A stretch of DNA of 64,000 bases from NCBI RefSeq assembly GCF_024699275.1, contig NZ_JAILPX010000155.1, forward strand, positions 1 to 64,000, written 5' to 3'. This stretch comes from Selenomonas sp. (GTDB lineage: Bacteria > Bacillota_C > Negativicutes > Selenomonadales > Selenomonadaceae). Below the pieces are notes generated by a model. That model saw nothing but the letters and a program-made list of their open reading frames with translations. It searched no databases and was not told the origin of the DNA. Of this stretch, positions 1 through 64,000 are shown piece after piece (within the stretch, counting starts at the first letter, position 1; each line of letters starts with the position of its first letter). Made by a program: the position numbers and the translations under genes.

Positions 1-71
1 CCTCCTCGTTTTAATTGTTTGCGAAAAATCGCGCTGTCACGACGGTCCATCTCTATGTTCTTGATAGCCAT
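1..71 (-). CDS. 5' end of an unidentified gene, cut by the window edge
   Basis: A reading frame opens with ATG at 71 and runs off the left edge. About 23 codons are visible, beginning MAIKNIEMDRRDSAIF and rich in charged residues. A G-run (GGGGGG) about eight bases before the ATG can serve as ribosome binding site, and a plausible promoter lies at 133-161. The fragment is too short to assign a family. The charged, helix-like start suggests a cytoplasmic protein, which is inference only. Confidence 0.5.
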   Translation of the reverse strand, partial: MAIKNIEMDRRDSAIFRKQLKRG

Positions 72-132
72 ATAAACAACCCCCCATAATCCCCTATGAA
101 GTATATTTACATGCTCTCTGCGTTGCACCTAT

Positions 133-161
133 ATTATAGCACAAATGTGTAAACCTGTATA
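133..161 (-). promoter_or_regulatory. Sigma-70 type promoter for the gene entering the left edge
   Basis: On the minus strand, TATACA and TATAAT are separated by 17 bases. The -10 is perfect and the -35 matches four of six. It lies between the end of the ferredoxin gene and the start at 71, leaving a leader of about 55 bases. Confidence 0.5.
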
Positions 162-190
162 TATATTTTCCTTTTTTCCGAAAATATATT

Positions 191-376
191 TTATTTTAGA
201 CAAATCGCCTCTACGGGACAATCCTCAGCTGCCTGCCATACGTCATCCACAATATATTGTGGTATTTCTTTCTTTCCTTCTGCCAAACCATCCTCCCCAA
301 AGTGAAATACCTCGGGACAAGCGTCCACACACATTCCACAGGCTACGCATATTTTTTTCTCCACATAAGCTCTCAT
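191..376 (-). CDS. Small [4Fe-4S] ferredoxin
   Basis: This 61-residue cytoplasmic electron carrier shows one clear cluster-binding motif, C10-x2-C13-x2-C16, with the distal ligand in a CP pair at C53. C20 and C59 are extra cysteines; in single-cluster ferredoxins of the Thermotoga/Desulfovibrio type such a pair can form a disulfide. Length and acidity fit that family. The ATG overlaps the stop of the upstream membrane-protein gene by four bases (ATGA), so the two are probably translated together. The partner enzyme cannot be told from the context. Confidence 0.9.
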   Translation of the reverse strand: MRAYVEKKICVACGMCVDACPEVFHFGEDGLAEGKKEIPQYIVDDVWQAAEDCPVEAICLK

Positions 377-1266
377 ATCCGCACCTCAAACCCCTGTTCT
401 TCTTTTAATGGCGGGCGTTTAGGAACTGCCGGTTTCGGTTTCGCCTTTTCCTGAGGCAGGTCTGCCGTCAACTGTTTGCGATAGGATTGTGCAGCCCGCG
501 GCGGAGGACTGGTATTTACAGGAATGCGCCCGGCTTTCTGCAAGCGTTCCTTAGCTTCTGCCCTTGCCTGACGCATTTCCTTTCGCAATGCAGCTTCTTC
601 CTCATGGGCAATCTTAGTCAAGACTTCATCCGGTGTCAAGCCCCGCAACTCCGCAAATGTTTCCACCTGCTCCTGCTTGCGCTCAACTTTTGTCGATTTA
701 GAAGTTTTCCCCTGTGAAGGAACGGGATCTGCCGCACCATCAATATCCGCAAAACTCAAGGCCCCCTGCTTCCCCTCTTTCCGAGCCAGCAGTTTCCGCA
801 TACCAAACCAAACAACCACAGCCATAAAAACAAGTACCGCTCCCCAAAAAACAGCACCATGGGAGGCAAATTGATTCCAGCCTGTATCCTGATTATCCGG
901 CGTTCTTTGTTCTGTCTGCACGGCTTTAGCATCTGCCAAAGCTTGTTGCTGCGGATTTTCCTGTCCCAACCCATTTTGAGCCGGAACAACGACCGTCTGT
1001 CCTCGTTGACTTTCCTGGGAAGCCCCGCCACTGGCATCTACTGATTTCTGCACCTGCTTATCCGGTTTTGACTGTGTAGTCTTGGACAAGGCCCCATCCC
1101 CTTGGGCCACTGCCTGCCGCGCCTGATTTTCCAACCGCTCATCATTGGTCTGATGTCGATCCTGCGGTACTGTGGATTCCTGTACAGATCCCCCTTCCTG
1201 CAAGGTAACACCTGGTACCGATGGTGGTGTAGGCGGTACAGGAGCCGTTGGTGACTTAACCGCCAT
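373..1266 (-). CDS. Proline/glutamine-rich single-pass membrane protein of unknown function
   Basis: The product is 297 residues. Residues 1-130 are low complexity (Pro, Gln, Ser, Asp). One hydrophobic segment at about 137-157 is followed by a basic stretch (RKLLARKEGKQ). Residues 215-250 form a charged, likely coiled-coil helix rich in Glu, Arg and Ala, and the tail is Pro/Lys rich. No signal peptide is visible, so the N-terminal half is probably exported behind a signal anchor with the charged half in the cytoplasm. A strong GAGGGG site precedes the ATG. No family was recognised. The ferredoxin gene overlaps its stop codon. Confidence 0.75.
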   Translation of the reverse strand: MAVKSPTAPVPPTPPSVPGVTLQEGGSVQESTVPQDRHQTNDERLENQARQAVAQGDGALSKTTQSKPDKQVQKSVDASGGASQESQRGQTVVVPAQNGLGQENPQQQALADAKAVQTEQRTPDNQDTGWNQFASHGAVFWGAVLVFMAVVVWFGMRKLLARKEGKQGALSFADIDGAADPVPSQGKTSKSTKVERKQEQVETFAELRGLTPDEVLTKIAHEEEAALRKEMRQARAEAKERLQKAGRIPVNTSPPPRAAQSYRKQLTADLPQEKAKPKPAVPKRPPLKEEQGFEVRI

Positions 1267-1380
1267 AAAATCCCCTCCTCTCTATGTTCAGTTATCATCA
1301 CCATTATAACTTATTTTGCCACTTCTTGACATCGTAATTTTATGGAACCCCCATGAGCTGCCTTCAACAATCAGCATAAA

Positions 1381-1475
1381 AAAAAACAGCTTTATCTGCA
1401 GTAACCAAAAAATCTACTGCTGAAACACAGTATGATGAGATTTTTCCGTTACAAAAGCAAACAAAGCTGTTTTTG
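1381..1475 (-). terminator. Long-looped terminator downstream of ddh
   Basis: On the minus strand the arms AAAAACAGCTTT and AAAGCTGTTTTT enclose a loop of about 70 bases that holds a smaller hairpin, and a run of nine T follows. It lies about 70 bases after the ddh stop. The rest of the 1267-1542 gap appears empty apart from a TATAAT box near 1300 that could serve the gene starting at 1266. Confidence 0.55.
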
Positions 1476-1542
1476 CGGTATAAAGCAAAGCGTGGCTGCT
1501 AATAGTGACGCATCACCTTATACCACATCCTTAAAAAGTCTA

Positions 1543-2529
1543 TTACAAAAGATGTGCCCGCAATTCCGCATCACTCTTCGCCGACAAATAGCTGGGAGCA
1601 ATATCAAGGACCGTCTTACAGCCCGTAACACCTTCTTTTGCCAAACGATAAGCAGCTCTTGCGTAACAAACAAGAACACTGGTTGTAAACTCCGGATTAG
1701 AATCCAGATCCAGTTTGAATTCAATCACATGCTTATTTTCTCCAGCATGTCCCGTAACGCCGGAACGAATTACTGAACCGCCATGGGGCAAGCCCTTATG
1801 ATTTGCATCAAGCTCTTCCTGACTGATGAAGTGCACGGTGGTATCATATTCATCAAAATAGTTCGGCATGGTCTTGATTTCCTGCTCAACCTTAGCCGCA
1901 TCGGCACCTTCTTGCAGGACCACATAGCATTCACGGGTATGTTTTTCACGGGTTGTCAAATCCGGATTCTCGCCGGCGCGCACAGCCGCCAATGCCTTTT
2001 CCACCGGAACCGTATACTGGCGGGCATCCGCTACACCTTCAATGCGGCGAATGGCATCGGAATGGCCTTGGGAAACACCCCGCCCCCAAAATGTATAATC
2101 TTTGCCATTCGGCAAAATGGCATTGCTGTATACCCGAGCCAAAGAGAACAGTCCCGGATCCCAGCCCACGGAAATAATCCCCACATGTCCATTTTCCTTA
2201 GCTGCCTTATCCACATTGGCAAAATGCTCCGGAATCCGTGCATGGGTATCAAAACTATCCACCACATTGAACAGTTTTGCATATTGGGGCGTCTGTATCG
2301 GCAGATCCGTAGCACTGCCGCCACAAATAATCATGACATCCACCTTATCCTGCCATGCCTCCACATCGCAAACATTGACCACAGGAACCCCAGGCGTCTT
2401 GATCTGCAACCTGGATGGATCGCGACGGGTGAACACCGCCACCAACTCCAGATCATCATTGGCCTTTACTGCACATTCTACGCCCCGGCCTAAATTACCA
2501 TAACCCAAAATACCGATACGGATACTCAT
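1543..2529 (-). CDS. ddh: meso-Diaminopimelate dehydrogenase
   Basis: The enzyme interconverts tetrahydrodipicolinate, ammonia and NADPH with meso-diaminopimelate, the one-step route to the peptidoglycan cross-linking residue and to lysine. The product is 328 residues, normal for the family. The N-terminal Rossmann motif GYGNLGRG, the segment GGSATDLPIQTPQYAKLFN and the motif VGWDPGLFSLAR are characteristic. I take the ATG at 2529 over a longer upstream frame because GGAAAGAAGG sits six bases before it. The diaminopimelate decarboxylase at 44 kb would use its product. The gene appears to be transcribed alone, with a terminator after it. Confidence 0.95.
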   Translation of the reverse strand: MSIRIGILGYGNLGRGVECAVKANDDLELVAVFTRRDPSRLQIKTPGVPVVNVCDVEAWQDKVDVMIICGGSATDLPIQTPQYAKLFNVVDSFDTHARIPEHFANVDKAAKENGHVGIISVGWDPGLFSLARVYSNAILPNGKDYTFWGRGVSQGHSDAIRRIEGVADARQYTVPVEKALAAVRAGENPDLTTREKHTRECYVVLQEGADAAKVEQEIKTMPNYFDEYDTTVHFISQEELDANHKGLPHGGSVIRSGVTGHAGENKHVIEFKLDLDSNPEFTTSVLVCYARAAYRLAKEGVTGCKTVLDIAPSYLSAKSDAELRAHLL

Positions 2530-2632
2530 AATCTGCCTTCTTTCCATCATAACAGTACTGTACATCGTAACTTCCCTTACTATAGCACAAATAAGTACCC
2601 TTGAGAATGAAAAAAAATCACAAAATGCGCAA

Positions 2633-2668
2633 CAAAAAAGCGGCTGCTATTTCCCTGTAGCAGCCGCT
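2633..2668 (-). terminator. Rho-independent terminator
   Basis: A perfect 11-bp stem (AGCGGCTGCTA with its complement) and an 8-base loop are followed on the minus strand by a T-run. It lies just after the stop at 2679. Confidence 0.93.
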
Positions 2669-2678
2669 ATCTGTATCA

Positions 2679-3344
2679 TTATTCTTCCATCTTGGAGGAC
2701 TGCGTCACGCCCAGCTGCTCATAGAGCTTATTGAAGCGATTGGCAATCTCATTGCGGGTATCCTGGGTAATCTGAGGCATTTCATCCTGTCCCATGGCAT
2801 CTTTCCATACCAATCCAGCCTGATTGAAACCTTCTTCCACAGCATCCTGCATCATCTTCAATTTATCAGGATCGCCGCCAGCAATGGCCTCGGCCATATC
2901 CATGATACGACTTGCCACACTATCTACCGAATAAGCACCGCCTTCACCAACAGCCTCTGCTGCCTCTTCCGGCGTAGTCCCTACAGGCGGCAGGGCAAAC
3001 TTATCCGTACCAAAAAGGATTCCATCAAAGTTCAACTGTCCAATGCCCTCATCAAGATATCCCTGCAGCTTCGCATTCTGCTCAGTAAGAGTCTTGATCA
3101 TCAGCTGGTAACTCTTATTGATACCATCCTGCAAGGCATCTACCTGTTCACTGGTAAGTTTGCCCAATGCAGTAGAAGCCTTTTGTGCTTCCGCAGAAAT
3201 ATCCAGCGAATACGCCTCATTCGTTGTGGTGGTCGTTTCCTTTGTCGCTTCATTCGTCGTCGTGGTGGTGCTCTTCGTATAGCTGGCCTTCACCGCTGCT
3301 GAAGTCTGCGACAAAGAAGAAATCATGTTGACATCCATGTTCAT
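2679..3344 (-). CDS. Ala/Thr-rich helical protein of unknown function
   Basis: The product is 221 residues. Residues 1-45 are rich in Ser/Thr with two near-identical stretches of the form TTTTTNEA. The rest is acidic and predicted helical. There is no signal peptide or membrane segment, and the N-terminus (MNMDVNMISSLSQTSAAVKA) has the look of leader regions in some bacterial surface or appendage proteins, but this is weak. An AAGGAGG site precedes the ATG, and a promoter (3402-3430) and a terminator bracket the gene, so it is monocistronic. I do not recognise a family. Confidence 0.75.
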   Translation of the reverse strand: MNMDVNMISSLSQTSAAVKASYTKSTTTTTNEATKETTTTTNEAYSLDISAEAQKASTALGKLTSEQVDALQDGINKSYQLMIKTLTEQNAKLQGYLDEGIGQLNFDGILFGTDKFALPPVGTTPEEAAEAVGEGGAYSVDSVASRIMDMAEAIAGGDPDKLKMMQDAVEEGFNQAGLVWKDAMGQDEMPQITQDTRNEIANRFNKLYEQLGVTQSSKMEE

Positions 3345-3401
3345 CTTCCTCCTTCGTCTATGAACTAAAAATCAGTTCAAACAGATATTTCTCCTAATTA
3401 C

Positions 3402-3430
3402 ATTATCGACGAAAACGACCAAAAAAGCAA
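3402..3430 (-). promoter_or_regulatory. Promoter of the 221-residue unknown gene
   Basis: On the minus strand, TTGCTT and GATAAT are spaced by 17 bases, about 60 bases before the start at 3344. Confidence 0.55.
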
Positions 3431-3456
3431 GGAATTTTTTGACGATTTTGATGGTT

Positions 3457-4737
3457 TTAATAAAATACTTCTTTCAAGAGTTTTACCAACGCCTCCTGAT
3501 CAGCACCATGCATTGTTTCCCGCGCAGAATGCATGGCCAAAAGGGGTACCCCAACATCCATTGTCCGCAGGGGAACAAGGGTTGATGCAATCGATCCCAA
3601 TGTAGAGCCTCCCCGGCTGTCGCTGCGATTGACAAAATGCTGCCAGGGAATATCATGGGCTTCACAAAGTCCCCGCACCATAGCCACGGCCTCCGTATCA
3701 CCAGCATAACTCTGGCTGGCAGCTTGCTTCAGGACCACACCACCGCCCAGCACCGGCTTATGACTGGGATCGCACTTATCGGCAAAATTTGGGTGCAACG
3801 CATGGGCCACGTCCACAGACAGCATAAAGCCCCCAGCAATATCGCAGAGCATCTTTTCCCGGCTCTTGCCCCACGCCAGGTAAATCCGTTCCAATACCTG
3901 CATGAGAACCGCCGAGCCTGCCCCCTGCTTTGTCTGACTGCCCACCTCTTCATTATCAAAGAATGCAGCCAGGCGCAGGCCCTGAAGTTTTTCTGTGTCT
4001 ATACTTTTTATTCCCGCCAAACAAGACACTACCGAAGTCAGGTTATCCAAGCGGGGAGAAGAGATAAATTCCTCCTGTAAACCGCAAAAAGTCCCTTCCT
4101 CACAAGGATATGCGGAAAGTTCGTAGGAAAGGATTGCCGACGGAGCAACATGCAGTTCCTCGGCCAGCCATGCGTGAAAATATTCTGCTGACAAATCATC
4201 GCCGCCCATGGTCGCCAAGGGCAGCATATCCTTTTGAACATTCAGCTTGCCCTCATCGTTTACTTCCCGGTCCATATGAATAGCCAAACTGGGAATGGTG
4301 AGCAGTGGACGCCTGAAATCAACCAACTGTACCTTGGGACGAAAGGGGTCGGCTGTGCGCAGGGCCACTTTCCCCGCCACTCCTAAAGGCCTATCCAGCC
4401 AGGTGCGCAACATCATGCCGCCATATTTTTCCACATTGAGAATACCATAACCTTCCTTCACGATTTCCGGCTGTGGTTTCAGGCGGAAACAAGGAAAGTC
4501 CGTATGCGCTGCCGCTATCCGCAGAGGGCCATCGCCCTTGCCCAAGGCAAAGGCCAGAAGCGTAGAATCAAAAACTTTGACAAAATAACGTCCGCCAGGT
4601 TGCAGCTGCCAGTTTTCACTAAGGTCCAACTCTGCAAATCCCGCCTTTACCAGCCGCTTAGCTGCTGCCATTACCGTATGATAAGGCGTGGGAGATTCCC
4701 CGATAAAACGCAGCAACTCCGTTAAATCTTTTTTCAT
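3457..4737 (-). CDS. apeB: M18 family aminopeptidase (aspartyl aminopeptidase type)
   Basis: This is a cytoplasmic metallo-aminopeptidase that releases N-terminal, usually acidic, residues from peptides. At 426 residues it is full length. Visible M18 landmarks are AAHTDFPCFRLKP (metal-binding His), SSPRLDNLTSVV (bridging Asp), FFDNEEVGSQTKQGA (catalytic Glu pair), LSVDVAHALHPN (Asp ligand) and LAMHSARETMHG (His ligand). The ATG overlaps the stop of the upstream thioesterase gene by four bases, so the two form an operon with coupled translation. Specificity within the family cannot be read from sequence. Confidence 0.93.
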   Translation of the reverse strand: MKKDLTELLRFIGESPTPYHTVMAAAKRLVKAGFAELDLSENWQLQPGGRYFVKVFDSTLLAFALGKGDGPLRIAAAHTDFPCFRLKPQPEIVKEGYGILNVEKYGGMMLRTWLDRPLGVAGKVALRTADPFRPKVQLVDFRRPLLTIPSLAIHMDREVNDEGKLNVQKDMLPLATMGGDDLSAEYFHAWLAEELHVAPSAILSYELSAYPCEEGTFCGLQEEFISSPRLDNLTSVVSCLAGIKSIDTEKLQGLRLAAFFDNEEVGSQTKQGAGSAVLMQVLERIYLAWGKSREKMLCDIAGGFMLSVDVAHALHPNFADKCDPSHKPVLGGGVVLKQAASQSYAGDTEAVAMVRGLCEAHDIPWQHFVNRSDSRGGSTLGSIASTLVPLRTMDVGVPLLAMHSARETMHGADQEALVKLLKEVFY

Positions 4738-5174
4738 TCCTCATCGCTCCCCTCTTCCACAAATTTCCCCAATACATAGAAATTCCCATGCGCTTTAGCG
4801 AAGATTTTACCATCTTCACTTTTGAGTTCACTTTCACAGGTCATGGTATGACGACCATTATGAAGAACCTTTGCCGTAGTAACCACCTTAGCTGTGAGTG
4901 GCACGGCATGCAAAAAATCTGTGGTCAGACTGATGGTAACCACTTTCTTGTTACAAGCGAGGCACGCCGCCCCCATGGCTGTGTCCGCCATGGTCATCAG
5001 TACGCCGCCATGGGCAATGCCATAAAGATTCGTATGCATTTCATCAACGGGCAATTCCAATCGAACCTCACCACTGGTCAAGGGCTGCACCTGAATATGA
5101 AGATATTCCACAAAGGGGTTATGATGATAAAAACGTACAATCTGTTGCTGCAATTCCGTAAGTTCCCCACGCAT
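4734..5174 (-). CDS. PaaI-family hotdog thioesterase
   Basis: A 146-residue single hotdog-fold protein expected to hydrolyse acyl- or aryl-CoA thioesters in the cytoplasm. The signature GIAHGGVLMTMADTAMGAA contains the conserved HGG turn and the helix with the catalytic acidic residue typical of PaaI/YbgC-like enzymes. It is the first gene of an operon with apeB. The upstream region holds a striking palindrome whose right arm leads into a TATAAT box (5215-5263). The substrate is unknown. Confidence 0.88.
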   Translation of the reverse strand: MRGELTELQQQIVRFYHHNPFVEYLHIQVQPLTSGEVRLELPVDEMHTNLYGIAHGGVLMTMADTAMGAACLACNKKVVTISLTTDFLHAVPLTAKVVTTAKVLHNGRHTMTCESELKSEDGKIFAKAHGNFYVLGKFVEEGSDEE

Positions 5175-5211
5175 AAAAACACCTCATTCATAATTTCTTT
5201 CGTTCATCAAT

Positions 5212-5263
5212 TATAACGCCGTTGTGCCAGTTTTGCCATAGGTAAAACTGGCACAACGGCGTT
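5212..5263 (-). promoter_or_regulatory. Promoter-bearing long palindrome upstream of the thioesterase gene
   Basis: Two 23-base arms starting AACGCCGTTGTGCCAGTTTT are complementary at 22 positions around a 3-base centre (5215-5263). On the minus strand, TATAAT adjoins the arm nearest the gene, about 40 bases before the ATG at 5174. The inner part recurs at about 22990-23022 ahead of the histidine kinase gene, again ending in TATAAT. A regulator operator over a promoter or a mobile palindromic repeat are both possible. Confidence 0.6.
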
Positions 5264-5403
5264 TTGACAAGGCCAGCAGCATGCCTCTCGCCTGTTTGCC
5301 TCTTCCTCTCCTGCTCGAAAAATTACAATCCTCACAAGGTTTTCCTCCATCTCCCGGCGAATGATTATAACGTATTGATTTGTGTAGAGAAAGAAGGTAT
5401 CGT

Positions 5404-6477
5404 ATGCATACTTATAGAATCGCCGTAATCGCCGGTGATGGTATCGGGCCGGATGTAATTGCCGAGGGTAAAAAGGTTCTTACCGGTATTGCAAAAATGG
5501 ACGGCAAGTTTGCTGTGGAGTTTACGGATTTTCCTTGGGGTTGTGCGTATTATCTGCAAAAGGGCCATATGATGCCTGAAAACGGTATGGATGTCCTTAA
5601 GGATTTTGATGCCATCTATTTAGGAGCCGTAGGCTATCCAGGGGTTCCCGATGACGTATCGCTCCAAGGCCTGCTGCTGAAAATCCGCAGGGGATTTGAC
5701 CAATATATCAACCTGCGCCCCGTAAAACTATTAAAAGGAGCCCCCTGTCCACTAAAGGATATCCACGAAAAAGATATCGATATGATTGTGGTACGAGAAA
5801 ACAGCGAAGGCGAATACGCTAATGCAGGCTGCCGGCTCTATCCCGGTACCCCACAGGAAGTCGCCCTGCAAACGGGCGTATTTTCCCGAAAGGGCTGTGA
5901 ACGGGTTATCCGCTATGCCTATGAACTAGCAAAAAAAGAAAAGAAAACCCTCACCAATGTCAGCAAAGCCAACGCTTTAGGATACTCCATGGTTTTCTGG
6001 AACGAAATCTTTGCCGAGGTAGGTAAGGAGTATCCAGAAGTCCAAACCAGCAGTCTTATGGTTGATGCAGCCAGCATGTTCTTCGTAAAGGCCCCCGCCC
6101 GCTTCCAGATTGTCGTTACCAGTAACCTCTTTGGCGATATTCTCACCGATTTAGGCGCAGCTATTGCTGGCGGTATGGGGCTGGCTGCCGGTGCCAACCT
6201 CAACCCTGAGCGCAAATTCCCCAGCATGTTCGAACCCATCCACGGCAGTGCTCCGGATATTGCAGGCAAAGGCTTGGCTAACCCCTTAGCCGCCATCTGG
6301 AGCGTCAGTCAAATGCTGGACTTTTTCGGACAAGAACACTGGGGAACAAGAGTCATCAACGCTATTGAAACCCTGCTTCTAGAAAAAAAGACACTTACTC
6401 CAGATTTAGGCGGCACCGCCAAAACCCATGATATCGGTACTGCTGTCCTGAACATCCTGCAACGAAATCAAGCGTGA
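5404..6477 (+). CDS. Tartrate/D-malate (isopropylmalate-type) dehydrogenase
   Basis: This 357-residue NAD-dependent beta-decarboxylating dehydrogenase belongs to the isocitrate/isopropylmalate family. The opening RIAVIAGDGIGPDV, the segment PDDVSLQGLLLKIRRGFDQY, the arginine-rich substrate loop and GSAPDIAGKGLANPLA are conserved. The wording around VSLQGLLLKIRRGFDQYINLRP is closer to tartrate dehydrogenase/DmlA than to LeuB, and no leuCD genes are near. The start at 5404 is chosen for the AGAAAGAAGG site seven bases upstream. It is a single plus-strand gene convergent with rubrerythrin. LeuB function is not excluded. Confidence 0.82.
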   Translation: MHTYRIAVIAGDGIGPDVIAEGKKVLTGIAKMDGKFAVEFTDFPWGCAYYLQKGHMMPENGMDVLKDFDAIYLGAVGYPGVPDDVSLQGLLLKIRRGFDQYINLRPVKLLKGAPCPLKDIHEKDIDMIVVRENSEGEYANAGCRLYPGTPQEVALQTGVFSRKGCERVIRYAYELAKKEKKTLTNVSKANALGYSMVFWNEIFAEVGKEYPEVQTSSLMVDAASMFFVKAPARFQIVVTSNLFGDILTDLGAAIAGGMGLAAGANLNPERKFPSMFEPIHGSAPDIAGKGLANPLAAIWSVSQMLDFFGQEHWGTRVINAIETLLLEKKTLTPDLGGTAKTHDIGTAVLNILQRNQA

Positions 6478-6483
6478 AAAAAT

Positions 6484-6518
6484 GAAAAAAACCTTCCCTG
6501 CCGGGAAGGCTTTTTTCA
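6484..6518. terminator. Bidirectional terminator
   Basis: A CCTTCCC/GGGAAGG stem with a 4-base loop has an A-run on the left and a T-run on the right. It serves both the plus-strand dehydrogenase and the convergent rubrerythrin gene. Confidence 0.9.
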
Positions 6519-6529
6519 TACGCGATTAA

Positions 6530-7069
6530 TCAATAATTTTCAGCATGAAGCTCAAAGTAGCTCTGCGGATGTGCACAAGCTGGGCAAATTTGCGGTGCCT
6601 TGGTACCCACTACGATATGACCGCAATTGCGGCATTCCCAAACCTTGACTTCACTCTTTTGGAATACTTCCTGTGCTTCAACGTTCTTGAGCAGCGCACG
6701 ATAGCGTTCTTCATGATGCTTCTCAATTTCAGCTACCAGACGGAATTTTGCAGCCAATTCCTTGAAGCCCTCTTCTTCGGCAGTCTTGGCAAAACCTGCA
6801 TACATATCCGTCCATTCGTAATTTTCACCCTCAGCAGCATCTTTTAAGTTTGCCACCGTATCCGGCATACCATCATGAAGTTCCTTGAACCACATCTTGG
6901 CATGTTCTTTTTCATTGTCCGCAGTCTTCAAGAACAAGGCCGCAATCTGCTCATAGCCTTCTTTTTTTGCCTTGGACGCATAGTACGTGTACTTGTTCCG
7001 TGCCTGGCTTTCTCCGGCAAAAGCGGCTTCCAGGTTCTTCTCGGTTTGGGTCCCTGCATATTTGCTCAT
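6530..7069 (-). CDS. rbr: Rubrerythrin
   Basis: A non-haem di-iron peroxidase that reduces hydrogen peroxide in anaerobes, cytoplasmic, about 179 residues. The N-terminal four-helix domain carries the ferritin-like Glu/ExxH ligands ([33 protein letters not shown]). The C-terminal rubredoxin domain has CRNCGH and CPACAHP for the Fe(Cys)4 site. Two ATG codons are adjacent; the second (7069) sits seven bases after AGGAGG and matches family starts (MSKYAGT). The promoter at 7108-7137 overlaps an inverted repeat that could be an operator. Confidence 0.96.
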
Positions 7070-7099
7070 CATACTACCTCCTAAAATATAATTATCTGA

Positions 7100-7137
7100 A
7101 TGGTATGATTATACCATGAATTCATCCTCTCTGTAAA
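7100..7137 (-). promoter_or_regulatory. Rubrerythrin promoter with overlapping operator-like palindrome
   Basis: On the minus strand, TTTACA and TATAAT are spaced by 18 bases. The palindrome ATGGTAT-N4-ATACCAT (7100-7117) covers the -10, so a bound repressor would block the polymerase. Rubrerythrin genes are often under PerR in Firmicutes, but this site does not match the usual PerR box. Confidence 0.7.
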
Positions 7138-7170
7138 TAAAATAGTAAATTTATATCGCGCAATTGAGAA

Positions 7171-8964
7171 TTACACCTTAAACTTTTGTACTTCATCCTG
7201 TAAAGCACTGGCCATTTTCGCCAACTGCTCACTATTGGCGTTCATATCGTGAACCGATGCAGACTGTTCTTCTGTTGCTGCCGAAACGGTCTCTGAGTTG
7301 GACACAACACTGCGGCTCATTTCCTCAATGTCTTTGATGGCCGCCTGACAACTGTCTGCACTATCCGTTGCTTCTTTGGAGGCATCGGCAATCTGCTGAG
7401 ACCGTCTGGAAATCTTTTCCACCAATTTCACAATAGCACTGAATTCACGGCCAGTTTCCTCCACGCTATCTTTGGCGGTCGCCAGATTATCCGTTCCTTC
7501 ATTCATGCTGCTGACCGCCTGTTGCGTTTCATTCTGAATCTGACCGATAAGTCCGGCAATCTGACTGGCAGCTTCCTCCGACTGGGCAGCAAGCTTACGG
7601 ATTTCATCAGCAACCACAGCAAATCCCCGACCGGCATCCCCAGCCCGGGCAGCTTCAATGGCGGCATTCAAGGCCAAAAGGTTGGTCTGCTCGGCAATAC
7701 CGGAGATGGTATCCGTAATACGGCCAATGGTATCGGAACGTTCCCCCAGACTATTGACCACCCGAGCCGATTCCCCTACTACTTCCGACAGGCGGGCCAT
7801 ATCCTTCACGGTCTGGGTAACCACCAGATTGCCATTTTGGGCCTTTTCCGTAGCCTGCTGGGTTTCAGAAGCCGCCCGACGGGCATTATGTGCCATGCCG
7901 CCAATGCGTTCCAAAAGGCTTTCCATGGACTGGGTAGCATCGTCAAGAGCTGCCAGCTGTTTATTGGTAGCCCCCGCTACATCCGTAATGGATTCAGCTA
8001 CTTGCTGACTGGCCGATGCCGATTGCGTGGTCATTTCATTCAATTGAGCGGCATCGTTGGCCACCTGATCGGCAGAGTCCTTAATCGAGCCCATAAGCTG
8101 ACGCATATTGCCCCCTAAGGATTTCAGGATTTCCACCATCTGACCAATTTCATCTTCCCGCTCTGTATATTCCGGCTTAACAGGCTCAGCACGATAGTCT
8201 CCCTGTGCAAATTTCCGCAAGCGCTGCGTCACAAAGCTGATTGGGTCACCAAAGCTTTGGGCAAATTTTACCCCCATCATGGCCATAATTGCTGCTACCA
8301 CCACGATAATGATGGTCGATACCATTATTTTCTTATAGAGATTTTCTTGATTTTCTTTTGTATATTTAGCTGCTTCCGCATCGATATAATCAATCCACGA
8401 TCCAGTTCCCACGATCCAGCCATAGGGCTTAAATTCCATTACATAGTTGCGTTTCGGCAGGGATTGACTTTCTCCCGGTTTTGGATAGGAAAAATCCACG
8501 TAGCCGCCACCATCTTTTTGCCCTTCCTTCCACATATTTTCCATGTAGGGAACGCCATTGGGGTCCTTTTCCCCCCGGCGCATTTTTCCTTCGGCAGACC
8601 GATTGCCAGCGTGAGCTACACAGATTCCCGAATTCTTTTCATCGGCGAAGAAATATCCCTTTCCCTCATCATAACGAACAGAACGAATAACATCCAATGC
8701 CAGACTCTTGGCCTGCGCTTCCGTAAGTTCCCCAGACTGCTGCCGGGCATAGATGCCATTCAAGGATGAAACCAGCCCCTCGGTCTGCAGTCGTAATTCC
8801 CGGTCATAATGATCTGCCAGTTCCTTTCGGTATTCAACCACCAGCTTGTCATTATCGGCCACGGCTGCATAGATAAAATATCCCCCCACAGCCAAAGTGG
8901 CCACAACGCTAACCAGCACAAACAATGCGGTCAACTTGCCTCGCACCGACTTCATAAAAAACAT
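7171..8964 (-). CDS. Methyl-accepting chemotaxis protein with extracytoplasmic Cache domain
   Basis: A 597-residue transmembrane chemoreceptor. A first membrane helix at about 10-34 is followed by a periplasmic single Cache domain containing [11 protein letters not shown] and [19 protein letters not shown], typical of small-acid or amine sensors. A second helix lies at about 204-226, then HAMP, then the long methylation/signalling coiled coil with the highly conserved tip [21 protein letters not shown]. It should signal through CheA/CheW, which are not in the window. The start at 8964 is preferred for GGGAGGG seven bases upstream; the frame extends 49 codons further without a site. The ligand is not predictable. 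Confidence 0.95.
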
Positions 8965-9089
8965 ACGTATCCCTCCCCAGGCAATATTGTTTATATAGAA
9001 ATTATTCGTTTTTAACGTTAGGTTTCCTGCTCGCAGAGAATTTTTTCTATACTTCTCCGTATTGTTTCCTAACTGCTTTATCTCATCAT

Positions 9090-9130
9090 ACAAAAGGCTC
9101 CCTGCGTGCATTCTGCATCACAAGGAGCCT
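9090..9130 (-). terminator. Terminator downstream of sua5
   Basis: AGGCTCC and GGAGCCT arms enclose a 22-base loop and are followed by TTTTGT on the minus strand, about 100 bases after the sua5 stop. Confidence 0.6.
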
Positions 9131-9227
9131 CTATAAAATCCTATTTGATTAAATCTCAATCATTCTATGCGCGTCTTCATAACAAAAGCCGAATCATGCA
9201 CCAGCATGCGCCTACGACAAAATAGGA

Positions 9228-10289
9228 TTAAACCTGTATCGTCTGAAAGCCACTGGCCTTATGCAACCGATTCATAATGGCCAACCCTAAGCCTTCAGCA
9301 GTTGTTCCCTCTCCCAACAAAATATCGGCATCTTTGTCATCAAAACTTCGCAGAGCCTCATAGATATTTGCCGCAATAGCAGACAACTGCCCCTGATGAC
9401 CATAATCGGCCATCAAATCCTTAGGCACCAAATCCTGCAATCCCTTCAACACCTCATGGCTGGCAATCACGCCTACCCTGTGCCCTTCCTTTTGCAGGCG
9501 TTCAATTTCCCGTTGAAAAGCCCGAATCATGCGGGTAGGCATTCCCTCCAGCATAATCAGCGGCGCCTTAGGCGCATAATGGGTGTATTTCATCCCTGGC
9601 GCTCTAGGTATACTATCCGCACCAACCAAGGCAGGGTCTATGACCACATTGCCCTCACCTAGGACTTCTTCTAGCATTTCCTTGGTAATAGCACCAGGCC
9701 GTAAAATGACAGCCTTATCTCCTGCCGCATCTACGATGGTGGATTCCACCCCGAAATCGCAGGCACCACCATCCAGAATCAACGGAATTTTTCCCTTCAT
9801 ATCCACCAGCACAGATTTCGCCGTAGTGGGGCTGGGACGTCCGGAAATATTAGCCGAAGGTGCCGCAATTGGTACCCCGGAAGCTGTAATCAGCGCCCGG
9901 GCCACATCGTTTTCCGGCATACGCACTCCCACAGTCGCTAAACCGCCGGTAATCCGATCTGGCACGATACTTTTACGGGGCAAAATCAACGTAAGGGGAC
10001 CAGGGCAAAATGCGGCCATTAATTTTTCCGCCTTATCCGGAACTTTGGCAACAATCTGATCGATCATGGAGCGATTTGCCACATGCAGAATCAACGGATT
10101 ATCCGACGGCCGTCCCTTAGCCTGATAAATCTTGGCACAGGCATCAGCATCAAGTCCATTAGCGCCCAGCCCGTATACAGTCTCCGTTGGAAAGGCTACG
10201 ACCTCCCCCGCACGAATAAGCTCTCCAGCCGCATAGAGCGCTTCTTTTTGCGCTTTTATATTGTCCATCTGAATCAGCTTGGTTTCCAT
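9228..10289 (-). CDS. sua5: L-threonylcarbamoyladenylate synthase, Sua5 type
   Basis: The enzyme makes threonylcarbamoyl-AMP from threonine, bicarbonate and ATP, the first step of the t6A37 modification of ANN-decoding tRNAs. The product is 353 residues: a YrdC catalytic domain (FPTETVYGLGANG, KGRPSDNPLILHV, PSANISGRPSPT) plus the C-terminal Sua5 domain after the linker PRAPGMKYTHYAPKAPL. That length separates it from the short TsaC form. It closes the cluster rpmE - yqhQ-like - prfA - prmC - sua5, an order shared with Bacillus (ywlC). The gap to prmC is only eight bases. Confidence 0.95.
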   Translation of the reverse strand: METKLIQMDNIKAQKEALYAAGELIRAGEVVAFPTETVYGLGANGLDADACAKIYQAKGRPSDNPLILHVANRSMIDQIVAKVPDKAEKLMAAFCPGPLTLILPRKSIVPDRITGGLATVGVRMPENDVARALITASGVPIAAPSANISGRPSPTTAKSVLVDMKGKIPLILDGGACDFGVESTIVDAAGDKAVILRPGAITKEMLEEVLGEGNVVIDPALVGADSIPRAPGMKYTHYAPKAPLIMLEGMPTRMIRAFQREIERLQKEGHRVGVIASHEVLKGLQDLVPKDLMADYGHQGQLSAIAANIYEALRSFDDKDADILLGEGTTAEGLGLAIMNRLHKASGFQTIQV

Positions 10290-10297
10290 TTATAACA

Positions 10298-11179
10298 TCA
10301 TGCCTCTTTTTTCCATGCCACAACTACTCGGTCAATCCCCGCATAATCCTTTAGGATTTCCGTCTTTTCAATAAGGGGATTATTTTCTGCCAGCTCAGCC
10401 ACAGCCTGAGCCTGATTTATTCCCACTTCAAAGGCCATAAACCCACCCTGTACCAACATGGCAGGTGCATGCTCACATAATCTGTGGTAAAAATCCAGTC
10501 CATCTTCGCCCCCATCCAGCGCCGTATGGGGTTCACTCAGTTGCACATCTGCGGAAAGCTTGGAAATGTCTGCAGCCGGAATATACGGCGGATTGGAAAG
10601 AATTGCATCATAGGTCTGCCCCTGCAGGGGCAGAAGCAAATCGCCGGTAAAAAAATGCACTCGATCTGTCAGTTCCAGATGCGCTGCATTTTCTTCAGCC
10701 ACAGCCCGGGCTGCTCCCGAAATATCCACGGTATCCAGTTCTGCCCCCGGAAAGAAATGCAATACACTCAGCCCTACAGCTCCTGTGCCCGTACCAATAT
10801 CGGCAATGCATACATGCTCCCTGCCGCTTGACCGTAAACGGTCCACGGCTCCCTGCACCAGGATTTCCGTATCCGGCCGGGGAACCAATGTATCTTTTGT
10901 CACCTTAAAGGTCAGGCCCATAAATTCCTTCTCCCCTAAGATATACGCTACCGGAACATGATTGATCCGCTGCTTAATCATCTCCCGAAAAGATTGCAAT
11001 TCAGCGGGCTGCAACGGTTCATCGAAATGTACATACAGATAGATTCGCTGCTTCTTCAACACATGTCCCAACAATACTTCTGCATCCAGCCGTGGATTTT
11101 CAATTCCCTTTTGGGCAAAATAACCCTCCGTCCATTTCAGAATACGGCCTATTGTCCATATTTCATTTACTGCCATCAT
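10298..11179 (-). CDS. prmC: Release factor glutamine methyltransferase
   Basis: PrmC N5-methylates the glutamine of the GGQ loop of release factors using S-adenosylmethionine. The product has 293 residues with an N-terminal helical recognition domain, the SAM motif [15 protein letters not shown] and the catalytic NPPYIP tetrapeptide that binds the glutamine amide. The start overlaps the prfA stop (two adjacent ATG codons; either could be used), consistent with coupled synthesis of enzyme and substrate. Confidence 0.96.
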
Positions 11180-12243
11180 TTCACCTGTTTCAGCCGTTCT
11201 GCCTGGTCAGCGGTAATCAGGGCATTCAGGATTTCATCCAAATCACCAGCCAGCACCGCATCAATACGATGCAACGTCAGACCAATGCGATGATCGGTAA
11301 CTCTTCCCTGAGGGAAGTTATAAGTACGGATACGCTCACTGCGGTCACCACTGCCCACCTGATTTTTCCGGTTGGCCGAAATATCATCCTGCTGCTCCTG
11401 CTGCGCCTTATCCAACAGCCGTGCCCGCAGAACCTTCATGGCCTTGTCCTTATTTTTCAGCTGCGAGCGCTCATCCTGACATTGTACCACGATTCCCGTG
11501 GGAATATGGGTAATGCGGATGGCACTTTCCGTGCGGTTGACATGCTGACCGCCTGCTCCAGAGGCACAGTATAAATCAATATGCAAATCATTGGGATTGA
11601 TTTCCACATCCACATCTTCTGCCTCAGGCAAAACGGCTACGGTTACCGCCGAAGTATGGATGCGTCCACCGGATTCTGTAGCCGGCACCCGCTGTACCCG
11701 ATGGGTACCACTTTCGTACTTCAGCTTGCTGTACGCACCAAACCCCGTCACCATAAAGGAAATTTCCTTATAGCCGCCCAACTCCGTAGGGTTCGCATCA
11801 ATGATTTCCATCTTCCAGCCCTGCTTTTCCACATAGCGGCCATACATGCGGAAAAGATCCCCAGCAAAGAGCGCTGCCTCTTCCCCGCCAACGCCGCCGC
11901 GAATTTCCACAATAACATTCTTATCGTCGTTGGGGTCTTTCGGCAAAAGCAGAATGGGCAATTCCCCATCCAGCACTTCCTTTCGGGCTTTCAATACCGC
12001 AAGTTCTTCCTCCACGAACTTGCGCATCTCATCATCGAGATTTTCCGAAAACATGGCCTTGGCCTCATCGATACCCTTGACCACCTCTTTGTACTCCCGG
12101 AACTTTTCCACAATCGGCATAAGGCTGGCATGTTCCTTACTGTATTTCTGCCAGCGGCTCATATCCGCAATCACATCCGGATCACTGATCAGCGATTCCA
12201 ATTCCAAAAATTTATCTTCAACGGCTTGGAGTTTTTCCAGCAC
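11176..12243 (-). CDS. prfA: Peptide chain release factor 1
   Basis: RF1 recognises UAA and UAG stop codons and triggers peptidyl-tRNA hydrolysis. The 355-residue product is full length. It shows the RF1 PAT anticodon-like motif in [16 protein letters not shown] and the GGQ motif in [15 protein letters not shown], the target of PrmC encoded next. No programmed frameshift is present, as expected for RF1. It lies between a yqhQ-like gene and prmC. Confidence 0.97.
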
Positions 12244-12260
12244 TTATTTCACCTCAAAAA

Positions 12261-13223
12261 TCATTCTGTAACAGCGGCAGCCACGGGAGTCCCCTGCTCC
12301 ATGGCCTCCTCGTCACTTTCCTTATTGATATAATCCGGCGTCCCCGCCAGGATTTCTTCTTCCGGCAACACTGCCTTTAGGGATTCAATCGCCACTTCCA
12401 CCATCTCGTCCTCAGGGGGGCGGGTGGTCAGATACTGCAGCCAGAGCCCTGGGCGGATCGCATTCTGAATAAGCGGGTTCTTGCTGCGCCCGGCCAAACG
12501 GATAATCTCATAGGAAATCCCGGCCACCACCGGCAGCAAGAGAATACGGCTGGCAATGCGTTCCCCCAGAGAAGGCCAGCCCAAAAAGGCAAACACAAAA
12601 ATAGAGACCAGCATTACAATCAACAAGAAATTAGTCCCGCACCGCGGATGCAGCCGGGGAAATTTCTGCACGTTTTCCACGGTCAGCGGCAAACCTGCTT
12701 CGTAGCAAAAAATGGTTTTGTGCTCTGCCCCGTGATACTGGAAAACTCGGCGAATGTCCTTCAACCGGGAAATCCCCCAGATATAAGCCAGGAAAATCAC
12801 TAAGCGCAGACACCCTTCCAAAAGATTCAGGACCACGGGGTCCTCTGTGGCCCCATGAAGGAATTTTGCCGCCCCCGTAGGAATGGCAATAAACAAAATA
12901 CTGGCCAATACCAGGGCAAAGACAATAGTCCCTGCCATTTCCTTATCGGAAAGCTGTTCATCCTCTTCGCCAGCCATCTTTGCCGAGTAGGACAAGGATT
13001 TCATGCCAATCACCAGGGACTCGATTAAAGACACCGTCCCCCGCAAAAAAGGTTTTTTCAGGATAGGAAAGCGATCCCCTATGGAACGTACAGGTTTCGT
13101 CTCCACCTGAATTTTTCCCTGGGGATCCCGCACTGCCGTAGCTGTAAACTTTGGTCCCCGCATCATAACGCCCTCAATAACCGCCTGACCGCCTACCATC
13201 AATTTATCGTTTTTATCACTCAA
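12261..13223 (-). CDS. DUF1385 integral membrane protein (YqhQ-like)
   Basis: A 320-residue membrane protein starting close to the conserved MVGGQAVIEGVMMRGP signature of DUF1385/YqhQ. Several hydrophobic helices follow at about residues 105-135, 140-160 and 195-230, with the conserved FQYHGAEHKTIFCYEAG and HPRCGTNFL between them; their His and Cys residues suggest a metal or catalytic site, but the function is unknown. I set the start at the TTG at 13223, seven bases after GGAGG, because the upstream ATG has no site. It is commonly located before prfA in Firmicutes, as here. Confidence 0.9.
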   Translation of the reverse strand: MSDKNDKLMVGGQAVIEGVMMRGPKFTATAVRDPQGKIQVETKPVRSIGDRFPILKKPFLRGTVSLIESLVIGMKSLSYSAKMAGEEDEQLSDKEMAGTIVFALVLASILFIAIPTGAAKFLHGATEDPVVLNLLEGCLRLVIFLAYIWGISRLKDIRRVFQYHGAEHKTIFCYEAGLPLTVENVQKFPRLHPRCGTNFLLIVMLVSIFVFAFLGWPSLGERIASRILLLPVVAGISYEIIRLAGRSKNPLIQNAIRPGLWLQYLTTRPPEDEMVEVAIESLKAVLPEEEILAGTPDYINKESDEEAMEQGTPVAAAVTE

Positions 13224-13300
13224 GGTCTTTCCTCCCAACTTACACAACGGAACGCAATTGTTCCCGGGAAACACCGAATATTCAATATTTATCCAGATAC

Positions 13301-13330
13301 TAAATAAAGCAGAGCAATATGCTCTGCTTT
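13301..13330 (-). terminator. Terminator after rpmE
   Basis: A 10-bp stem (AAAGCAGAGC and complement) with a 5-base loop is followed on the minus strand by a short TTATTTA tail. The weak tail suggests partial read-through into the yqhQ-like gene. Confidence 0.65.
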
Positions 13331-13343
13331 ACCATAACGTGTC

Positions 13344-13544
13344 TTACTTCTTGGCGTAACGCTTGTTGAACTTTTCGATACGACCGCCTGCCTGTACGTC
13401 ACGCTGACGCCCCGTGAAGAACGGATGGCACTTGGAGCAAACATCGACGCGCAGTTCTTTCTGCGTGGAACCAGTGGTGAACGTGTTGCCGCAACCACAG
13501 GTTACCGTAGCTTCGAAATATTCCGGATGAATACCCTGTTTCAT
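13344..13544 (-). CDS. rpmE: 50S ribosomal protein L31, zinc-binding form
   Basis: A 66-residue large-subunit protein. Cysteines C16, C18, C36 and C39 (TCGCGN and VCSKCHP) form the zinc site of the C+ class of L31, which serves as a zinc store in several bacteria. The start ATG follows GAGGTG. Transcription starts about 140 bases upstream from a very good promoter, and the leader is packed with hairpins, suggesting autoregulation. Confidence 0.98.
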
Positions 13545-13685
13545 TATTTACACCTCGCTTTCACCCCAACGAAACTGGGAATTGATACAAGCAAGCTATG
13601 CGCAAGCTTGGTTTAGACCTAGCTCCCCCATGGGGCAAAGCCAGTCAAGTTTTGACTTGGAACCAGACGTCAGTACGTCCAGTAC
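13545..13685 (-). ncRNA. Structured 5' leader of rpmE, candidate L31 autoregulatory RNA
   Basis: Between the promoter and the rpmE ribosome site there are four consecutive potential hairpins. Their plus-strand positions are about 13592-13610 (CAAGC/GCTTG), 13622-13641 (CCCC AT GGGG within GC arms), 13641-13660 (CCAGTCAAG and near complement) and 13665-13678 (GACGT/ACGTC). Candidate L31 leaders have been described in several phyla, where L31 is thought to bind its own mRNA. I cannot match this one to a published consensus. Confidence 0.55.
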
Positions 13686-13691
13686 CCGAAT

Positions 13692-13720
13692 ATTATAGCA
13701 CGCACACCATCACTATGCAA
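13692..13720 (-). promoter_or_regulatory. Strong promoter of rpmE
   Basis: On the minus strand, TTGCAT and TATAAT are spaced by exactly 17 bases, with a TG-type extension (TGC) just before the -10. It is divergent to the clpX-like promoter about 20 bases away. Confidence 0.85.
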
Positions 13721-13725
13721 GGAAA

Positions 13726-13768
13726 GAAGGAAAATTTGCTTGAAAAATTTTCCTTCCTATATGATAAT
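13726..13768 (+). promoter_or_regulatory. Promoter of the clpX paralogue with overlapping palindrome
   Basis: TTGAAA (13740-13745) and GATAAT (13763-13768) are spaced by 17 bases. The inverted repeat GAAGGAAAATTT-N7-AAATTTTCCTTC (13726-13756) covers the -35 region and lies just behind the divergent rpmE -35. It matches neither a CIRCE element nor a CtsR box. Confidence 0.7.
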
Positions 13769-13823
13769 GTTAATATCCATAGGATTAACACTGAGCAATT
13801 TCAAATAGAGAAAGGATTTTATC

Positions 13824-15101
13824 ATGGCCAAACAAACAATGCAACATCAATGCAGCTTCTGCAAGCGAATCATCAATGTTCGGGACCAATACGACCTGCC
13901 CATTTATGATCCCAACACCGGTTTCGCCATTTGCCGTAACTGCATCAAAGAAGTCAACCACTTCCTGGAAGAACACGATGCTGCCCAAGTCCAGGACGAA
14001 AAGCAGGTATTTGCCGGCGAGCTGGACGATATCCTCACCAAGAACAAACCCCATATCATCAAAAAATATCTGGATGAATACATCATCAACCAGGACCGGG
14101 CCAAAAAAATTCTCTCTGTAGCCGTCTACAACCATTACAAACGCATGAAATACGGCTATCAGCAAAGCGATGGCACAGAAATCGAAAAATCCAACGTCAT
14201 CATGCTGGGACCATCCGGCTGCGGCAAGACAGCCCTGCTGTCCCACCTGTCCAAGCTGCTGGATATCCCCTTTGCCGTCACCGATGCCTCCAGCCTCACT
14301 GAAGCAGGTTTTGTCGGTGCCGATGTGGAAGTAGCCGTCCGCAACCTCTATTACGCTGCGGATAAGGACGTGGAAAAAGCCGAGCACGGCATTATCTATC
14401 TGGATGAATTTGACAAGATTGCCCGCAAATCCGGTGCCAACAACTCCATCACCGCAGACCCTGGTCACGAAGGTGTCCAGCAGGCGCTCCTCAAAATGTT
14501 GGAGGGCAGCGTGGTGGAATTCACGTCCCGGGGACAGCGCAAACACCCGGAAGCCCCCACCATCAAAGTGGATACGAAGAACATCCTCTTCATCGTCGGC
14601 GGTGCCTTTGTGGGAATTGACGAAGTGATTGCCAAACGCTTGAATAAAACCAGCTCCATCGGTTTCGGTGCCGAAGTTCAGGGCAAGGAGGACAAGCCCA
14701 AATTCGATGAACTCATCCACAAAGTGCGGCCCGAAGACCTCATGCAGTACGGTATCATCCCCGAAATCATTGGCCGCCTGCCCGTAATCTGCACCTTGGA
14801 AACTCTGGATGAAGATGCTCTGCTGCGTATCCTCACAGAACCCAAAAATGCACCAGTAAAACAGTACGAAAAGCTGCTGGCCATGGATAACGTCGAACTG
14901 GTTTTTGAAGAAGATGCTCTGCGCGCCGTAGCCCGCAAGGCCATCGAGCGCAAAACCGGCGCCCGCTCCCTCAAGGGCATTATCGAAGACACCATGTTGG
15001 ATGTCATGTTCGACATTCCCAAATCCAATGAACCACGTAAAGTCACCATCACTAAAGCCTGCATCGAAGAAGGCGCTGCGCCAGAAGTCGTGAAAAAATA
15101 A
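13824..15101 (+). CDS. clpX: ClpX-family AAA+ unfoldase, divergent paralogue
   Basis: A 425-residue AAA+ unfoldase of the ClpX type, expected to unfold proteins, possibly for ClpP. It has an N-terminal C4 zinc domain (C10, C13, C37, C40), Walker A GPSGCGKT (129-136), Walker B YLDEFDK, pore-1 loop GFVG (162-165), an RKH loop (239-241) and the ClpP-docking IGF (279-281). Unusually, the RDVSGEG segment of canonical ClpX is ADPGHEG here (211-217). It stands alone, without tig, clpP or lon. Since ClpX is normally encoded beside clpP, this may be a second copy; only the rest of the genome can settle that. Confidence 0.85.
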   Translation: MAKQTMQHQCSFCKRIINVRDQYDLPIYDPNTGFAICRNCIKEVNHFLEEHDAAQVQDEKQVFAGELDDILTKNKPHIIKKYLDEYIINQDRAKKILSVAVYNHYKRMKYGYQQSDGTEIEKSNVIMLGPSGCGKTALLSHLSKLLDIPFAVTDASSLTEAGFVGADVEVAVRNLYYAADKDVEKAEHGIIYLDEFDKIARKSGANNSITADPGHEGVQQALLKMLEGSVVEFTSRGQRKHPEAPTIKVDTKNILFIVGGAFVGIDEVIAKRLNKTSSIGFGAEVQGKEDKPKFDELIHKVRPEDLMQYGIIPEIIGRLPVICTLETLDEDALLRILTEPKNAPVKQYEKLLAMDNVELVFEEDALRAVARKAIERKTGARSLKGIIEDTMLDVMFDIPKSNEPRKVTITKACIEEGAAPEVVKK

Positions 15102-15160
15102 CCCAAACGGTCTGAAAAACATCCATTCAGATTGATCTATAGTGCGCGGACACAAAAGGA

Positions 15161-15208
15161 AGAGGCCCTCATCAGTTAGATTGACTGGTCTAACTGATGA
15201 GGGTCTCT
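15161..15208 (+). terminator. Hairpin after the clpX paralogue, shared with the hairpin at 40303
   Basis: A stem of about 20 bp (AGAGGCCCTCATCAGTTAGA with near-perfect complement) and an 8-base loop lies 60 bases after the clpX-like stop. No strong T-run follows. The core AGTTAGA/TCTAACT is identical to the hairpin beside topB while the flanking pairs differ in both strands, that is, they covary. Confidence 0.6.
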
Positions 15209-15224
15209 GTAAAATTATCAACAC

Positions 15225-15841
15225 ACTTTTGGCAAATTGCAGTTTGTCGAGGAGTCCAGGTCAATGTTATTCTGTTCATACGTGGTCAGGGGCAAGCGGG
15301 GGAGTAATTTTCTGTTTCCCGCTAAAACGGCCCCTTCGTAAAATAGAGCTGTCCTGTTACCTGCGCCGGGCAGGCCAACGGCGCGTCTTTCACCGCACTG
15401 ACCTAGTATCTTCCTGCCGGGACCGGCCTTCACTACGTTCAGGCAGACGCTTCGGACAGAAAATCACTCCCCCGCTCACCCCAAAGCTACGACCTATATG
15501 ATTGCCACGAACACGTTGCTCCCGTAACAAGAACATCGATGTACTTGCTGCTTATCACTGCAAAAAATACAAGGTAGGCAAAGTTAACTTAGAGCGGAGG
15601 TGGTGATACTTTTCGCCAGGGAACGATTGTCCGAACGCAGTGAGGACTGGTCCACAAAAGGCATAAACTGGATACTGAGCTGAACATACGCGCCGTCGGC
15701 CTGCCCGGCGCAGATGGCTAAAAAGCTAAAACACATCTTGTGGGCCATTTAGTGGAACGGCGAAAAGTATTACCACCTCCGCGCCAACTGAGCTGTAGCA
15801 AAAAACAGAAAGCGCGCAATAACAGCGATAAGCTGCAATAT
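15225..15841 (+). repeat. Foldback intergenic element, copy A (long form)
   Basis: About 620 noncoding bases fill most of the 15102-15864 gap. The left 60 bases and right 205 bases recur at 39990-40277 in the same order. Three long inverted repeats lie inside: 15296-15315 with 15456-15475, 15361-15385 with 15689-15713 (24 of 25 pairs), and 15594-15617 with 15759-15782. The ends share an imperfect inverted repeat around ATTGCAGTTTGTCG. There is no convincing reading frame. A MITE-like or foldback mobile element, or a structured RNA, would fit. Confidence 0.8.
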
Positions 15842-15864
15842 CACAGCCTCTTTTCTGCTGAAAA

Positions 15865-16896
15865 TCAAATATCCATAGATGTAATCTTCTCCGCTTTCAT
15901 GAAGGCGGAGATTTTTTGTATCCCGCGCATGACTTCCGCATAGTTTTCGGGAGTCAGAGACTGCGGCCCATCGGATAGCGCCTTAGCCGGATTGGGATGA
16001 ACCTCCATCATCAGGCCATCAGCACCTGCAGCAATAGCCGCAAAGGCCATGGGCTTTACCATTCTCCATTTCCCTGTGCCATGGCTGGGATCAACGATAA
16101 TCGGCAAATGAGACAGATGCTTTACCGCCGCCACCGCACTTAAATCCAAAGTATTACGGGTATAGGTTTCATAGGTACGGATACCACGTTCACAAAGCAC
16201 CACATTGGGATTGCCCGCATTCATGATATACTCCGCCGCATTGAGCCATTCATCAATAGTAGCGGCCAGGCCACGTTTCAAGAGCACCGGCTTCCCACAT
16301 TTACCGACTTCTTTCAAAAGCCCAAAGTTCTGCATATTCCGGGCACCAATCTGAAGCATATCCGCATACTCCGTCACCCCGGCAATGGCTTCCACCGTCG
16401 TAACCTCCGTCACCACCCGCAAGCCCGTGCGTTCTCTGGCTTCTGCCAAATACTTCAGCCCTTTCACTTCCAATCCTTGGAATGCGTAGGGAGATGTCCG
16501 CGGCTTATAGGCACCGCCGCGCAGGAATTGGGCACCAGCCTTCTTCACGATATCGGCTGCTTCAAAGAGTTGCTCTTTGGATTCCACGGCACAGGGACCA
16601 GCCATGACTACTGGCGTGCCATCGCCGATCTTTACACCAGCCACATCAATAACACTATTCTGGGGATGGAATTCCCGGCTGGCCAGCTTGTAGCTCTTGG
16701 AAATCTCTACGCTCTTTTCTACCCCATCCATAGCATCAATGGGTACAGAAGCCAGCCGTGTCTTATCGCCAATAACGCCCACAATCTTCTGGTGTGTCCC
16801 CTCCATTACCTTAGCCACCAGTCCGGCCTTTTCAATAACCGCAATGATACTTTGAATATCTTCCGCTGTAGCATCTACATTCATGATAATAACCAT
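15865..16896 (-). CDS. aroF: 3-Deoxy-7-phosphoheptulonate (DAHP) synthase
   Basis: The first enzyme of the shikimate pathway, condensing phosphoenolpyruvate with erythrose 4-phosphate. The 343-residue product has an N-terminal ferredoxin-like regulatory domain (residues 1-70, beginning [14 protein letters not shown]) followed by the type I-beta catalytic barrel: [47 protein letters not shown] and IVDPSHGTG. The N-terminal domain is typical of feedback-regulated forms. pheA lies immediately upstream on the same strand, so aromatic synthesis and the phenylalanine branch may be co-expressed. A plus-strand terminator is embedded in its last codons. Confidence 0.95.
15888..15917 (+). terminator. 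Plus-strand terminator embedded in the 3' end of aroF
   Basis: TCTCCGC and GCGGAGA arms are followed on the plus strand by TTTTTT. It would stop transcripts coming through element A, while the same bases encode the aroF C-terminus (FMKAEKI) on the other strand. Confidence 0.7.
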
Positions 16897-16924
16897 AATT
16901 ACATCCCCTTCTTGATTGAAAATC

Positions 16925-17761
16925 CTAACGAACCTGCAGCACAGGAAAAGTCCCTAAATTCCGCAGCCAAATACTTTTCCTCTCCACAGCCAGCAAGGCT
17001 GCTGCCAATTCCGGCGCATCATGGTACTCCAAGTCGAAGAAAAATATATATGCCCCCAATTCTGTCCGGGCAGGACGGGATTCGATACGGGTCATATTGA
17101 TGCCCCGCTGGGCAAACTCCTTAAGCACCTCAAAAAGAGCGCCGGCCTTCTGTCCATCGATCTGACAGATAACCAGCAGTTTATCCTTGGGCAAAAAGTT
17201 CAGCGCCTCCCTGCCCACCTGAAAAAAGCGCGTACAATTAGCGGCACTGTCCTGAATTTCTGTAGCGATGGGCACCAACCCCAACAACTCACCTGCCCGG
17301 GCTGTAGCAATCGCTGCACTGCCGGAATCCGCAGCTGATTCGGCCACGATTTCAGCTGCCCGGGCTGTACTGGCCACTTTTATCAACTCCGCCCGGGGAT
17401 AATTTTTCTGCAAAAAATCCCGACACTGCGAAATCGGCTGTGCATGGGAATAAATTCGCTTGATTTCGCCGCGGCGTCGTGCCAGCAATTGATTATGGAC
17501 GGGCCAAATCAGTTCCCGCCAAACGGTAAGCTGACCACTGCGGGCTAAGGTATCCAGGGTGATATTGATGGCACCTTCCAAAGAGTTTTCCACAGGTACC
17601 AGCGCAGAATCCACCTCGCCATTTTCCACCGCCTGCAAACAGTCAAAAATATCCATATACAACAACAGTCGGTAATCCTCACCAGTCTGATTCTTTAAAT
17701 AAACCGCTGCCGCCTCACTATGTGTCCCTGCGGGGCCCAACACCCCCATGGTCTTTGCCAT
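16925..17761 (-). CDS. pheA: Prephenate dehydratase
   Basis: The enzyme converts prephenate to phenylpyruvate in phenylalanine synthesis. The product is 278 residues: a periplasmic-binding-like catalytic domain ([30 protein letters not shown] and the SAANCTRFF motif with the catalytic Thr) and a C-terminal ACT domain (residues about 195-275, [25 protein letters not shown]) that binds phenylalanine for feedback inhibition. No chorismate mutase domain is fused. The ATG at 17761 follows GGAGGGG; a longer open frame upstream crosses the promoter and is not used. Confidence 0.95.
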
Positions 17762-17779
17762 GCACATCCCCTCCAAGCG

Positions 17780-17816
17780 AAAAGCCTCGTCCTTGAATCT
17801 AATGGACGAGGCTTTT
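17780..17816 (-). promoter_or_regulatory. Stem-loop in the pheA leader
   Basis: A perfect 13-bp stem (AAAAGCCTCGTCC and complement) with an 11-base loop lies about 10 bases ahead of the pheA Shine-Dalgarno. On the minus strand it ends in TTTT, so it can act as a weak attenuator or shield the ribosome site. No T-box or Phe-rich leader peptide is visible. Confidence 0.65.
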
Positions 17817-17845
17817 ATTACCTGTTTCCGCTTCAAATTGTTATT

Positions 17846-17874
17846 ATCATAGCACATGCCATAACAATTAACAA
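17846..17874 (-). promoter_or_regulatory. Promoter of pheA-aroF
   Basis: On the minus strand, TTGTTA and TATGAT are spaced by 17 bases, with TGC before the -10. The start point would leave a leader of about 78 bases containing the stem-loop. Confidence 0.7.
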
Positions 17875-17926
17875 GTGTTTTAGCTAAAACAGTTACACTA
17901 TATGTTTCACGCAAGAACATTTGTGT

Positions 17927-18592
17927 TTATTCATTTATGTTTTCTTTCAGCTTCAACAAATCCGGACATAAATCGCCAATGGAACTGGCTAAATCATCCT
18001 GAGGCTCTAAAATATCCAGTACGGGCTGCATCGTCTTACGGAACTTGTCATCATCCTGCATCAACACAAGTATTGCACTGGTATTGATGGCATCCGCCAG
18101 AGCAGTATGCTGGGTACCTTCGAATTTATGATCCATGGCCCCTAAAGCATGCTTAAGAGCCAGGCTATTGTGCAGCCCCAGACGGTCATCGAATTCCTGC
18201 TGCAAATCCACCCAACGGCTATCCAGCCATTTTACATCAAAATCCGGTAACTTGAAGCGGCACTCTTTCTTGAGCTGCTTAATATCCGACATGCTCCAGG
18301 AATAAATCTTCGTCTCCTCTTCACCAACCCAAGCAACAAAATCCTGAAAGGCTTTGGCATAATGATCATGACCATCCACCATTTCCTGTTTGATGCCTGT
18401 AAGATTTGTGATATGTTTCTTTATCTTACCATATTCCGGTTCCACATAACATTGAAACTCTGCTTCCTGCTGAAAATGCTCGTTTAAGCGCACAGCACCA
18501 AATTCGATAACTTCCTCTTTCATGTGCCGCTTAACTTCCCGAAATTCCCGGTCTACAGGATTCATTTCCAAATCGATTACAACATATTTCAT
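17927..18592 (-). CDS. DEDDh-family 3'-5' exonuclease
   Basis: A 221-residue cytoplasmic exonuclease of the DnaQ/RNase T fold. The catalytic acids appear in VIDLEMNP (Exo I, D7 and E9) and the closing HTALADA (Exo III, His and Asp), with EFGAVRL and LTGIKQEMVDG as further family hallmarks. It is shorter than the DNA polymerase III epsilon subunit and resembles stand-alone exonucleases of unknown substrate (RNA or DNA). It ends just upstream of the pheA promoter region and stands apart from mobAB. Confidence 0.88.
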   Translation of the reverse strand: MKYVVIDLEMNPVDREFREVKRHMKEEVIEFGAVRLNEHFQQEAEFQCYVEPEYGKIKKHITNLTGIKQEMVDGHDHYAKAFQDFVAWVGEEETKIYSWSMSDIKQLKKECRFKLPDFDVKWLDSRWVDLQQEFDDRLGLHNSLALKHALGAMDHKFEGTQHTALADAINTSAILVLMQDDDKFRKTMQPVLDILEPQDDLASSIGDLCPDLLKLKENINE

Positions 18593-18669
18593 GTAAACTC
18601 CCTGCGCTTTCCTCTTTTATTATGGATAATATTCGCGTGAAAAACGCATTTTTCCTCCCATCCATTTCC

Positions 18670-19755
18670 TCAACGACCACATAAAAACCGTACTAGCCTG
18701 GCAGCCCCTTCAATGTCGTTGATGTCATACTGAGATATAGCCTGTTCTCCATGCTCCCCGCTGCTGAAAATGGCCACCGTTTCCTCATCTGCAATAACTT
18801 TACCCAAACCTCGCCAAAGGGAAATTTTAGGCAGGATTCCGTGATTGCGGCTCTCGATAATGACCAAATCCACATCCGCCAGATGTCCGGCTATTTCCAC
18901 AAGACTGGCACGCCCGATGGTTTTTTGTTGGATGAAATATCCCTTCGGCGATACCACCGCGACCCCAGCAGCTCCCGCCTGCTTAAAGCGATAACTATCC
19001 TTGCCCTCCTCATCCACATCATAGCCATGACAATCACCTTTTACCACACCTACCCGCAAGCCACACGCCCTCAACGCTGGAATCAGTCGCTCAATAAAGG
19101 TTGTCTTACCCGTATTCGACTGCGGTGCCGAAACCGTAATCAAGGGAATCTGCCGCTTGGCATTGGCCAGCCTTCCCGCCACCAGCCGGAAATCCGCTGG
19201 CCGGTTCACATTGAAAAAAACATCATTATCTGCCATCTGCACCAGTTTATGCGGCACACCATCAATCACCTGGCCAATTTTATACGCCCCACTTATCAAA
19301 GCCTGCTCCACCATTGGCAGCAAATCCCGATGATAGAGCCCTGCCAAGGGCTGCCGCCGCCCATTTACTACGGGAATAACCGCCAATTCCCCCTGCGCCT
19401 CTGCCAGCAATGGTTTTACCGCAGCAAAATGAAACAACGGCATATCACAGGATAAGGCCAGCGCATAGTCTGTCCTCATTTTTGCCAAACCAGAACGCAA
19501 GCCTTCCAACGGGCCAGCTCCCTGCCGGGAATCCTGTAAAAGTTCCAGACCATATTTCTTTCCCAGAGCCGCTAACCCTGCTGCCGAATCGCATTCTCCA
19601 CACAGATATGCCTCGGCAAAAGCCTGCTGCGTAGTTCTCCGCAAAATCATTTCCAGCATGGAACAATCGTCCATGGGCAAAAAGCGCTTATCCTGCCCCA
19701 TTCGGGAGCTCTTTCCCCCGGCAATAATCAAAACACCAATATCTGCAAAATCCAT
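18670..19755 (-). CDS. mobAB: MobA-MobB fusion: molybdenum cofactor guanylyltransferase and GTP-binding adapter
   Basis: The protein attaches GMP to molybdopterin to make the guanine dinucleotide cofactor. Residues 1-200 are MobA (IIAGGKSSRMGQDK nucleotide motif, CDMPLF metal site). Residues about 205-361 are MobB with a P-loop (SAPQSNTGKTTF), VGVVKGDCHGYD and a DLVIIES motif. The two are usually separate genes, and fusions are known in anaerobes. The ATG overlaps the stop of the upstream HAD gene by one base (TGATG). Cofactor synthesis implies a molybdoenzyme elsewhere; none is in the window. Confidence 0.92.
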   Translation of the reverse strand: MDFADIGVLIIAGGKSSRMGQDKRFLPMDDCSMLEMILRRTTQQAFAEAYLCGECDSAAGLAALGKKYGLELLQDSRQGAGPLEGLRSGLAKMRTDYALALSCDMPLFHFAAVKPLLAEAQGELAVIPVVNGRRQPLAGLYHRDLLPMVEQALISGAYKIGQVIDGVPHKLVQMADNDVFFNVNRPADFRLVAGRLANAKRQIPLITVSAPQSNTGKTTFIERLIPALRACGLRVGVVKGDCHGYDVDEEGKDSYRFKQAGAAGVAVVSPKGYFIQQKTIGRASLVEIAGHLADVDLVIIESRNHGILPKISLWRGLGKVIADEETVAIFSSGEHGEQAISQYDINDIEGAARLVRFLCGR

Positions 19756-20576
19756 CAGAGAATCTCCTGTATAACCCAGGCCAGCAAATCTTTTTCCACA
19801 TTGCAGCCGATATACTGGGCCATCTTCTTCGTCTCTTCATGCGCATTAGCCGGAGCCACACCAATATCTGCTTCTGCCAGCATTTCGTTATCATTAAGAT
19901 AATCGCCGCAAGCAATAATCTCTATGCCAGGCAGCTGCTCCCGAATAGCCGCTGTCATGGCACCTTTGGATACATCCCTGGCGACAAACTCGTAATAATT
20001 ATCCTCAGAATAAAATCCATTGGCCAGCGCTGCCGTCCCCATCTGCTCTGCCAGCTTCACATATTCTTCCAGGTGCTCATGTTTATCACAGGCAAAGAAC
20101 TTGAGCCAGGGGGTCTGCACCGTATCGGTAAGTTTTTCTAAATTCGTATGGGCATAACGGTAATATTCATGGGGCAAACGAGGATCATCATTGTCTGCCG
20201 GTGTGATGACATGGCAATTATCGGCAGTATAAATTTCAAAGCAGGCATCGGGAAAAGTTCGCAGACACTTCTGGGCAAAAGCAGGCCAAAGGTTATCCGC
20301 ATCCCCTGCTGTTAAAGGCAGGGTTTTCAGCACCTTTCCATTCCCCCAATCATAGAGCATCGCACCGTTAAAGAATACCGAGGGCGCATTGATGGGCAGC
20401 CCCTCCACATATCCCTTAGCAGCTTCTGGCGTACGCCCCGTAGCAACAGCAAAGCGTCCCCCCTCTGCCACAAAGGACTGAATAGCCGCCCGATTCTCAG
20501 CAGAAATCACGCCCCCCCGGGGAATCAACGTGCCATCCAAATCAGAAATAATCATCTTACCGGTAAACTTTCCCAT
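19755..20576 (-). CDS. HAD-superfamily sugar phosphatase (Cof type)
   Basis: About 273 residues. The N-terminal IISDLDGTLIPRGGVIS is HAD motif I, with a Cof-type cap domain and the C-terminal motif IEIIACGDYLNDNEMLAEADIGVAPANA (motifs III-IV). Such enzymes dephosphorylate sugar phosphates, nucleotides or flavin phosphates; the substrate here is unknown. I place the start at 20576, six bases after GGAGG. It is linked by a one-base overlap to mobAB. A second HAD protein (27363-28136) is encoded near the GH13 gene. Confidence 0.88.
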   Translation of the reverse strand: MGKFTGKMIISDLDGTLIPRGGVISAENRAAIQSFVAEGGRFAVATGRTPEAAKGYVEGLPINAPSVFFNGAMLYDWGNGKVLKTLPLTAGDADNLWPAFAQKCLRTFPDACFEIYTADNCHVITPADNDDPRLPHEYYRYAHTNLEKLTDTVQTPWLKFFACDKHEHLEEYVKLAEQMGTAALANGFYSEDNYYEFVARDVSKGAMTAAIREQLPGIEIIACGDYLNDNEMLAEADIGVAPANAHEETKKMAQYIGCNVEKDLLAWVIQEIL

Positions 20577-20647
20577 ACTGTACCTCCAAAATCGTATAAA
20601 CACGCCCCAGCTTCCGCAAATCTCACCTGCCAGCAAAAAGAATGGCC

Positions 20648-21412
20648 TTATAGTTTTATCCCTACCGTAATTTCCTGCATAAAAGCCTTTGGTGTGGTAT
20701 GCAGATACTTCTTGAATACCTGACTGAAATTTTTATACTCGCCAAAACCAGTCTGTTCCGCCACCTCATAAACCCGCCAGGTACCAGCCTGCAGCATTTC
20801 AATGGCCTTCTGCAGGCGGTATTGCGCCAACAGACCGCTGAAGGTCTGCCCTGTTTCCTCCTTCAGCTTACGCGATAAATAGCTGGAAGACACCCCCAGC
20901 TCGGCTGCTATGGCTTCGCTGCTAAGCTTTCCCCTAAAGCCCGCCTCAATGCGCTGAAGCACGGCCTGTACATAAGGATTTCCTGTATGATAAGCCGCCT
21001 TCAGCCCCTCGTCCCAGGAAATTTCCCTCTCTGCAACGGGTAAAGGTTTTCTGGCGATCTTGCCCAGGGCCTTTGCTAAATCATCCTCACTTACAGGCTT
21101 CAACAAATAATCACGCACATCCAAATGCAAGGCTGTCTGCGCATAGGAAAAATCTGCATAACTGGTCAGGAAGATAACCTTAGCAGGATTATTTTCATCT
21201 TTTAGCGCCTGCGTCAAGGCAATACCATCCATCACGGGCATCTTGATATCCGTCAGGACCACATCTGGCCGAGCTTGACGAATAACCTGCAACGCCTCCC
21301 GTCCGTTGGCAGCCTCACCAACGACCCTGGCTCCCAAACGCAGCCAATCAATGGTACAAACCAGCCCCCGACGAATGATTTCTTCATCTTCCACAATGAC
21401 CAAATCCAGCAT
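20648..21412 (-). CDS. Response regulator with AraC-type DNA-binding domain
   Basis: A 254-residue YesN-like regulator. The receiver domain holds the acidic pocket (VEDEE), phospho-acceptor D55 (VVLTDIKMP) and the switch region KVIFLTSYADFSYAQTAL. The C-terminal AraC helix-turn-helix pair covers about residues 155-250 (IAAELGVSSSYLSRKLKEE and VAEQTGFGEYKNFSQVFKK). AAGGAG precedes the ATG. The ORF overlaps the histidine kinase gene by 29 bases. It probably controls the neighbouring ABC transporter, as YesN-type regulators commonly do; that target is inferred. Confidence 0.93.
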   Translation of the reverse strand: MLDLVIVEDEEIIRRGLVCTIDWLRLGARVVGEAANGREALQVIRQARPDVVLTDIKMPVMDGIALTQALKDENNPAKVIFLTSYADFSYAQTALHLDVRDYLLKPVSEDDLAKALGKIARKPLPVAEREISWDEGLKAAYHTGNPYVQAVLQRIEAGFRGKLSSEAIAAELGVSSSYLSRKLKEETGQTFSGLLAQYRLQKAIEMLQAGTWRVYEVAEQTGFGEYKNFSQVFKKYLHTTPKAFMQEITVGIKL

Positions 21413-22952
21413 TTTTTTGCTCCTTTTCCAGCAGTGGCAGGCACAGCCGGATTTCCGTGCCCCCCTCTGGCGGGCATTGAATCTGCAGACCATAACCTTC
21501 GCCATACAGCAATTCCAAACGCCGCTGCACATTGAACAAGCCCTTATGTATGCTGTGGTTTTCGCTGCTCTGCAAAAGTTGTTGCAGCTGTGCCAGCTTT
21601 TCCTGTTCAATCCCTGCGCCCTGATCCCTGACCAATACCTGCAGTACATCACCCTGCCGCTTGATTTGGAAAAGAATGCGCAGCAATCCCTCCGCATCTT
21701 CACCGTATTTTATGGCATTTTCCAATAAGGGCTGAAACATCAGCTTGGGTACAGGTACGCTTTTTGCTGCTTCATCAATTTCCGCCGTAAAGGCCAACCG
21801 GCTGCCAAAACGATATTTCTGGATTTTCATATAGCTTTCCAGATATTTGATATCTTCCTGTAATGCCACCTGACGATCATCGCCGGCAATACTGTAACGC
21901 AATAGCGCCGACAGCGCCATAATCATCTCCGTAGCCGCCCCGGGATCAAGGCGTACCATGAATTTGATATTCTCTAGCGTATTAAAGAGAAAGTGCGGAT
22001 TAAACTGGGATTCCAATTCCCTGAGTTCAGCAATTGTCGTGAGATTATCCAAGGCCTGTGCCGTAAGTTTGCTCTCCCGCCGGACACTGCGCAAAATCAG
22101 AGGCAGCATCAACAAAACCGCCAGCACGATGGCCCCGGCTCCAATGATATAGCGCACCAGAAGATCCGTCACCGGCGTAATGGCATAGATATGATAATCC
22201 TCCCCGCCAAAGGGCACAGACATATTGGTTACATAATAGAAATCTTTATCCTTGTGTACCAGTTCGTGATCTGCGCCCACAAAAGCACGCTGCAACTTGC
22301 GATTTTCCATGAAAGCTGCACCATTTTTTTCCAAACGGATATTGCCAAAATTATCCGTAAACAACAACGGCACACCACGCTCGCCCAGCAAATCCTGAAG
22401 ATATGCCGCAGGAATATCGTAAAGCAGGTATCCCACAGCTTCCCCATCCATGACAATAGCACGACCGCAAAGTAAATCCTGACCTCTGTCTGTCGGCAGA
22501 AATTCCTGACACACGGTATAAGGTTCATGGCCTAATCTATGCCAGATCCCCCAGTTATTATTCACCGGAACGATATCCTGGGGCAGCTTTTCCCTGCTCC
22601 CCACCATAATCTCTCCCGTCCTGGCCACTACATAGAACTCCGCTCCCGTATGACCAGCATCAGAATAAAGGCGGGCAAAAGCCTCTGCCCGTTGTTTTCC
22701 TGTCCGCCATGCTCCCAAATCCCTGGCATCAGCCAAGAAATGAGCCATAGCGGCACCATGCTGAGAAAAATCATCACTGACTGCCGTCAGCTGCTCCGCG
22801 GCCTGCTCCCTTGCCTCACTGTTCAAGCCCACCACGGAGTACCGCCAGCTGGCAAAGATCAGCACAGAGCCAATAAGCGCCATAGTCAGGAGTGGCACCA
22901 CCGCATAAAGGAACAATGCACGTTGCAGCCGGAATTCAAAATAGCGCTGCAT
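21384..22952 (-). CDS. Membrane sensor histidine kinase, LytS/YesM type
   Basis: A 522-residue kinase. Two membrane helices (about 13-35 and 267-289) flank an extracytoplasmic Cache-like sensor domain (35-265). The cytoplasmic His_kinase domain has phospho-acceptor H320 in QFNPHFLFNTLENI, then an HATPase domain with LLENAIKYG and RDQGAGIEQ. It is the partner of the overlapping AraC-type regulator gene. Its transmembrane layout suits detection of an extracellular solute, plausibly one also bound by the neighbouring lipoprotein. The ATG follows GGGG. Confidence 0.93.
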   Translation of the reverse strand: MQRYFEFRLQRALFLYAVVPLLTMALIGSVLIFASWRYSVVGLNSEAREQAAEQLTAVSDDFSQHGAAMAHFLADARDLGAWRTGKQRAEAFARLYSDAGHTGAEFYVVARTGEIMVGSREKLPQDIVPVNNNWGIWHRLGHEPYTVCQEFLPTDRGQDLLCGRAIVMDGEAVGYLLYDIPAAYLQDLLGERGVPLLFTDNFGNIRLEKNGAAFMENRKLQRAFVGADHELVHKDKDFYYVTNMSVPFGGEDYHIYAITPVTDLLVRYIIGAGAIVLAVLLMLPLILRSVRRESKLTAQALDNLTTIAELRELESQFNPHFLFNTLENIKFMVRLDPGAATEMIMALSALLRYSIAGDDRQVALQEDIKYLESYMKIQKYRFGSRLAFTAEIDEAAKSVPVPKLMFQPLLENAIKYGEDAEGLLRILFQIKRQGDVLQVLVRDQGAGIEQEKLAQLQQLLQSSENHSIHKGLFNVQRRLELLYGEGYGLQIQCPPEGGTEIRLCLPLLEKEQKNAGFGHCGR

Positions 22953-23257
22953 TTTCGGAGCCCCTTTCCATTCAGATTTCCCCTTTCATTATAACGCCGT
23001 TGTTTCAGTTTTGCCATAAGCAAAACTTTCCTGGAGATTTCGATAAGGAGACAATAGGTTCGCTGTCTGTTTTGATATATATGCTCCACCTGATGCTTCA
23101 GGGAATATTTCCTTACCCCGTTATAGCCAAAACAGCGCGAAAAGCCAACTTCATTCTCAACCGAAATCGGACTTTTCGCGCCATTCAAGGAGCATACCTT
23201 ATTGTCTGTAACAGGCAAGGCGAACCCTTTATCCGCCTCCCACCTCAAGCTTCAGCC
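22953..23257. other. Structured 305-base gap between the ABC operon and the kinase gene
   Basis: No gene is seen. At 22990-23022 the promoter-palindrome sequence of 5215-5263 recurs (ATAACGCCGTTGT, then AGTTTTGC/GCAAAACT), with TATAAT facing the kinase gene on the minus strand. A perfect 10-bp stem (GCGCGAAAAG with complement) lies at 23135-23144 and 23172-23181. Around it, 23057-23071 pairs imperfectly with 23210-23226 (GGTTCGC). It could be a terminator for the lipoprotein gene plus a promoter for the kinase. Confidence 0.5.
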
Positions 23258-24301
23258 TTACTGCACGCTGGTGAAGATATCTTTGAACTTATCCAGCCAG
23301 GCCTTCTTGTTCTTATTCACGACTTCTTCATTATCCGTAATGGACTTGATTTCCGTCTTCGGCAGCAGACCTACCGGGGCCTCCACATCATCACGGACAC
23401 TGCGGCGATGAAGTTTCTGGGTAATCAGGCTCTGGGCTTCCTTACTGGTGATAAAGTCAATGAATTTCTTGGCATTTTCCATGTGCTTGGCATTCTTGAT
23501 GATGTAAATGCCATCCGGCTTGGAGATTACACCCTCCTTCATGTAAACCAGCTTAACCGGCGCACCATCCGCAACGTATTTGGCTCCGCCTTCCTCAAAG
23601 GTCAGGCCTACGGCATATTCCCCATCAGCTACACCTTTATACACAGCAGAGGAACCGGATAGCAATTTACCATCGAGATTCTTGGCTAATTTCGTCACAT
23701 AATCCCAACCATTATCGGGATTGCCATTGCCCATGGCGTATAGCATATTGATCAAATGCTCATAGGAAGAAGAAGATTTTGAGGGATCAGCAAAGGCAAT
23801 TTTCCCTTTAAGCGCCGGATTTAGCAAATCTTCATAGCCCTCTACCTTCACATCGCCAATGAGATTGGTGTTGATCATGATTACACTGGGAATGTCCGTG
23901 AAACGGGTAATGGAACCTTCCGTATTCTTGAAGGCCTCCTGAACATGGTCTTCATTGACGGAACGGTATTCCTCAAAAAGCGCTGCTTTCGGTTTCATGG
24001 TGGACAGAGAACCACCCCAGAAAATATCCGCCAGGGGATTGCTCTTTTCCGATTCCACACGTTTCAAGAGCTCGCCTGTCCCTGCCGCCACGACTTCAAC
24101 TTTGACCCCGCTCTGCTTCTCAAATTCCTCCACTAATGGATTGATAAAAGCCAGCGGATGCGGACAATAAATGACGACTTTATTCTCGTCACTGCCCGTA
24201 GCCTTTGCTGCCTCCTTTGTGTCTCCGCCACCGCAGCCAGCAAAACAGGTGGTGAGCATTGCCGCACCTAAAAGACCAGCAATCCATTTCTTCAGCCTCA
24301 T
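23258..24301 (-). CDS. ABC transporter substrate-binding lipoprotein
   Basis: A 347-residue extracytoplasmic solute-binding protein. The signal peptide ends in a lipobox (LTTCFAGC, Cys about residue 23). The mature protein has the family 1/6 fold of ferric- or sugar-phosphate binders (KVVIYCPHPLAFINPLVEEFEKQSG, GGSLSTMKPKAALF, AFADPSKSSSSYEHL). The Tyr pair that binds Fe(III) in FbpA is not evident, so iron is not the obvious ligand; AfuA/PgtC-like sugar-phosphate binders are the nearest recognised type. It is the last gene of the operon. Confidence 0.88.
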   Translation of the reverse strand: MRLKKWIAGLLGAAMLTTCFAGCGGGDTKEAAKATGSDENKVVIYCPHPLAFINPLVEEFEKQSGVKVEVVAAGTGELLKRVESEKSNPLADIFWGGSLSTMKPKAALFEEYRSVNEDHVQEAFKNTEGSITRFTDIPSVIMINTNLIGDVKVEGYEDLLNPALKGKIAFADPSKSSSSYEHLINMLYAMGNGNPDNGWDYVTKLAKNLDGKLLSGSSAVYKGVADGEYAVGLTFEEGGAKYVADGAPVKLVYMKEGVISKPDGIYIIKNAKHMENAKKFIDFITSKEAQSLITQKLHRRSVRDDVEAPVGLLPKTEIKSITDNEEVVNKNKKAWLDKFKDIFTSVQ

Positions 24302-24346
24302 AACGAAACCTCCTTTAAAACAGCTGTTAATAAAACACGGTATAAC

Positions 24347-25996
24347 TTATAACGTCACATCCCGGCGCCCGGATATCTTAAAGAAGATAACCATAGCCGT
24401 AATGGTCGTTAACGTGAGGATAGTGGACAGCGCCGCTGCTGTACCGTAACTGGCACGGATAACCTCGGTGTAGATAGCCACCGACATGGTTTTCGTAGCG
24501 CCAGTAAAGAGGATAACCGATGAACTCAATTCGTTGATAGCCGTAATCCAGGATATGATGGCGCCGCTCATCACTCCGGGCAGCATCATAACGGCTGTAA
24601 CCTTAAAAAATGTTTTCAGCGGTGAAGCCCCCAGACTAATCGATGCTTCCTCAAGGCTGGGACTCAGCTGATAGAGAATAGCCGAACTGGAGCGCAGTGT
24701 ATAGGGCAGGCGGCGGATTACCAAGGAAATGATGATGATAAGCGCCGTGCCAGACAACAACATGGGTTCCTCATTAAATGCCAGCAGCAGCGTGATACCC
24801 AAAACTGATCCGGGAATAATGTATGGAAACATCGTCAAGGTATCAATGATATCCGTAAGCCAGCTCTTTTTACGCGTAGTCAGATAGGCCACTGTCATCC
24901 CCAGGAAAACAATCATGACCATGGCCGCTGTACTGTAAACGTAAGTATTGGTAATAGCTGTCCCCAGCGATTCAAAAATCGTACGATAGCTGTCCAAAGA
25001 ATACCCATCCACAAATATGGAACCATTCGTCTTAAGGAAAGACGTGTAAATAACCACCAACTGAGGAATCATGGATAATGCCACCAGCAGGTAAATACAG
25101 ATATGCATGACGATATTCTTGATCCCCGTCATTTTCCCCACCGGCAAGGGCCGCAGGGAGCTCATGGTAAAGGATTTTTTATTGACTACATATTTTTGAA
25201 GCATAAAAACGGTCGATGTAATCAAGACCATAATCGCAGCCATGGCTGCTGCAAAATTAGCCTGATCCCCTACTTCATTGATAAACTCTGAATAAATCAT
25301 AACCGGCATGACGTTAAAGCCTTCACCAATCAGCATGGGCGTACCAAAGTCCGCCATAGCATTCATGAAGACCATCAATGCCCCGGCCAGGATAGTGGGG
25401 GTAATCAGTGGCAGCATGATGGTAACCACCTTTTTGATCCCGCTGCAGCCCAGACTTTCCGCCGCTTCAATCAGCGCCGAGTCGATATTCTTCATAGCCC
25501 CGGCCACATAAAGATAGATAAAGGGATAAAGCTTTAAGGTCAAAACCAGCAGGATCCCCGCAAAGCCGTAAATAGAGGGAAAGTCAATGCCCATCCCTGC
25601 CAGCCACTGGGTCAGGATACCACTGCGGCCACCGATTAAAATCCAAGAATAAGCGCCAATAAACGGCGGCGAAAGCAGGGAAATAATGATGCAGATTTCC
25701 ACAATATTCTTTCCACGAACTCTGAATAAGGTCATGAAGTAGGCCAAAGCCGTACCAATAATCACCGCCAATATGGTCACACAAGCAGTGACGCTAAAAC
25801 TATTGATCATGGATTGATAATAATACTTGCGATCAAAGAAGTGCGTGAAATTCTCCATGGTGAATTCACCGGTCATAGCATCCTGAAAAGCACTGGCAAA
25901 CAAGGAAAACAGTGGATACATCAGAAACAACCCAAAGACCACAATGGAAAGCAGGGTTATCCAGGCCCAGAAGTCCCATTGGAATTTCTTATTCAT
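24347..25996 (-). CDS. ABC transporter permease, fused two-module (FbpB/AfuB) type
   Basis: About 549 residues with some twelve membrane helices in two repeats, each carrying an EAA-type loop (ALIEAAESLGCSGIKKVVTIMLPLITPT and SLEEASISLGASPLKTFFKVTAVMMLPG). Fusion of both permease halves is typical of ferric or sugar-phosphate importers. The ATG at 25996 overlaps the end of the ATPase gene by eight bases; a GTG four codons earlier (26008) is an alternative. The three genes form the operon ATPase - permease - binding protein. Confidence 0.9.
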   Translation of the reverse strand: MNKKFQWDFWAWITLLSIVVFGLFLMYPLFSLFASAFQDAMTGEFTMENFTHFFDRKYYYQSMINSFSVTACVTILAVIIGTALAYFMTLFRVRGKNIVEICIIISLLSPPFIGAYSWILIGGRSGILTQWLAGMGIDFPSIYGFAGILLVLTLKLYPFIYLYVAGAMKNIDSALIEAAESLGCSGIKKVVTIMLPLITPTILAGALMVFMNAMADFGTPMLIGEGFNVMPVMIYSEFINEVGDQANFAAAMAAIMVLITSTVFMLQKYVVNKKSFTMSSLRPLPVGKMTGIKNIVMHICIYLLVALSMIPQLVVIYTSFLKTNGSIFVDGYSLDSYRTIFESLGTAITNTYVYSTAAMVMIVFLGMTVAYLTTRKKSWLTDIIDTLTMFPYIIPGSVLGITLLLAFNEEPMLLSGTALIIIISLVIRRLPYTLRSSSAILYQLSPSLEEASISLGASPLKTFFKVTAVMMLPGVMSGAIISWITAINELSSSVILFTGATKTMSVAIYTEVIRASYGTAAALSTILTLTTITAMVIFFKISGRRDVTL

Positions 25997-27113
25997 TTTC
26001 CACCACACCTTCCATCAGGCTCTTCGTGCCATCAGCCCTAAAGACATTGATTTTGGCTGCATTGGGTTTAAGATAAACAGTATCACCAATCTCCAGCACC
26101 TTTTCTGCATGTCCCAAATCCTGACTGAACTCAATGGCCGGTTGATCAGGCAGCAGCATATCTTCCGGAAAGTCCAGCCCATAAGTGATATACTTCCCCA
26201 GAAAAACCTTTGTCTTGATGGTACACTTCACCCCTTGCCCCGCACCACAAATGGAAAATTCCTCCGGTCGCACGGCAATGATTACATCATCCCCAATTTT
26301 TGCTTCCTCCCCCAGAGTAGTCATCGGTAAAACGAAGCCGTCTGCAAAGACCGCTGCCTTATCACAGCCCACTTCCTCGATCCGCCCCTTAAAAAGGTTG
26401 GAATGACCGATAAAAGTGGCTACAAACACGTTGTAAGGGCGGGTATAGACAGTATGGGGGGATGCAGTCTGCTGAATCACACCTTTTTTCATGACAGCAA
26501 TCCGATCCGAGATAGCCAACGCTTCCTCCTGATCGTGAGTAACATATACCGTAGTAATCCCCACCTGCTTCTGCACCTCCCGGATAGCCGAGCGCATTTC
26601 CACACGCAGCTTGGCATCCAGATTGGATAACGGTTCATCCATCAGCAGAACACTGGGATGAATGACAATGGCACGAGCCAGGGCCACCCGTTGCTGCTGG
26701 CCGCCGGACAGCCGTTCCGGCAGCCTGTCCTGATATTCCGTAATCTGGACCACATCGAGAATCTTGTCCACTTTGGCCTTCATCTCATCCTTGGGCATAT
26801 TGCGGAGCTTCAAGCCATACTCCACATTTTCTCTGACCGTCAAATGGGGAAAAATAGCATAGCTCTGGAATACCATGCCAATATTTCGTTTATGTGCGGG
26901 GATATCATTGATTACCTGATCATTGAAGCGGATCTGCCCGCCTTCTATGCTGTTAAAGCCGGCAATCATGCGCAGCAGGGTGGTTTTTCCGCATCCGGAA
27001 GGTCCTAGCAGCGTAAAGAACTCTCCATTTTTTATATTCTGCGTCAGATTTGGGATAATGGTCAAATCTCCATACCGCTTAACCACCTTATCCGCCATAA
27101 TGGCAACACTCAT
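25989..27113 (-). CDS. ABC transporter ATP-binding protein (PotA/FbpC/AfuC family)
   Basis: A 374-residue ATPase energising the import system. Walker A GPSGCGKTT, Q-loop FQSYAIF, signature LSGGQQQR, Walker B LLMDEP and the H-loop YVTHDQ are all present. The C-terminal TOBE-type region (about 240-374) fits the CUT/FbpC group. The start at 27113 follows GGAGGAGAGGG; the longer frame lacks a better site. It is the first gene of the operon with the permease and binding protein. Confidence 0.93.
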   Translation of the reverse strand: MSVAIMADKVVKRYGDLTIIPNLTQNIKNGEFFTLLGPSGCGKTTLLRMIAGFNSIEGGQIRFNDQVINDIPAHKRNIGMVFQSYAIFPHLTVRENVEYGLKLRNMPKDEMKAKVDKILDVVQITEYQDRLPERLSGGQQQRVALARAIVIHPSVLLMDEPLSNLDAKLRVEMRSAIREVQKQVGITTVYVTHDQEEALAISDRIAVMKKGVIQQTASPHTVYTRPYNVFVATFIGHSNLFKGRIEEVGCDKAAVFADGFVLPMTTLGEEAKIGDDVIIAVRPEEFSICGAGQGVKCTIKTKVFLGKYITYGLDFPEDMLLPDQPAIEFSQDLGHAEKVLEIGDTVYLKPNAAKINVFRADGTKSLMEGVVENE

Positions 27114-27249
27114 TGCCCTCTCCTCCATTCGCACTGTCTATCATTCACTAGCTTACTCTTATTTTACCCCTTCAATAAATAACAAACAATCCAGAATAAA
27201 GGATAAATATCCATAAAACTGAACTTAAACGAAAAGGCAAACAGCCAAT

Positions 27250-27295
27250 ATGGAAAGACAGCCCACCAACTCCTTGGAGTCGATGAGCTGCCCTT
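27250..27295 (-). terminator. Possible terminator after the HAD gene
   Basis: An imperfect stem (AAAG-CAGC with ACTCC core, near complement) precedes CTTTCC on the minus strand, about 70 bases after the stop at 27363. The T-run is poor. Confidence 0.4.
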
Positions 27296-27362
27296 TATCG
27301 TCAACATACATGCTTTCATCAAGCTGCTCACTAAGCAACAGGCGATAAGGATATACAAAGCT

Positions 27363-28136
27363 TTAGCGATTTTCCTGCAGCATAGCTCCCACACTGGCAT
27401 AACTACCCTTGGCTTTAGCTTGGATTCCCTCGCGGGCAGAATCCACCGTAAAGCCCTCAAAAGCTTCCAGCATAGGCAAATCGTTAACCTCATCCCCTAT
27501 CGCATAGATTACCGCATCCTGCCAGCCCATCAACTCCACCAGTTTGTCAATCCCTTGACGTTTGCTGATGCCCAGCGGCGTTATGTCCACGCTGCAGCGA
27601 TTCGGATAAGCATGGACAATCTGACCAAAACGTTCATTGATGGATTCGCTGACTTCCAGCGCTTCCTCTGCTTTTTTGTAACCTAAAGAAAATTGATGGA
27701 TCTGCGGCAGCTGCAAAATATCACGCTCCGTAATTTCGACCAGTTGAAAATCCCACTGTTTCGCTTCGCGGGAAATCCATGACCCCTCACGCTCATGATA
27801 CAGATAAGTCTTATCAGCAGCTGAAAACGCGTAATGAAAGGAACGGTCCACCCTCGGGTCTTCTGCCAGCTCCGCCAGCACCTTCAAGGGGATCTCCCCT
27901 TGCCAAAGCGGAGTGCCATCGGCGCGGCAAATCAAGCCGCCGTTGTTACAGACGGCATAATCCGACTCAATGCCATAATACTTAAGCTGCGGAGCCAGCA
28001 TGCCGTAATCGCGCCCCGTCACTACACCGAATTTATTGCCGACCTCCCGCCACAATCGTACGCCTTCAACATCTCCTTGAGAAATTTCCTCATGACGAAA
28101 CAGCGTTCCGTCATAATCACTAGCCGCTATCTTCAT
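27363..28136 (-). CDS. HAD-superfamily phosphatase (Cof type) in the alpha-glucoside operon
   Basis: A 257-residue protein with motif I ASDYDGTLF, a cap domain and the C-terminal GDEVNDLPMLEAF motif. The ATG overlaps the stop of the GH13 gene (ATGA), so it is the last gene of the PTS - hydrolase - phosphatase operon. In that setting it may remove phosphate from excess hexose phosphate, but this role is inferred. Residues after motif I differ clearly from the HAD protein at 19755, so the two are not recent duplicates. Confidence 0.88.
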   Translation of the reverse strand: MKIAASDYDGTLFRHEEISQGDVEGVRLWREVGNKFGVVTGRDYGMLAPQLKYYGIESDYAVCNNGGLICRADGTPLWQGEIPLKVLAELAEDPRVDRSFHYAFSAADKTYLYHEREGSWISREAKQWDFQLVEITERDILQLPQIHQFSLGYKKAEEALEVSESINERFGQIVHAYPNRCSVDITPLGISKRQGIDKLVELMGWQDAVIYAIGDEVNDLPMLEAFEGFTVDSAREGIQAKAKGSYASVGAMLQENR

Positions 28137-29839
28137 TTACCTTCACCTGCCTCATCCGTCTTCTTTCTAAAATAACAGACCGCCTCATAGGGCCGAAGGA
28201 GCCCCGGCCGGCTGCCAGCCATGGTTTCAATCAATACAAAACAACCCGACGCCAGCATCCCGTCATAGGTTATTTCCTGACCGGTAAAGTTCACCAAGGT
28301 CAAGGTTTCCTGTCCTTCCCACCGGCGATAAAAGGCGTACAGGTCACCGCGCTCAGACATAACCTCCTCATAATCTCCCTGCTGCAAGACCTCTGCAGCT
28401 TGACTCTCACGCCGCAGATGACTAAGGCGGCGATAAAAGGACAACACAGAGTTCTCGTCTCTTTCTTCCGCCTCAACGCAGCAGTCAGCAAAATCCCCAT
28501 GAACCGGCAGCCAGGGAATTCCTGCTGTAAATCCTGCTTGCTTATCACTTGTCCACTGCATCGGTGTCCGGGCATTATCGCGGCTGTAACGATGAATGAT
28601 CTGCATAGCTTCGCTGACACTGCGCCCTTCTCTTCGCGCCAGTTCATACTGCCCTTTAGAGGAAATATCATTATACTCGTCAATAGAATCCCAGGCCACA
28701 TTATCCATCCCCAACTCCTGTCCTTCGTAGACAAAGGGCGTTCCCCGCAGCGTAAATAGGATTGTCGCCATAGTTTTTGCTGTAACTCGGGCATCTGCCG
28801 AGTCCGGGAAAAAATGACGGACACTGCGGAACTGGTCATGATTCTCAAAAAATATCGGATACCAGCCATTTTCTGCCGTTGCCAGCTGACTGGCCGTCAA
28901 GCAGGCTTTCAAACGCTGGGGAATATCCGGCCGATAGCCTGTTGCATGACTCCAAAGTTCCCCATCCGTAAATTCCAGATTCGTATGGCTGAACTCAAAG
29001 AGCATATCAAAGGCTCCCTGCTTCCCCACCCAGTCTTTAAGTTCTGACGGCGCAACACCATTGGCTTCAGCCACCGTAAAAATATCCTTACCCATAAAGA
29101 CTTCCCGGCGGAACTCATGCAGGAAATCCAGTATTCCCGGCGTATCCGCAATCATCGAATGGATGTTGACCAATCCATCCGCACTGTCCGGTTCCCCATC
29201 CACAAACACAGCCGGCTTCTTGATGTAGACAATGGCATCAATACGGAAACCACCTACGCCCTTATCGAGCCAGAAATTGGCCGCCCCATAGAGCGCTTGA
29301 CGAACGGCGGGGTTTTCCCAGTTCAAATCCGGCTGTGCCTTCGCAAAGGTATGCAGATAATACTGCTGACGCTCTTCACACCAGGTCCAGGCGCTGCCGC
29401 CAAAAATGGAACGCCAGTTAGTCGGTGCTGAACCGTCTGCTTTCCCATCCCGCCAGATATACCAATCTGCTTTCTCCTGATCACGGCCAGATTTCGACTG
29501 TTGAAACCAGCTATGCTGATCCGATGTGTGATTAAAGACCAGATCCATAACAATACGGATATCCCGTTTTTTCGCCTCGGCAATGAGTTTTTCCATATCG
29601 GCCATTGTTCCATAGGCAGGGTCGATTGCTGTGTAATCGGCAATATCATAACCATTATCCACCATGGGCGAAGGGTATACCGGTGTAAGCCAGATAGCAC
29701 CAACTCCCAGGGTCTTCAGATAATCCAGTTTTCGCGTTATGCCCGGAATATCACCCTGACCACTGCCCGTCGTATCCAAAAAACTTTTCGGATAGACCTG
29801 ATAGACAACGGTCTTCTGCCACCATTTCAATTCTTTCAT
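28133..29839 (-). CDS. GH13 alpha-glucosidase or phospho-alpha-glucosidase (TreC/oligo-1,6-glucosidase type)
   Basis: A cytoplasmic alpha-glucoside hydrolase of 568 residues in the GH13 subfamily that includes oligo-1,6-glucosidase, dextran glucosidase and trehalose-6-phosphate hydrolase. The retaining triad is D201 (GGFRIDAI), E258 (FTVAEANG) and D335 (FENHD); the conserved MDLVFNHTSDQH is also present. It starts like family members (WWQKTVVYQVYPKSF). Its place after a PTS EIICBA suggests it splits an imported phosphorylated disaccharide. Substrate choice cannot be settled from the sequence. Confidence 0.88.
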   Translation of the reverse strand: MKELKWWQKTVVYQVYPKSFLDTTGSGQGDIPGITRKLDYLKTLGVGAIWLTPVYPSPMVDNGYDIADYTAIDPAYGTMADMEKLIAEAKKRDIRIVMDLVFNHTSDQHSWFQQSKSGRDQEKADWYIWRDGKADGSAPTNWRSIFGGSAWTWCEERQQYYLHTFAKAQPDLNWENPAVRQALYGAANFWLDKGVGGFRIDAIVYIKKPAVFVDGEPDSADGLVNIHSMIADTPGILDFLHEFRREVFMGKDIFTVAEANGVAPSELKDWVGKQGAFDMLFEFSHTNLEFTDGELWSHATGYRPDIPQRLKACLTASQLATAENGWYPIFFENHDQFRSVRHFFPDSADARVTAKTMATILFTLRGTPFVYEGQELGMDNVAWDSIDEYNDISSKGQYELARREGRSVSEAMQIIHRYSRDNARTPMQWTSDKQAGFTAGIPWLPVHGDFADCCVEAEERDENSVLSFYRRLSHLRRESQAAEVLQQGDYEEVMSERGDLYAFYRRWEGQETLTLVNFTGQEITYDGMLASGCFVLIETMAGSRPGLLRPYEAVCYFRKKTDEAGEGK

Positions 29840-29877
29840 GATAAGATTCCCCTTGAAGTCTTAAACAACCCTTTTGC

Positions 29878-31995
29878 TCAGAACGTCATAATCGGCGTTT
29901 CCGCAGCCATTACATCCTGATCCGGCTCCTTTTGCATCTGCGGGTAATCCGCAGAATTCGTAATGGCCATGATAACCGTAGATGCGTAACCAGCATCATG
30001 AATAATCTGCGGGTCGAACTGAATCAGGGGCTCTCCTTTATGAACCTTTGCTCCCTGCTGTGTCAACAACCGAAACCCGCGGCCATTGAGCTTGACCGTA
30101 TCAATACCGATATGAATCAGCATCTCCGCGCCATTTGCCAGACGTAAACCAATTGCATGAAGACTTTCTTCCATGATCATGGTAATTTCAGCATCTGCAG
30201 GGGCCAAAACCATATTCCCTATCGGTTCAATGGCCACACCATCCCCCATCATTTTCTGGGAAAACATATCATCCTGAACTTCTGTCATATCGATAAGTTT
30301 TCCCGAAATGCAAGCTGCCAGACGCATCGAAAGGTCTTTTGCCACAGTTTCCTGCGGAACAGCTGCCTGCAGCTTTCCCGCCGCGCCGACTGCCTCGCCT
30401 TTGAGCAATGCGTCAAAATAACTGCGAACCTGCGGAACCGACAGGCCAACAATAACCTGCAATGCCCGGCCATTCTTTACCAGACCAAAGGCACCGGCAT
30501 TGGTGAATTTGGAAGCCGGCTGCACTTTATCGGGATCATTGACCGTAACCCGCAGCCGCGTTGCACAATTCGTGACTTCCTGGATATTGGACGGTCCGCC
30601 AAGACAATCCAGAAAAACTTTTGCTTTAATAGCCAGTGCATTATCTGCCAATCCCAGATTCTCCATCTCCTGCTTGGCCTTGTACTCAGCCTTCGTAAAC
30701 AACTTGTCCTCCACTTCATCAGCTGTACGTCCCGGTGTTGCATAATCAAAGCGCAGAATGAGGAAGCGGAAGGTAACAAAATAAATCGCCGTAAAACAGA
30801 AACCCACCACAATCTGCATGATATACGTGCCCGCATGATAGGAGAACAAGGGAATCCAGTTCTGTACAAAGCAATCAATCAGGCCGCCGCCAAAATTTCC
30901 CGCCAGACCAAAGAAGTACAACACCGCCGACAGCGTAGCTGCCAAAACCGCATGCACAACGTAGAGAAGCGGTGCCACAAACAGGAATGTAAATTCCAAC
31001 GGTTCCGTAATCCCGCAGAGAACAGCGGTAAGGGTTGCCGGAATCAATAGTGCCGCTGTCTTCTTTCGCTTAGCGGGCTTTGCACACATATAGATGGCAA
31101 GTGCTGCTCCGGGCAAACCAAATACCTTAGACATGCCATGCAGGGCAAATCCCCCCTCGGGGAAAAGGTCTTTCAAACTGGCCGTACTGGTAGCAAAATC
31201 ATTGAGATGCTGCAGCCAATAAGCCTGAATACCGCCATCGCAGACAGCCGGCCCAAAAATAAACGGCAGATAAATGAAGTGATGCAAGCCTGCCGGCAGC
31301 AACAACCGCTCCGACAGGGTATAGGCCCACACGCCAAAGATTCCGCTGGTCTTGAGGAAGTCCTGGAACTGCATGATGCCATGCTGAATTGCCGGCCATA
31401 CCAGGCAAAATACAAAGGCCAATGGAATCATAACTGCAAAACCAACCGCTACCACAAAGGCCGGCCCCTTGAAGATTCCGAGCCAATCCGGAATATCCGT
31501 ATCATAGAAACGGTTATGCAGCCAGGCCGTCATACAGGCAATGAAGATTGCCCCCAGCATCCCCATGTCCAGCGTCTTGATATTGGCAATCATCGCCAGC
31601 CCTGTACCTGCACCGGCCTTCTGGGCAAAATCCACACCGAAGAAATCGCCGTGCAAGGTCAGAAACGCTGAAATAAAATAGTTGAAGACCATATAGATGA
31701 CAAAGCCTTCCATCGCACAGCGCGCCGCTTCCTTCCTGGCAAAACCGATAGGAACCGCAATCGCAAACAGGATTGGCATCTGATTGAATACAGTCCAGGC
31801 TCCCTGCTCAACCACATACCAGAAATCGTACCATATGGTACCCTGCGCAGCCAGACTGCCCAATAACCCCTCATTTTTACAGATAATCGATAACGCCACT
31901 GTGAGTCCAAAGAACGCAAACAGAATAACGGGCGTATACATAGCGCCGCCAAACTTCTGCATTCCCTGCATGACACAATCCCTGCTGAGTGTCAT
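29878..31995 (-). CDS. PTS EIICBA transporter, alpha-glucoside/glucose family
   Basis: A 705-residue fused permease that phosphorylates its sugar while importing it. EIIC (about 20-410) has around ten membrane helices and the GITEPLEF motif. EIIB has its phospho-cysteine at C477 (TNCATRLRV). EIIA of the Glc type carries H628 (LIHIGIDTVKL). The domain order CBA with a complete EIIA makes it self-sufficient with HPr. The ATG follows GGAGGG by seven bases. It forms an operon with the GH13 and HAD genes; the RpiR gene is encoded upstream. Confidence 0.92.
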   Translation of the reverse strand: MTLSRDCVMQGMQKFGGAMYTPVILFAFFGLTVALSIICKNEGLLGSLAAQGTIWYDFWYVVEQGAWTVFNQMPILFAIAVPIGFARKEAARCAMEGFVIYMVFNYFISAFLTLHGDFFGVDFAQKAGAGTGLAMIANIKTLDMGMLGAIFIACMTAWLHNRFYDTDIPDWLGIFKGPAFVVAVGFAVMIPLAFVFCLVWPAIQHGIMQFQDFLKTSGIFGVWAYTLSERLLLPAGLHHFIYLPFIFGPAVCDGGIQAYWLQHLNDFATSTASLKDLFPEGGFALHGMSKVFGLPGAALAIYMCAKPAKRKKTAALLIPATLTAVLCGITEPLEFTFLFVAPLLYVVHAVLAATLSAVLYFFGLAGNFGGGLIDCFVQNWIPLFSYHAGTYIMQIVVGFCFTAIYFVTFRFLILRFDYATPGRTADEVEDKLFTKAEYKAKQEMENLGLADNALAIKAKVFLDCLGGPSNIQEVTNCATRLRVTVNDPDKVQPASKFTNAGAFGLVKNGRALQVIVGLSVPQVRSYFDALLKGEAVGAAGKLQAAVPQETVAKDLSMRLAACISGKLIDMTEVQDDMFSQKMMGDGVAIEPIGNMVLAPADAEITMIMEESLHAIGLRLANGAEMLIHIGIDTVKLNGRGFRLLTQQGAKVHKGEPLIQFDPQIIHDAGYASTVIMAITNSADYPQMQKEPDQDVMAAETPIMTF

Positions 31996-32095
31996 TTTTC
32001 ATCCCTCCATATCTTGCCTACAACGCTCACTTGATAAAGATCAGAATCATTCAACTGCCTCAAGATCCTGTAAGTCATCTCGTATCTAAAGAATA

Positions 32096-32134
32096 ACGAA
32101 AAAAGCCCGCGAACACAATAGTTTCGCGGGCTTT
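32096..32134 (-). terminator. Terminator after rpiR
   Basis: A 12-bp stem (AAAGCCCGCGAA and complement) is followed by TTTTTT on the minus strand. It separates the RpiR gene from the PTS operon, so the PTS genes need a promoter in 31996-32095, which I could not place. Confidence 0.88.
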
Positions 32135-32191
32135 CGGTTCTTTATCTGCAAGGCGTAATTTGGTACATTTCCTGTACTTTGTTACACCACC

Positions 32192-32962
32192 TTATTCTGA
32201 CCGGCGTTGAAGGTACATCCGGTATTTTACGAACCAAACCTCCACCAACATGAAATACGGCATCATCGACTGAAATGCCGTCCGTTCATCATCACCATCG
32301 TAAAGCTGGAACCTTGCGGGGGAAACATAGAGATTCACCGTTGACAAACTGGCCAACGTATTATCATGCAGCTTTGTAATCGAAATAAACGGCACGTCCT
32401 GCAGCTGCAACTGCCGGGCAAAATCCACCACCAGCGGGGTCTCTCCCGACAGGGATACAAAGATGAACAGATCATCCTTCGTCAGTGTCCGGGCAATGGA
32501 GCGGAACTCCTCTTCCCCCGTAATTTCATAAATCAGCACATTGTCATAAAAGAATAACCGCTTGAGTTCCTGAACCACATTGCTTTGAACCAAACCGGAA
32601 GCAAACGCAAAAACACGATTGGCCTCATGAACCAGCCGGCTGGCACTGTCGAAATTGCGCTTGAATACCTTCGCCGCTGTCTGTGCATAGAATGCCTGCA
32701 AATCCGGCAAAACATCACCATGGGGAAAGGAGTGTGCTGGCTCCTCCATTTTCATCACGGCCTTGAGCTCGCCAAACCCATCAAAACCCAGTTTCTGCGC
32801 AAAACGGACAATTGTGGTACTGGATACTGCACAAGCCCGCGCCAATTCATGGATAGAGATATGCCGGACTTGTGCACGATGCCGGGAAATATATTTCCAA
32901 ATCGTCAGGTCCGTATCATTCAGGTCCTGCCGATGTCCGTTTATGATTTCTTCTATACGCAT
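32192..32962 (-). CDS. RpiR-family transcriptional regulator
   Basis: A 256-residue sugar-phosphate responsive regulator. The N-terminal RpiR helix-turn-helix (about 1-75, IHELARACAVSSTTIVRFAQKLG) is followed by a SIS domain (about 110-235) with FAFASGLVQSN and FVSLSGETPLVVD, which binds a phosphosugar. Adjacent to an alpha-glucoside PTS and a GH13 gene, it most likely controls them. The ilvBN genes are upstream on the same strand with only 60 bases between. Confidence 0.9.
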   Translation of the reverse strand: MRIEEIINGHRQDLNDTDLTIWKYISRHRAQVRHISIHELARACAVSSTTIVRFAQKLGFDGFGELKAVMKMEEPAHSFPHGDVLPDLQAFYAQTAAKVFKRNFDSASRLVHEANRVFAFASGLVQSNVVQELKRLFFYDNVLIYEITGEEEFRSIARTLTKDDLFIFVSLSGETPLVVDFARQLQLQDVPFISITKLHDNTLASLSTVNLYVSPARFQLYDGDDERTAFQSMMPYFMLVEVWFVKYRMYLQRRSE

Positions 32963-33022
32963 GCCAATTCACCTTAATCTCTCCATGTGGCAAGCTGCCG
33001 CCTATATATCCGACAACGCATC

Positions 33023-33526
33023 TTACATCTGCTTAACTGGCACAGGCCCGCGAGACAAGGCAATAGCCCCAGTACGGGCAATTTCGATGATCTCATATTC
33101 GGAGAGCACTTCGATGATGCCATCAATCTTACTCTGCTGTCCTGTGAGTTCAATGACCACATTTTCCTTGCTCACATCCACGATACTGGCCCGGAAGATA
33201 TTGACGATATCAATGAGTTCAGCTCGGTTGCCTTTATCCGCCCTGACCTTTATCATCACCAGTTCCCGTTCGATAGAATCCACTTCAGACAAGTTCACGA
33301 TCTTGATGACATCAATCAATTTGCCCAACTGCGTCACAACCTGATCCAGTTCATTTTTGGATTCCACCGATACCACGATATTGATGCGCGTAACTTCCGG
33401 TTCCTCCGTATAGCCGGCAGAAATGCTTTCGATATTGAAAGCACGCCGGCTGATAAGACCTGATACATGGGTTAAAACACCAGGTTTATTATCCACTAAT
33501 ACCGCCAGTAAATATTTTTTCATCAC
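33023..33526 (-). CDS. ilvN: Acetolactate synthase small (regulatory) subunit
   Basis: A 167-residue regulatory subunit of acetohydroxyacid synthase, activating the large subunit and conferring valine feedback. The N-terminal ACT domain begins YLLAVLVDNKPGVLTHVSGL and the C-terminal domain follows at about 80-160. The ATG overlaps the ilvB stop (ATGA), coupling the two in translation. Confidence 0.96.
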   Translation of the reverse strand: MMKKYLLAVLVDNKPGVLTHVSGLISRRAFNIESISAGYTEEPEVTRINIVVSVESKNELDQVVTQLGKLIDVIKIVNLSEVDSIERELVMIKVRADKGNRAELIDIVNIFRASIVDVSKENVVIELTGQQSKIDGIIEVLSEYEIIEIARTGAIALSRGPVPVKQM

Positions 33527-35217
33527 TTGTTACCTCCCAGCACCATTTGGTCAAGACGTTTACCCCCGGGTACCATAGGCAGGACGTCTTCCTCCTCCGG
33601 AATCAGGACATCGATAAGAACAGGCCCCTTCTCCGCCATGATCTTCGGCAGGATCGTGTCCAGTTCTTCCTTCCTGGTCAGGCGATAACCTTTGAGCCCC
33701 ATGGCTTCAGCCAATTTCACAAAATCCGTCTTCCCCTTGAGCTCCGACTGGGAGTAATGATGATTATAGAAGAGTCTCTGCCATTGCCCCACCATGCCCA
33801 GGATACAGTTATGCAGGATAACGACCTTCACATCAATATCATTATCCGCAATGGTGGCAAATTCCTGACAATTCATCATAATGCTGCCATCACCGGTAAA
33901 AAGTACCACCTTGCTGTCCGGAACGCCAATTTTTGCCCCCATGGCGGCAGGCAGGCCATAGCCCATGGTTCCCTGCCCACCGGAAGTCAGAAAATGGCGT
34001 GGCTTGAACACATCAAAGAACTGAGCCGCCCACATCTGATGCTGACCTACATCGGTCACAGCAATGGTGTCTTTATCCGCCAGCTCACTGATCTTGCGGA
34101 TAAGCGCGCCGGGTTTGATTGCGTCACCCTTTTCCACAAAGCTGAAGGGATGCTCTGCCTGCATTTTAAGGACGTCCTTCTTCCACCCCTTAAACTTATC
34201 GGCAAATCGTTCTTTCGTCCCACTGAGTTTCTTATTGAAGCGCGGCAATGTCCAGCGCAGATCCCCCAACACCTTCAAATCTGCTGATACATTCTTATTG
34301 ATTTCTGCCCGGTCAAGTTCGAAGTGGATGATCTTTGCCTTAGGAGCGAAACCATCCACCCGCCCTGTCACACGGTCACTAAAACGCATACCAATACACA
34401 GAAGCAAATCGCATTTCTGAATAGCCATATTGGCCGCATAACTGCCATGCATGCCGGCAAACCCCAGAAAGCCCTCTGTATCAGCGGGTACAGCCCCTAA
34501 CCCCAATAACGTGGAGGTCACAGGAACGCCCAGCTTCTTGGCCAGTTTCTGAACTTCACTGGCTGTATCGGAACTGATAACGCCTCCCCCTACAAAAATC
34601 AAGGGGCGTTCAGCCTTCTGAACCGCCTCTGCAGCAGCGGCAATTTCCGCCTCATGGCCATCGTATACACCACTATATCCCCGCAGATTGACCTTCTCCG
34701 GATACTGGTAATCAAATTTCGCATCAAAAACATCCTTGGCCACATCAATGACCACAGGACCTTTACGGCCAGTCTGCGCAATAAAGAATGCTTCTTTCAA
34801 TACCCGCGGCAAATCCCGGACATCCTTGACCAAATAATTGTGCTTGGTAATGGGGGTTGTAATCCCAAAGATATCCGCTTCCTGAAAAGAATCCTTGCCG
34901 ATATAAGGATTCGCCACCTGCCCCGTAATGCAGACCAGCGGTACAGAATCGGTACACGCCGTAGCAATCCCCGTAATCAGATTCGTAGCTCCAGGACCGG
35001 AAGTGGCAAACACCACCCCAACTTTACCTGTAGCCCGGGCATAACCATCAGCCGCATGAATAGCCCCCTGCTCATGACGGGTCAAAACATGGGGAAATTT
35101 CATCTTATATACTGCATCATAAAGTGTCAGTACCGCTCCCCCGGGATACCCGAACACTACTTCCACACCCTCTTTTTTCAGGCTTTCCAATACGGCCTGA
35201 GCTCCATTCATCATCAA
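33523..35217 (-). CDS. ilvB: Acetolactate synthase large (catalytic) subunit
   Basis: A thiamine-diphosphate enzyme making acetolactate or acetohydroxybutyrate in branched-chain amino acid synthesis. The 564-residue product shows the catalytic Glu region FGYPGGAVLTLYDA and TRHEQGAIHAADGYARATGK, the FAD-binding middle domain, and the diphosphate-binding GDGSIMMNCQEFATI. It is full length and starts at an ATG nine bases after GGGAGGG. The leader of about 100 bases shows no T-box. Confidence 0.97.
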   Translation of the reverse strand: MMMNGAQAVLESLKKEGVEVVFGYPGGAVLTLYDAVYKMKFPHVLTRHEQGAIHAADGYARATGKVGVVFATSGPGATNLITGIATACTDSVPLVCITGQVANPYIGKDSFQEADIFGITTPITKHNYLVKDVRDLPRVLKEAFFIAQTGRKGPVVIDVAKDVFDAKFDYQYPEKVNLRGYSGVYDGHEAEIAAAAEAVQKAERPLIFVGGGVISSDTASEVQKLAKKLGVPVTSTLLGLGAVPADTEGFLGFAGMHGSYAANMAIQKCDLLLCIGMRFSDRVTGRVDGFAPKAKIIHFELDRAEINKNVSADLKVLGDLRWTLPRFNKKLSGTKERFADKFKGWKKDVLKMQAEHPFSFVEKGDAIKPGALIRKISELADKDTIAVTDVGQHQMWAAQFFDVFKPRHFLTSGGQGTMGYGLPAAMGAKIGVPDSKVVLFTGDGSIMMNCQEFATIADNDIDVKVVILHNCILGMVGQWQRLFYNHHYSQSELKGKTDFVKLAEAMGLKGYRLTRKEELDTILPKIMAEKGPVLIDVLIPEEEDVLPMVPGGKRLDQMVLGGNK

Positions 35218-35325
35218 AGCAAGCCCTCCCCACCAGCGAATCGCAGAAAAACAAACTGTACATATTTTTATCCCCTTTATCCTTCCGCTATCCTTTATTT
35301 ACACTTGTGATAACAGTCTAGGCAT

Positions 35326-35355
35326 ATTATACACCATTTGTATACAATGTTACAA
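35326..35355 (-). promoter_or_regulatory. Promoter of ilvBN
   Basis: On the minus strand, TTGTAA and TATAAT are spaced by 18 bases, about 110 bases before ilvB. Confidence 0.7.
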
Positions 35356-35381
35356 TATGAAGGGACCAAAAGTATATCCAC

Positions 35382-35420
35382 AAAAAAATATCAGCTGACC
35401 CTTTCAGTCAACTGATATTT
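35382..35420 (-). terminator. Terminator after the CNNM/CBS gene
   Basis: A stem of about 13 bp (AAATATCAG-TTGA with one mismatch) is followed by seven T on the minus strand. Confidence 0.88.
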
Positions 35421-35475
35421 TCATAATCTGTAAAATTATCGCTACTGCAATCACCTATAACGAACATTTCCAGGA

Positions 35476-36804
35476 TTACACGATTTCCTCATGCTCTGTC
35501 GTAAGGTCATGAGACAATTTAAGCAGTACACGGGTAATCCGTGCTCCATCCACCTCTTCCACATAGAAGAGATTTCCTTGGTCAGCAGCCATCTGTCCCA
35601 CTTTAGGCTCACTGCCAATCTGGTCGTAGAGCCAGCCGCCCACACTATCCACATCTTCATCCTCGATGGTAATTTCCAGGATGTCTTCCAATTCTTCCAA
35701 TAGCATTTTGGCGTCTACCGAGAAAACATGATTTCCCCGCGCTTCCGCCGTGGGGCGTTCCTCGTCAAATTCATCCTGGATATCCCCCACAATCTCCTCC
35801 ATGATGTCCTCGATGGTCACCATGCCGGACGTGCCACCGTATTCATCCACCACAATGGCCATCTGGCTATGGCTTCCCTGCATGGTCTTGAGGAGCACAT
35901 TCACATCCATGCTCTCCGGAACTACCAAAGCCTTACGAGCCAGCTTGCGGAAATTAGGCCGCTTGCCCGTAGCCATGGCCTTCATCAAATCCTTTACATG
36001 CAGGAACCCAATAACATGGTCCTTGTCCTCTTTGCAGATTGGATAACGAGTCATCTGTTCTGCGAGGATTACATCCATATTCTCCTGCCAGCTGTCCTCC
36101 AGATAAATGACCACCATGTCCGTGCGTGGGGTCATGATTTCCCGTACGTTGAGTTCCGTAAAATCGAAGACATTGTCCACAAAATCCGCTTCCGTGTCAT
36201 CGATGAGCCCCTGACGATGACTCTCCTCCATCAGCAGGCGGATTTCTTCTTCTGTATGGGCCGATTCACTTTCACTGGCCGCTACAAACCCCATATGGGC
36301 AGTAACCCAGTTTGCTACATGATTGAGCAACCAGACAAAAGGATACATGATTCGATGAAAAATCAGCATCGGCAACGCCACGGAGAGCATGATCTTTTCT
36401 ACATTCTGAATGGCCATGGTCTTCGGCGTAAGTTCCCCCAGAACAATGTGTCCAGCCGTAATGATGGAAAAAGCAACCACCAGCGCCAGGGTATGCCCCA
36501 CCACATCATCCAGCCCTGCCAGCTGGGTAAGGGGCAGGATCAGCTGTGCCACCACCGGTTCACCGACCCAGCCAAGCCCCAAGGAAGCCAGCGTAATTCC
36601 CAACTGGGTTACGGATAACGAAGCATCCAGATGATCGGTCAGGCGCTTAGCATATACTGCCCGGCGGCTGCCTTCCGCAATCAATGTCTCCAGCCGTGAA
36701 GAACGGATCTTTACACAAGCAAACTCCGCCGCCACAAAAAAACCATTCATAAAGATCAAAAAAGCGACCAGTACTAACTGCAATAGTATCGGTACAATGT
36801 CCAA
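35476..36804 (-). CDS. CNNM/CBS-domain membrane protein (CorC/HlyC family)
   Basis: A 442-residue membrane protein probably involved in magnesium or cobalt transport. The CNNM domain has about four membrane helices (residues 1-175) with ELTPKTMAIQN; two CBS domains follow (about 195-325, EIMTPRTDMVVI and YGGTSGMVTIEDIMEEIVGDIQDEFD), then a C-terminal CorC/HlyC domain. The start is set at the TTG at 36804, eight bases after GGAGGG, because that site lies inside the longer GTG frame. It is preceded by the helicase gene on the same strand. Confidence 0.92.
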   Translation of the reverse strand: MDIVPILLQLVLVAFLIFMNGFFVAAEFACVKIRSSRLETLIAEGSRRAVYAKRLTDHLDASLSVTQLGITLASLGLGWVGEPVVAQLILPLTQLAGLDDVVGHTLALVVAFSIITAGHIVLGELTPKTMAIQNVEKIMLSVALPMLIFHRIMYPFVWLLNHVANWVTAHMGFVAASESESAHTEEEIRLLMEESHRQGLIDDTEADFVDNVFDFTELNVREIMTPRTDMVVIYLEDSWQENMDVILAEQMTRYPICKEDKDHVIGFLHVKDLMKAMATGKRPNFRKLARKALVVPESMDVNVLLKTMQGSHSQMAIVVDEYGGTSGMVTIEDIMEEIVGDIQDEFDEERPTAEARGNHVFSVDAKMLLEELEDILEITIEDEDVDSVGGWLYDQIGSEPKVGQMAADQGNLFYVEEVDGARITRVLLKLSHDLTTEHEEIV

Positions 36805-36876
36805 ATTATATTCCCTCCATATTGATGATACCACTTAAATCTGCCCCACGGGAACGCGACAGAACTCCTGTATCGT

Positions 36877-38109
36877 CTACTTCGCCATTCCCCGGCGCTT
36901 TCCCTGCCGATTCGTATGTTTCTTCTTATTGACAGTTTTTTTCGCCGCAGTATTGTCTATTTTCTTCGAACCAATCTTCTTTGCGGAAACTGGTCCTCTC
37001 TCCCCCCGTAAGGGCTTGAACTGAATGCCGAGTTTTTTTGCCAACTGCTCCAGCTTATAAGCTTCCTTGTTATCCGCCAGGGTAATGACCGTCCCCTTTG
37101 CACCAGCCCGGGCCGTACGTCCCGCCCGATGCAGGTAGACGGCGGGACTCTCAGGCAGGTCCAGATTAAAAACATAATCAACAGCCGGAATATCCAGCCC
37201 TCGGGCTGCTAAATCTGTGGACAGCAGCAGTTTCACCCGTCCTGCCTTAAAATCAGCCACTGCCTTCTGCCGGATCTGCTTACTGTTATGCCCTAATAAA
37301 GATGCCACCATAAAACCTTCATAGCGGAGTTGAGCCAGAATCTTTTCCGCATCGAAAACCTTATTGATAAAGACCAAACCTCGCTGAACCGAAAGCCTTC
37401 TCGCCAAGCGGCGCACCGTAACAGCCTTGTCCCGGAAAGGCGTCAAGCGGCAAAGATGCTCACACTGCCCCTGATGGACAGGATCTTCCTCCACCTTGAT
37501 AACCTCCGGATGCTGCAGAAAATCGGCCCGCTCCAGGGCTTTTTTCGGTGCCGTAGCCGATACCATCACCACTTGCCGATCTGCAGGTAAAAGCCGTACC
37601 ACATCAGCCGTATTGGTCATATTCTGTTCATCAAAGAGCCGGTCAAACTCATCCAGCACCAACAGTTTTACCCGTTGCAGCTTCAATTTATTCTTCTGGG
37701 CTAATTCGATAATCCGTCCCGCAGACCCTACGATAAGCTGCGGCTTATCTTTGAGTTTATCCATCTGCCGGGTAATATTTGCCCCACCAATCAGCCCCTG
37801 AACCCGGATGCCCAGCTTTGCCCCCAGGGACAAGTCACGAGCCACATTGGTAATCTGCATGGCCAGTTCATAGGTGGGCGCAAGGATAACGACCTGCACA
37901 TCCCGAGACTCCACATCGATTTTCTGCAGAGTCGGCAAGAGATAAGCCAAAGTCTTGCCGGTACCTGTGGGCGCCTGCGCTACCAGATTGCCGCCACCAA
38001 TCATTTTGGGAATAACGGCAGACTGCACCTGCATGGGCGCTTCAATCCCCTGTTTCTTCAGCACCTCAGCCAATTCCTCATGAATGCCCAAATCTATAAA
38101 ATTACTCAT
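36877..38109 (-). CDS. DEAD-box RNA helicase
   Basis: A 410-residue ATP-dependent RNA helicase with Q motif, Walker A APTGTGKT, Ia-like APTYELA, motif II written DEFD rather than DEAD, motif III SAT and motif VI HRAGRTARAG. The C-terminal tail (375-410) is Lys/Arg rich (KKTVNKKKHTNRQGKRRG) and probably binds RNA. Its size fits short cold-shock or ribosome-assembly helicases. The DEFD and the Tyr in PTYELA are departures from consensus that may still allow activity. Confidence 0.9.
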   Translation of the reverse strand: MSNFIDLGIHEELAEVLKKQGIEAPMQVQSAVIPKMIGGGNLVAQAPTGTGKTLAYLLPTLQKIDVESRDVQVVILAPTYELAMQITNVARDLSLGAKLGIRVQGLIGGANITRQMDKLKDKPQLIVGSAGRIIELAQKNKLKLQRVKLLVLDEFDRLFDEQNMTNTADVVRLLPADRQVVMVSATAPKKALERADFLQHPEVIKVEEDPVHQGQCEHLCRLTPFRDKAVTVRRLARRLSVQRGLVFINKVFDAEKILAQLRYEGFMVASLLGHNSKQIRQKAVADFKAGRVKLLLSTDLAARGLDIPAVDYVFNLDLPESPAVYLHRAGRTARAGAKGTVITLADNKEAYKLEQLAKKLGIQFKPLRGERGPVSAKKIGSKKIDNTAAKKTVNKKKHTNRQGKRRGMAK

Positions 38110-38373
38110 TTTCCTTACCTTTCCTTATGCTTTATCCTGCCTGTAAAAATCCGCGGCACGATAAATAGCTGCCATCTTCAGCAGCCACTACTCTACATCT
38201 GCTGATATTACGATTTCATGACAAGAATTATACCATAAAACATCGTGTTACGCATAATACTGAATATATGCCTTCCCTCACTTCTGTCATCCACAGGCAG
38301 GAAAAGGAACGGATACCTCGAATTATAATAGTGTATTTCGTATTTCACCCTGCAATCAAGGAGGCTGACAATC

Positions 38374-39972
38374 TTGAAAAAAACACGGATGCTCCTGGCC
38401 ATCATTTTAGGACTTATCATACTGCCCAGCCTAACACCGGCTGAAGCGACAGCGCCAACCCAGGACAGAAAAATCATCTTCATCCCCATCGACAACCGCC
38501 CCATCACCTGCAAAGAAACGCGGGCTGTAGCGGAAAAGCTGGGCTATGATGTCATCGTGCCACCGGAAGACCTGCTGGGTACCCGGGAACATTACGGCAA
38601 CCCGGATGGACTCTGGAACTGGCTGCAGGAAAATGCCCCAGGCGCCCGTGCTGCCGTAGTATCCACCGATGCCATGCTCTACGGAGGGTTGGTAGCATCC
38701 CGCAACCATGAACTCAGCCAGGAAACCATTTCCACACGCGTAGAACGCTTTCGCAACTTCCATGAAGAACATCCCCGACTGCCCCTTTACGCCTTTGGCA
38801 CCATCCTGCGTACCCTGCTCACCGCCAACCACTCCGGTTCGGGCATGGAACCGGCAATCTATCAGCAAAATGCCCTAAAGATTCGCGATTTCAGCATGCT
38901 CCGGGACAAAACGGAAATGGGACAGGCAACAAAGAAAGAACAACGTCAGCTGGCAAAATTGGAACAGGAAATTGCGCCGGCAGTAATGGAGGACTGGACA
39001 CACCGTCACAACCTGAACTACACGGCCAATAAAGCCCTCATGGACCTTACAGCCCAAGACCAGCTCGCCTTCCTGTTCCTGGGCGGAGATGATGGTGCCT
39101 TTTACTCCCAGACCCATTACGAAACCCGTCATTTACAGGAATATGGAAAAAAACTGCCCCAGACTAAATTCCAGATCTCATCCGGAGCGGATGAACTGGG
39201 CATGGTTATGCTATGCCGGGCTATCCTCGACGATAAGCGGGATATCCCCTTTGTCTATACGGCCTACAATATCGGCAAGGGACGGGACACCATTCCCAGC
39301 TATTGCAATGAGAAAATCGGTGATGATTTGGATCATACAATCATCGCGGCCGGTGGCATACAAATCCCCGCCCCCGAACGGGCTGAACTGGTCATGACCA
39401 TCAACACCAATCCAGACGGCAGGACCGGCGATGCCACATCGCCAGCCAACACCATCACCCCCCGCAAAGGCACTATGCCCTTTGTCCGAATGGTAAAAGA
39501 TTTTATCGACAAGGGCTATCCTGTAGCAGTCGCAGATATCGCTTACGGCAACGGTGCCGACAAAGCCTTGATGGATCAACTGCACAAAGCAGACCTGCAG
39601 TTCAAACTGCAAGCTTATGGTGGCTGGAACACGGCCACCAACACCACCGGATTTTTACTGGGAACAGGCTTACTGTCCAAATGGATGGACAAAAAATCCA
39701 CAGAAGAACTCATGCTGACCCGGTATCTGGACGAGTGGGGCTATCAGGCCAATGTGCGCCAACGCCTCGGCGGCGCCGTATGGAGTCAGCCTGGCTACAA
39801 CCGAACCACCGGCAACTTGGATGGTGCCAGAGATTTTGCCGCCCAGCAAGGTACAGAATGGCTGAAAGAATTCGCCCAGGAAAACATCACCTTGCCAGCA
39901 GGTCTTTCCCTCGACCACCTATACATCACACATCCCTGGAATCGCATGTTTGAATGCGCCATCTTCTTTTAA
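38374..39972 (+). CDS. Secreted DUF4127 protein
   Basis: A 532-residue exported protein with a signal peptide (about 1-26, ending PAEA). The mature part opens with KIIFIPIDNRPITCKETR, the signature of DUF4127, and contains STDAMLYGGLVASR, FLFLGGDDGAFYSQT and ADIAYGNGADKALM. The function of this family is unknown; conserved Asp and Asn residues suggest an enzyme acting outside the membrane. The start is a TTG after AAGGAGG. It is a lone plus-strand gene, with TATAAT at 38324 as a possible -10. Confidence 0.88.
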   Translation: MKKTRMLLAIILGLIILPSLTPAEATAPTQDRKIIFIPIDNRPITCKETRAVAEKLGYDVIVPPEDLLGTREHYGNPDGLWNWLQENAPGARAAVVSTDAMLYGGLVASRNHELSQETISTRVERFRNFHEEHPRLPLYAFGTILRTLLTANHSGSGMEPAIYQQNALKIRDFSMLRDKTEMGQATKKEQRQLAKLEQEIAPAVMEDWTHRHNLNYTANKALMDLTAQDQLAFLFLGGDDGAFYSQTHYETRHLQEYGKKLPQTKFQISSGADELGMVMLCRAILDDKRDIPFVYTAYNIGKGRDTIPSYCNEKIGDDLDHTIIAAGGIQIPAPERAELVMTINTNPDGRTGDATSPANTITPRKGTMPFVRMVKDFIDKGYPVAVADIAYGNGADKALMDQLHKADLQFKLQAYGGWNTATNTTGFLLGTGLLSKWMDKKSTEELMLTRYLDEWGYQANVRQRLGGAVWSQPGYNRTTGNLDGARDFAAQQGTEWLKEFAQENITLPAGLSLDHLYITHPWNRMFECAIFF

Positions 39973-39988
39973 GCGGAAAAATAAAGTG

Positions 39989-40302
39989 TTGTGAACTTGC
40001 AGTTTGTGGTGGAGTTCCTGCCAATGGTATTCCGTTCATGCGTGGTCAGGGGAAGCCTATGCAAATGCCACGAACGCGGTGAGGACTGGCCCACAAAAGG
40101 CATAAACTGGATACTGAGATGAACATACGCGCCGCCGGCCTGCCCGGCACGGGTGGCTAAAAAGCTTAAACGCGTTCTTGTGGATCATTTAGTGGAACGG
40201 CGAAAAGTATTACCACCTCCGCTCCAACTGCGCTGTAACAAAAAAGAAAGCGCGCAGTAACAGCGACAAATTGCAATTTGCCAAAAGTGCATTGATAATA
40301 TT
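39989..40302 (+). repeat. Foldback intergenic element, copy B (short form)
   Basis: About 315 noncoding bases. The left part (39995-40057) corresponds to 15233-15295 of copy A and the right part (40070-40277) to 15631-15836, in the same orientation. The 330 bases between these arms in copy A are missing here, so two of A's inner inverted repeats lack their partner. The right edge (ATTGCAATTTGCCAAAAG) is the reverse complement of A's left edge. Confidence 0.85.
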
Positions 40303-40353
40303 GCAGAGCCCCCCATAAGTTAGACAATCAATCTAACTTATGGGGGGCTCTGC
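40303..40353 (-). terminator. Strong hairpin after topB, sister of the hairpin at 15161
   Basis: A perfect 22-bp stem (GCAGAGCCCCCCATAAGTTA plus GA, with complement) and 7-base loop lies 13 bases after the topB stop. The core AGTTAGA/TCTAACT equals that at 15161 while outer pairs differ compensatorily. No T-run follows, so termination efficiency is uncertain. Confidence 0.7.
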
Positions 40354-40365
40354 ATGTTACTCCCT

Positions 40366-42852
40366 TCAAAATACTGGAGCACCTTTACTATCATCAAAGG
40401 TAGCCGTACAACGGGGATAATTCGTACACCCCCAAAAGCTGCCATTTTTCCCGCGGATCAGCCGCAAATGCCCTTCTCTGCACTTAGGGCACAGATATTG
40501 CTGATTACCGGCACTGCTGTCCTTCGCCGCCTTTTCCAGCGGACTGGCCGAGAAGCGGGGTTTATCGCCCCAGGCCTGTCTTTTCTCAACAGCACCCCGG
40601 CTTGTCGCAAAACTGGCCATATCTGCCGCCATCTGCGCCTCATAATCTGCCGCCGTAAATAGGGAATCCAAATCCGCCATATCCTGAGCACTGGGGCCGG
40701 CGTATGACTGACTATAAACGGCTGAGGCAGCACGGGACTCCATTTGCATATTCCCACGTTTCTGCCGTGCCAGCTGCCTGGCAGAAACGGTTACAGGCGA
40801 GTCCGTTGGAATACGCCTTGCTATTCTGGCCTTGGCATCTTCCAAATCCGGCTTACCATCCTTGTCATTACAGGTCATGCGGCATTTCGGATAATTGGAA
40901 CACCCCCAAAACAAGCCATTTTTCCCCTTGCGCTGGGTCAGTACGCCACTGTGACACCGGGGGCAGACATTTTCCCCTGTCACTTCCAGTTTAACCTGCC
41001 CCGCTTTACCGCAAAGTTTTTGCGTGAACGCAATCTGTCCCTGCAAGAATTCCTCTAAAGTTCCATCACCCTCCGACATGGAATGGAGTTTATCCTCCCA
41101 AATAGCTGTCGAATCCGGATAGGTCATCTCATCCGGCAGCGCATCCACCAAAAGATACGCCGCAGGTGTTGGCACAAGATATTTCTTCTTGCCCTTTTTC
41201 TGCATGAATTTTCGCTTGACCAAATCTTCGATAATGGTAGCACGGGTAGCTTCCGTACCGATGCCATAAACGTCCTTGAGCTGCTTCTTCGCTTCCGGAT
41301 TTTTCACATATTTATGGATTTCCTTCATCCCCGCCAACAATGTAGATTCCGTAAAGCGCACAGGCGGTTTAGTCGCCCGTTGCGTAATATTTCCCTTTTC
41401 GTAGGTGACATTATCCTTTTTCTTCATCACGGGCAGAATGCCATTGCTCTCGTCAGACTCTGCTTCACTGCCGCTATCTTCATCCGTGGCCTTTTTTCTG
41501 CTCGACTGATACATGACCTTCCAGCCTAAATCCCGCTCTGTACGTCCACTGGCTGTAAAAAGTTCTTCCTTATAGGTAACCTCCACCTTTGTCTGATCGT
41601 AGAGGTGAACGGGATAGAACTGTGCGATATATCCCCGGGCAATCAAAAAATACAGATTCCGTTCCTCTGCACTCATATTTTGCATATTTGCCTTGACCGT
41701 GGTAGGAATAATGGCGTGATGAGCAGAAATCTTCTTATCATTCCAAGCCCTGCTTTTGCTCTTCGTATCCGTATTTTCCGTCCACTGCGCCAGTCTCTCA
41801 TCCCCGGCCTGTACCAGATTGGCTATGATTTTCCCCGCATCACCAAACTGATTGGTCGGCAGATATTCACAGTCCGAACGAGGATAAGTGGTAAGTTTCT
41901 TCTCATAGAGTTTCTGCGCCGTATCCAGAACGACCTGCGGCGCATAACCAAACATCTTGCCAGCCAACACCTGCAGCGAAGACAAGGAAAAGGGCAAGGG
42001 CTGGGGCTCCTGCTTTTTCGTCTTCTGGTAGGCGGAAATCAAACCGACCAGAGGCTCCTGCTGGAATTCCGCCAGTTTCGCCTCGGCGATACTCTTATCC
42101 AGCAAGCGATTTTCACTGTCCAAGCCCCCCATGGTGTCCTTAGGCTTCCACTGGGCAGCGAAACTGCCGTTTTCATGGTTAAACTCCGCTTTGATGGTAT
42201 AGTAATCCACCGGTTTGAAGTTTTCAATTTCCCGCTCTCGCCGCACCACGAGAGAAAGGGTCGGCGTCTTCACCCGACCAATGGGCAGCACCAGCTTATC
42301 ATGACCAGCCCGCCTTGCCGCCAGCGTATAAGCCCGAGATAAATTCATCCCAATCAGCCAATCAGCCCGTGCTCTGGCCAAAGCCGATTGCTTAAGATTG
42401 AAAAAATCACGATTCTCCCTGAGATTTGCATTGGCCTTCTTGATGCTGGCCTCATCCAGGGCATTTAAGAGAATCCTCTTCACGGGCTTCTTGTTCCCCA
42501 GATAATCCAGGACTTCATCTACCAACAACTGTCCCTCACGGTCCGGGTCTCCCCCATGGACAATCTCATCACAACGGTCAATCAGACCTTTGACAATAGC
42601 AAATTGCTTTTCACAGGATTTATCCACAAAAAGCTTCCATTGTTTTGGAATAATCGGTAAATCTTCAGCCCGCCACCGCTTGTATTTAGGATCATACTCA
42701 TCGGGTTCAGCCTGTCGCAGAATATGACCGAAGAGCCAGGTCACCACCCCTTCCCCAGTTTCCAAATAACCGTCACAACGACGCACTGGACCCTTGAGGC
42801 ATTTCGCAATTTCCCGGCCCATACTGGGTTTTTCGGCAATATATAAACGCAC
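40366..42852 (-). CDS. topB: DNA topoisomerase III
   Basis: A type IA topoisomerase that decatenates DNA. The 828-residue protein has the TOPRIM motifs (IAEKPSM, GGDPDREG 100-107), catalytic Y323 (LTTYPRSDCEY) and two C-terminal C4 zinc ribbons (CPRCHSGVLTQRKGKNGLFWGCSNYPKC and CPKCREGHLRLIRGKNGSFWGCTNYPRC). The zinc ribbons and length fit Firmicutes TopB, including forms on plasmids and conjugative elements, but no mobile genes surround it. It starts at GTG, nine bases after GAGGTG. It follows the DUF1232 and DUF2325 genes. Confidence 0.93.
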   Translation of the reverse strand: MRLYIAEKPSMGREIAKCLKGPVRRCDGYLETGEGVVTWLFGHILRQAEPDEYDPKYKRWRAEDLPIIPKQWKLFVDKSCEKQFAIVKGLIDRCDEIVHGGDPDREGQLLVDEVLDYLGNKKPVKRILLNALDEASIKKANANLRENRDFFNLKQSALARARADWLIGMNLSRAYTLAARRAGHDKLVLPIGRVKTPTLSLVVRREREIENFKPVDYYTIKAEFNHENGSFAAQWKPKDTMGGLDSENRLLDKSIAEAKLAEFQQEPLVGLISAYQKTKKQEPQPLPFSLSSLQVLAGKMFGYAPQVVLDTAQKLYEKKLTTYPRSDCEYLPTNQFGDAGKIIANLVQAGDERLAQWTENTDTKSKSRAWNDKKISAHHAIIPTTVKANMQNMSAEERNLYFLIARGYIAQFYPVHLYDQTKVEVTYKEELFTASGRTERDLGWKVMYQSSRKKATDEDSGSEAESDESNGILPVMKKKDNVTYEKGNITQRATKPPVRFTESTLLAGMKEIHKYVKNPEAKKQLKDVYGIGTEATRATIIEDLVKRKFMQKKGKKKYLVPTPAAYLLVDALPDEMTYPDSTAIWEDKLHSMSEGDGTLEEFLQGQIAFTQKLCGKAGQVKLEVTGENVCPRCHSGVLTQRKGKNGLFWGCSNYPKCRMTCNDKDGKPDLEDAKARIARRIPTDSPVTVSARQLARQKRGNMQMESRAASAVYSQSYAGPSAQDMADLDSLFTAADYEAQMAADMASFATSRGAVEKRQAWGDKPRFSASPLEKAAKDSSAGNQQYLCPKCREGHLRLIRGKNGSFWGCTNYPRCTATFDDSKGAPVF

Positions 42853-42873
42853 TTTTTCTTACACCTCAAAAAT

Positions 42874-43242
42874 TCAAGCTAATAATCGATATACACCATA
42901 AATGAACAGGCCCAGCCAACAGATGACGAACAAAGTCGCCGCAAACAATATGACCGGCATATAGCGAAGCATCTTCCCCGCCTGTTCCTCCGCATAGTAA
43001 CGCACATGATTGGGCAGCATACGGGTAAGTCCCATAACTGCTGCCGGCACAATCACCGCATCATCCATTATGCCCACCAGCGGAATGGTATCGGGAATCA
43101 AATCAATGGGACTGAGCAAATACAGGATTGCGGCAATGAGCAGCCCCTTCACATTCCGCGGCGTATCCCGATGCTTCAGGGCTACCAGCATCACCAGCAA
43201 ATCATAGCGGAATAACTTTAAGAATATTAATATCCTACGCAT
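42874..43242 (-). CDS. DUF1232 (YkvA-like) membrane protein
   Basis: A 122-residue membrane protein with the DUF1232 core GLLIAAILYLLSPIDLIPDTIPLVGIMDD, followed by a second hydrophobic segment at about 95-118. The function of the family is unknown. I choose the ATG at 43242, six bases after GAGGTG. It is 20 bases upstream of topB and 10 bases after the DUF2325 gene, so the three probably form one operon. Confidence 0.88.
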   Translation of the reverse strand: MRRILIFLKLFRYDLLVMLVALKHRDTPRNVKGLLIAAILYLLSPIDLIPDTIPLVGIMDDAVIVPAAVMGLTRMLPNHVRYYAEEQAGKMLRYMPVILFAATLFVICWLGLFIYGVYRLLA

Positions 43243-43252
43243 AACAAACACC

Positions 43253-43810
43253 TCACTGCAGAAGCGCATCTATCTTTTTATCGAGAATCTCCAAATTATT
43301 AGTAGATATACTCAGCACCAAAGCCCCCTTATCTACTTCGCCCTTGGCCTTTTGGGTACAGGCATGGGAAACCGCATTGGTATTGATAACCAGAATATCC
43401 GTCCCCACCAGCTTATCCCGGTCAAAATTCTTGTTGCTGCCAATCATCTTAAACCCCGGATGACGTTCCAATACCTTGGCCTGCCAGGCATCTGTTCCAC
43501 CGATAACAGACACCTTCAACGGCAAGTCCGCAAAGCAGTCCACATACGCCACGATCTTCTTTTCCTCTTCCACCGGAACATCCGCTGGCGTGATCTTTTC
43601 CACTAACGGTTCATGCTTGCGCAAACGCTCTCTTATATCCGTCAGTTTTTCCTGCAGCTGAATATTCTCCACCAATATATCTTCATATTTTTCCCTGTAA
43701 CTGTCCCGCTCTGCCTGAAGCACCATCAGCTGGTTTTCCATATCCACACAAATCTTTTCCAGCTCTGCCAGCCGCTTCAACGCACTTTTGGGAAGCTTTG
43801 TCTGGGCCAT
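43253..43810 (-). CDS. DUF2325 protein with N-terminal coiled coil
   Basis: A 185-residue cytoplasmic protein. Residues 10-75 form a likely coiled coil (leucine- and glutamate-rich). The C-terminal domain (about 85-185) carries KVSVIGGTDAWQAKVLERHPGF and VGTDILVINTNAVSHACTQKAK, typical of DUF2325, a Rossmann-like fold of unknown function. GAGGTG precedes the ATG by eight bases. It heads the operon with DUF1232 and topB. Confidence 0.88.
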   Translation of the reverse strand: MAQTKLPKSALKRLAELEKICVDMENQLMVLQAERDSYREKYEDILVENIQLQEKLTDIRERLRKHEPLVEKITPADVPVEEEKKIVAYVDCFADLPLKVSVIGGTDAWQAKVLERHPGFKMIGSNKNFDRDKLVGTDILVINTNAVSHACTQKAKGEVDKGALVLSISTNNLEILDKKIDALLQ

Positions 43811-43970
43811 CTCATTCACCTCATCTTTATTTGCTATTGTACTATGAAAAAGTCCATAGAGCAATTATCCCCCGCTCATTAGACATCAGTTCTACTGTAA
43901 TTTGCGATTATGCGTTTAATCATGCGCTAAACAGATTTTCAGCCCAATTATAACAACTTACATATATCAA

Positions 43971-43999
43971 TTGACAATAGTATACCCTACTGTTATAAT
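43971..43999 (+). promoter_or_regulatory. Consensus sigma-70 promoter of lysA
   Basis: TTGACA and TATAAT are both perfect and spaced by 17 bases, 53 bases before the lysA start. Confidence 0.95.
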
Positions 44000-44052
44000 T
44001 AGTTACAAATTTACAGCTAATAATCATTCTCTTTACCAACAGGAGGAAAGCG

Positions 44053-45309
44053 ATGAGTAAAAAATATTTCCCTTTGTCTACTGACAAATTACACGAGATC
44101 ATCCAAAAATTCCCCACGCCATTCCACATATACGACGAAAAAGCCATCCGCGAAAACATCCGGGCCCTGCAAGCCGCCTTTGCCTGGGCACCGGCCTTTC
44201 ATGAACAGTTCGCCGTCAAAGCCCTGCCTAACCCCCGCGTTGTGCAGATTCTCCATGAAGAAGGTGCCGGCACAGATTGCAGCAGCCTGGCAGAACTCTT
44301 GATTTCCGAAGCAGCCGGCCTAAAGGGAGAGGAAATCCTGCTGACATCCAATGACACCCCCGCAGATGAATTCCAAAAGGCAATCGAACTAGGTGCCATC
44401 ATCAACCTTGACGATATCACCCATTTGGACTATTTAGAGGAACATGCCGGTCTGCCCCAGGTACTCTGCTTCCGCTATAACCCTGGGGACGAAGTAGAAG
44501 GCAATGATATCATCGGTAAGCCCACCGAGGCTAAATATGGCCTTACCCATAAACAAATGCTGGAGGGCTATCGCCGCGCCAAAGAAAAAGGCGTCAAACG
44601 CTTTGGTCTGCATACCATGGTAGCTTCCAACGAACGCCGCACGGAGGCTTTTCTACTCACAGCCCGGCTGATGTTTGAATTGGCCATCGAATTAAAAGAA
44701 AAACTGGATATCGCTGTAGAATTCGTCAATCTGGGTGGTGGTTTCGGCATTCCCTACCGACCGGAAGAAGAACCCTTAAACCTGAAGGAAATCGGCGAAG
44801 GCATCCACGAACTCTATAACCAGATGATGGTTCCCCATGGACTTGACAACGTCGCCATGATGACCGAAAGCGGCCGTGCCATGACCGGACCTGCCGGCTG
44901 GCTGGTTTCCACAGCAATTCATGAAAAACACACCTATAAGGACTACATCGGACTGGACTCCTGCATGGCCAACCTCATGCGCCCGGCCCTCTATGGTGCT
45001 TACCACCATATCACGGTAGCAGGCAAAGAAAACGCCCCCTGTGATCATGTCTATGACATCACCGGCTCACTCTGTGAAAACAACGATAAATTTGCCATCA
45101 ACCGTGAACTGCCCGAAATCAGTGTCGGTGATATCGTGATTATCCATGACACCGGTGCCCACGGCAGTGCCATGGGCTTCAATTACAACGGCAAGCTTTG
45201 GTGCGCCGAGCTCCTGCTGCGTGAAAACGGCGACATCGAATTGATTCGCCGCGCCCAAACCATTGACGATTACTTCGCCACCTTGAAATATCCTGGCTCT
45301 TTGCTTTAA
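44053..45309 (+). CDS. lysA: Diaminopimelate decarboxylase
   Basis: A PLP-dependent fold III decarboxylase that makes lysine from meso-diaminopimelate. The 418-residue product has the PLP-lysine segment FAVKALPNP, GLHTMVAS, FVNLGGGFGIPY, ESGRAMTGPAGW and the DAP-specific closing motif CENNDKFA; the CExxD signature favours LysA over ornithine or carboxynorspermidine decarboxylases. It is expressed alone from a perfect promoter and ends in a bidirectional terminator. Its divergence from Bacillus-type LysA is noticeable, so a related decarboxylase remains possible. Confidence 0.8.
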   Translation: MSKKYFPLSTDKLHEIIQKFPTPFHIYDEKAIRENIRALQAAFAWAPAFHEQFAVKALPNPRVVQILHEEGAGTDCSSLAELLISEAAGLKGEEILLTSNDTPADEFQKAIELGAIINLDDITHLDYLEEHAGLPQVLCFRYNPGDEVEGNDIIGKPTEAKYGLTHKQMLEGYRRAKEKGVKRFGLHTMVASNERRTEAFLLTARLMFELAIELKEKLDIAVEFVNLGGGFGIPYRPEEEPLNLKEIGEGIHELYNQMMVPHGLDNVAMMTESGRAMTGPAGWLVSTAIHEKHTYKDYIGLDSCMANLMRPALYGAYHHITVAGKENAPCDHVYDITGSLCENNDKFAINRELPEISVGDIVIIHDTGAHGSAMGFNYNGKLWCAELLLRENGDIELIRRAQTIDDYFATLKYPGSLL

Positions 45310-45322
45310 TCACACAAAATAG

Positions 45323-45380
45323 AAAAAGAGGTACAAGACTTATCGGCTCGCAATAGCCGGTAATCCTTGTACCTCTTTTA
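45323..45380. terminator. Bidirectional terminator between lysA and the diguanylate cyclase genes
   Basis: A 15-bp stem (AAAAAGAGGTACAAG and near complement) with an internal secondary hairpin (ATCGGCT/AGCCGGT) has A-runs and T-runs on both sides. It serves convergent genes. Confidence 0.88.
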
Positions 45381-45390
45381 GCCAGGAAAA

Positions 45391-47073
45391 TTATTCGCCC
45401 ACCACTACACAGTTCCGTCCGTTATTCTTAGCTCGATATAAGGCATCATCCACCCGCTTGAACAACGCCGCAGTAGTATCTTTTTCCATTCTCCACAAGG
45501 CAATACCAATACTGCAGGTTATTTTCTGTCCCGCCAATGGTATGCTGGCTATGTGCTGACGAATCTCCTCAGCCAGTTCCTTAACCTCCTCCAGATTATC
45601 ACCAGCTGTCAGGATGAGAAATTCCTCACCGCCCCAACGGATACAAGGATTATTCCTGCCAGCCCGATAGCGTACTGCCGTAGCAAAGGCCCGTAATACC
45701 GCATCTCCCATATCGTGCCCATAGTTATCATTGATTCTCTTGAAATAATCAATATCCAACATGAGCAAAGCAAATGTCTGCCCCGCTCCACCAGCATTGG
45801 CAATAGCCTTGGCCAGCAACTTCCTCAATTTGTTACGATTCCAACAGCCAGTAAGAGCATCCGTTTCCGCTTTTCGCAGCAGGGCCGCCACTTCCTTCTC
45901 CAATCCTGCCGTCTGCTCTAAAAGCGAATCCTCATAGCGCACCTCTTCTCGCAGGATACAAATGACAAAATACAAAAATGCATAAATACCGAAAGGTGTC
46001 ACATACATATGCCAGGGCAGCAAATGATAATGACCTGCTATTCCATCAACGATTCCCAACAAGGTAAAGGTCAACGTGGGAAGCAATACCGCCCGACACA
46101 GAGCATCGCCTTCCCTCGCCGCCAATATGCACCAATAAATAGCAGCCCCCTCCCCCAAGGGCAGCAAGAGATAAAACCAGGACATCAGGCCATTCATCGT
46201 ATGCCAGCCCAGTCCTTCGCCAATCATTGCTGCACCAAAAAGAAAAACATAGGCCCCTAATACATATTCCATATGGGCATATTGCTTTCCCTTCAAAAGT
46301 TCCGCCAGTACAAGATTGGACGTAATCGGTAACAGATAGGCCAGGATACTTAGGCTATACCACCAGAATACTGGACAATCAAAAAAAAGACTTTTCACAC
46401 TGGCCGCACTGATAATCCAGAGTAGAAATACCACCATAAAGAGACCAATATAACTATACAGCCTCCGCCAGCCTTCCGCATTGAAAAAATAATACAGGCC
46501 CATGATAAAGAGTATGGCAATCCCCACAGGAATGGCCAGAATCAGTGGAATATCGGAAAAAAACAACCGACCCAACTGGACCTGTTCTGTGTCCACCGAA
46601 AACATACTGAACCAGCCTAAATCCTGCGGAGCATGCGCATAAAGTTCCACCACCAATAGCCGCTGACCGGAAAAATCCGGTAACGACAGCATATAGGGTT
46701 GAGAACCTTCATCGAATCGCTGTGGTAAAAAACTTCCTGCGGAAAAGAAGAACTCATCTCCCAGCCACATCCGCACAGCCTGTTTGGCGGTCATAAAGAG
46801 CAGAATCTTTTTTTGTGGTTCTGCGTCATTTACCTTCACCGCCAACAGCAGACGATTAGTATCCGCTGCAAAATGCGGCCTGCTCTCCATATCGAACACA
46901 GGCCATTCCGCAATATGCTGCCGGGCAAATTCCGGTGCCTCCGGCAAGGGATCCCCACTGAATTCATAATAATGCCAGGGACCTTCCAGTTCCGCAGCCT
47001 GCGAACATCCATATCCCATAAGCCCCAAACAAATTCCCAGACAAAGCAAGATTCTGTATAAGATTTTTGCCAC
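45391..47073 (-). CDS. Membrane diguanylate cyclase 1 (7TM sensor + GGDEF)
   Basis: A 560-residue protein expected to make c-di-GMP. A signal-like N-terminal helix precedes an extracytoplasmic domain of about 145 residues, then seven or so helices (about 180-385), a short coiled coil and a GGDEF domain with the active site RWGGEEF and the metal/base motif LDIDYFKRINDNYGHDMGDAVL. The RxxD inhibitory site is missing. The start is the GTG at 47073, eight bases after AAGGAGG; the TTG upstream lies before that site. It is the third gene of the tandem. Confidence 0.92.
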   Translation of the reverse strand: MAKILYRILLCLGICLGLMGYGCSQAAELEGPWHYYEFSGDPLPEAPEFARQHIAEWPVFDMESRPHFAADTNRLLLAVKVNDAEPQKKILLFMTAKQAVRMWLGDEFFFSAGSFLPQRFDEGSQPYMLSLPDFSGQRLLVVELYAHAPQDLGWFSMFSVDTEQVQLGRLFFSDIPLILAIPVGIAILFIMGLYYFFNAEGWRRLYSYIGLFMVVFLLWIISAASVKSLFFDCPVFWWYSLSILAYLLPITSNLVLAELLKGKQYAHMEYVLGAYVFLFGAAMIGEGLGWHTMNGLMSWFYLLLPLGEGAAIYWCILAAREGDALCRAVLLPTLTFTLLGIVDGIAGHYHLLPWHMYVTPFGIYAFLYFVICILREEVRYEDSLLEQTAGLEKEVAALLRKAETDALTGCWNRNKLRKLLAKAIANAGGAGQTFALLMLDIDYFKRINDNYGHDMGDAVLRAFATAVRYRAGRNNPCIRWGGEEFLILTAGDNLEEVKELAEEIRQHIASIPLAGQKITCSIGIALWRMEKDTTAALFKRVDDALYRAKNNGRNCVVVGE

Positions 47074-47103
47074 CTGCTCCGCCTCCTTTTTCAACAGTCA
47101 GGA

Positions 47104-48729
47104 TTATTCTACCACCACCTGATTGCGGCCATTGCATTTCGCTGCATATAAGGCATCATCCATGCGGCGAAAGATCCCAATCTGACTATCCGTTCCCACA
47201 TGCCATTGTGCCACACCAGCACTGACCGTAATCTGTCGCTGCGATAAGAAAGCATAGGTTTCCACACGCCGCCGAATTTCTTCGGCTAAAGACCGTGCCC
47301 GTTCCCCATTGTACTTTGGACAATAAATAACAAACTCCTCACCGCCCCAACGGAAAAACTCCTGTTCCGTCTGCAAATCACTGCGCACTAATTCGGCGAA
47401 CTTTGCCAACACTCTATCACCAGCTTCATGCCCATAAGTATCATTAATCTCCTTAAAATGATCAATATCCAGCATAATCAGGGAAAACATCTTTTCCACT
47501 GTACTTTTCTGCTGAATAAAATCCTCAAACGCGCCGCGATTGCGGCACCCCGTAAGTTCATCCAGTTCCACCTGTTCCATGGTTGCGGTGATTTCCGCAT
47601 TAAGCACTTCAGCATGAGCCTCCAATTCCCGCTCCCGTACAATCTGCTCCCGCACCATACAGATAACAAAGGTACTGCAAGCATAAATGCCCAAAGGCAA
47701 CAGATAGATATGCCATTGCCAAAAGCGGCTGTATAACAAAATGGCATCCAACACCCCTAAACCTGCCATGGTCACCATGGGCACCAAGGTAAATCGGACA
47801 TAGATATTTCCCCGCTGACTGGACTCCCACATCCTCTGAAAAACCAGTATCTGTAATCCCAACAATGCACCATAAAGCAGTTGACGGCAGGCAAGCAAAC
47901 CATTATGCCCCGTAACCTCCAGGAATAACGCTCCACCAGCTAAAAGGGCATATCCCTGTATGATTCGCCGGATAGCTGGCCGCAAATCCTCTTCCAAGAC
48001 TTCCAGAATCAATGAATTCGCCACCACCGGCAACAGATAACATAGGAAATTTTCCAGGAAACGCCATATTACCGGGACATCCCAAAGGAACTGTCTTACA
48101 TTGGACAGGCTCACCGTCCAAAGCGCCATGATAAACGTCAACAAAATCAACTTGACGTTCAGCCAGCGATGAGCAACCCGATTGAACACGTACATCAGGG
48201 AAATCATTCCCAACAGTACAGCAACAGGCAAGGAAAGTCCATAGACTAAATCCATCGCAAAGAGACGCCTGGCCTGCCCGTTCGGGGTATCCACCACAAA
48301 ATTCTTAAACACCCCCAGCTGCCTTGGATAATCCGCATAAAAGTGAAATAACAGCATACTGGAGTGCGTCACAGCAGGGATTTCCACCATATGCCACTTG
48401 CTGCCATGCCCCATGAACCTGCTGCCGAAATCCCCATCGGCATAAATCTTACTGCCTTCCACAAAAACCTCCACCGCCTGTCCATCGGTGGAAAACAACA
48501 AGGTATTCTTCTCTGGCTCAGTCGGTAACAGAGAAACTTCCAACCAAGCCTCATGATTTTCCCCGGGTATCGGCGATTGGAAACGACCAAAATCAAAATA
48601 TTTCCATTTTCCCTTACTATCGTCCGCGAGGTATTGCCAATCCGACCCAATAGTGGCGGCCTGCCCCACCGGCAACGAAAGGGGCATAAAAAAAAGGAAC
48701 CACAAAACCAGTACGCTTATTCGCTGCAT
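47104..48729 (-). CDS. Membrane diguanylate cyclase 2 (7TM sensor + GGDEF)
   Basis: A 541-residue paralogue with the same design: signal peptide (cleaved after about 24), extracytoplasmic domain (25-155, including KGKWKYFDFGRF), seven helices to about 365 and GGDEF (RWGGEEFVIY, MLDIDHFKEINDTYGHEAGDRVL). I-site RxxD is absent. The ATG follows GGGAGG by eight bases. It begins 68 bases after the first gene and ends 30 bases before the third gene's start, so they are probably co-transcribed. Confidence 0.92.
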   Translation of the reverse strand: MQRISVLVLWFLFFMPLSLPVGQAATIGSDWQYLADDSKGKWKYFDFGRFQSPIPGENHEAWLEVSLLPTEPEKNTLLFSTDGQAVEVFVEGSKIYADGDFGSRFMGHGSKWHMVEIPAVTHSSMLLFHFYADYPRQLGVFKNFVVDTPNGQARRLFAMDLVYGLSLPVAVLLGMISLMYVFNRVAHRWLNVKLILLTFIMALWTVSLSNVRQFLWDVPVIWRFLENFLCYLLPVVANSLILEVLEEDLRPAIRRIIQGYALLAGGALFLEVTGHNGLLACRQLLYGALLGLQILVFQRMWESSQRGNIYVRFTLVPMVTMAGLGVLDAILLYSRFWQWHIYLLPLGIYACSTFVICMVREQIVRERELEAHAEVLNAEITATMEQVELDELTGCRNRGAFEDFIQQKSTVEKMFSLIMLDIDHFKEINDTYGHEAGDRVLAKFAELVRSDLQTEQEFFRWGGEEFVIYCPKYNGERARSLAEEIRRRVETYAFLSQRQITVSAGVAQWHVGTDSQIGIFRRMDDALYAAKCNGRNQVVVE

Positions 48730-48797
48730 CGTTTGTGCCTCCCCTTGTAAAAATCAGATTTCTTAACCTATACCAGTAAATATTCCCAGAAAAGCCT

Positions 48798-50534
48798 TTA
48801 TTCACTGCCCTCATCGCTATAGAGATTCTTGAACCAGTGCATATTGCTCCTAGGCTCCCGACAAACCCGATTGCGGCCAGTACGCTTAGCCATATAAAGC
48901 GCATCATCTACCCGTTTCAAAAGTTGCGTATCCGAATCCGTAGCACCATGCCAGGAAGCTACCCCTAAACTGCAGGTAATATGAATCTGCCCCGCATGCA
49001 GCGGAGTATCCACTATTTTACGGCGCAGACGTTCCCCAATCCGCATCGTCTCCTCTCCAGCGCAACGGAAGAGAATGATAAACTCCTCGCCGCCCCAACG
49101 CACGAATAAATCCTTTTTCTTGATATTCTGCCTTATGGTCTGCGCAAAACCAGCCAGCACTTCATCTCCCACTTCATGCCCGTAAGTATCATTAATCCGC
49201 TTAAAGAAATCAATATCCAGCATAAGCAGTGAGAACGGTTCCTCATCATTCCTATGCAGGAGGATTTCCCTGGCCAGGATTGTCTCCAGTTTGTTGCGAT
49301 TATAGCATTTGGTAAGCGTATCCATCGTGGCCCGTTCCATGGCCTGATTTACCTCTTGCTTCAGCCCGGCTTCCCGATTCATCAGCGTACGCTCCCGCTT
49401 AATCTGATGAAAGACGATAAAGGCCACAAATATACACAAGGATACTGTTGTATAGGGGAGGACATAGCCTTCCAACATATACTCATGACGGAAAAAGGCT
49501 ATACCATCAATCGTACCCGCTCCCCCCATAAAAATCAAAGGTACAGCCACTGCCCGGGCATACATATTCCCCTGATGAGCAGAGCGGCCAATAGCATATA
49601 ACGCGGCCAATTCCAACACGGGCAGAAGGATGTAGAACCACACCCGCCCCTGGCTCATGCCATTGAACCCCAGCAGTTCAGAGCCTACGGACGCCAGCAG
49701 AAAACCAGCATAAATCAGCACCGTCCAACGAAGCATATGCTTATACGGACGCCCCACCACTTGAAAGATTACAATATTCGCCAAAAGCGGCAGAAGGTAT
49801 TCTGCCAGCTGCATAAGGAAGCACCAAAAGAGTGGTGCATCCCAAAGATACTGTTTGGAATTGGTTGCACTAATCATCCAGACGATAAATGCCACCATAA
49901 AGGCAATAAAGGATTTATAAAGCCGTTTAGGCGCTGCAGGGCTGGTAGCATAAATCATCAACATGACTAGCATAAAGATTGCCAACGGAATATTCATCAG
50001 ATAGGGCACATCCTGACGGAATATGCGCAATACCTGATCGACCTTGCTATCCAGCCATATCTGCCCGAAATACCCTAGGCTATACGATGATGCCGAATAA
50101 GCGTGAATACGCAATTCCTGACCGCCGCTGCCATCCGGTATGCTCACAACATGCCAGCGCTGCCCATAGGACATAAACGATGGCTGCAGGTCTCCATAAT
50201 GATAAATCCGCGTATTCCCCAGCCACACCTCAAAGGACTGATCACGGGACTGCAGCAACAGGGATGCATCATGCGGTATATCCTGTGGCAATGTAGTTTT
50301 TAGCCAAACCTTATCTTCTTTGCTGTCTATTGGCGGCGTTTCTGGAAAGGAAAAGGGTTGCCACGGAGCTCCCATCGCTGCATCTTCTTCTGTCTGCCAG
50401 AACCAGGAACTATCCAGGCCTGCTGCCAATCCCCTATTGCCATAAATCAAGGATAACGATAGAAAGAACAAGAAAAGGGAGAGCATAAACGGCAAGACAA
50501 CAATTCTCCAGCCTCTAGCTGATTTTACTTGCAC
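48798..50534 (-). CDS. Membrane diguanylate cyclase 3 (7TM sensor + GGDEF)
   Basis: A 578-residue paralogue: N-terminal membrane anchor, extracytoplasmic domain of about 150 residues, seven helices, coiled coil and GGDEF domain (RWGGEEFIILF, MLDIDFFKRINDTYGHEVGDEVL). The residues at the I-site read KKKD rather than RxxD. Start is a GTG preceded by GGGAGGG. It is the first of the tandem and lies 34 bases after pfkA without an intervening terminator, so read-through from pfkA is likely. Confidence 0.92.
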   Translation of the reverse strand: MQVKSARGWRIVVLPFMLSLFLFFLSLSLIYGNRGLAAGLDSSWFWQTEEDAAMGAPWQPFSFPETPPIDSKEDKVWLKTTLPQDIPHDASLLLQSRDQSFEVWLGNTRIYHYGDLQPSFMSYGQRWHVVSIPDGSGGQELRIHAYSASSYSLGYFGQIWLDSKVDQVLRIFRQDVPYLMNIPLAIFMLVMLMIYATSPAAPKRLYKSFIAFMVAFIVWMISATNSKQYLWDAPLFWCFLMQLAEYLLPLLANIVIFQVVGRPYKHMLRWTVLIYAGFLLASVGSELLGFNGMSQGRVWFYILLPVLELAALYAIGRSAHQGNMYARAVAVPLIFMGGAGTIDGIAFFRHEYMLEGYVLPYTTVSLCIFVAFIVFHQIKRERTLMNREAGLKQEVNQAMERATMDTLTKCYNRNKLETILAREILLHRNDEEPFSLLMLDIDFFKRINDTYGHEVGDEVLAGFAQTIRQNIKKKDLFVRWGGEEFIILFRCAGEETMRIGERLRRKIVDTPLHAGQIHITCSLGVASWHGATDSDTQLLKRVDDALYMAKRTGRNRVCREPRSNMHWFKNLYSDEGSE

Positions 50535-50568
50535 ACTTATCCCTCCCTTTTGCGGGTTTTTTGTTTAA

Positions 50569-51534
50569 TTACGCCAGCACACGCGCCAGTCTGACCAGTT
50601 CTGGATTCAAGGTCTTGGTATTATTAACTGCATCAAAAAGATTTACACCGACAACCTTACCCTCGTTGAAACCAAATACCACATTGGTTGCTCCGGAAAT
50701 AATCGCTAAGGCTGCCTTCTCCCCCAGCATAGATGCCTTGATGCGGTCTTCAATGGTAGGCGAGCCACCACGCTGTATATGGCCAAGAACGGAAACCCGG
50801 GTATCAATGCCAGTCTTGTCTTCAACCACCTTACCCAAGCCAACAGCCGAACCTGCACCCTCAGCAACAACGATGATGCTGTAACGCTTACCGGCATCGT
50901 ACATGGATTTGAGCTCATGGCAAATCTCATCCAGGTCATATTTCACTTCTGGCACCAACACATACTCGGCACCGCCGGCAATCCCTGCCATCATAGCCAG
51001 CCAGCCGGAGTTGCGGCCCATAACTTCCACCAGCATAATGCGGCGATGAGCGGAAGCCGTATCACGAAGCTTATTGATGGCATCTACAATTGTATTGGCA
51101 GCTGTATCGCAGCCAATGGTATAGTCCATCCCCCATACATCGTTATCAATGGTGCCCGGCAGACCTACAATCGGCATCCCCGTTTCCTTGGATAAAAGAG
51201 AGCCGCCTGTCAGCGAGCCGTCCCCGCCGATGATTACCAGACCTTCAATTCCCCGCTTTACCAGATTATCAAAGCCTTTCTTACGGCCTTCAGGAGTTTT
51301 GAATTCCATGCTGCGAGCCGTCCCCAGGAACGTACCGCCACGCTGAATCATATCCGCCACACTGCGGCTGGTAAGTTCCTCGATATGATCATCAATCATA
51401 CCAGCATAACCGTCATAGATTCCGTACACCTGTACCCCTTCATGCAGAGCGGTGCGAACTACGGCGCGGGCAGCCGCATTCATTCCGGGGCTGTCGCCGC
51501 CCGAAGTCATTACGGCAATTGCTTTTTTAATCAT
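50569..51534 (-). CDS. pfkA: ATP-dependent 6-phosphofructokinase
   Basis: The committing step of glycolysis. The 321-residue product is typical of bacterial PfkA: ATP-binding TSGGDSPGMNAA and GGDGSLTGG, substrate motif GLPGTIDND, catalytic Asp in IDNDVWGMDYT and MEVMGRNSG-like VEVMGRNSGWLA. It follows a ribosome site AGGAGAG. It is upstream of three diguanylate cyclase genes with no terminator in the 34-base gap. No pyruvate kinase gene is present here. Confidence 0.97.
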   Translation of the reverse strand: MIKKAIAVMTSGGDSPGMNAAARAVVRTALHEGVQVYGIYDGYAGMIDDHIEELTSRSVADMIQRGGTFLGTARSMEFKTPEGRKKGFDNLVKRGIEGLVIIGGDGSLTGGSLLSKETGMPIVGLPGTIDNDVWGMDYTIGCDTAANTIVDAINKLRDTASAHRRIMLVEVMGRNSGWLAMMAGIAGGAEYVLVPEVKYDLDEICHELKSMYDAGKRYSIIVVAEGAGSAVGLGKVVEDKTGIDTRVSVLGHIQRGGSPTIEDRIKASMLGEKAALAIISGATNVVFGFNEGKVVGVNLFDAVNNTKTLNPELVRLARVLA

Positions 51535-51648
51535 GAAAACATCTCTCCTATATAAAAATCCATAACAATCGAAAACATATCTGCTCTTATTTTACGCAAG
51601 ACACCAACAAATGTAAAGTATTTCCGCTCAATTTGTCAGACTTAACAA

Positions 51649-51678
51649 GAAAAACCTCCCCTACAGGGAAGGTTTTTC
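51649..51678 (-). terminator. Terminator of the mannose-family PTS operon
   Basis: AAAACCTCCCT and AGGGAAGGTTTT arms (one mismatch) with a 3-base loop are followed by T-runs on both sides; it lies 15 bases after the EIID stop. Confidence 0.88.
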
Positions 51679-51692
51679 GCGAAAGTTTTTTA

Positions 51693-52514
51693 TTACACCT
51701 TCATGATGCCCAGAGCATAGCAGATAATACCCAGAGCAAACAGCCCAAAGATAATCCAGATAGCATTGACTTTCCGGCGCAGAAGGGCCATGCAGGCAAA
51801 GGTCATGAGCAAAGGAACCAGGCCCGGCATCAGCTGGTCAAGGATACCCTGAACCGTCGTTACCACATGTTCACCCTTAGCATTGGTGATTTCCGATACC
51901 ACCACAGGAATATTAACAGACGTCCATTTGTTAACCAAAGCGCCCATTACAAACAGGCCGAGGATGGAAGCACCTTCCGTAATCTTCTGCAGTTTATTGC
52001 CAGCCACATCCTGAACAACATCCGTACCTTTGGCATAACCGTACTTGATGCCGTACCAGCGAACACCAAGACGAATCAGGTTAAAGAGTACAAAGAAAAG
52101 GATTGGGCCAATGATGCTGCCAGTCAGGGCAAAGGAAGCACCTAAAGCCGCGGTAATCGGGCGAAGTGTTCCCCAGAAAATTGGGTCACCAACACCAGCC
52201 AGCGGGCCCATCATACCAACCTTGATACCGTTGATTACACCATCGGGAATATCTGCACCATTAGCCTTCTTTTCCTCAAGAGCAGCGGTAATACCAATGA
52301 TTGGTGCCGTTACGAAAGGCTGCGTGTTATAGAATTCCAGGTGACGTTTGATGGCCTTTTTCAATTCCTCGCCTTCATAGAGACGGCGCAGGATAGGAAC
52401 CATACCGAAGCAGTAGCCCAGCCCCTGCATACGTTCCATGTTCCAGGAAGCCTGCAGGAAGTTAGAACGGACGAATGTCCAGAAAAAGTCGCTAGAAGTA
52501 ATCTTCTTTTCCAT
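51693..52514 (-). CDS. manZ: Mannose-family PTS EIID
   Basis: A 273-residue membrane subunit that completes the sugar channel with EIIC. The N-terminal FWTFVRSNFLQASWNMERMQGLGYCFGMVP and LEFYNTQPFVTAPIIGITAALEEKKANG are typical of ManZ. It ends in hydrophobic helices. The ATG follows GGAGG. Transport of mannose, fructose, sorbose or related hexoses is possible; the sequence does not choose. Confidence 0.93.
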   Translation of the reverse strand: MEKKITSSDFFWTFVRSNFLQASWNMERMQGLGYCFGMVPILRRLYEGEELKKAIKRHLEFYNTQPFVTAPIIGITAALEEKKANGADIPDGVINGIKVGMMGPLAGVGDPIFWGTLRPITAALGASFALTGSIIGPILFFVLFNLIRLGVRWYGIKYGYAKGTDVVQDVAGNKLQKITEGASILGLFVMGALVNKWTSVNIPVVVSEITNAKGEHVVTTVQGILDQLMPGLVPLLMTFACMALLRRKVNAIWIIFGLFALGIICYALGIMKV

Positions 52515-52550
52515 TATATTATCCTCCTCAAGGTTCAGTTCAATGCCAAA

Positions 52551-53354
52551 TCAGTCCAGTTCATCATCAAGGTCGCTGGAGCTTGCAGCAGCAGTAGTAC
52601 CTGCCGGAGCAGCAGCAACTTCAGCGTATTTCGGGTTGAGCTGAATATAAACGATAGCACAAACAAGACCGATAACGCCGAGAGCAACCAGATTGAAGTT
52701 CGTGAACGCTGCAACAACGAAACCCAGGAAGAAGAAAGGCATGAGATACTGAGCGCCCATCATGTTGATGACCATTGCATAACCAACAACTACGATGAAA
52801 CCACCAGCAACCTGCAAACCGCCGGAGATAACAGGAGGAATAGCATTGAGCATGTCTTCCACTGCACCTGTACCAACCGTCATAGCTACCAGCAGGGCGG
52901 GAATACCAACACGGAGTCCCTGCAGAAGCAACGCACCATAGTTACAGAGGTCGATGCCGAAGAGATTGCCTTCTTCTGCATAGTCATCGGCCTTGTGCTG
53001 GAATACTACAGAAATCGTCTTACAGATAATAGCCAGAACCTGACCAGCAGCAGCCAGCGGCATGGCAATTGCGATACCCGTTGCCACATCCTGATGGCTG
53101 GCAATGACGAGAATCGTGGAAATTACAGATGCCAGAGCCGCATCCGGTGCGATAGCAGCACCGATGTTCATCCAGCCCAAAGCCATCATTTCCAAAGTAC
53201 CACCAATGATAATGCCAGTTGTCATATCGCCTAAGATAAGTCCAGTAACGGTGCAAGCAATCAACGGACGATGAGTCTGCATTTCATCCAGGCAGGACCC
53301 CATCCCCGCAATCGTTGCGAAAATAAAGATTAACAAGATCTGCATAGTGCCCAT
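52551..53354 (-). CDS. manY: Mannose-family PTS EIIC
   Basis: A 267-residue integral membrane protein with about eight helices; the family motif GGTLEMMALGWMNIGAAIAPDAALAS is clear. The C-terminus is a short Ala-rich tail (AAAPAGTTAAASSS). The ATG follows GGAGGG by eight bases. It is 94 bases downstream of EIIB; a small inverted repeat lies in the gap (CGGCGGGTTGGCG region). Confidence 0.93.
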   Translation of the reverse strand: MGTMQILLIFIFATIAGMGSCLDEMQTHRPLIACTVTGLILGDMTTGIIIGGTLEMMALGWMNIGAAIAPDAALASVISTILVIASHQDVATGIAIAMPLAAAGQVLAIICKTISVVFQHKADDYAEEGNLFGIDLCNYGALLLQGLRVGIPALLVAMTVGTGAVEDMLNAIPPVISGGLQVAGGFIVVVGYAMVINMMGAQYLMPFFFLGFVVAAFTNFNLVALGVIGLVCAIVYIQLNPKYAEVAAAPAGTTAAASSSDLDDELD

Positions 53355-53448
53355 TATATATTCCCTCCATTATGATAATCCTGCATTGGCGGGCTGTCAT
53401 ACACGCCAACCCGCCGCTGCAAAAAAACGGCCTATGTTGATAAGATGA

Positions 53449-53925
53449 TTATTTAAGAACATCCATCAGCATGACTTTCTTATCCGTATCAACCTTGCGG
53501 ATTTCCAGTTCAATGCCTTTTTCATTGAGTTTCTTGAAGGATTCAATATCCTGGTCATCAACGGAAACAGCCCCCGTAATCTGATGTTTGCCTTCATGGA
53601 AGCTCATGCCACCGATATTAACGCTCTTGATATCTACGCCATGTTCTACCATATAGAGAACGCTGGTGGGATTCGTGAAGAGCAGCAGGCACTTCTCATT
53701 TTCATATTTCGGATTGTTGTAAACGCGAACAGCTTTTTCCAGGTCTACAACATGGGATTTGATCCCAGCGGGAGCTACCTGCTTCAGGAGTGTTGCACGA
53801 ATGGTATCCTTTGCCACTTCGTCATCACAGACAATGATGCGTGTGCACCCCGTAACCTTGGACCAAACCGTTGCTACCTGGCCATGAATAAGACGGTCAT
53901 CAATTCTTGCTAATACGATATTCAT
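53449..53925 (-). CDS. manX: Mannose-family PTS EIIB
   Basis: A 158-residue cytoplasmic phosphotransfer protein. H14 (RIDDRLIHGQV) is the phosphorylated histidine that receives phosphate from EIIA. Its ATG overlaps the stop of the EIIA gene by one base (TAATG). The EIIA and EIIB domains are separate proteins here, not fused as in E. coli ManX. Confidence 0.93.
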   Translation of the reverse strand: MNIVLARIDDRLIHGQVATVWSKVTGCTRIIVCDDEVAKDTIRATLLKQVAPAGIKSHVVDLEKAVRVYNNPKYENEKCLLLFTNPTSVLYMVEHGVDIKSVNIGGMSFHEGKHQITGAVSVDDQDIESFKKLNEKGIELEIRKVDTDKKVMLMDVLK

Positions 53926-54356
53926 TATAAATCCTCCTCATCATCATCGGAAATCTGGCTGGCATGGAACGTCTGCAAACCACTGCGGCCTGCCTCCGTA
54001 GCCCGTTCCATAAGAGCCTTGATATCCGAACCATCATCAGCCAGCTGCGCACTGCACATCTCGATAAGCATGGGCAGATTCACGCCCGTGACAATACCAT
54101 AGTTCTCATTGCTGATTACCAGACGGCAGGCAGCATTATAAGGGCTGCCGCCGAACAGATCATTCAGGAACAATACACCGTCCTTGCAGTCCAGGCCTTT
54201 GATTGCCTCTTCATACTTAGCGACCACATCGTCCGGACCTTCACCAGGTACCAGCGTTACTGCAGCCACATTTTTTTGCTCACCGCAAATCATCTCGCAG
54301 GAACGCACCAGTTCCTCAGCAAAGATACCGTGAGTACCAACAATAATACCAAACAT
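53925..54356 (-). CDS. Mannose-family PTS EIIA
   Basis: A 143-residue cytoplasmic protein with H9 in IIVGTHGIFAEEL as the HPr-accepting histidine and the dimer motif GVLFLNDLFGGSPYN. It is first in the operon EIIA - EIIB - EIIC - EIID and follows an AGGAGG site. It is transcribed from a sigma-54 promoter about 95 bases upstream. Confidence 0.93.
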   Translation of the reverse strand: MFGIIVGTHGIFAEELVRSCEMICGEQKNVAAVTLVPGEGPDDVVAKYEEAIKGLDCKDGVLFLNDLFGGSPYNAACRLVISNENYGIVTGVNLPMLIEMCSAQLADDGSDIKALMERATEAGRSGLQTFHASQISDDDEEDL

Positions 54357-54448
54357 TCACACTACCTCCTAAGCTCATTACCCCTAAATTAATATTTATG
54401 GTTGATTTTGAACGTTTTTGGCTTTTTTTGCCTTACGCTCCTATATAA

Positions 54449-54465
54449 TGCAATATGCGTGCCAA
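54449..54465 (-). promoter_or_regulatory. Sigma-54 (-24/-12) promoter of the mannose-family PTS operon
   Basis: On the minus strand, TTGGCAC-N4-ATTGCA gives TGGCAC and TTGCA with the exact 5-base spacing of the consensus. It lies about 95 bases before the EIIA start. A LevR-like activator with GAFTGA is encoded next to it. Confidence 0.93.
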
Positions 54466-54571
54466 CTTTGTGTATCAAAAACGAAATTTTATCATTTCGT
54501 TTATTTCTCTTCTTTTTTCACGCTTTTTTCAGAATAATATTCCTATTTATGATACTATAACTCTTTTTTTA

Positions 54572-54600
54572 ATACACTCTAATACACTAATTGATACACT
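54572..54600 (-). promoter_or_regulatory. Candidate upstream activating sequence for LevR
   Basis: Three direct copies of AGTGTAT on the minus strand (54572-54578, 54582-54588, 54594-54600) lie about 110-135 bases upstream of the -24 element, the usual enhancer distance. A further copy occurs in each arm of the terminator at 54635-54668. The rest of the 54357-54676 gap is AT-rich with no gene. Confidence 0.55.
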
Positions 54601-54626
54601 TTCATCTAAAATGACCTGTATCCGCA

Positions 54627-54668
54627 TAAAAAAAATACACTATGACAAATGTCATGGTCATAGTGTAT
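54627..54668 (-). terminator. Terminator of the levR-like gene
   Basis: A perfect 12-bp stem (ATACACTATGAC and complement) with a 10-base loop is followed by eight T on the minus strand, nine bases after the stop. Confidence 0.93.
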
Positions 54669-54676
54669 GATCTGTA

Positions 54677-57481
54677 TCAAAGCATATTGGCCATAAAATA
54701 ATACTCATCTTCGTCAAAACGTAATTTTAGTGTTTCATCAAAGATTTTGGCCGCCTTTTTCAAGGCCATTAATTTTCTGTTATCCACCGCCTGCTTATCC
54801 TCTTTATAAACCAACGGGCTGCGCGTTACCACCCGTTCCAAGGCACAACCGCAATGAACCAACAAACGCACCCGCAGGGGATTGGATAGGTTTAATTGCA
54901 GATCCTCTTCCAGTGTCTTATCAAACTCCAGCAGTACGCTCATAATCTTGGCGGGATTCAGATAGGTAAGAAAGCGTTGTAAGGATTCCTCACAAAGACG
55001 CTGCACCACTAGATTCCCCTTACCCTCATGACGGGACAGCTTCGACGCTATTGCGGTTTCACTGGCAAAAACCAGTTCCGTCAACCGCCGTTCCCCTTCC
55101 CCATCAATAAGCTGTTCCAAGGGTATAAAGGGAATATTCAGCGTTGGTTTCTTCATGCCCACCGCCGCCACAATGCGATACTCCTGAGCGATTTCCGCCA
55201 GCCGGTCGTCCAAATGCAGCACGCCTACGGGAATGACTTCAATAATCCGCCCCGCATGGCGCAGCACATCCTCCACCAGGGCTTTGATCTTCATGGCAGC
55301 TCCATGACCGGAAGAACAGATAGTCACAATAGCTTCCTGCGTATTAACAGGAACCTCATGGGTATCGACAGCCTCATAGCCCTTGAAACTAAGCAGGGAT
55401 TCATAGATGCTGTCCAAATCCATACCAGCAATATCAACCTTGCGCATGGCTTCCAGAATCAAGGGCGTAGACACCATATCCAAGGTCCGCACAGGAATCT
55501 TCAACCGTTCAGAAAGCAGCGCTCCTATGTTGCAAAGTGAGCCCATATCCGCCAGAATCAATACCCCCTTCTGACATTCCATCCCCCTGAGCATGCCTGC
55601 TGTCTGCTCCAGTATCTCCTGTGGATTGACCTCCAAGGGCATGTCAATGGCAATGATATTGGTATCGGCGGAACTAAACAGCCGCTTGGCCACATCAACC
55701 ATGGAACTTGCCGTTGTCTTGCCATGGGTAGCCACCAAAATGATGATTTTTTCCTCCAGTTCATCATCATCTGCCGATTCCAGCAACAACGCAATATATT
55801 CAATCTCAGCCCGGGGCACAGTCACATGATAGTGCTTTTCAATCAAAGTCCCGATTTCCTCTGCTACCCGCATATATTCCGAATCCTTGGGGATAGCCCC
55901 TTCTATTTCCGTATAGGGAATCGTCTCCTGGGCCTTGACCCGCTTAAAGAAAGCCGACAGATGCAAACTGAATGCATAGAGAAACCTGTCCCGGTAACTG
56001 CGATTCAATCGTTTCTGTACATAGAGGGATATCTGCTCGGAAAAATCCACCAATGCCTCATCCACAATCTTAAGCAGCCGTTCCCGGGTAGTCATATTGA
56101 CAGAATGCTTCTTATTATATAGTTCTTTAACATAGACATTTACATCCGTGGCCACAATCTGCTTGATGAGTTCATCGCTGATCCCTTCCCCCTTGAGAAG
56201 CGCCACCTTGTCCTCTACCACCTGATAGAGATTAAAGCCTTCCCGATTGCCCTCATCATCCAGTTTGAATTTTTCTCCGGGAGGAGATACCAGCAAAGGC
56301 TCACTGACATACTGGGTGAGCTCCGCTAAAGCCTGCCGATTGGCCGACAATGTCAGCAAACCGTCCCGGACACTGGCCGGCAACATCCGAAAATCCGCTT
56401 CAATGAAACTGGGATTATCTATCCCATTCAGGAAAGCCTGAGCACAAAGCAATTTGATATTGGATTTCAGCTGTCCCACATTGCCACTGCCAATGCTGCC
56501 AATCAATGCCTTAATCGCTTCCACGCTGATGCGTACAGGCTTCTTGACCCGCTGGGCCTCCTCCATAAAGAGCAGCTTCAAAATATCCAGTTTCTCCTCC
56601 AAGGTTCGTTCAGACAAGGGCTTTATGGTAATGATATTGGGAATGCGCCGGACAAAGGTCTTCGTCAAAGCCGAATTCGGGTCTTCTGTCGTAGCGCCGA
56701 TAATCAGCACCTTGGCCTTACGGCTGCGGGTAGTTTCCCCCAAACGATTATATGTCCCCGTATCCATGAAGTAGAAAATCATTTCCTGCCCTTCAGGGGG
56801 CAGGCGATGGATTTCATCCAAAAAAAGAACGCCGCCATCGGCCTCTTCTACCAGTCCGGCCTTAGCCGTATCCGCTCCCGTAAATGCTCCCTTGATATGT
56901 CCGAAGATATGGGAAATCAGCAATTGCGGATTATTATAATAATCTGCACAATTAAAGGTAATAAAGGGTGCATGCTCACCGAAACGCTTCATGGCCTTAC
57001 CATAAGCAAACATCATATGCGCAAAAAGTGTCTTACCCACTCCGGTTTGTCCCACAATCAACGTATGAAGCCCATCTGGCGGATAAAGTATGGCGGCTTT
57101 CCCTTGCTCCACCTGCCGCTTGAGACTCTTGTCCGCACCAATCAACCGTGCAAATGGATTAGCCTCTTCCTCCTCATCACTGGCAAAAATTCGCTTGCAT
57201 TCCTCCACATCCCGGAATTGCAAAGGCCCATGCCCCAGTTCGCACTCCAGTAACTTTTCCAGGGTTCCCCGATCAAAATAACGTACCGGCCGACCTGTAA
57301 ACTTTATAATTCTATCCTGGCGATGCAGTTCATTTAACTCTTTGGATACGTTATTCCGCAAAATATCCAATTCATCGGCAATTTCCTGGGCATCAAAACC
57401 AATCTGCCCCGTCATATCCTTACTTTCCATTGCGGATGAACGCTCTTGTATGTAAAGTAAAATCCGCTCACTGCGTTTCAA
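54677..57481 (-). CDS. levR: LevR-type sigma-54 activator with PTS regulation domains
   Basis: A 934-residue enhancer-binding activator. In order: an N-terminal DNA-binding helix-turn-helix (about 1-75), AAA+ domain with Walker A GQTGVGKT (144-151) and sigma-54 loop GAFTGA (198-203), a first PRD (about 430-540), an EIIA(Man)-like domain (about 585-700, VATHGKTTASS), an EIIB-like segment (about 720-800) and a second PRD ending VHCGCALERV. PTS phosphorylation of His residues should modulate it. It is expected to drive the PTS operon at 54356. The start is a TTG eight bases after AGGAG. Confidence 0.92.
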   Translation of the reverse strand: MKRSERILLYIQERSSAMESKDMTGQIGFDAQEIADELDILRNNVSKELNELHRQDRIIKFTGRPVRYFDRGTLEKLLECELGHGPLQFRDVEECKRIFASDEEEEANPFARLIGADKSLKRQVEQGKAAILYPPDGLHTLIVGQTGVGKTLFAHMMFAYGKAMKRFGEHAPFITFNCADYYNNPQLLISHIFGHIKGAFTGADTAKAGLVEEADGGVLFLDEIHRLPPEGQEMIFYFMDTGTYNRLGETTRSRKAKVLIIGATTEDPNSALTKTFVRRIPNIITIKPLSERTLEEKLDILKLLFMEEAQRVKKPVRISVEAIKALIGSIGSGNVGQLKSNIKLLCAQAFLNGIDNPSFIEADFRMLPASVRDGLLTLSANRQALAELTQYVSEPLLVSPPGEKFKLDDEGNREGFNLYQVVEDKVALLKGEGISDELIKQIVATDVNVYVKELYNKKHSVNMTTRERLLKIVDEALVDFSEQISLYVQKRLNRSYRDRFLYAFSLHLSAFFKRVKAQETIPYTEIEGAIPKDSEYMRVAEEIGTLIEKHYHVTVPRAEIEYIALLLESADDDELEEKIIILVATHGKTTASSMVDVAKRLFSSADTNIIAIDMPLEVNPQEILEQTAGMLRGMECQKGVLILADMGSLCNIGALLSERLKIPVRTLDMVSTPLILEAMRKVDIAGMDLDSIYESLLSFKGYEAVDTHEVPVNTQEAIVTICSSGHGAAMKIKALVEDVLRHAGRIIEVIPVGVLHLDDRLAEIAQEYRIVAAVGMKKPTLNIPFIPLEQLIDGEGERRLTELVFASETAIASKLSRHEGKGNLVVQRLCEESLQRFLTYLNPAKIMSVLLEFDKTLEEDLQLNLSNPLRVRLLVHCGCALERVVTRSPLVYKEDKQAVDNRKLMALKKAAKIFDETLKLRFDEDEYYFMANML

Positions 57482-57642
57482 CTGTATCACTCCTTTTCGA
57501 TACTCTTCCTCAATCATATAACAGAGTATTAGATATAGCAAGAAAATATCCGTTCATCCATTAGAATCCGCAAAGCTAAGCAGGATTTCCCCTTTTCCAT
57601 AGCGAATAAAAGTAGCACATAGCGAAAAAGGGAGGGAAATCC

Positions 57643-57954
57643 ATGGAAAAACAAATCGCAGTCTGGTTGGTGCAGCGCGGCTACGCCGATGATGTAGAAC
57701 AAGGTGTACGGTTTGCTGAAGCATTGGCGAAGAACGAATGCACCGAGGAAATGCTCGAAACCCTCGGTCATAATATCGATATATTTATGACCGTTGGCGG
57801 CCCGATTACCGCCGAAAACCTCATGCCCTTCATGCAGGAAAAATGCAATATGGCTAAGAAACTAATCAAATTCTGGAGTGAAAATCCCAAGGATACGAAT
57901 GCCATCTTCTTCTTCAACGAATGCAGAAAGCACGACGTGGAGGTCGGGCAATAA
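57643..57954 (+). CDS. Small orphan protein of unknown function
   Basis: A 103-residue protein with no signal peptide or membrane segment. It is acidic at the N-terminus and has an amphipathic pattern (VQRGYADDVEQGVRFAEALAKNECTEEM) and a charged C-terminus. GGGAGGG lies six bases before the ATG and a strong terminator follows directly, so it looks like a genuine monocistronic gene. I do not recognise a family. It is the only plus-strand gene in the last 18 kb. Confidence 0.75.
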   Translation: MEKQIAVWLVQRGYADDVEQGVRFAEALAKNECTEEMLETLGHNIDIFMTVGGPITAENLMPFMQEKCNMAKKLIKFWSENPKDTNAIFFFNECRKHDVEVGQ

Positions 57955-57989
57955 AAAAATCCGCAAGCAAATTGCTTGCGGATTTTTTT
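57953..57989. terminator. Bidirectional terminator
   Basis: A stem of about 16 bp (AAAATCCGCAAGCAA and complement) is flanked by A- and T-runs. It serves both the small orphan gene and the convergent 3D-domain gene. Confidence 0.93.
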
Positions 57990-58803
57990 ATGACAGCACA
58001 TAAACTTCAATATTTCGACGTCCGAAATTCATGCACTCCCCATAGGTCTCCATGCACAAATCCACTTTCTGACCACGGATAGCGCCGCCAGTATCAGCAG
58101 CCACAGCCACACCATAGCCTGGTATATAGACTTGGGATCCCAATGGAATAACATTCGGGTCAACAGCAACCACTCCCCGGCGGGCCGGAATCCCCATGGC
58201 GGTAGTGCCCGTAGCACTGCCGTCTGTAGGCAGATAAGCTGTTGCTTCCATGGTGTAAACGCGGGTATAAGGCATCGCCCCCCTCTCCGTCTGCACCTTT
58301 GGTCTCATTTGTTCTTCACGCATACGCTGCAGTGCTGCACGTTTTTTTGCACTGTCAGTTACTACTATATCTAAGTTCGCCTGAATTTTCGCATCCAGTC
58401 CCAGAGGTGTTTCCACATCCTCCAGATTATAGCCCAACTCGATCAGGGCGTCGCCTACGGTCTGCTTGCTGGTCACGACCGATTTTGCCTGACCATTGTA
58501 CGTTACCGTTACCGGAACCGCGCGGTAAACGGTGATTTTCGTGTTACTGCCATCCTTTTCCAGATGGTATTCATCGTTGGCTCTAAGTTTCACGCCATTT
58601 TTCCCTAAGATAAACGCAGGATTTGTATGATTTGTATTGGTCGTAATGGTTTTACCATCGGCCACAATAGTTACCTGGTGCCAATCGTCTGGCAACGTAG
58701 TCTTCGTAAAGCCCGTTGTCAACATCATCATAATGGCCAGCACCGCGCACATTACAACTTTTTGTTCTTTATGATTGAAAGCCACGATTTTCCTTAAACT
58801 CAT
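57988..58803 (-). CDS. 3D-domain cell-wall protein (YabE-like)
   Basis: A 271-residue exported protein. A signal anchor (about 13-33) is followed by DUF348 ubiquitin-like repeat(s) (about 40-145, including DALIELGYNLEDVETPLG) and a C-terminal 3D domain (about 178-270) with the three conserved aspartates (DPNVIPLG, AADTGG, KVDLCM). 3D domains occur in lytic transglycosylases and resuscitation-promoting-type proteins. It is downstream of tatD and metG, the Bacillus metG - yabD - yabE order. GGGGGC precedes the ATG. Confidence 0.92.
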   Translation of the reverse strand: MSLRKIVAFNHKEQKVVMCAVLAIMMMLTTGFTKTTLPDDWHQVTIVADGKTITTNTNHTNPAFILGKNGVKLRANDEYHLEKDGSNTKITVYRAVPVTVTYNGQAKSVVTSKQTVGDALIELGYNLEDVETPLGLDAKIQANLDIVVTDSAKKRAALQRMREEQMRPKVQTERGAMPYTRVYTMEATAYLPTDGSATGTTAMGIPARRGVVAVDPNVIPLGSQVYIPGYGVAVAADTGGAIRGQKVDLCMETYGECMNFGRRNIEVYVLS

Positions 58804-58925
58804 TAAAAGCCCCCTTCAAACTTCGGTGAAGAACTTTTAGCAGTATAGCATGGGATTAAAACCCTTGTCAAATTCTACTCAACTATTTTCCCACATTTAG
58901 CTGAAAAACAGCTGAAAAATGGGAA

Positions 58926-58971
58926 TAAAAAAGCAGTGGACCGCATTTTTTAATGCATGTCCACCACTTTT
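58926..58971 (-). terminator. Terminator after tatD
   Basis: An imperfect stem (AGTGGTGGAC/GTCCACTGCT with AT-rich loop) is followed by TTTTTT on the minus strand, about 30 bases after the tatD stop. Confidence 0.7.
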
Positions 58972-58996
58972 ACCAAAAAACCGGCAAAACAAGGGA

Positions 58997-59776
58997 TTAG
59001 ATACCATATAATTCCTCAGCATTGTTTGAGGTCTGTTTAGCCACCTTTTCCACAGGAATCCCCTTGATTTCAGCTACTTTCTCTGCCACATAGCGCACAA
59101 AAGCAGGTTCATTCTGTTTCCCTCGCATAGGAACAGGTGCCAGATAAGGCGCATCGGTCTCAACCAAAATGCGTTCCAAGGGAAATCTCGCCACTATTTC
59201 GGGAAGTTTAGCCGCGTTCTTATAAGTTAAAGGCCCATCGACACCAATGTACCACCCCAGCTGATAAAGCTCTTGTGCCATTTCATAACTGCCGGAAAAA
59301 CAATGCATCACACCGCTAATACCGCGGCCCTCTTTTTTCAGAATGGCCATGGTATCCCCATGAGCCTCCCGGTCATGAACACAAACCGGCAGATGCAGCT
59401 GGCGGGCTAAGTCCAACTGATGGATGAACATACGCCGCTGCAAAGCCCGCTTTTCCTCATCTTTCTCCCAATAATAATCCAGGCCAATTTCACCGATGGC
59501 CACCACGCGTGTACACTTGGTCCAAGCCGCCAACTGCTCATCATCCGCCGTACCCAATTCATAAATTTCTTCCGGATGGATGCCTACACCGGCGTAAACG
59601 CCATCATAGGAAGCCGCTAGTTCCACCGCCTTCTCCGAAGACGCCAAGGTGTCTCCCATATTGATCAGGCGGGTAACGCCTGCTTCCTGCGCCCGGGCAA
59701 TAACTTCAGCTTCCTGTCTGGAAAATTTGTCATCATTTAAATGGGTGTGGGTATCCACTAATGCAAACTTCCCCAT
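58997..59776 (-). CDS. tatD: TatD-family metal-dependent hydrolase
   Basis: A 259-residue TIM-barrel nuclease/hydrolase. Metal ligands are visible in VDTHTHLND, the Glu of IGEIGLDYYW, VCVHDRE, GVMHCFSG and VETDAPYLAP. TatD enzymes act as DNases or on D-aminoacyl substrates; the true target is unclear. Its ATG is one base after the metG stop (TGATATG), and no ribosome site of its own is evident, so translation is probably coupled to metG. Confidence 0.95.
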   Translation of the reverse strand: MGKFALVDTHTHLNDDKFSRQEAEVIARAQEAGVTRLINMGDTLASSEKAVELAASYDGVYAGVGIHPEEIYELGTADDEQLAAWTKCTRVVAIGEIGLDYYWEKDEEKRALQRRMFIHQLDLARQLHLPVCVHDREAHGDTMAILKKEGRGISGVMHCFSGSYEMAQELYQLGWYIGVDGPLTYKNAAKLPEIVARFPLERILVETDAPYLAPVPMRGKQNEPAFVRYVAEKVAEIKGIPVEKVAKQTSNNAEELYGI

Positions 59777-59777
59777 A

Positions 59778-61727
59778 TCAGCGTACCGCAGAGCCTACTG
59801 GCATATCCACAGACAGGACCTGCAAATCGTCGCCAGAGGAAGCGGCCAATACCATACCATGGGATACGATACCGCGAATCTTGGCCGGTTTCAAGTTTAT
59901 AACCATCACCACATTCTTGCCCACCAGCTCGTCCGGAGTGTAATGCTTCGCAATACCAGATACGATTTCCCGCTGTTCATCGCCCAAATCAACGGTAAGC
60001 TTCAACAATTTTTCTGTCTTCGGCACCGGTTCAGCAGAAACCACCTTGACCACCCGCAGGTGAATCTTCGAAAATTCATCTATGCTGATTTCTTCATGTC
60101 CGCTATCGGCTTCTGGCTTAACGGCGTTCTTATCCTGTTTGTTCTTCTTCGCTGGCTTTTCCTGCTTAGCTGGCGTTTTGTCTTTCTCCACCTCAATGCG
60201 GGGAAAGAGCTGCTCAGGCGTTCCCACCTTATGGTTAGCAGCAATACCGCCCCACTCCTGAATATCCGCCAACTGGACATCGGCAAAATCACGTTCCAGA
60301 TTCAGCTGTTTCCAAATACGCTCAGCCGTAATCGGCATAAAGGGACTGATCATTACGCTGATCTGACGCAGGGATTCCGCCAGATTGTACATGACATTGG
60401 CCAATTCCTGTTTTTGGGTCTCATCTTTGGCCAATGCCCAGGGAGCCGTTTCATCAATGTATTTATTGGCCCGGCTGATAAAGGCCCAGACTTTCTTGAT
60501 GGTCAGGGACAATTCCATCTTTTCCATGTTGTCGGCAAAATAACGTACCGTTTCCGCAGCATCAGCTTTAAGGCTCTTATCAATATCGCTTTCACCCTTA
60601 GGTGCAATCAACACACCATCCTGGAATTTCCCCACCATATTCAATGTACGATGCAGCAGGTTCCCCAAATCATTGGCCAAATCGCTATTGATGCGCTGAA
60701 TCAATGCATCCCGGGAGAAATTACCATCCTGCCCCAGATTGATTTCTCTGAGCAGGAAATAACGGATTGCATCCGCACCAAACTCATCAATCAAACCGAT
60801 GGGGTCAATGACATTGCCCTTTGACTTGCTCATCTTGTCCCCATCCACAATCAGCCAGCCATGACCATAAACCTTCTGGGGCAAGGGTAAATCCAACGCC
60901 ATCAGGATGCACGGCCAGATAATGGTATGGAAGCGCACGATTTCTTTCCCCACCAGATGCAGATTAGCCGGCCAATAACGATTGAACTTTTCCGGATCAT
61001 CCAAAAAGCCAATCGGCGTCAAATAATTCGTCAACGCATCAAACCACACATAGATGACGTGTTTTTCATCCATGGGAACTGGGATCCCCCAGTCAAAGGA
61101 CGTACGGGAAATACAGAGATCCTCCAGCCCCTGCTTGATAAAATTGATCATCTCATTACGCCGGGATGTGGGCTGGATAAAGTCCGGGTGACTTTCAATG
61201 TAGGCGAGAATCTTATCCTGGTAGTTGCTCATCTTAAAGAAATAAGCTTCCTCAGACACTTCCTGCACAGGACGGCCGCAATCCGGGCAGCAGCCATTCT
61301 CATCCAGCTGATGTTCCGTCCAATAGCTTTCACAGGGTGTACAATAAAGGCCCTTATATTCCCCTTTATAGATATCTCCCTTGGCATAAATCCGACGGAA
61401 AATCTCCTGTACCACCCGTTCATGACGTTTTTCCGTCGTACGGATAAAGTCATCATTGCTGATGTTGAGCTTCTGCCAAAGATTCTGGAAACCAGCCACA
61501 ATCTTATTCGTATACTCAATGGGCTTGATGCCGGCTTCTTCTGCTTTCTGTTGAATTTTCTGCCCGTGCTCATCCGATCCCGTCAGGAAAAATACATCAT
61601 CTCCTGCCAGACGGTGAAAGCGGGCAATACTATCTGCAATGGTGGTGCAGTATGCATGACCGATATGCAACTTGGCACTGGGATAATAAATCGGCGTAGT
61701 AATGTAAAATGGTTTTTTTTCAGACAT
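59778..61727 (-). CDS. metG: Methionyl-tRNA synthetase
   Basis: The enzyme charges tRNA-Met with methionine. The 649-residue protein has the class I motifs HIGH (21-24) and KMSKS (about 300), a zinc knuckle (CTPCESY and CCPDCGR), the anticodon-binding helical domain (about 375-520), a Lys/Pro-rich linker (about 520-545) and a C-terminal tRNA-binding domain (about 545-649). The C-terminal domain is of the Arc1p/EMAP type, found in dimeric bacterial MetG. AGGAGG precedes the ATG. It forms an operon with tatD. Confidence 0.97.
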   Translation of the reverse strand: MSEKKPFYITTPIYYPSAKLHIGHAYCTTIADSIARFHRLAGDDVFFLTGSDEHGQKIQQKAEEAGIKPIEYTNKIVAGFQNLWQKLNISNDDFIRTTEKRHERVVQEIFRRIYAKGDIYKGEYKGLYCTPCESYWTEHQLDENGCCPDCGRPVQEVSEEAYFFKMSNYQDKILAYIESHPDFIQPTSRRNEMINFIKQGLEDLCISRTSFDWGIPVPMDEKHVIYVWFDALTNYLTPIGFLDDPEKFNRYWPANLHLVGKEIVRFHTIIWPCILMALDLPLPQKVYGHGWLIVDGDKMSKSKGNVIDPIGLIDEFGADAIRYFLLREINLGQDGNFSRDALIQRINSDLANDLGNLLHRTLNMVGKFQDGVLIAPKGESDIDKSLKADAAETVRYFADNMEKMELSLTIKKVWAFISRANKYIDETAPWALAKDETQKQELANVMYNLAESLRQISVMISPFMPITAERIWKQLNLERDFADVQLADIQEWGGIAANHKVGTPEQLFPRIEVEKDKTPAKQEKPAKKNKQDKNAVKPEADSGHEEISIDEFSKIHLRVVKVVSAEPVPKTEKLLKLTVDLGDEQREIVSGIAKHYTPDELVGKNVVMVINLKPAKIRGIVSHGMVLAASSGDDLQVLSVDMPVGSAVR

Positions 61728-61786
61728 GGAAAATGATCCTCCTTATATTACACCTGCAAATGATTCAGATGTTGCATACATAAAAT

Positions 61787-63052
61787 TTACTTTTTCGGCA
61801 GCATGACCACTGCCACGGGCAAATTAGACGCCCCCGGTGGGGAAAATTCAAAGACCGTTTCGCCCTGCCCCACACTTTCCCCCAGAGGAGCCAGCTCTGT
61901 ATTTTGGGCCAGCTGCCACTTTCCAGCTTCCCGCTGGGATTGTACCGCATAACTTTCCGGAGCTGTCCGGTCTCCAAAATAAGGCCGTTCCCCCGGGGTA
62001 GGAAATAATGTATAGGTCTTCGTGGCCTTAAAACTGCGCATGGCCCCAGCATAAACACCACCCAAGGGACTTAAATAGTAATCCACATCGCCAGCTTCCA
62101 CGGGCAGCTCAATGCGATAATTGATGCCATAATTGCCATAATTGATCACCGCACTGCCATCGGTAGCATCAATACCCGTACGATATTTATCGGTCTTATC
62201 ATCTGCCAGCATGAAATAAACACCGCCATCCTCCCCAGGATTATATACCTTGCGGGCAGACAGCACTCGATTCATCCCTTTGAAGGTTCCCCTAAGCCGC
62301 ATTGCATCCTTTGGCAGCACCGGCAGATTTTCCACCGCCGTCACGGGGTCCCCATAAGCATCCAACATGATTACCGATACCAGAACCGAATGCTCCGCAT
62401 GAAAATCAAAGACACCATAAGTCAATTCTCCCGGCTGCAAAATGGTCATATTCATATTCTCCTGCAATAAGCGGGACATACCCGGCTGCAGGGAAATCTT
62501 CTGATTTCTTTCCTGGCTGAAGTATTCCAACTGCGTAGCCTTCCCCACCTTGAGATAATCATCACTGGGCTGACCACTACCGCCACGAGTAACGGTTACG
62601 GTATTCTTACCGTTATACTCATTTTTAAGCACTACCGCCAGCTTCTTGGGTTCATCACTGCTATTCAAATGGTAGAATAACACGCGGGCATCTCCCCGGA
62701 CGGAATCCTGATAGAGGATACCATTCTGGTTCACATATTCCGGGCTATCGGAAAAAAGCAGGGTTCCCCCCTCGTCCCGACTATTCATATACCAACGAGC
62801 CAGTCCCTGTTTTTCCGGGAGATTCTTCTGCTCAGGAACAGTTTGCCCCTGTTCCTGCGTCCGCAAAATATTTTGGATGCGGTCTAAGATTTTCGTATCT
62901 GAGCTCCCCCTCACCTGCAAATTTTTCGCCAATCTGTCAGCATGCACAATGGTAACCGCCCCACTGACAGCGGCATGACGAGCCTGCACCAGCGAAGGCA
63001 TCAACATAACCCCCGCTGTCAGCACAGCCATTGCTATTTGTTTTCCTTTCAT
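61787..63052 (-). CDS. Secreted protein of unknown function
   Basis: A 421-residue exported protein. The signal peptide (about 1-24) ends in VQA. The mature protein is beta-rich with Asn/Asp/Gly turns and no lipobox. There is no recognised domain; FYHLNSSDEPKKLAVVLKNEYNGKNTVTV and DFHAEHSVLVSVIML look like beta-sandwich strands. The gene is co-directional with the polysaccharide deacetylase and separated by 25 bases, so a joint role at the cell surface is possible. Confidence 0.75.
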   Translation of the reverse strand: MKGKQIAMAVLTAGVMLMPSLVQARHAAVSGAVTIVHADRLAKNLQVRGSSDTKILDRIQNILRTQEQGQTVPEQKNLPEKQGLARWYMNSRDEGGTLLFSDSPEYVNQNGILYQDSVRGDARVLFYHLNSSDEPKKLAVVLKNEYNGKNTVTVTRGGSGQPSDDYLKVGKATQLEYFSQERNQKISLQPGMSRLLQENMNMTILQPGELTYGVFDFHAEHSVLVSVIMLDAYGDPVTAVENLPVLPKDAMRLRGTFKGMNRVLSARKVYNPGEDGGVYFMLADDKTDKYRTGIDATDGSAVINYGNYGINYRIELPVEAGDVDYYLSPLGGVYAGAMRSFKATKTYTLFPTPGERPYFGDRTAPESYAVQSQREAGKWQLAQNTELAPLGESVGQGETVFEFSPPGASNLPVAVVMLPKK

Positions 63053-63077
63053 AAATCAAAAACATCCTTACTAAACA

Positions 63078-63875
63078 TTACTCACGAATTAAATGCTGGT
63101 GAATTCCCAGACGGGTCATCACCTCTCCTTTGAACAGGCGCAGCTTGAATTCCAGCAGCCCCAAGCGAGGATGGGGAATGTTGGTACGCTGCATGAGATA
63201 GGGATTCGTCTTAAAGGTATTAAGACCACCATCCCCAGTCACGGCTGTCAGGTATTCATTCTCCTGCAGCAATTCCGGCATACCATCATCATAAGCACCA
63301 TTAGGATAGGAAAAGGTAAAGATGGTCTTGAGACCGTTCCACTCCATCAGCAGTTTGGAAAGCTTCATTTCCTCGGCCTGCTTTTCCCGCTCCAGACTGG
63401 TCAGAGGCTGATGGTTAGCCGTGTGGCTGCCCAATTCAATCCCCCGGTTCTGCATATCCCGCAACTGATTCCAGCTGAGATAGCCTTTGCGCCCGATGCT
63501 GTTGGTTACCATATAGACCGTCCCCACCATATGCCGCTCCTCCAGCATCGGCAGCAATATCGTGTAGTTATCTTCATAACCGTCATCAAAGGTCAAAATC
63601 ACCGGTTTTTCCGGCAAATCCTGTTTACCTTTCTTCGCCCGCATAAAATCCTGCATGGTAATGGTGGTATAGCCTTCAGCCTGCAGATAATCCAGCTGCT
63701 GGGCAAAATCAGCCACAGGCACCGCATAGGACCAGCCATCGTCCCCCACATCATCACAGATATGATGATATTCCAACACCAGTACCCCTTGAGGTGCCGG
63801 CGTCAACGTCAGCCAGGAAATAAAGATCAACAGGATAAAGGCCAACACCCCTGCCCCATATTTCACATAACGCAA
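63078..63875 (-). CDS. Polysaccharide deacetylase (NodB-homology domain)
   Basis: A 265-residue membrane-anchored protein with one N-terminal helix (about 7-27) and an extracytoplasmic NodB domain. The metal and catalytic motifs TFDDGYEDNY (catalytic base Asp and metal Asp), SHTANH (metal His pair) and FSYPNGAYDD are intact. It should deacetylate N-acetylglucosamine residues of peptidoglycan or another surface polymer. The start is a TTG eight bases after GAGGG. Confidence 0.9.
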   Translation of the reverse strand: MRYVKYGAGVLAFILLIFISWLTLTPAPQGVLVLEYHHICDDVGDDGWSYAVPVADFAQQLDYLQAEGYTTITMQDFMRAKKGKQDLPEKPVILTFDDGYEDNYTILLPMLEERHMVGTVYMVTNSIGRKGYLSWNQLRDMQNRGIELGSHTANHQPLTSLEREKQAEEMKLSKLLMEWNGLKTIFTFSYPNGAYDDGMPELLQENEYLTAVTGDGGLNTFKTNPYLMQRTNIPHPRLGLLEFKLRLFKGEVMTRLGIHQHLIRE

Positions 63876-63909
63876 ACTTACATCCCTCTTCCTTATAAAT
63901 CATTGGCTA

Positions 63910-64000
63910 TCAGCAAAGATTCTCCGCTATTTCCTTTAATTTTCTCATGCGATGATTCATGCCAGATTTGCTGATTCCCAGTATTTCCGCGAGTTCCTGC
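63910..64000 (-). CDS. whiA: 3' end of whiA, cut by the window edge
   Basis: Twenty-nine codons end at 63910, reading QELAEILGISKSGMNHRMRK and ending ENLC. This matches the C-terminal helix-turn-helix of WhiA (GISKSGVNHRLRKL in the family), a DNA-binding protein of cell division in Gram-positives and other Firmicutes. The rest lies beyond the window. Confidence 0.88.
   Translation of the reverse strand, partial: QELAEILGISKSGMNHRMRKLKEIAENLC

What the first reader, a model, noticed from the sequence alone, without database searches (positions are those of the whole stretch)
15225..15841. Foldback intergenic element with three nested inverted repeats (copy A)
About 620 bases contain no gene but three long inverted repeats (20, 25 and 24 bp). 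The largest pairs 24 of 25 bases over a span of 350. The left and right parts recur at 40 kb. The folding potential and intergenic position suggest a MITE-like or structured mobile element. No known family was recognised.
Basis: seen in the sequence. Interest (0 to 1): 0.75.

Follow-up and report, generated by a model that had tools for sequence, protein, structure and literature searches.

The report
Swapping palindromic DNA cassettes in Selenomonas
A gene-free, roughly 605-letter DNA palindrome is scattered between genes in Selenomonas bacteria, and between strains the spots often stay the same while the copy sitting there, and the way it points, changes, which suggests a DNA-swapping process whose machinery is not yet known.

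Summary
Copy A (15234-15841) is a gene-free element with long inverted repeats; copy B (39994-40279) is internally deleted. The repeats are not nested: two hairpin units lie side by side, and the third repeat crosses both because the units are inverted homologues. The family was found in 15 of 189 Selenomonadaceae genomes, plus one 77-nt match, with at least 31 near-full copies and 2 halves on one 2.83-Mb contig. Ends are AAATTGCAGTTTG; a terminator-like hairpin is often adjacent. Pairing is kept by compensatory changes, but sporadic G-T and A-C mismatches are about equally rare, pointing to DNA rather than RNA. Of 60 cross-genome pairs at the same site, 31 share orientation and 29 are flipped; 15 of 28 sites show both. 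With flanks at least 90% identical, elements have median identity 0.862 against 0.931 for adjacent flanks, orientation 13:13. Occupants seem to be exchanged at fixed sites in random orientation. The machinery is unknown; Y1/RAYT genes are undetected in 6 of 15 carriers. Best reading: a non-autonomous foldback (MITE/BIME-like) cassette with exchange behaviour that I did not find described.

The parts
15161..15208 (.). Hairpin (terminator-like) 25 bp outside the left terminal repeat of copy A
   Evidence: Inverted repeat 20 nt, 95%. Its core TCTAACTKATGRGGG, with up to 2 mismatches, occurs in the window only here and beside copy B.
15234..15841 (+). Copy A, complete element, 608 bp
   Evidence: Match to positions 2-605 of a 606-position profile of the family, 559.5 bits (copy A is itself in the profile); boundaries from the 69-copy alignment.
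15234..15246 (+). Left terminal inverted repeat AAATTGCAGTTTG
   Evidence: Conserved start of the copies; read.
15828..15841 (-). Right terminal inverted repeat, degenerate in copy A (ATATTGCAGCTTAT on the minus strand)
   Evidence: Position by alignment.
15289..15482 (-). Left hairpin unit; outer stem 15289-15315/15456-15482
   Evidence: compensatory changes in the stem; minus strand folds at z -5.8 (15285-15486).
15582..15794 (+). Right hairpin unit; outer stem 15582-15617/15759-15794; inverted homologue of the left unit
   Evidence: plus strand z -6.1 (15590-15790); 11 of 40 predicted pairs with changes on both sides over 40 copies.
15361..15386 (+). GC-rich hairpin of the left unit; pairs also with 15688-15713 of the right unit
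   Evidence: 96% complementary; explained by the two halves being inverted homologues.
15629..15647 (+). Mini-hairpin GTCC-GAACGCAGTGA-GGAC: tandem G-A and a GNA triloop closed by C-G
   Evidence: Exact GAACGNAGTGA (N = C, A or T) in 66 of 73 right units.
15528..15547 (.). Central palindrome CAAGAACATCGATGTACTTG, axis of symmetry of the element
   Evidence: I6; strongly conserved.
39994..40279 (+). Copy B, internally deleted (286 bp): left end plus model positions 400-605
40303..40353 (.). Hairpin (terminator-like) beside the right end of copy B, related to that of copy A but on the other side of the element
   Evidence: Read; 62-nt inverted match to the left flank and end of copy A; motif search.

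Best explanation
A family of non-autonomous, non-coding mobile DNA cassettes. Each is about 605 bp and consists of two homologous hairpin units in inverted orientation between terminal repeats AAATTGCAGTTTG. Shown here: many copies, common ends, empty sites, conservation of pairing with strand-symmetric sporadic mismatches, and differing occupants in random orientation at shared intergenic sites. Inferred: the element is cut out at its terminal repeats, perhaps while folded as single-stranded or cruciform DNA, and another copy is put into the same place by an enzyme or repair route acting in trans; because both ends are alike, either orientation results. The neighbouring terminator-like hairpin may shield genes and mark the site (inference).
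For: Copies: the stem motif in 112 stretches of genome contigs, all 112 loci titled Selenomonas; at least 31 near-full and 2 half copies on a 2.83-Mb contig (40 of 45 candidates scored). Ends. Empty site of copy A: clpX and DAHP synthase about 50 bp apart in G105 and G003. Orientation: 31 same, 29 flipped of 60 cross-genome pairs; 15 of 28 sites with both; a flip between long-contig assemblies G105 and G132 is included (L118/L237). Exchange: 26 pairs with flanks at least 90% identical, element median 0.862 against 0.931 for the adjacent 60-nt flanks; a G132 copy is 0.965 like 9 copies of its own genome but 0.713 like the element at the same site in G105. Boundaries in the terminal repeats on both sides in L022/L114, L025/L130, L039/L092, L044/L123 and L055/L132. 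No partial inversion inside: unit and centre orientation kept in 73 of 73 copies. DNA level: pairs predicted on both strands, right unit WC 3363, GT 31, AC 57; left unit WC 2779, GT 26, AC 25. Hairpin next to the element: 9 of 13 strict AGTCCGCTGAC hairpins in 2.0 Mb of G105 lie 1-12 bp from a full copy, and one of the other four is at a site that holds an element in G003.
Against: No mobilising gene found. No clear target duplication, though flank letters match more often than shuffled at length 6 (133 against 92.7, sd 8.5) with one exact 6-bp case of 56. Empty sites differ in more than the element, so no clean footprint was read. The element was less similar than both adjacent flanks in only 13 of 26 pairs. 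Flip and replacement are not statistically linked (Fisher p 0.32). The same-site copy is the closest copy at 7 of 17 G105/G003 sites, so part of the family is stably inherited. Four positions carry a fixed G-T pair in the unit sense against one half-fixed A-C, which leaves room for an RNA or one-strand role. A looser hairpin pattern gives only 8 of 20 near full elements. Several genomes are metagenome assemblies.
Confidence: 0.58

Rival explanations
1. Host-driven break and repair: the palindrome is cut or stalls replication, and the gap is repaired from any other copy by short homology in the terminal repeats. The element is a passive repeat kept alike by ectopic gene conversion; no dedicated enzyme is needed.
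For: Patchy similarity along elements at shared sites; copies are alike within a genome (mean 0.862-0.877) and less so between G001 and G105 (0.782); polymerase template switching at inverted repeats is reported to homogenise arms and invert spacers (PMC8604942, start of abstract in the listing only).
Against: The unit stems are longer and closer together than the terminal repeats, yet no unit interior is inverted in 73 of 73 copies (copies chosen for full-length matches). Partial removal should favour the original orientation (inference), but it is 13:13.
Confidence: 0.22
2. A large structured non-coding RNA present in many copies.
For: Very stable folds, changes on both sides in 11 of 40 pairs, conserved loops, four fixed G-T pairs in one sense.
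Against: Sporadic G-T is no commoner than A-C, whereas RNA helices tolerate G-U. The two units point opposite ways. Half of the full G105 copies sit next to a terminator-like hairpin, and orientation is random. No Rfam match at the curated thresholds.
Confidence: 0.1
3. Simple in-place inversion by a site-specific recombinase (an inverton), without exchange of occupants.
For: About half of shared-site pairs are flipped, with boundaries in the terminal repeats in the clearest cases.
Against: At flank identity of 90% or more, 12 of 13 flipped pairs have element identity below 0.90; a bare flip would keep it near flank level. Only L022/L114 (0.920) looks like a bare flip.
Confidence: 0.05
4. Independent insertion of copies into the same preferred site in each lineage, next to the terminator-like hairpin.
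For: Tight spacing to hairpins; empty sites exist.
Against: Junctions agree on both sides in five of the nine flipped pairs shown, and 17 sites are shared by G105 and G003, 11 same and 6 flipped. Would need near-obligatory target choice.
Confidence: 0.05

Closest known systems
[quoted passage not shown]
   Same: Non-coding, terminal inverted repeats, dozens of intergenic copies, empty sites.
   Different: Near-constant length (592-618 in 69 copies chosen for covering most of the query) compared with 50-500 bp given for MITEs in PMC10969869 (passages); no clear target duplication; no gene-bearing element with these ends recognised in G105 and G132; occupants differ at fixed sites.
BIMEs / REP elements with RAYT transposases
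   Same: Paired hairpins in inverted orientation between genes; used as landing sites by insertion sequences (for REPs: PMC1525189, outline and abstract).
   Different: Units of about 200 nt rather than the 20-40 nt I recall for REPs; Y1_Tnp not detected in 6 of 15 carrier genomes.
Invertons (recombinase-flipped promoters and similar; recalled, and listings)
   Same: Both orientations at one site, short inverted repeats at the boundary.
   Different: About 30 dispersed homologous copies per genome, occupants differ between strains.
Integron attC sites and gene cassettes (recalled)
   Same: Imperfect palindromes thought to act as folded single strands.
   Different: No gene in the element; both ends alike; dispersed single sites. 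No integron integrase was looked for.
Large ornate RNAs (ROOL, GOLLD, OLE; recalled)
   Same: Similar size and strong folding.
   Different: No Rfam match at the curated thresholds; mismatch symmetry speaks for DNA.

Membership tests
MITE | Terminal inverted repeats | tested here: met
   56 copies with clean repeats at both ends.
MITE | No coding capacity | tested here: met
   Only mechanical ORFs up to 119 aa overlap copy A apart from a 479-aa ORF antisense to clpX that ends before it; the larger inserts examined in other copies are insertion sequences of known families, one with cargo.
MITE | Target-site duplication | tested here: not met
   Of 56 copies, exact duplications outside the repeats: 8 at 2 bp, 1 at 6 bp, 0 at 3-5 and 7-12 bp. 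A palindromic AATT duplication inside the repeat cannot be excluded.
MITE | Autonomous parent element with the same ends | tested here: inconclusive
   By eye, all 23 exact AAATTGCAGTTTR matches in G105 and all 34 in G132 fall at full or partial copies; G003 has 35, a few of which I did not assign. Other genomes not examined.
REP/BIME with RAYT | Y1 (HUH) transposase in the genome | tested here: not met
   PF01797: 9 of 15 carriers have a match, 6 have none; incomplete assemblies could hide one.
REP/BIME with RAYT | Paired inverted hairpins, intergenic | tested here: met
Structured RNA | Strand-specific tolerance of G-U pairs | tested here: inconclusive
   Sporadic changes symmetric; four fixed G-T positions.
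Structured RNA | Transcript | not testable with these tools
   No expression data.
Inverton | Both orientations within one clone | not testable with these tools
   Only assemblies of different strains were compared.
Inverton | Flanking inverted repeats at the flip boundary | tested here: met
   five of nine flipped pairs shown are clear on both sides.
Integron cassette | attI, integrase gene and cassette array | not tested
   No search for an integron integrase was made.

The most novel reading that the evidence does not exclude
A genome-wide cassette-exchange system: about 30 fixed intergenic docking sites per genome, many marked by a terminator-like hairpin, whose foldback DNA occupants are swapped among sites in random orientation by an unidentified recombinase that reads the folded DNA ends. 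This would be a mode of DNA turnover distinct from transposition into new sites and from simple inversion.
Probability: 0.28. Interest if true: 0.85.

Novelty: new variant of a known kind. Interest (0 to 1): 0.68.

Why it matters
Dispersed palindromes are common in bacteria, but how they persist and stay alike is a long-standing question. Here site, occupant and orientation can be told apart in assembled genomes, so turnover can be measured: sites are shared by different Selenomonas genomes while occupants resemble the other copies of the genome they live in. If an enzyme does this, it would be a gene-free cassette exchanger with short, nearly palindromic ends. If repair does it, the family is a natural recorder of palindrome breakage and ectopic conversion. 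Either way, the orientation of such a repeat at a locus is no guide to strain relationship in this group.

Tried and rejected
RNA reading: put second after the mismatch symmetry test. Autonomous element with a gene inside: the inserts of about 1.8 kb in five fetched G132 copies are an IS1182-family element with 9-bp duplications (the family search was run on one of the five proteins), and inserts in L075 and L021 carry IS4-family (with cargo) and IS110-family transposases. RAYT/IS200 partner: rejected as a general partner. Target duplication: not clear; I ascribe the excess of matches at lengths 4, 6, 8 and 10 to A/T-rich, inverted-symmetric flanks, which is not proved. Solo terminal-repeat sites as excision scars: one AAAYTGCARTTT outside elements in 2.0 Mb. 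Origin-centred distribution: copies crowd one part of the G105 contig, but the GC-skew switch lies elsewhere, so dropped. Phages: none; IMG/VR: none with the exact motif. Plasmids: one truncated copy, on pSR1. Literature: six text searches aimed at such an element and two on mechanism; nothing in the rows listed describes this family, but not every hit was listed. Papers were seen as listings only, except PMC10969869 (passages) and PMC1525189 (outline and abstract).

One search keeps 26 of 60 pairs (flank mean at least 90%). One search counts include four re-fetched G003 loci that repeat others (all filled). One search keeps 73 of 140 full copies after removing near-duplicates. One search uses 40 of those 73. 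One search was a script that stopped on an error and was redone.

Full report
WHAT IS THERE. Between clpX (13824-15101, plus strand) and a DAHP synthase gene (15865-16896, minus strand; names) lies a stretch without a recognisable gene but with three long inverted repeats. They are far beyond chance (fold z -7.0 and -5.3 on the two strands, 20 shuffles each). They are not nested: 15289-15315/15456-15482 and 15582-15617/15759-15794 are two neighbouring hairpins, and 15361-15386/15688-15713 has one arm in the loop of each. A second, internally deleted copy is at 39994-40279, between a DUF4127 protein gene and a topoisomerase III gene. No Rfam family reaches its curated score and no tRNA is found in the window.

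A FAMILY OF NEAR-CONSTANT LENGTH. The stem motif was found in 112 stretches of genome contigs; all 112 loci carry Selenomonas titles (S. ruminantium, or Selenomonas sp. AE3005). The exact motif is absent from IMG/VR, no phage record matches and one plasmid record has a truncated copy. Sixty-nine copies chosen for covering most of the query align with lengths of 592-618. Choosing by motif inflates conservation of that motif, but copies taken by similarity from G105 have the same plan: at least 31 near-full and 2 half copies on its 2.83-Mb contig (40 of 45 candidates scored). Eight genomes reached through the motif show 26-65 match rows each, pieces counted (these genomes were chosen for having it). 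In family-wide searches 15 of 151 genomes match and, with a divergent copy as query, 16 of 189, one of them (G110) by only 77 nt; at most three candidates per genome were scored, so faint relatives may be missed. The window's own genome is not held; it is assigned to Selenomonas by similarity only.

ANATOMY. Ends are AAATTGCAGTTTG and its inverse. A profile of the element matches its own reverse complement from end to end (for example L200: 249.7 bits forward, 153.5 reverse), so the element is an inverted duplication of a half of about 303 nt with the axis at ATCGAT (15537). Each half holds one hairpin unit of about 200 nt with a long stem, a mini-hairpin (GAACGNAGTGA, a GNA triloop with tandem G-A, in 66 of 73 right units) and a GC-rich hairpin. 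GNA triloops are, from memory, unusually stable in single-stranded DNA.

PAIRING IS KEPT, APPARENTLY AT THE DNA LEVEL. Over 40 copies of the right unit, 11 of 40 predicted pairs show changes on both sides that keep the pair. In the set of 73, pairs predicted on both strands and with a Watson-Crick consensus show WC 3363, G-T 31, A-C 57 (right unit) and WC 2779, G-T 26, A-C 25 (left unit, in its own sense). Over the whole element, pairs predicted on one strand only lean to G-T on that strand, as the choice of pairs would make them. An RNA helix should tolerate G-U more than A-C. Against this, four positions have a fixed G-T in the unit sense and one a half-fixed A-C. My reading is selection or templated repair on folded DNA, perhaps with one preferred strand.

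SURROUNDINGS. In 2.0 Mb of G105, 26 full copies lie between ORFs of at least 100 aa: 15 tandem, 8 convergent, 3 divergent (simple ORF picking that set aside ORFs overlapping the element). A terminator-like hairpin lies within 60 bp in 13 of 26 (14 distances, 2-15 bp), against 2.6% of random genome positions; no intergenic-only control was run. Nine of 13 strict hairpins of the AGTCCGCTGAC family in these 2.0 Mb lie 1-12 bp from a full copy, and one of the other four is at 56.87 kb, where G003 has an element and G105 does not; a looser pattern gave 8 of 20 near full copies. In the window a different hairpin (TCTAACTKATGRGGG) occurs only beside copies A and B, on opposite sides relative to the element.

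EMPTY SITES. The site of copy A is empty in G105 and G003, where clpX and DAHP synthase are about 50 bp apart, and in G050, G120 and G124, where they are also close. G132 and G128 hold an element beside DAHP synthase, next to the same hairpin and in opposite orientation, the G128 copy being cut by a contig end. In the other genomes of that search the two genes are 1.6 kb or more apart, or on different contigs, and were not interpreted. Of 110 elements tested by their flanks against 2.0 Mb of G105, 51 placed: 33 filled (four of these repeats of others), 17 empty, 1 other. Empty and filled sites also differ around the element, so no footprint was read. No clear target duplication was found; letters beside the two ends do match more than shuffled at length 6 (133 against 92.7, sd 8.5), with one exact 6-bp case of 56.

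SITES STAY, OCCUPANTS CHANGE. Flanks on both sides identify the same site in different genomes. Of 60 cross-genome pairs, 31 have the element in the same and 29 in the opposite orientation; 15 of 28 sites show both (the raw count with repeats was 49 and 43). In five of the nine flipped pairs shown the flanks match on both sides up to or into the terminal repeat; the other four are less clear on at least one side. For flank identity of 90% or more the count is 13 and 13, and element identity is 0.79-0.97, median 0.862, while the 60 nt next to the element, which I did not check for coding one by one, have median 0.931; the element is less similar than both adjacent flanks in 13 of 26 pairs and than the better one in 22. 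Examples: L020/L120, flanks 1.0 and 1.0, element 0.870, flipped; L025/L130, 0.98 and 0.98, element 0.855, flipped. Flip and low identity are not significantly linked (Fisher p 0.32). Between G105 and G003 (17 sites, 11 same and 6 flipped) the copy at the same site is the closest copy in 7; at the other 10 some copy elsewhere is closer, and similarity is patchy along the element. Between species the effect is plainer: L237 of G132 is 0.965 like 9 copies of its own genome, but 0.713 and 0.718 like the elements at the same site in G105 and AE3005. Faster divergence of noncoding DNA is a fair objection to the close pairs; the adjacent-flank control and the between-species case answer it in part. 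Metagenome assemblies could mis-join repeats, but flips are also seen between the long-contig assemblies G105 and G132 (L118/L237) and between G105 and ATCC 12561 (L130/L017) or AE3005 (L118/L102).

NOT ORDINARY SLIPPAGE. If any inverted repeat could invert its spacer, the long, close unit stems should do so most. In 73 of 73 full copies both unit interiors and the centre keep their orientation, and the outer parts in 72 of 73. The set was selected for full-length matches, so scrambled copies could have been missed; of 32 profile hits in 2.0 Mb of G105, 26 are full and 6 partial or faint.

WHO MOVES IT. Unknown. The larger inserts that I examined inside copies are other insertion sequences that use the units as targets: an IS1182-family element in 5 of 5 fetched G132 copies with 9-bp duplications at the stem base (read; family), and IS110-family and IS4-family insertions in L021 and L075. 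Y1 transposases are not detected in 6 of 15 carriers. By eye, all 23 exact terminal-repeat matches in G105 and all 34 in G132 fall at full or partial copies, and no gene-bearing element with these ends was recognised other than the IS1182-interrupted copies; G003 has 35 matches, a few not assigned.

VERDICT. A real, sizeable element family, not described in the rows listed by six text searches aimed at it. The mobile-element reading holds, with an exchange behaviour that does not match a plain MITE, BIME or inverton. The mechanism is inferred, not shown.

Noticed in passing
L254-L258 (G132), L075, L021: Three insertion-sequence families have inserted into the hairpin units: IS1182 (five copies at the stem base with 9-bp duplications), IS4 (with a YadA-anchor protein gene and a CoiA_N-domain gene as cargo) and IS110.
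   Followed up: partly
L113 (NC_002139.1, plasmid pSR1), 4406-4690 and 12-154: A 4.7-kb S. ruminantium plasmid record with radical-SAM and HAMP-domain genes and no replication gene in PLSDB's (incomplete) table carries a truncated element across its start; it may be a circle cut from a chromosome.
   Followed up: no
L013, L027, L053, L090, L098: A longer sub-type of the element (703-846 bp over the matched part) in which the central region appears twice.
   Followed up: partly
G003:C17:23204-23509: Two terminal repeats facing each other only 306 bp apart, a probable half-size derivative like copy B.
   Followed up: no
window 45692-49236: Three copies of an 84-nt repeat about 1.7 kb apart (67-82% identity), perhaps related neighbouring genes.
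   Followed up: no
window 5210-5249 and 22988-23027: A 40-nt direct repeat at 90% identity, possibly another small repeat family.
   Followed up: no
L133, L134, L141 (G105): Three element copies with nearly identical flanks (98.6-100%), so a segment holding the element is repeated in this genome.
   Followed up: no
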